A DNA stretch of 8,036 bases from JBGPLH01 sp041486365 [NCBI: Thermodesulfobacteriota bacterium] (GTDB lineage: Bacteria > JAUYMQ01), in assembly GCA_041486365.1 (NCBI GenBank), contig JBGPLH010000141.1, positions 1-8,036 on the forward strand, in the 5' to 3' direction. Of this stretch, positions 1-8,036 are shown piece after piece (position 1 is the first letter of the stretch; every line of letters starts with the position of its first letter). The translations under genes and the position numbers were made by a program. Under the pieces are notes generated by a model. It had not been told where the DNA came from. It worked only from the letters and a program-made list of their open reading frames with translations, and made no database searches.

Positions 1-139
1 CGCGGCCCTCTCCGTCTCACTCCCCCGGAACCGTCTGAACTCCCCGGCGGGGGAGGAGCAATTGGCCATCTTCATGCGCGAGGCGGCGGACCGTTTGTCT
101 CGCCGCCTGGGGTTCCGGGACCCCGCAGAGGACGCCTGA
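1..139 (+). CDS. 3' end of a probable IclR-family transcriptional regulator (partial)
   Basis: The frame whose first full codon is at position 2 stays open for 45 codons and ends at TGA 137-139. The visible C-terminus starts AALSVSLPRNRL, continues through an acidic helix (EEQLAIFMREAADRLS) and ends RRLGFRDPAEDA. An AA(L/I)SVS strand followed by a helix ending in A-x-R-(L/I)-S-x-x-L-G is typical of the last strand and helix of the IclR effector-binding domain. Those regulators bind small aromatic or aliphatic acids and control catabolic genes. The DNA-binding part lies outside the window, so the family call rests on about 40 residues. It is separated from the next gene by a terminator and so is probably a different transcription unit. 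Frame and stop are secure; the family is moderately supported. Confidence 0.55.
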   Translation, partial: AALSVSLPRNRLNSPAGEEQLAIFMREAADRLSRRLGFRDPAEDA

Positions 140-160
140 TCCCCCATCTCCGACCCCCGT

Positions 161-188
161 GCCCGGGCCTTGGCCCGGGCTTTTTTTT
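161..188 (+). terminator. Rho-independent terminator of the upstream gene
   Basis: GCCCGGGC (161-168) and GCCCGGGC (173-180) are exact reverse complements and form an 8-bp all-GC stem closed by a CTTG tetraloop. Eight T residues follow directly (181-188). It lies 21 nt after the TGA of the upstream gene and insulates it from the fadR promoter that starts 16 nt later. Confidence 0.93.
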
Positions 189-204
189 CTTGTGGCATTG
201 GCCC

Positions 205-233
205 TTGACAGGCCCGGGGCCCTTGGCTACGGT
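205..233 (+). promoter_or_regulatory. Sigma70-type promoter for the fadR-acd-etfBA-ETF-QO unit
   Basis: A perfect -35 hexamer TTGACA lies at 205-210. After a 17-bp spacer comes TACGGT at 228-233, which keeps the T, A and final T of the -10 consensus. Transcription would start near 240, inside the palindrome at 239-256, the classic arrangement for repression by a TetR-family protein. The -10 box is weak, so the exact start point is inferred. Confidence 0.6.
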
Positions 234-238
234 CCGCG

Positions 239-256
239 TGAATGAATGGTCATTCA
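239..256. promoter_or_regulatory. FadR-type operator palindrome
   Basis: TGAATGA (239-245), spacer ATGG, TCATTCA (250-256) form perfect 7-bp inverted arms. Read as AATGAATG-GT-CATTCATT (241-258), the repeat also has perfect 8-bp arms. From memory, the Bacillus subtilis FadR box consensus is TGAATGAMTANTCATTCA; this site departs from it at only one specified base (G for A at 248). The site overlaps the predicted transcription start and sits 125 nt upstream of a gene encoding a Bacillus-FadR-like repressor. Likely role (inferred): FadR binds here and blocks its own operon, and long-chain acyl-CoA releases it. I found no second copy in the window. Confidence 0.82.
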
Positions 257-280
257 TTGCACTGAGGGCGGGCAATGGTG

Positions 281-305
281 GCGGCCGAGGGGGCACCCCG
301 GCCGC
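281..305 (+). other. Stable hairpin in the fadR 5' leader
   Basis: GCGGCC (281-286) pairs with GGCCGC (300-305), and GGGG (289-292) pairs with CCCC (296-299). This leaves a GA bulge and a 3-nt loop. It sits in the roughly 140-nt leader between the predicted transcription start and the fadR start codon, with no run of T after it, so it is not a simple terminator. It may affect leader stability or may be a by-product of high GC. Confidence 0.35.
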
Positions 306-381
306 ACCGTGACCCGCCAAGGCCCCAGGGCCGGCCGGGAGGTTCTCCCCGGACCGGCAGGGCGCCGGAGGTCCCCTCACG

Positions 382-1011
382 ATGGCTCCCCGCCGACTGG
401 ACAAGCGCGCGAAGATCCTTCGGTCCGCGACGAAGGTCTTTGCGCGCAATGGGTTCTACCACTCCAAGGTTTCCGAGATCGCCCGGGAAGCGGGCGTCGC
501 CGACGGGACCATCTACCTCTATTTCAAGAACAAGGAAGACATCCTTATTTCGATCTTCGAGGAGAGCATGGACGAGATCCTCCGGCTCACCCGCGAGGAG
601 ATCGGGACGCATCAGGATGCCCTCTCCAAGCTCCGCCGGTTCGTGCGCCTGCACATGACGCTCATGGAGAAGAACCCCCGCCTCGCGGAGGTGATCCAGG
701 TCGAGCTCCGGCAGAGCAGCAAGTTCATGAAGGAATACAAGAACGTGAAGTTCCTCGAATACCTCCAGTTCATCGCGGAGGTGATCGAGCAGGGGCAGCG
801 GGAGGGGCTGATTCACAAGGAGGTCTCGCCCGCGATCTTCAAGCGGATGTTGTTCGGGGCGCTGGACGAGCTGGCGCTCCAGTGGGTGCTCTCCAAGAAG
901 CGCTACTCGTTGACATCGATGGCGGATCAGGTGACGGACATCTTCGTGAACGGCATCGCGGTGAGCACCGCCGCCAATGGTGTATCGGCGACGGACGGGG
1001 TGGTCATCTAG
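382..1011 (+). CDS. fadR: FadR, TetR-family repressor of fatty acid beta-oxidation genes
   Basis: This 209-residue protein is a TetR-family repressor of the acyl-CoA-responsive FadR type. An N-terminal helix-turn-helix occupies about residues 10-55, with the recognition region VADGTIYLYFKNKEDIL at 39-55, which closely matches what I recall of Bacillus subtilis FadR. The ligand-binding half also carries FadR-like stretches: a VELRQSS segment mid-protein and an MLFGALDELALQWV segment near the C-terminus. In Bacillus, FadR represses beta-oxidation genes, including etfB-etfA, and is released by long-chain acyl-CoA. Here it is the first gene of a unit encoding an acyl-CoA dehydrogenase and its electron acceptors, with a matching operator at 239-256. 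The ATG has GGAGGT at 367-372, 9 nt upstream. It should control its own unit; acyl-CoA as effector is inferred from homology. Confidence 0.9.
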   Translation: MAPRRLDKRAKILRSATKVFARNGFYHSKVSEIAREAGVADGTIYLYFKNKEDILISIFEESMDEILRLTREEIGTHQDALSKLRRFVRLHMTLMEKNPRLAEVIQVELRQSSKFMKEYKNVKFLEYLQFIAEVIEQGQREGLIHKEVSPAIFKRMLFGALDELALQWVLSKKRYSLTSMADQVTDIFVNGIAVSTAANGVSATDGVVI

Positions 1012-1067
1012 GCGCCCGGCCCCGCGTCCCGGACCAGACCCCCCCGGGGGGAACAGAGGGAGGCAAC

Positions 1068-2213
<1,146 letters not shown>

Positions 2214-2266
2214 TCCCCGGGCCCGCGCCATCGGAACGGGCTCCTCAGGGCATGACCACCCAGCGA

Positions 2267-2284
2267 CGCGGCCCTTCGGCCGCG
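2267..2284 (+). other. Intercistronic hairpin before etfB
   Basis: CGCGGCC (2267-2273) and GGCCGCG (2278-2284) form a perfect 7-bp GC stem with a CTTC tetraloop. The stem ends 4 nt before the etfB Shine-Dalgarno GGAGG (2289-2293). No T-run follows, so it is unlikely to terminate transcription. Protection of the downstream mRNA or tuning of etfB translation is possible (inference). Confidence 0.5.
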
Positions 2285-2298
2285 CATCGGAGGCGGCG

Positions 2299-3099
2299 GT
2301 GAAGATCGTGGTGATCATCAAGCAGGTCCCGGACACGGAGACCAAGATCAAGGTCAAGGCCGACGGCTCCGGCATCGAGACGGACGGGATCAAGTACGTG
2401 GTCAGCCCCTACGACGAGTTCGCCATCGAGGAGGGGCTGCGGCTGAAGGAGAAGCTGGCCGACGACAGCACGGTGACCGTGGTGTCCGTGGGCCCCGAGC
2501 GGACGATCGAGTCGATCCGAACGGCGCTTGCCATGGGCGCGGACGACGCGATCCATGTGAACGACCCGGCCCTGGAGGGAGGCGACAGTCTGGCCACCGC
2601 GCGGGTGATGGCCAAGGCGATCAAGGACCACGGTTTCGACATCGTCTTCGCGGGAAAGCAGGCGATCGATCTCGACCAGGCGCAGGTGGGCCCGGCCGTG
2701 GCGGAGCTTCTCGACATCCCCCAGGTGAACGTCGTGGCGAAGTTCGAGCTCGCGGCGGACAAGACGAAGGCCACGGTGAGCCGGCGCATCGAGGGCGCCG
2801 ATGAACTGATCGAAGTCTCGCTCCCCGCGCTTCTGACCTGTGAGAAGGGGCTCAACGAGCCGCGGTACGCCTCGCTCCCCGGGATCATGAAGGCCAAGAA
2901 GAAGCCCGTGAAGCAGGTCGACCTGGCGGCACTGGGCTTTAACGCGTCCGAGGTGGGCGCGGCCGGGTCCCACGTCAAGATACTGAAGTGGCTCCCGCTC
3001 CCCGAACGGCAGGCCGGGAAGATCCTCAAGGGAATGGAGACGCAGGCGGCGGTGAAGGAGCTGGTGCGGCTGCTTCGCGAGGAAGCCAAGGTCATCTGA
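2299..3099 (+). CDS. etfB: Electron transfer flavoprotein, beta subunit
   Basis: This 266-residue EtfB forms a heterodimer with EtfA, accepts electrons from acyl-CoA dehydrogenases and passes them to ETF-QO. The N-terminus MKIVVIIKQVPDT is characteristic. FAGKQAIDLDQAQVGP (117-132) is the nucleotide-binding segment, which holds AMP in ordinary ETFs. RRIEGADELIEVSLPALLTC (162-181) covers the family signature. NEPRYASLPGIMKAKKKP (186-203) is the recognition loop that docks on the dehydrogenase, with Leu193 at the place of the human anchor Leu195. The start is GTG at 2299 with GGAGG 5 nt upstream. It lies 85 nt after the dehydrogenase and 46 nt before etfA. The AQVGP part of the nucleotide site differs from the mitochondrial sequence as I recall it (see findings), but the operon context supports a housekeeping ETF. 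Confidence 0.95.
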   Translation: MKIVVIIKQVPDTETKIKVKADGSGIETDGIKYVVSPYDEFAIEEGLRLKEKLADDSTVTVVSVGPERTIESIRTALAMGADDAIHVNDPALEGGDSLATARVMAKAIKDHGFDIVFAGKQAIDLDQAQVGPAVAELLDIPQVNVVAKFELAADKTKATVSRRIEGADELIEVSLPALLTCEKGLNEPRYASLPGIMKAKKKPVKQVDLAALGFNASEVGAAGSHVKILKWLPLPERQAGKILKGMETQAAVKELVRLLREEAKVI

Positions 3100-3104
3100 T
3101 CCGG

Positions 3105-3123
3105 GGCTCCCGGCGCGGGGGCC
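3105..3123 (+). other. Intercistronic hairpin before etfA
   Basis: GGCTCCC (3105-3111) pairs with GGGGGCC (3117-3123), with one G-T wobble, around a GGCGC loop. It begins 5 nt after the etfB stop and ends 9 nt before the etfA Shine-Dalgarno (AGGAG 3133-3137). No T-run follows. Function is unknown; it is the second such stem in this operon. Confidence 0.4.
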
Positions 3124-3145
3124 TGTCCTGGAAGGAGAGACGAAC

Positions 3146-4123
3146 ATGGCCAACGAAGTCCTGGTTCTCGCCGAGCAGCGCGCCGGGAACCTGAAGAAGA
3201 TCTCACTGGAGCTGATGGGTATCGGCGCCGAGCTCGCCGCGAAACTCGGCGCGGACCTCACGGCGGTGGTGATCGGCAACGGCGTGGAGGGGCTCGCCAA
3301 GGCGCTCGGCGCGGCGGGCGCCAAGAAGGTCTACGTCGGCGAGACGGGCGAGAAGTACTACAACACCGAGATCTACACGCAGGCCGTTTCCGATCTGATC
3401 AAACAGACGCAGCCGTCGGTGGTCCTGGCGGGCGCCACGGCGCTGGGCAGGGATCTCACGGCCCGCGTCGCGGCCCGGGTGGGCGCGGGGCTGGCCACGG
3501 ACTGCACGGAGCTCCGGATCGAGAACGGCAAGCTCGTGATGCGCCGTCCGGTCTATTCCGGGAAGGCGTACATCGAGCTGGAGTCGACGGCGCCCGTCGC
3601 CATCGCGAGCGTGCGTCCGAACACCTACGGCCCGGCGGCGCAGGATGCCTCCCGCTCGGCCGAGGTGGTTAAGATCGATGTGAAGGCCGTGACGCCGCGC
3701 GCGGTGGTGAAGGAGATCGTGAAGACCGCCGGCGACAAGCCGGACCTCACCGAGGCCGAGATCATCGTCTCCGGCGGGCGCGCGATGAAGGCGGCGGAGA
3801 ACTTCAAGATCCTGCACGAGATGGCGGACGTCATCGGCGCCACGGTGGGCGCCAGCCGCGCGGCGGTCGACTCCGGCTATGCTCCCCACAGCATGCAGGT
3901 GGGCCAGACGGGCAAGGTGGTGAACCCGAAGCTGTACTTCGCGGTGGGCATCTCCGGCGCGATCCAGCACCTGGCCGGGATGCGCACCTCCAAGGTGATC
4001 GTGGCGATCAACAAGGATCCCGACGCCCCGATCTTCCAGAAGGCCGACTACGGGATCGTGGACGACCTGTACACCGTCGTCCCGTTGCTCACGCAGGAGT
4101 TCAAGAAACTGCTCGCGGAGTGA
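3146..4123 (+). CDS. etfA: Electron transfer flavoprotein, alpha subunit
   Basis: This 325-residue EtfA carries the redox-active FAD of the ETF heterodimer. The N-terminal domain (about 1-190) has the ETF alpha/beta fold. The C-terminal FAD domain begins near [12 protein letters not shown] (201-212) and holds the expected contacts: Arg212, Ser237-Arg238 in [12 protein letters not shown], Thr255 in GQTGK and His275 in GAIQHLAG. These keep the same relative spacing as human Arg223, Ser248-Arg249, Thr266 and His286. [16 protein letters not shown] (263-278) running to VIVAIN is the alpha-subunit signature. The ATG follows AGGAG (3133-3137) at 8 nt. It lies 46 nt after etfB and 42 nt before the ETF-QO gene, so subunits and acceptor would be made together. 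No missing residues or breaks are seen. Confidence 0.96.
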
Positions 4124-4165
4124 CCGTCGCGGCCACGAGGCACGGGCCGGGCGCAGGAGATCGAC

Positions 4166-5860
4166 ATGGCGGACGAACGCGAAAGCATGGAAGTCGACGT
4201 CCTGATCGTGGGCGCGGGCCCGTCGGGACTGGCGACCGCCTACCACCTGAAGCAGGCGGTGAAGCGGCACGATGAGGCCGTGGAGCACGCCGGCGTCGGA
4301 ACGAAGATCGGAGATCTCTCGGTTGCCGTCATCGAGAAGGCGAGCGAGGTCGGCGCGCACATGATGTCAGGCGCCGTGATGGACCCTGTCGGGATGAACG
4401 AGCTGATGCCCGACTGGCTCTCGAAGGATCCCCCCCTCGAGAGCGTGGTGAAGAAGGAGGCGGTGTACCATCTGACGGAGAAGGGCGGGATCAAGCTGCC
4501 CGTCATCCCGCCACCGCTCCAGAACCACGGCAATTACATCATCGCCCTCTCGAAGTTCATTCGCTGGCTGGGCCCGATCGTGGAGGCGGAGGGGGTGGAT
4601 CTCTTCTGCGGCTTCCCCGGCGTGGAGGTCCTTTACGAGGGAAACCAGGTGGTGGGCGTCCGCACCGGTGACAAGGGAATCGCCCCCGACGGATCCCGGC
4701 GATCGAACTACGAGCCCGGGATCGATCTCAGGGCGAAGGTCACCGTGTTCGCGGAAGGCGTGCGCGGGAACCTCGCCAAGCCGATGATCCGCAAGCTCGG
4801 CCTCGAGGGGCGGCACCCGATGACCTTCGAGACCGGCGTCAAGGAGATCTTCGAGATGCCGGAAGGGCGCGCGGACCCCGGTTTCGTGATCCACACTTCC
4901 GGTTACCCGGCCCGCAAGGACGCCACGGGCGGATCCTTCATCTACCACCTTCAGAACAACCTGATCGCGGTGGGCTACGTCGTGTACCTCGATTACCGCG
5001 ATCCGTTCCTCGAGCCGCACACCGAGTACCAGAAGTTCAAGAACCACCCGATCGTGAAGAAGATGATCGAGGGCGGGAAGCCCGCGTTTTACGGCGCCAA
5101 GGCCCTCGCGTCGGGCGGCTACTACGCGATGCCTCAGCTCTCCTTCGACGGCGGGATGTTCGTCGGCGAGGACGCCGGGTTCCTGAACAACATGCGCCTC
5201 AAGGGAATTCACCTCGGCATCAAGAGCGGCATGCTCGCGGCCGAGACGATCGTGCAGGCCCTGGAGAAGGGTGACTTCTCCCGCGAGACCCTCAAGTCCT
5301 ATGACGCGCGCGTCGAGCGGTCCTGGGCCGGCAAGGAGATGTACCGCACCCGGAACTTCACCGCCGCGATGTCCAGGGGCTTCCCCTTCCCCGCCGCGAT
5401 CCACCTCGCGGCGCAGGAAGCCACCGGCGGCCGCGGCCTGATCGATCCGCTGCCGGTGCACGGGACGGACGCGCATTCGCTCGCGACCGTGGTCGAGTAC
5501 TACAAGGACCCGAACGCGATGCCCACGCGACCGAAGTACGACGGCAAGTGGGTGCTCGACAAGGTGAGCGACGTCTACATCTCGGGGACGATCCACGAGG
5601 AGAAGCAGCCGGCGCACCTCAAGATCGGCGACCGAAACCTCTGCCAGGAGTGCTGGACGAAGTTCCGCAGCCCCTGTAACCGCTTCTGTCCGGCGGATGT
5701 GTACGAAATGGTGATGGACGAGGGCGCGCAGAAGCGGGACCTTCAGATCCGGTTTTCAAACTGCGTGCACTGCAAGACCTGCGACATCAAGTGCCCCTAC
5801 GACAACATCACCTGGACGCCGCCGGAGGGCGGAGGCGGGCCGAACTACACGTATCAATAG
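4166..5860 (+). CDS. Electron transfer flavoprotein:quinone oxidoreductase (ETF-QO) with an eight-cysteine ferredoxin domain
   Basis: This 564-residue ETF-QO oxidises reduced ETF and reduces membrane quinone; it acts as a monotopic protein on the inner face of the cytoplasmic membrane. The N-terminal FAD domain has VLIVGAGPSGLATAYHL (12-28) and the ribose-binding acid Glu57. A second FAD contact is the region around FVGEDAGFLNNMRLKGIHLG, followed by IKSGMLAAE. The C-terminus is a fused ferredoxin domain ending in PPEGGGGPNY, as in mitochondrial ETF-QO; FixC/FixX systems keep this part as a separate FixX protein. Cys508, 533, 536 and 539 match the four known cluster ligands. Four extra cysteines (493, 496, 504, 543) would suit a second [4Fe-4S] cluster. 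No signal peptide is seen. The ATG at 4166 follows AGGAG (4155-4159) at 6 nt. It is the last gene before the terminator at 5882. Confidence 0.95.
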   Translation: MADERESMEVDVLIVGAGPSGLATAYHLKQAVKRHDEAVEHAGVGTKIGDLSVAVIEKASEVGAHMMSGAVMDPVGMNELMPDWLSKDPPLESVVKKEAVYHLTEKGGIKLPVIPPPLQNHGNYIIALSKFIRWLGPIVEAEGVDLFCGFPGVEVLYEGNQVVGVRTGDKGIAPDGSRRSNYEPGIDLRAKVTVFAEGVRGNLAKPMIRKLGLEGRHPMTFETGVKEIFEMPEGRADPGFVIHTSGYPARKDATGGSFIYHLQNNLIAVGYVVYLDYRDPFLEPHTEYQKFKNHPIVKKMIEGGKPAFYGAKALASGGYYAMPQLSFDGGMFVGEDAGFLNNMRLKGIHLGIKSGMLAAETIVQALEKGDFSRETLKSYDARVERSWAGKEMYRTRNFTAAMSRGFPFPAAIHLAAQEATGGRGLIDPLPVHGTDAHSLATVVEYYKDPNAMPTRPKYDGKWVLDKVSDVYISGTIHEEKQPAHLKIGDRNLCQECWTKFRSPCNRFCPADVYEMVMDEGAQKRDLQIRFSNCVHCKTCDIKCPYDNITWTPPEGGGGPNYTYQ

Positions 5861-5881
5861 CGAGGCTGTGCCACGGATGAT

Positions 5882-5920
5882 CGCGGGGAGGGCCGGCGAC
5901 GGTTCTCCCCGCGCGTTTTT
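5882..5920 (+). terminator. Rho-independent terminator of the beta-oxidation operon
   Basis: CGCGGGGAG (5882-5890) pairs perfectly with CTCCCCGCG (5905-5913) over 9 bp, with a 14-nt loop, followed by CG and five T residues (5916-5920). It begins 22 nt after the ETF-QO stop and separates the fad/etf unit from the hydrolase cluster. Confidence 0.85.
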
Positions 5921-5935
5921 CGGACCTGCACGACC

Positions 5936-5962
5936 TTGAAAATCCCCGGCGGCCGGTTCAAT
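5936..5962 (+). promoter_or_regulatory. Weak candidate promoter for the downstream hydrolase cluster
   Basis: TTGAAA (5936-5941) resembles a -35 box, and TTCAAT (5957-5962) matches four of six -10 positions at a short 15-bp spacing. TTGAA and TTCAA also form a small inverted repeat. The terminator just upstream means the next gene needs its own promoter somewhere in 5921-6036, but this match is poor. Confidence 0.25.
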
Positions 5963-6036
5963 CTGGCTGTGGGCGCCCCCATGAATCACCACTGCCGGGG
6001 AGGAGACTCTCGGCCCCCCGCGGAGCAGGATTCACG

Positions 6037-6957
6037 ATGAAACGCACCGATACCTATTTCATTTCCAATGGCGCCCGCTGCGCCGCCTGGATCTGGGAGC
6101 CCGACGGCCCGGGGCCGCACGCCGCCGTGCTGCTGTGCCACGGCTTCGGAGCGATCAAGGAGGCGCGCCTGGACGCCTACGGTGACCGGTTCGCCCAGGC
6201 GGGCTTCGCCGTGCTGGCCTTCGATTACCGCCACTTCGGCGGGAGCGAGGGGGAGCCGCGGCACTTCGGATCGGTGAGGCGCCAGCTCGAGGACATCGCG
6301 GCCGCGCTCGCCCATCTCCGCGCACAGCCCGAGGTCGATCCGGATCGCGTGGGGCTCTGGGGAACGTCCTTCGGCGGGGCGCACGTGCTCGTCACGGCTT
6401 CGCGCGATCCGCGCGTGGCGGCGGTGATCGCGCAGTGCCCCTTCATGGATGGATTGGACAACCTCGCGAAGACGGAGCCGACCTATGGTCTGCTCCTCCC
6501 GCCCCTGGCGCTCTACGATGTCCTGCGGCGCGCCGTCGGCGCTCAGCCCTTCTACCTTCCGATCGTCGGTCCCCCGGGTTCGATGGCGGCCATGCACGGT
6601 CCCGACGATGAGCCGGGATACCTCGCGCTCATGCCGAAGGCGCCCATTCCCTGGGAGAACCGGATCAACGCGGCCATGGTACTTCGCGCGGGTTTCTACC
6701 GTCCCGTCCGCCACGCGCCGAAAGTGCGCTGTCCGGTCCTCTTCTGCGTGTGTGACGGGGACACGGTCGTGCGACCGGAATCCTCCTTCGAGGCGGCGAG
6801 GCGGGCGCCGCGCGCGGAGGTGCGGCACTATCCGTGCGGGCACTTCGGCATCTATGTCGGGGAGCTGTTCGAGCGGGCCGTGGGCGATCAGATCGACTTC
6901 TTCACCACTCACCTCGCGAAGCCGCCGGAGGTTCGGGCCGCCCGCGCGGCCGGGTGA
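6037..6957 (+). CDS. Alpha/beta hydrolase, serine type, substrate unknown
   Basis: This 306-residue protein is an alpha/beta-hydrolase with all the fold's landmarks in order: the oxyanion-loop motif LLCHGFG (32-38), FDYRHFGGSEG (62-72), the nucleophile elbow GTSFGG (109-114) with Ser111, the likely acid Asp242 in CDGDTVV, and His269 in PCGHFGIY. About 95 residues between strand 6 and the acid (roughly 135-230) form a cap that would set the substrate. No signal peptide or membrane segment is seen, so it is probably a cytoplasmic esterase or related hydrolase. The sequence does not tell the ester, thioester or amide substrate. The ATG at 6037 has GGAGCAGGA (6022-6030) upstream. It follows the operon terminator and leads a three-gene cluster, 33 nt before the PhyH-family gene. 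The fold is certain; the reaction is not. Confidence 0.85.
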   Translation: MKRTDTYFISNGARCAAWIWEPDGPGPHAAVLLCHGFGAIKEARLDAYGDRFAQAGFAVLAFDYRHFGGSEGEPRHFGSVRRQLEDIAAALAHLRAQPEVDPDRVGLWGTSFGGAHVLVTASRDPRVAAVIAQCPFMDGLDNLAKTEPTYGLLLPPLALYDVLRRAVGAQPFYLPIVGPPGSMAAMHGPDDEPGYLALMPKAPIPWENRINAAMVLRAGFYRPVRHAPKVRCPVLFCVCDGDTVVRPESSFEAARRAPRAEVRHYPCGHFGIYVGELFERAVGDQIDFFTTHLAKPPEVRAARAAG

Positions 6958-6990
6958 TCCCTCACCGCTCATGCCGGAGGAGATTCGTTC

Positions 6991-7875
6991 GTGTCCATGC
7001 CGGAGTGCCAGGCCGCGGAGCTCGATCGGAACGTGATCGAGAAGGATATCGCGGCTATTCGTGAGACCGGGTACGTCCTCATCCCGAGCCTGCTCCCCCC
7101 GGAGCTCGTCGCACGGATGCGCGAAGCGCTCCGCGCACACCTGCGGCGGGAGTACCTCGGGCGGAACAACTTCGAGGGGCACGAGACCGAGCGGGTGTAC
7201 TCGCTCGTCGCGGTCCACGAGATCTTCGCCGATCTCGTGGAGCACCCGCGCATCCTGGCGATCTGCGATCGCCTCCTGGAGCCCAACTACCTCCTCACCG
7301 CCTCCCAGGCCATCCACATCCACCCCGGTGAGACGCCCCAACCCTTTCATACGGACGACGCCTTCTATCGCATCCCGCGCCCCCGACACGCGGTGAGCGT
7401 GAGCACGATCTGGGCGATCGACGATTTCACGGAGGAGAACGGCGCCACGCAGATCGTGCCCGGGAGCCACGGGTGGGACGATCCCGAGATCCTGGAGCAG
7501 CTCAAGGGGATCGACTTCAGCACCCAGCCCGGCGGCGAGCCGCGTCCGGCGTCCGCCGACCCGCTGGATGAGAAGATCCGCAACAAGGTTTGCGACGTGA
7601 CGATGCCGTCGGGTTCGGTGATCGTGTTCCTCGGGACGCTGCTCCACCGCGGCGGTGAGAACCGGAGCACGCGGCCGCGCCTGGCGCTCTCCAACCAGTA
7701 CTGCGAGCCCTGGGCGCGACCCCAGGAGAACTACTTCCTGTCGATCCCGAAGGCGCAGGTCCAGGAGATGTCCGAGCGGGTCCAGGCCCTGCTCGGCTAC
7801 AGCGTCCATCCCCCGTTCATGGGGCACGCGAAGGGGTACCATCCTCGACGGTTCCTCGAGGCGGAAGACTCGTGA
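6991..7875 (+). CDS. Phytanoyl-CoA dioxygenase (PhyH) family Fe(II)/2-oxoglutarate oxygenase
   Basis: This 294-residue oxygenase belongs to the PhyH family, whose members use iron, oxygen and 2-oxoglutarate, usually to hydroxylate a carbon. The iron-binding facial triad is visible: His120 and Asp122 in QPFHTDDAF, and His219 in TLLHRGGENRS. Arg230, 11 residues after His219, is the likely 2-oxoglutarate carboxylate ligand, the same spacing as human PHYH His264/Arg275. The strand WAIDDFTEENGATQIVPGSH (141-160) is typical of the family core. Substrate varies greatly in this family (phytanoyl-CoA, ectoine, natural products), so no substrate is assigned. The start is GTG at 6991, with GGAGGAG (6976-6982) 8 nt upstream; ATG at 6997 is a poorer-spaced alternative. 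The next gene starts 14 nt after its stop, so both are almost surely co-transcribed. Confidence 0.88.
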   Translation: MSMPECQAAELDRNVIEKDIAAIRETGYVLIPSLLPPELVARMREALRAHLRREYLGRNNFEGHETERVYSLVAVHEIFADLVEHPRILAICDRLLEPNYLLTASQAIHIHPGETPQPFHTDDAFYRIPRPRHAVSVSTIWAIDDFTEENGATQIVPGSHGWDDPEILEQLKGIDFSTQPGGEPRPASADPLDEKIRNKVCDVTMPSGSVIVFLGTLLHRGGENRSTRPRLALSNQYCEPWARPQENYFLSIPKAQVQEMSERVQALLGYSVHPPFMGHAKGYHPRRFLEAEDS

Positions 7876-7888
7876 AGGAGATCGACAG

Positions 7889-8036
7889 ATGACGAAGATC
7901 GCGAACCCCGCCTTTCCTGATCGCGCCGACAGCGTGCTCTTGCTCGTGGACTTCCAGGAGCGGCTCATGAAGGCGATGCCCGAGGAGCCACGGGAGCGGA
8001 TGCTGCGGAACGCGAGGATCCTCATCCAGGCGGCAG
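7889..8036 (+). CDS. N-terminus of an isochorismatase-family cysteine hydrolase (partial)
   Basis: An ATG at 7889, 8 nt after AAGGAG (7875-7880), opens a frame that runs off the window after 49 codons. The peptide starts MTKIANPAFPDRADSVLLLV and continues DFQERLMKAMPE. The strand LLLVDFQ, with Asp21, is the first catalytic segment of the isochorismatase/nicotinamidase superfamily, where this Asp works with a later Lys and Cys outside the window. A following stretch ending NARILIQAA also fits the family's first helix. Family members hydrolyse isochorismate, nicotinamide, N-carbamoyl amides or similar compounds; which applies cannot be told from this fragment. The close spacing to the PhyH-family gene indicates one operon. 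Confidence 0.72.
   Translation, partial: MTKIANPAFPDRADSVLLLVDFQERLMKAMPEEPRERMLRNARILIQAA

Follow-up and report, generated by a model that had tools for sequence, protein, structure and literature searches.

The question raised by this locus is whether the ETF-quinone oxidoreductase (ETF-QO) encoded in the window, the whole stretch of 8,036 nucleotides that was analysed, carries one iron-sulfur cluster or two. ETF-QO accepts electrons one at a time from ETF and, by way of its cluster and its FAD, delivers them to quinone; it has been described as a one-cluster enzyme. The original prediction was that eight cysteines of the C-terminal domain hold two clusters in a crossed pattern, each site taking three ligands from one motif and the fourth from the other. 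Our analysis, which draws on the directly observed ligand set, homology, distribution and operon, points to what is very probably a respiratory enzyme of fatty-acid oxidation with a full FixX/EtfX-type two-cluster ferredoxin domain.

By translation and Pfam comparison, the gene at 4166-5860 (forward strand) encodes an ETF-QO of 564 aa with its FAD, quinone-binding and C-terminal ferredoxin-like domains all on one chain. It matches Fer4_ETF_QO (E 6.9e-38) and ETFQO_UQ-bd (E 3.4e-31), with PF21162 and PF05187 both above cut-off, and FAD-binding families match its N-terminus weakly. An AlphaFold model of the full-length protein (pLDDT 90.9) matches pig ETF-QO (2gmh_A) over 543 residues with rmsd 1.8 and Z 48.4; the C-terminal domain modelled alone gave a pLDDT of 49.0. 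The nearest relative found, L001, is 81% identical and is titled as a Deltaproteobacteria MAG. Reduction of quinone with electrons from ETF is the putative function of the window enzyme.

Eight of its nine cysteines (148, 493, 496, 504, 508, 533, 536, 539, 543) fall between 493 and 543, and the predicted spacing, C493-x2-C496-x7-C504-x3-C508-P followed by C533-x2-C536-x2-C539-x3-C543-P, matches the translation exactly (5642-5797, from the C493 codon through P544). Random placement of nine cysteines put eight of them within 51 residues in 0/200,000 trials. Since the gene is one open frame and all eight cysteines are kept in L001, chance or a frameshift as their source was ruled out.

Alignment with Thermotoga maritima EtfX (7koe_D, E 5.6e-13; EtfX residues are numbered from the start given in that alignment) brings the eight cluster cysteines into register. 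C493-x2-C496 (5642-5653; this and the following sites are on the forward strand) would provide the first two distal ligands: C493 faces EtfX C29, and C496, owing to the different spacing, misses C33 by one residue. C504 (5675-5677), the proposed third distal ligand, faces C38, and C543-P544 (5792-5797), with the proposed fourth, faces C71. The proximal, or standard, ligands are C508-P509 (5687-5692), which faces EtfX C42 as well as the cluster cysteine of the pig enzyme, and C533-x2-C536-x2-C539 (5762-5782), aligned with C61, C64 and C67; in an alignment of 43 proteins (A1), C508 is conserved and the other three are invariant. The Asp that the original prediction gave for the mitochondrial enzyme in place of C543 is indeed seen in the pig sequence, which reads IKDP there.

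The clusters of EtfX have been assigned by mutation. According to the matched passages of the work on the T. maritima EtfABCX complex, variants of C29 and C33 concern the distal and variants of C61 and C64 the proximal [4Fe-4S] cluster, and the complex contains 7.1 Fe, EtfX having two [4Fe-4S] clusters (PMC10734219). Among four EtfX variants, an intact complex was obtained from C29A alone, with about 40% carrying both clusters and little carrying one, and the authors concluded that stability of the holoenzyme needs both (PMC10734219). A 2018 survey, in the passage concerned, gives FixX two [4Fe-4S] motifs as well (PMC6085437). By homology, then, C508, C533, C536 and C539 would form the standard cluster, and C493, C496 and C504 with C543 a second, distal one; the crossed pattern of two four-ligand sites finds its support in the eight positions aligned with EtfX and in the mutants that assign the EtfX clusters.

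Profile searches are less telling. Fer4_7, the two-cluster model of Pfam, matches residues 493-546 of the window protein from profile position 2, as in L001; the match starts at position 10 in 3/3 controls without the N-terminal cysteine triplet (493, 496, 504), and at position 7 both in L002, an eight-Cys protein, and in 4/4 seven-Cys proteins. The window scores 20.7 bits as a whole protein and 24.9 bits as the domain alone, below the curated cut-off of 27 bits, and even domains without the triplet receive 18-21 bits; because of these low scores and the varying start positions, the model separates the forms weakly. The cut-off of PF05187 was passed by all ten domains tried, all three cysteine forms included, and PF05187 annotation alone cannot distinguish the cysteine forms of ETF-QO.

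To describe the distribution of these forms, 284 loci and the window were reduced to 268 distinct C-termini, 8 of FixX and 260 of ETF-QO, and sorted by motif; L099 (FixX, eight Cys), L203 and L204 were assigned by eye, and L090 and L100 had no usable domain. The resulting counts are no abundances, since sampling was by similarity search and phylum with the best-scoring loci first. Among the 260 ETF-QO C-termini the triplet is all or none: 136 have it, 124 lack it, and there is no partial form. Where it is present, residue 543 is Cys in 21 and Asp in 115; the 21 are 19 eight-Cys sequences, the window included, plus L203 and L204, both without C536. None of the 124 triplet-less ETF-QOs has C543, the residue being Asp in 100, Glu in 19, Ala in one, and Gly or Ala in four of a CxxCxxT type. 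Over the 254 sorted ETF-QOs it is Cys in 19, Asp in 215, Glu in 19 and Ala in one. Sorting by motif makes the triplet constant within groups by construction, so what counts is that partial forms are missing at 51-57% mean pairwise identity.

The guess that other bacterial ETF-QOs share the eight cysteines was right, with 18 distinct sequences besides the window (L001, L002, L093, L094, L101, L106, L108, L110-L117 and L197-L199). The expectation that the four additional cysteines occur together held for three of them and failed for C543, which is Asp in most triplet proteins; with Cys there in 21/136 only, the set is better described as a strict triplet and a variable fourth (Cys or Asp). Residue 507 also follows the triplet: it is Phe in 134/134 sorted proteins that carry the three cysteines and Tyr in 112/120 that lack them, and in these 120 the place of C504 is taken by Glu (69), Ala (42) or a few others. 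In 4/124 triplet-less ETF-QOs there is one Cys upstream, but its offset (counted by eye) does not coincide with any position of the triplet. The standard C533/C536/C539 is departed from in 6/260 cases: L203 and L204, without C536, and four with Thr for C539.

The forms are unevenly spread over the samples. Around the acidobacterial genome G003 (95/247 searched genomes match), 65 loci were read: 56 seven-Cys, 3 eight-Cys, 2 odd, 2 CxxCxxT and 2 FixX. The seven-Cys share of ETF-QO loci was 56/63 there and 35/35 around the Thermochlorobacter-titled G004 (35 loci read; 54/296 searched genomes match). The 70 loci read around the proteobacterial G006 (102/150 searched genomes match) comprised 67 four-Cys, one seven-Cys (L265) and 2 FixX, so that the distal site is absent from 67/68 ETF-QOs. 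Eighty loci chosen by likeness to the window gave 2 eight-Cys, 18 seven-Cys and 60 four-Cys.

Several unusual loci were encountered in the survey. L203 and L204 keep, in their last 110 residues, all four distal cysteines and have Pro for C536 (CLHPKICEFACP), the reverse of the usual loss. L089, L095, L207 and L208 represent a second, CxxCxxT type of ETF-QO without distal cysteines, and G001, the genome of L001, carries L089 beside its eight-Cys enzyme. In one MAG (G002; L085 and L088) an eight-Cys ETF-QO is accompanied by a seven-Cys domain, which lies on a different contig in a frame of only 110 aa. Divergent proteobacterial ETF-QOs (L245-L253) have CLHCKCCDIKDP, with an additional Cys inside the standard motif.

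The aspartate at 543 bears on an alternative view of the distal site, in which it binds another metal centre ([3Fe-4S] or zinc) or is often empty, the standard cluster alone being catalytic. In the 115/136 triplet relatives with Asp, three Cys and the Asp are kept, and as they are the majority, the triplet can persist without a fourth Cys. Seven-iron ferredoxins are a precedent for such a 3 Cys + Asp site, where one would expect either a [3Fe-4S] cluster or a [4Fe-4S] cluster with Asp as a ligand. What the distal cluster does in EtfX is itself called unexplained in PMC10765413. The window protein, however, has all four Cys in the order of EtfX, which binds two [4Fe-4S] clusters, and we consider a different or missing metal centre improbable here.

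The genomic context speaks for fatty-acid oxidation. Upstream of the ETF-QO gene, all on the forward strand, lie a TetR regulator matching FadR of fatty-acid metabolism (382-1011; NF053878, 204.4 bits against a cut-off of 200), an acyl-CoA dehydrogenase (1068-2213; PF00441, PF02771, PF02770), which is the likely electron donor to EtfAB, and the ETF subunits EtfB (2299-3099; PF01012) and EtfA (3146-4123; PF01012, PF00766). The gaps between successive genes from the dehydrogenase to ETF-QO are 85, 46 and 42 bases, and ETF-QO is encoded together with ETF and an acyl-CoA dehydrogenase; L001 repeats the order dehydrogenase-EtfB-EtfA-ETF-QO. An alpha/beta hydrolase (6037-6957) and a phytanoyl-CoA dioxygenase, PhyH (6991-7875), follow downstream in the same orientation. 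When the operon was compared with plasmids by megablast, there were short matches alone, none covering 80% of the query.

The same genes allow one to weigh a further alternative, a fused FixCX-like subunit that together with EtfAB oxidises NADH and reduces ferredoxin and quinone at once. The eight-Cys domain is as in EtfX, the top three matches of EtfA among solved structures come from bifurcating enzymes, and the EtfB stretch DLDQAQVGP has seven of the nine residues of the b-FAD motif DGDTAQVGP. Of the other motifs of bifurcating (Group 2) ETFs, EtfB lacks both the NAD motif RxFxG and the SPT motif, and EtfA reads RPVYSG, not RPxFGG. In L001 the b-FAD stretch is broken (DQDNSQVPS). For EtfB, the top four matches among solved structures are the ETFs of Methylophilus, human (twice) and Paracoccus, which we take not to be bifurcating. 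In place of the small FixABCX-type subunit, which is separate, stands beside FixC and has C-x-E-C-G-T-C, the window has a domain that is fused to the FAD domain and reads CVHCKTC. With a FadR-like regulator and an acyl-CoA dehydrogenase also in the operon, this alternative is very unlikely, and a bifurcating complex was rejected as the leading reading on the EtfA and EtfB motifs. Operon and motifs together point to ordinary, non-bifurcating fatty-acid oxidation.

The history of the distal site was followed in a quick tree of 103 rows and a careful one of 73, which left out the long branches L111, L195, L204 and L209 (a FixCX row) and in which the seven-Cys rows were thinned from 62 to 35. The 20 four-Cys rows form one clade in both (100/100 in the careful tree), as do the 11 eight-Cys rows of the careful tree (95/93; 98% of 200 bootstrap trees); in the quick tree L111, a long branch, was placed away from the other eight-Cys rows, so that two changes were required for this group. 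As the states form few clades, the joint occurrence of the cysteines rests on few evolutionary events. The triplet is common to part of FixX (L097, L098, L099 and L209), so that most simply it would be ancestral, and its absence in Proteobacteria a loss. The AU test does not reject rooting on the four-Cys branch, however (p 0.43), and the proposed proteobacterial loss therefore relies on FixX homology, not on the tree; as a counterpoint, the other half of the eight FixX read (L096, L210, L283, L284) are also without the triplet. On the careful tree, C543 in the clade of the window may even be a regain from Asp.

The quinone type offers one idea about such a loss. UbiG (TIGR01983) scored above cut-off in 33/34 four-Cys genomes, taken from the sample around G006 and from G007 (the genome of L070), in 0/18 eight-Cys genomes (two of them of the odd L203/L204 type), in 2/25 seven-Cys genomes (G003, G720) and in 0/3 of the CxxCxxT type. 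These counts would fit the idea that ubiquinone users have lost the distal site. The pattern comes close to a single event, since the 34 genomes are all proteobacterial as far as annotated, and a strict quinone rule is contradicted by G720, which has UbiG although its L265 is the only seven-Cys ETF-QO among the 68 proteobacterial ones read. MenB (TIGR01929) was above cut-off in 5/80 genomes, too few to inform the quinone type. The mitochondrial enzyme, too, is presumably without the triplet. We regard it as an even chance that the usual non-proteobacterial ETF-QO is a two-cluster enzyme, its distal site made of four Cys or of three Cys and Asp, and that the single-cluster mitochondrial form has lost that site.

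For the occupancy and role of the clusters in the window enzyme, we infer the following scheme. The proximal [4Fe-4S] cluster (C508, C533, C536, C539) would relay electrons from EtfAB to the FAD of the enzyme and on to quinone, unchanged, while C493, C496, C504 and C543 would hold a distal [4Fe-4S] cluster, by homology close to the first. Most likely the distal cluster mainly stabilises the domain; that it also gives electrons from ETF an additional place to enter or to wait is a tentative proposal that we rate somewhat below even. In EtfX it is the proximal cluster that accepts the electron of the Etf flavin; why the distal cluster is needed goes unexplained in the passages concerned, where the authors note that an extended state might make cluster I accessible (PMC10765413). 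The earlier claim that a second cluster alters the path of electrons from ETF to quinone thus found no support.

Among the matches listed in open-licence PMC papers, none described a bacterial ETF-QO with eight cysteines or two clusters. A single matching paper names both ETF-QO and FixX, and its passages treat them as separate systems; one passage sketches the domains of the mitochondrial enzyme, with an arrangement other than that of the window. The enzyme and the domain type are each known, and as far as searched no description covers the two combined with a complete distal site. The original prediction named no biochemical description, and for a fused ETF-QO none was found in these searches; for the homologous two-cluster domain, EtfX has been described. 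If true, a widespread two-cluster form would revise the picture of electron entry into the quinone pool in many bacteria, and the natural variants (four Cys, three Cys and Asp, or none) offer a way to probe what EtfX and FixX use their distal cluster for.

Pig ETF-QO (2gmh), the structure of which holds one cluster, shares with the window enzyme the whole fold, the FAD and quinone domains and the standard cluster ligands, but lacks cysteines corresponding to 493, 496 and 504 and carries Asp in place of C543. In the Acidobacteriota and Bacteroidota samples, the ETF-QOs with seven cysteines have the same fused architecture and the three N-terminal cysteines, with Asp at 543 where the window has Cys. 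Mycobacterial EtfD is a heterodisulfide-reductase-like membrane protein, unlike the window ETF-QO, and to our knowledge is not of the same sequence family. It also links ETF to quinone, and it has, according to the pertinent passages, two cubane clusters with crossed ligands, C311 with C412/C415/C418 and C301/C304/C307 with C422 (PMC13083937). EtfX and FixX have the eight cysteines in the same order as the window ETF-QO. EtfX is a separate small subunit of a bifurcating complex with the spacing C-x3-C-x4-C, whereas the window domain is part of one chain, has C-x2-C-x7-C and is served by an EtfAB that looks non-bifurcating.
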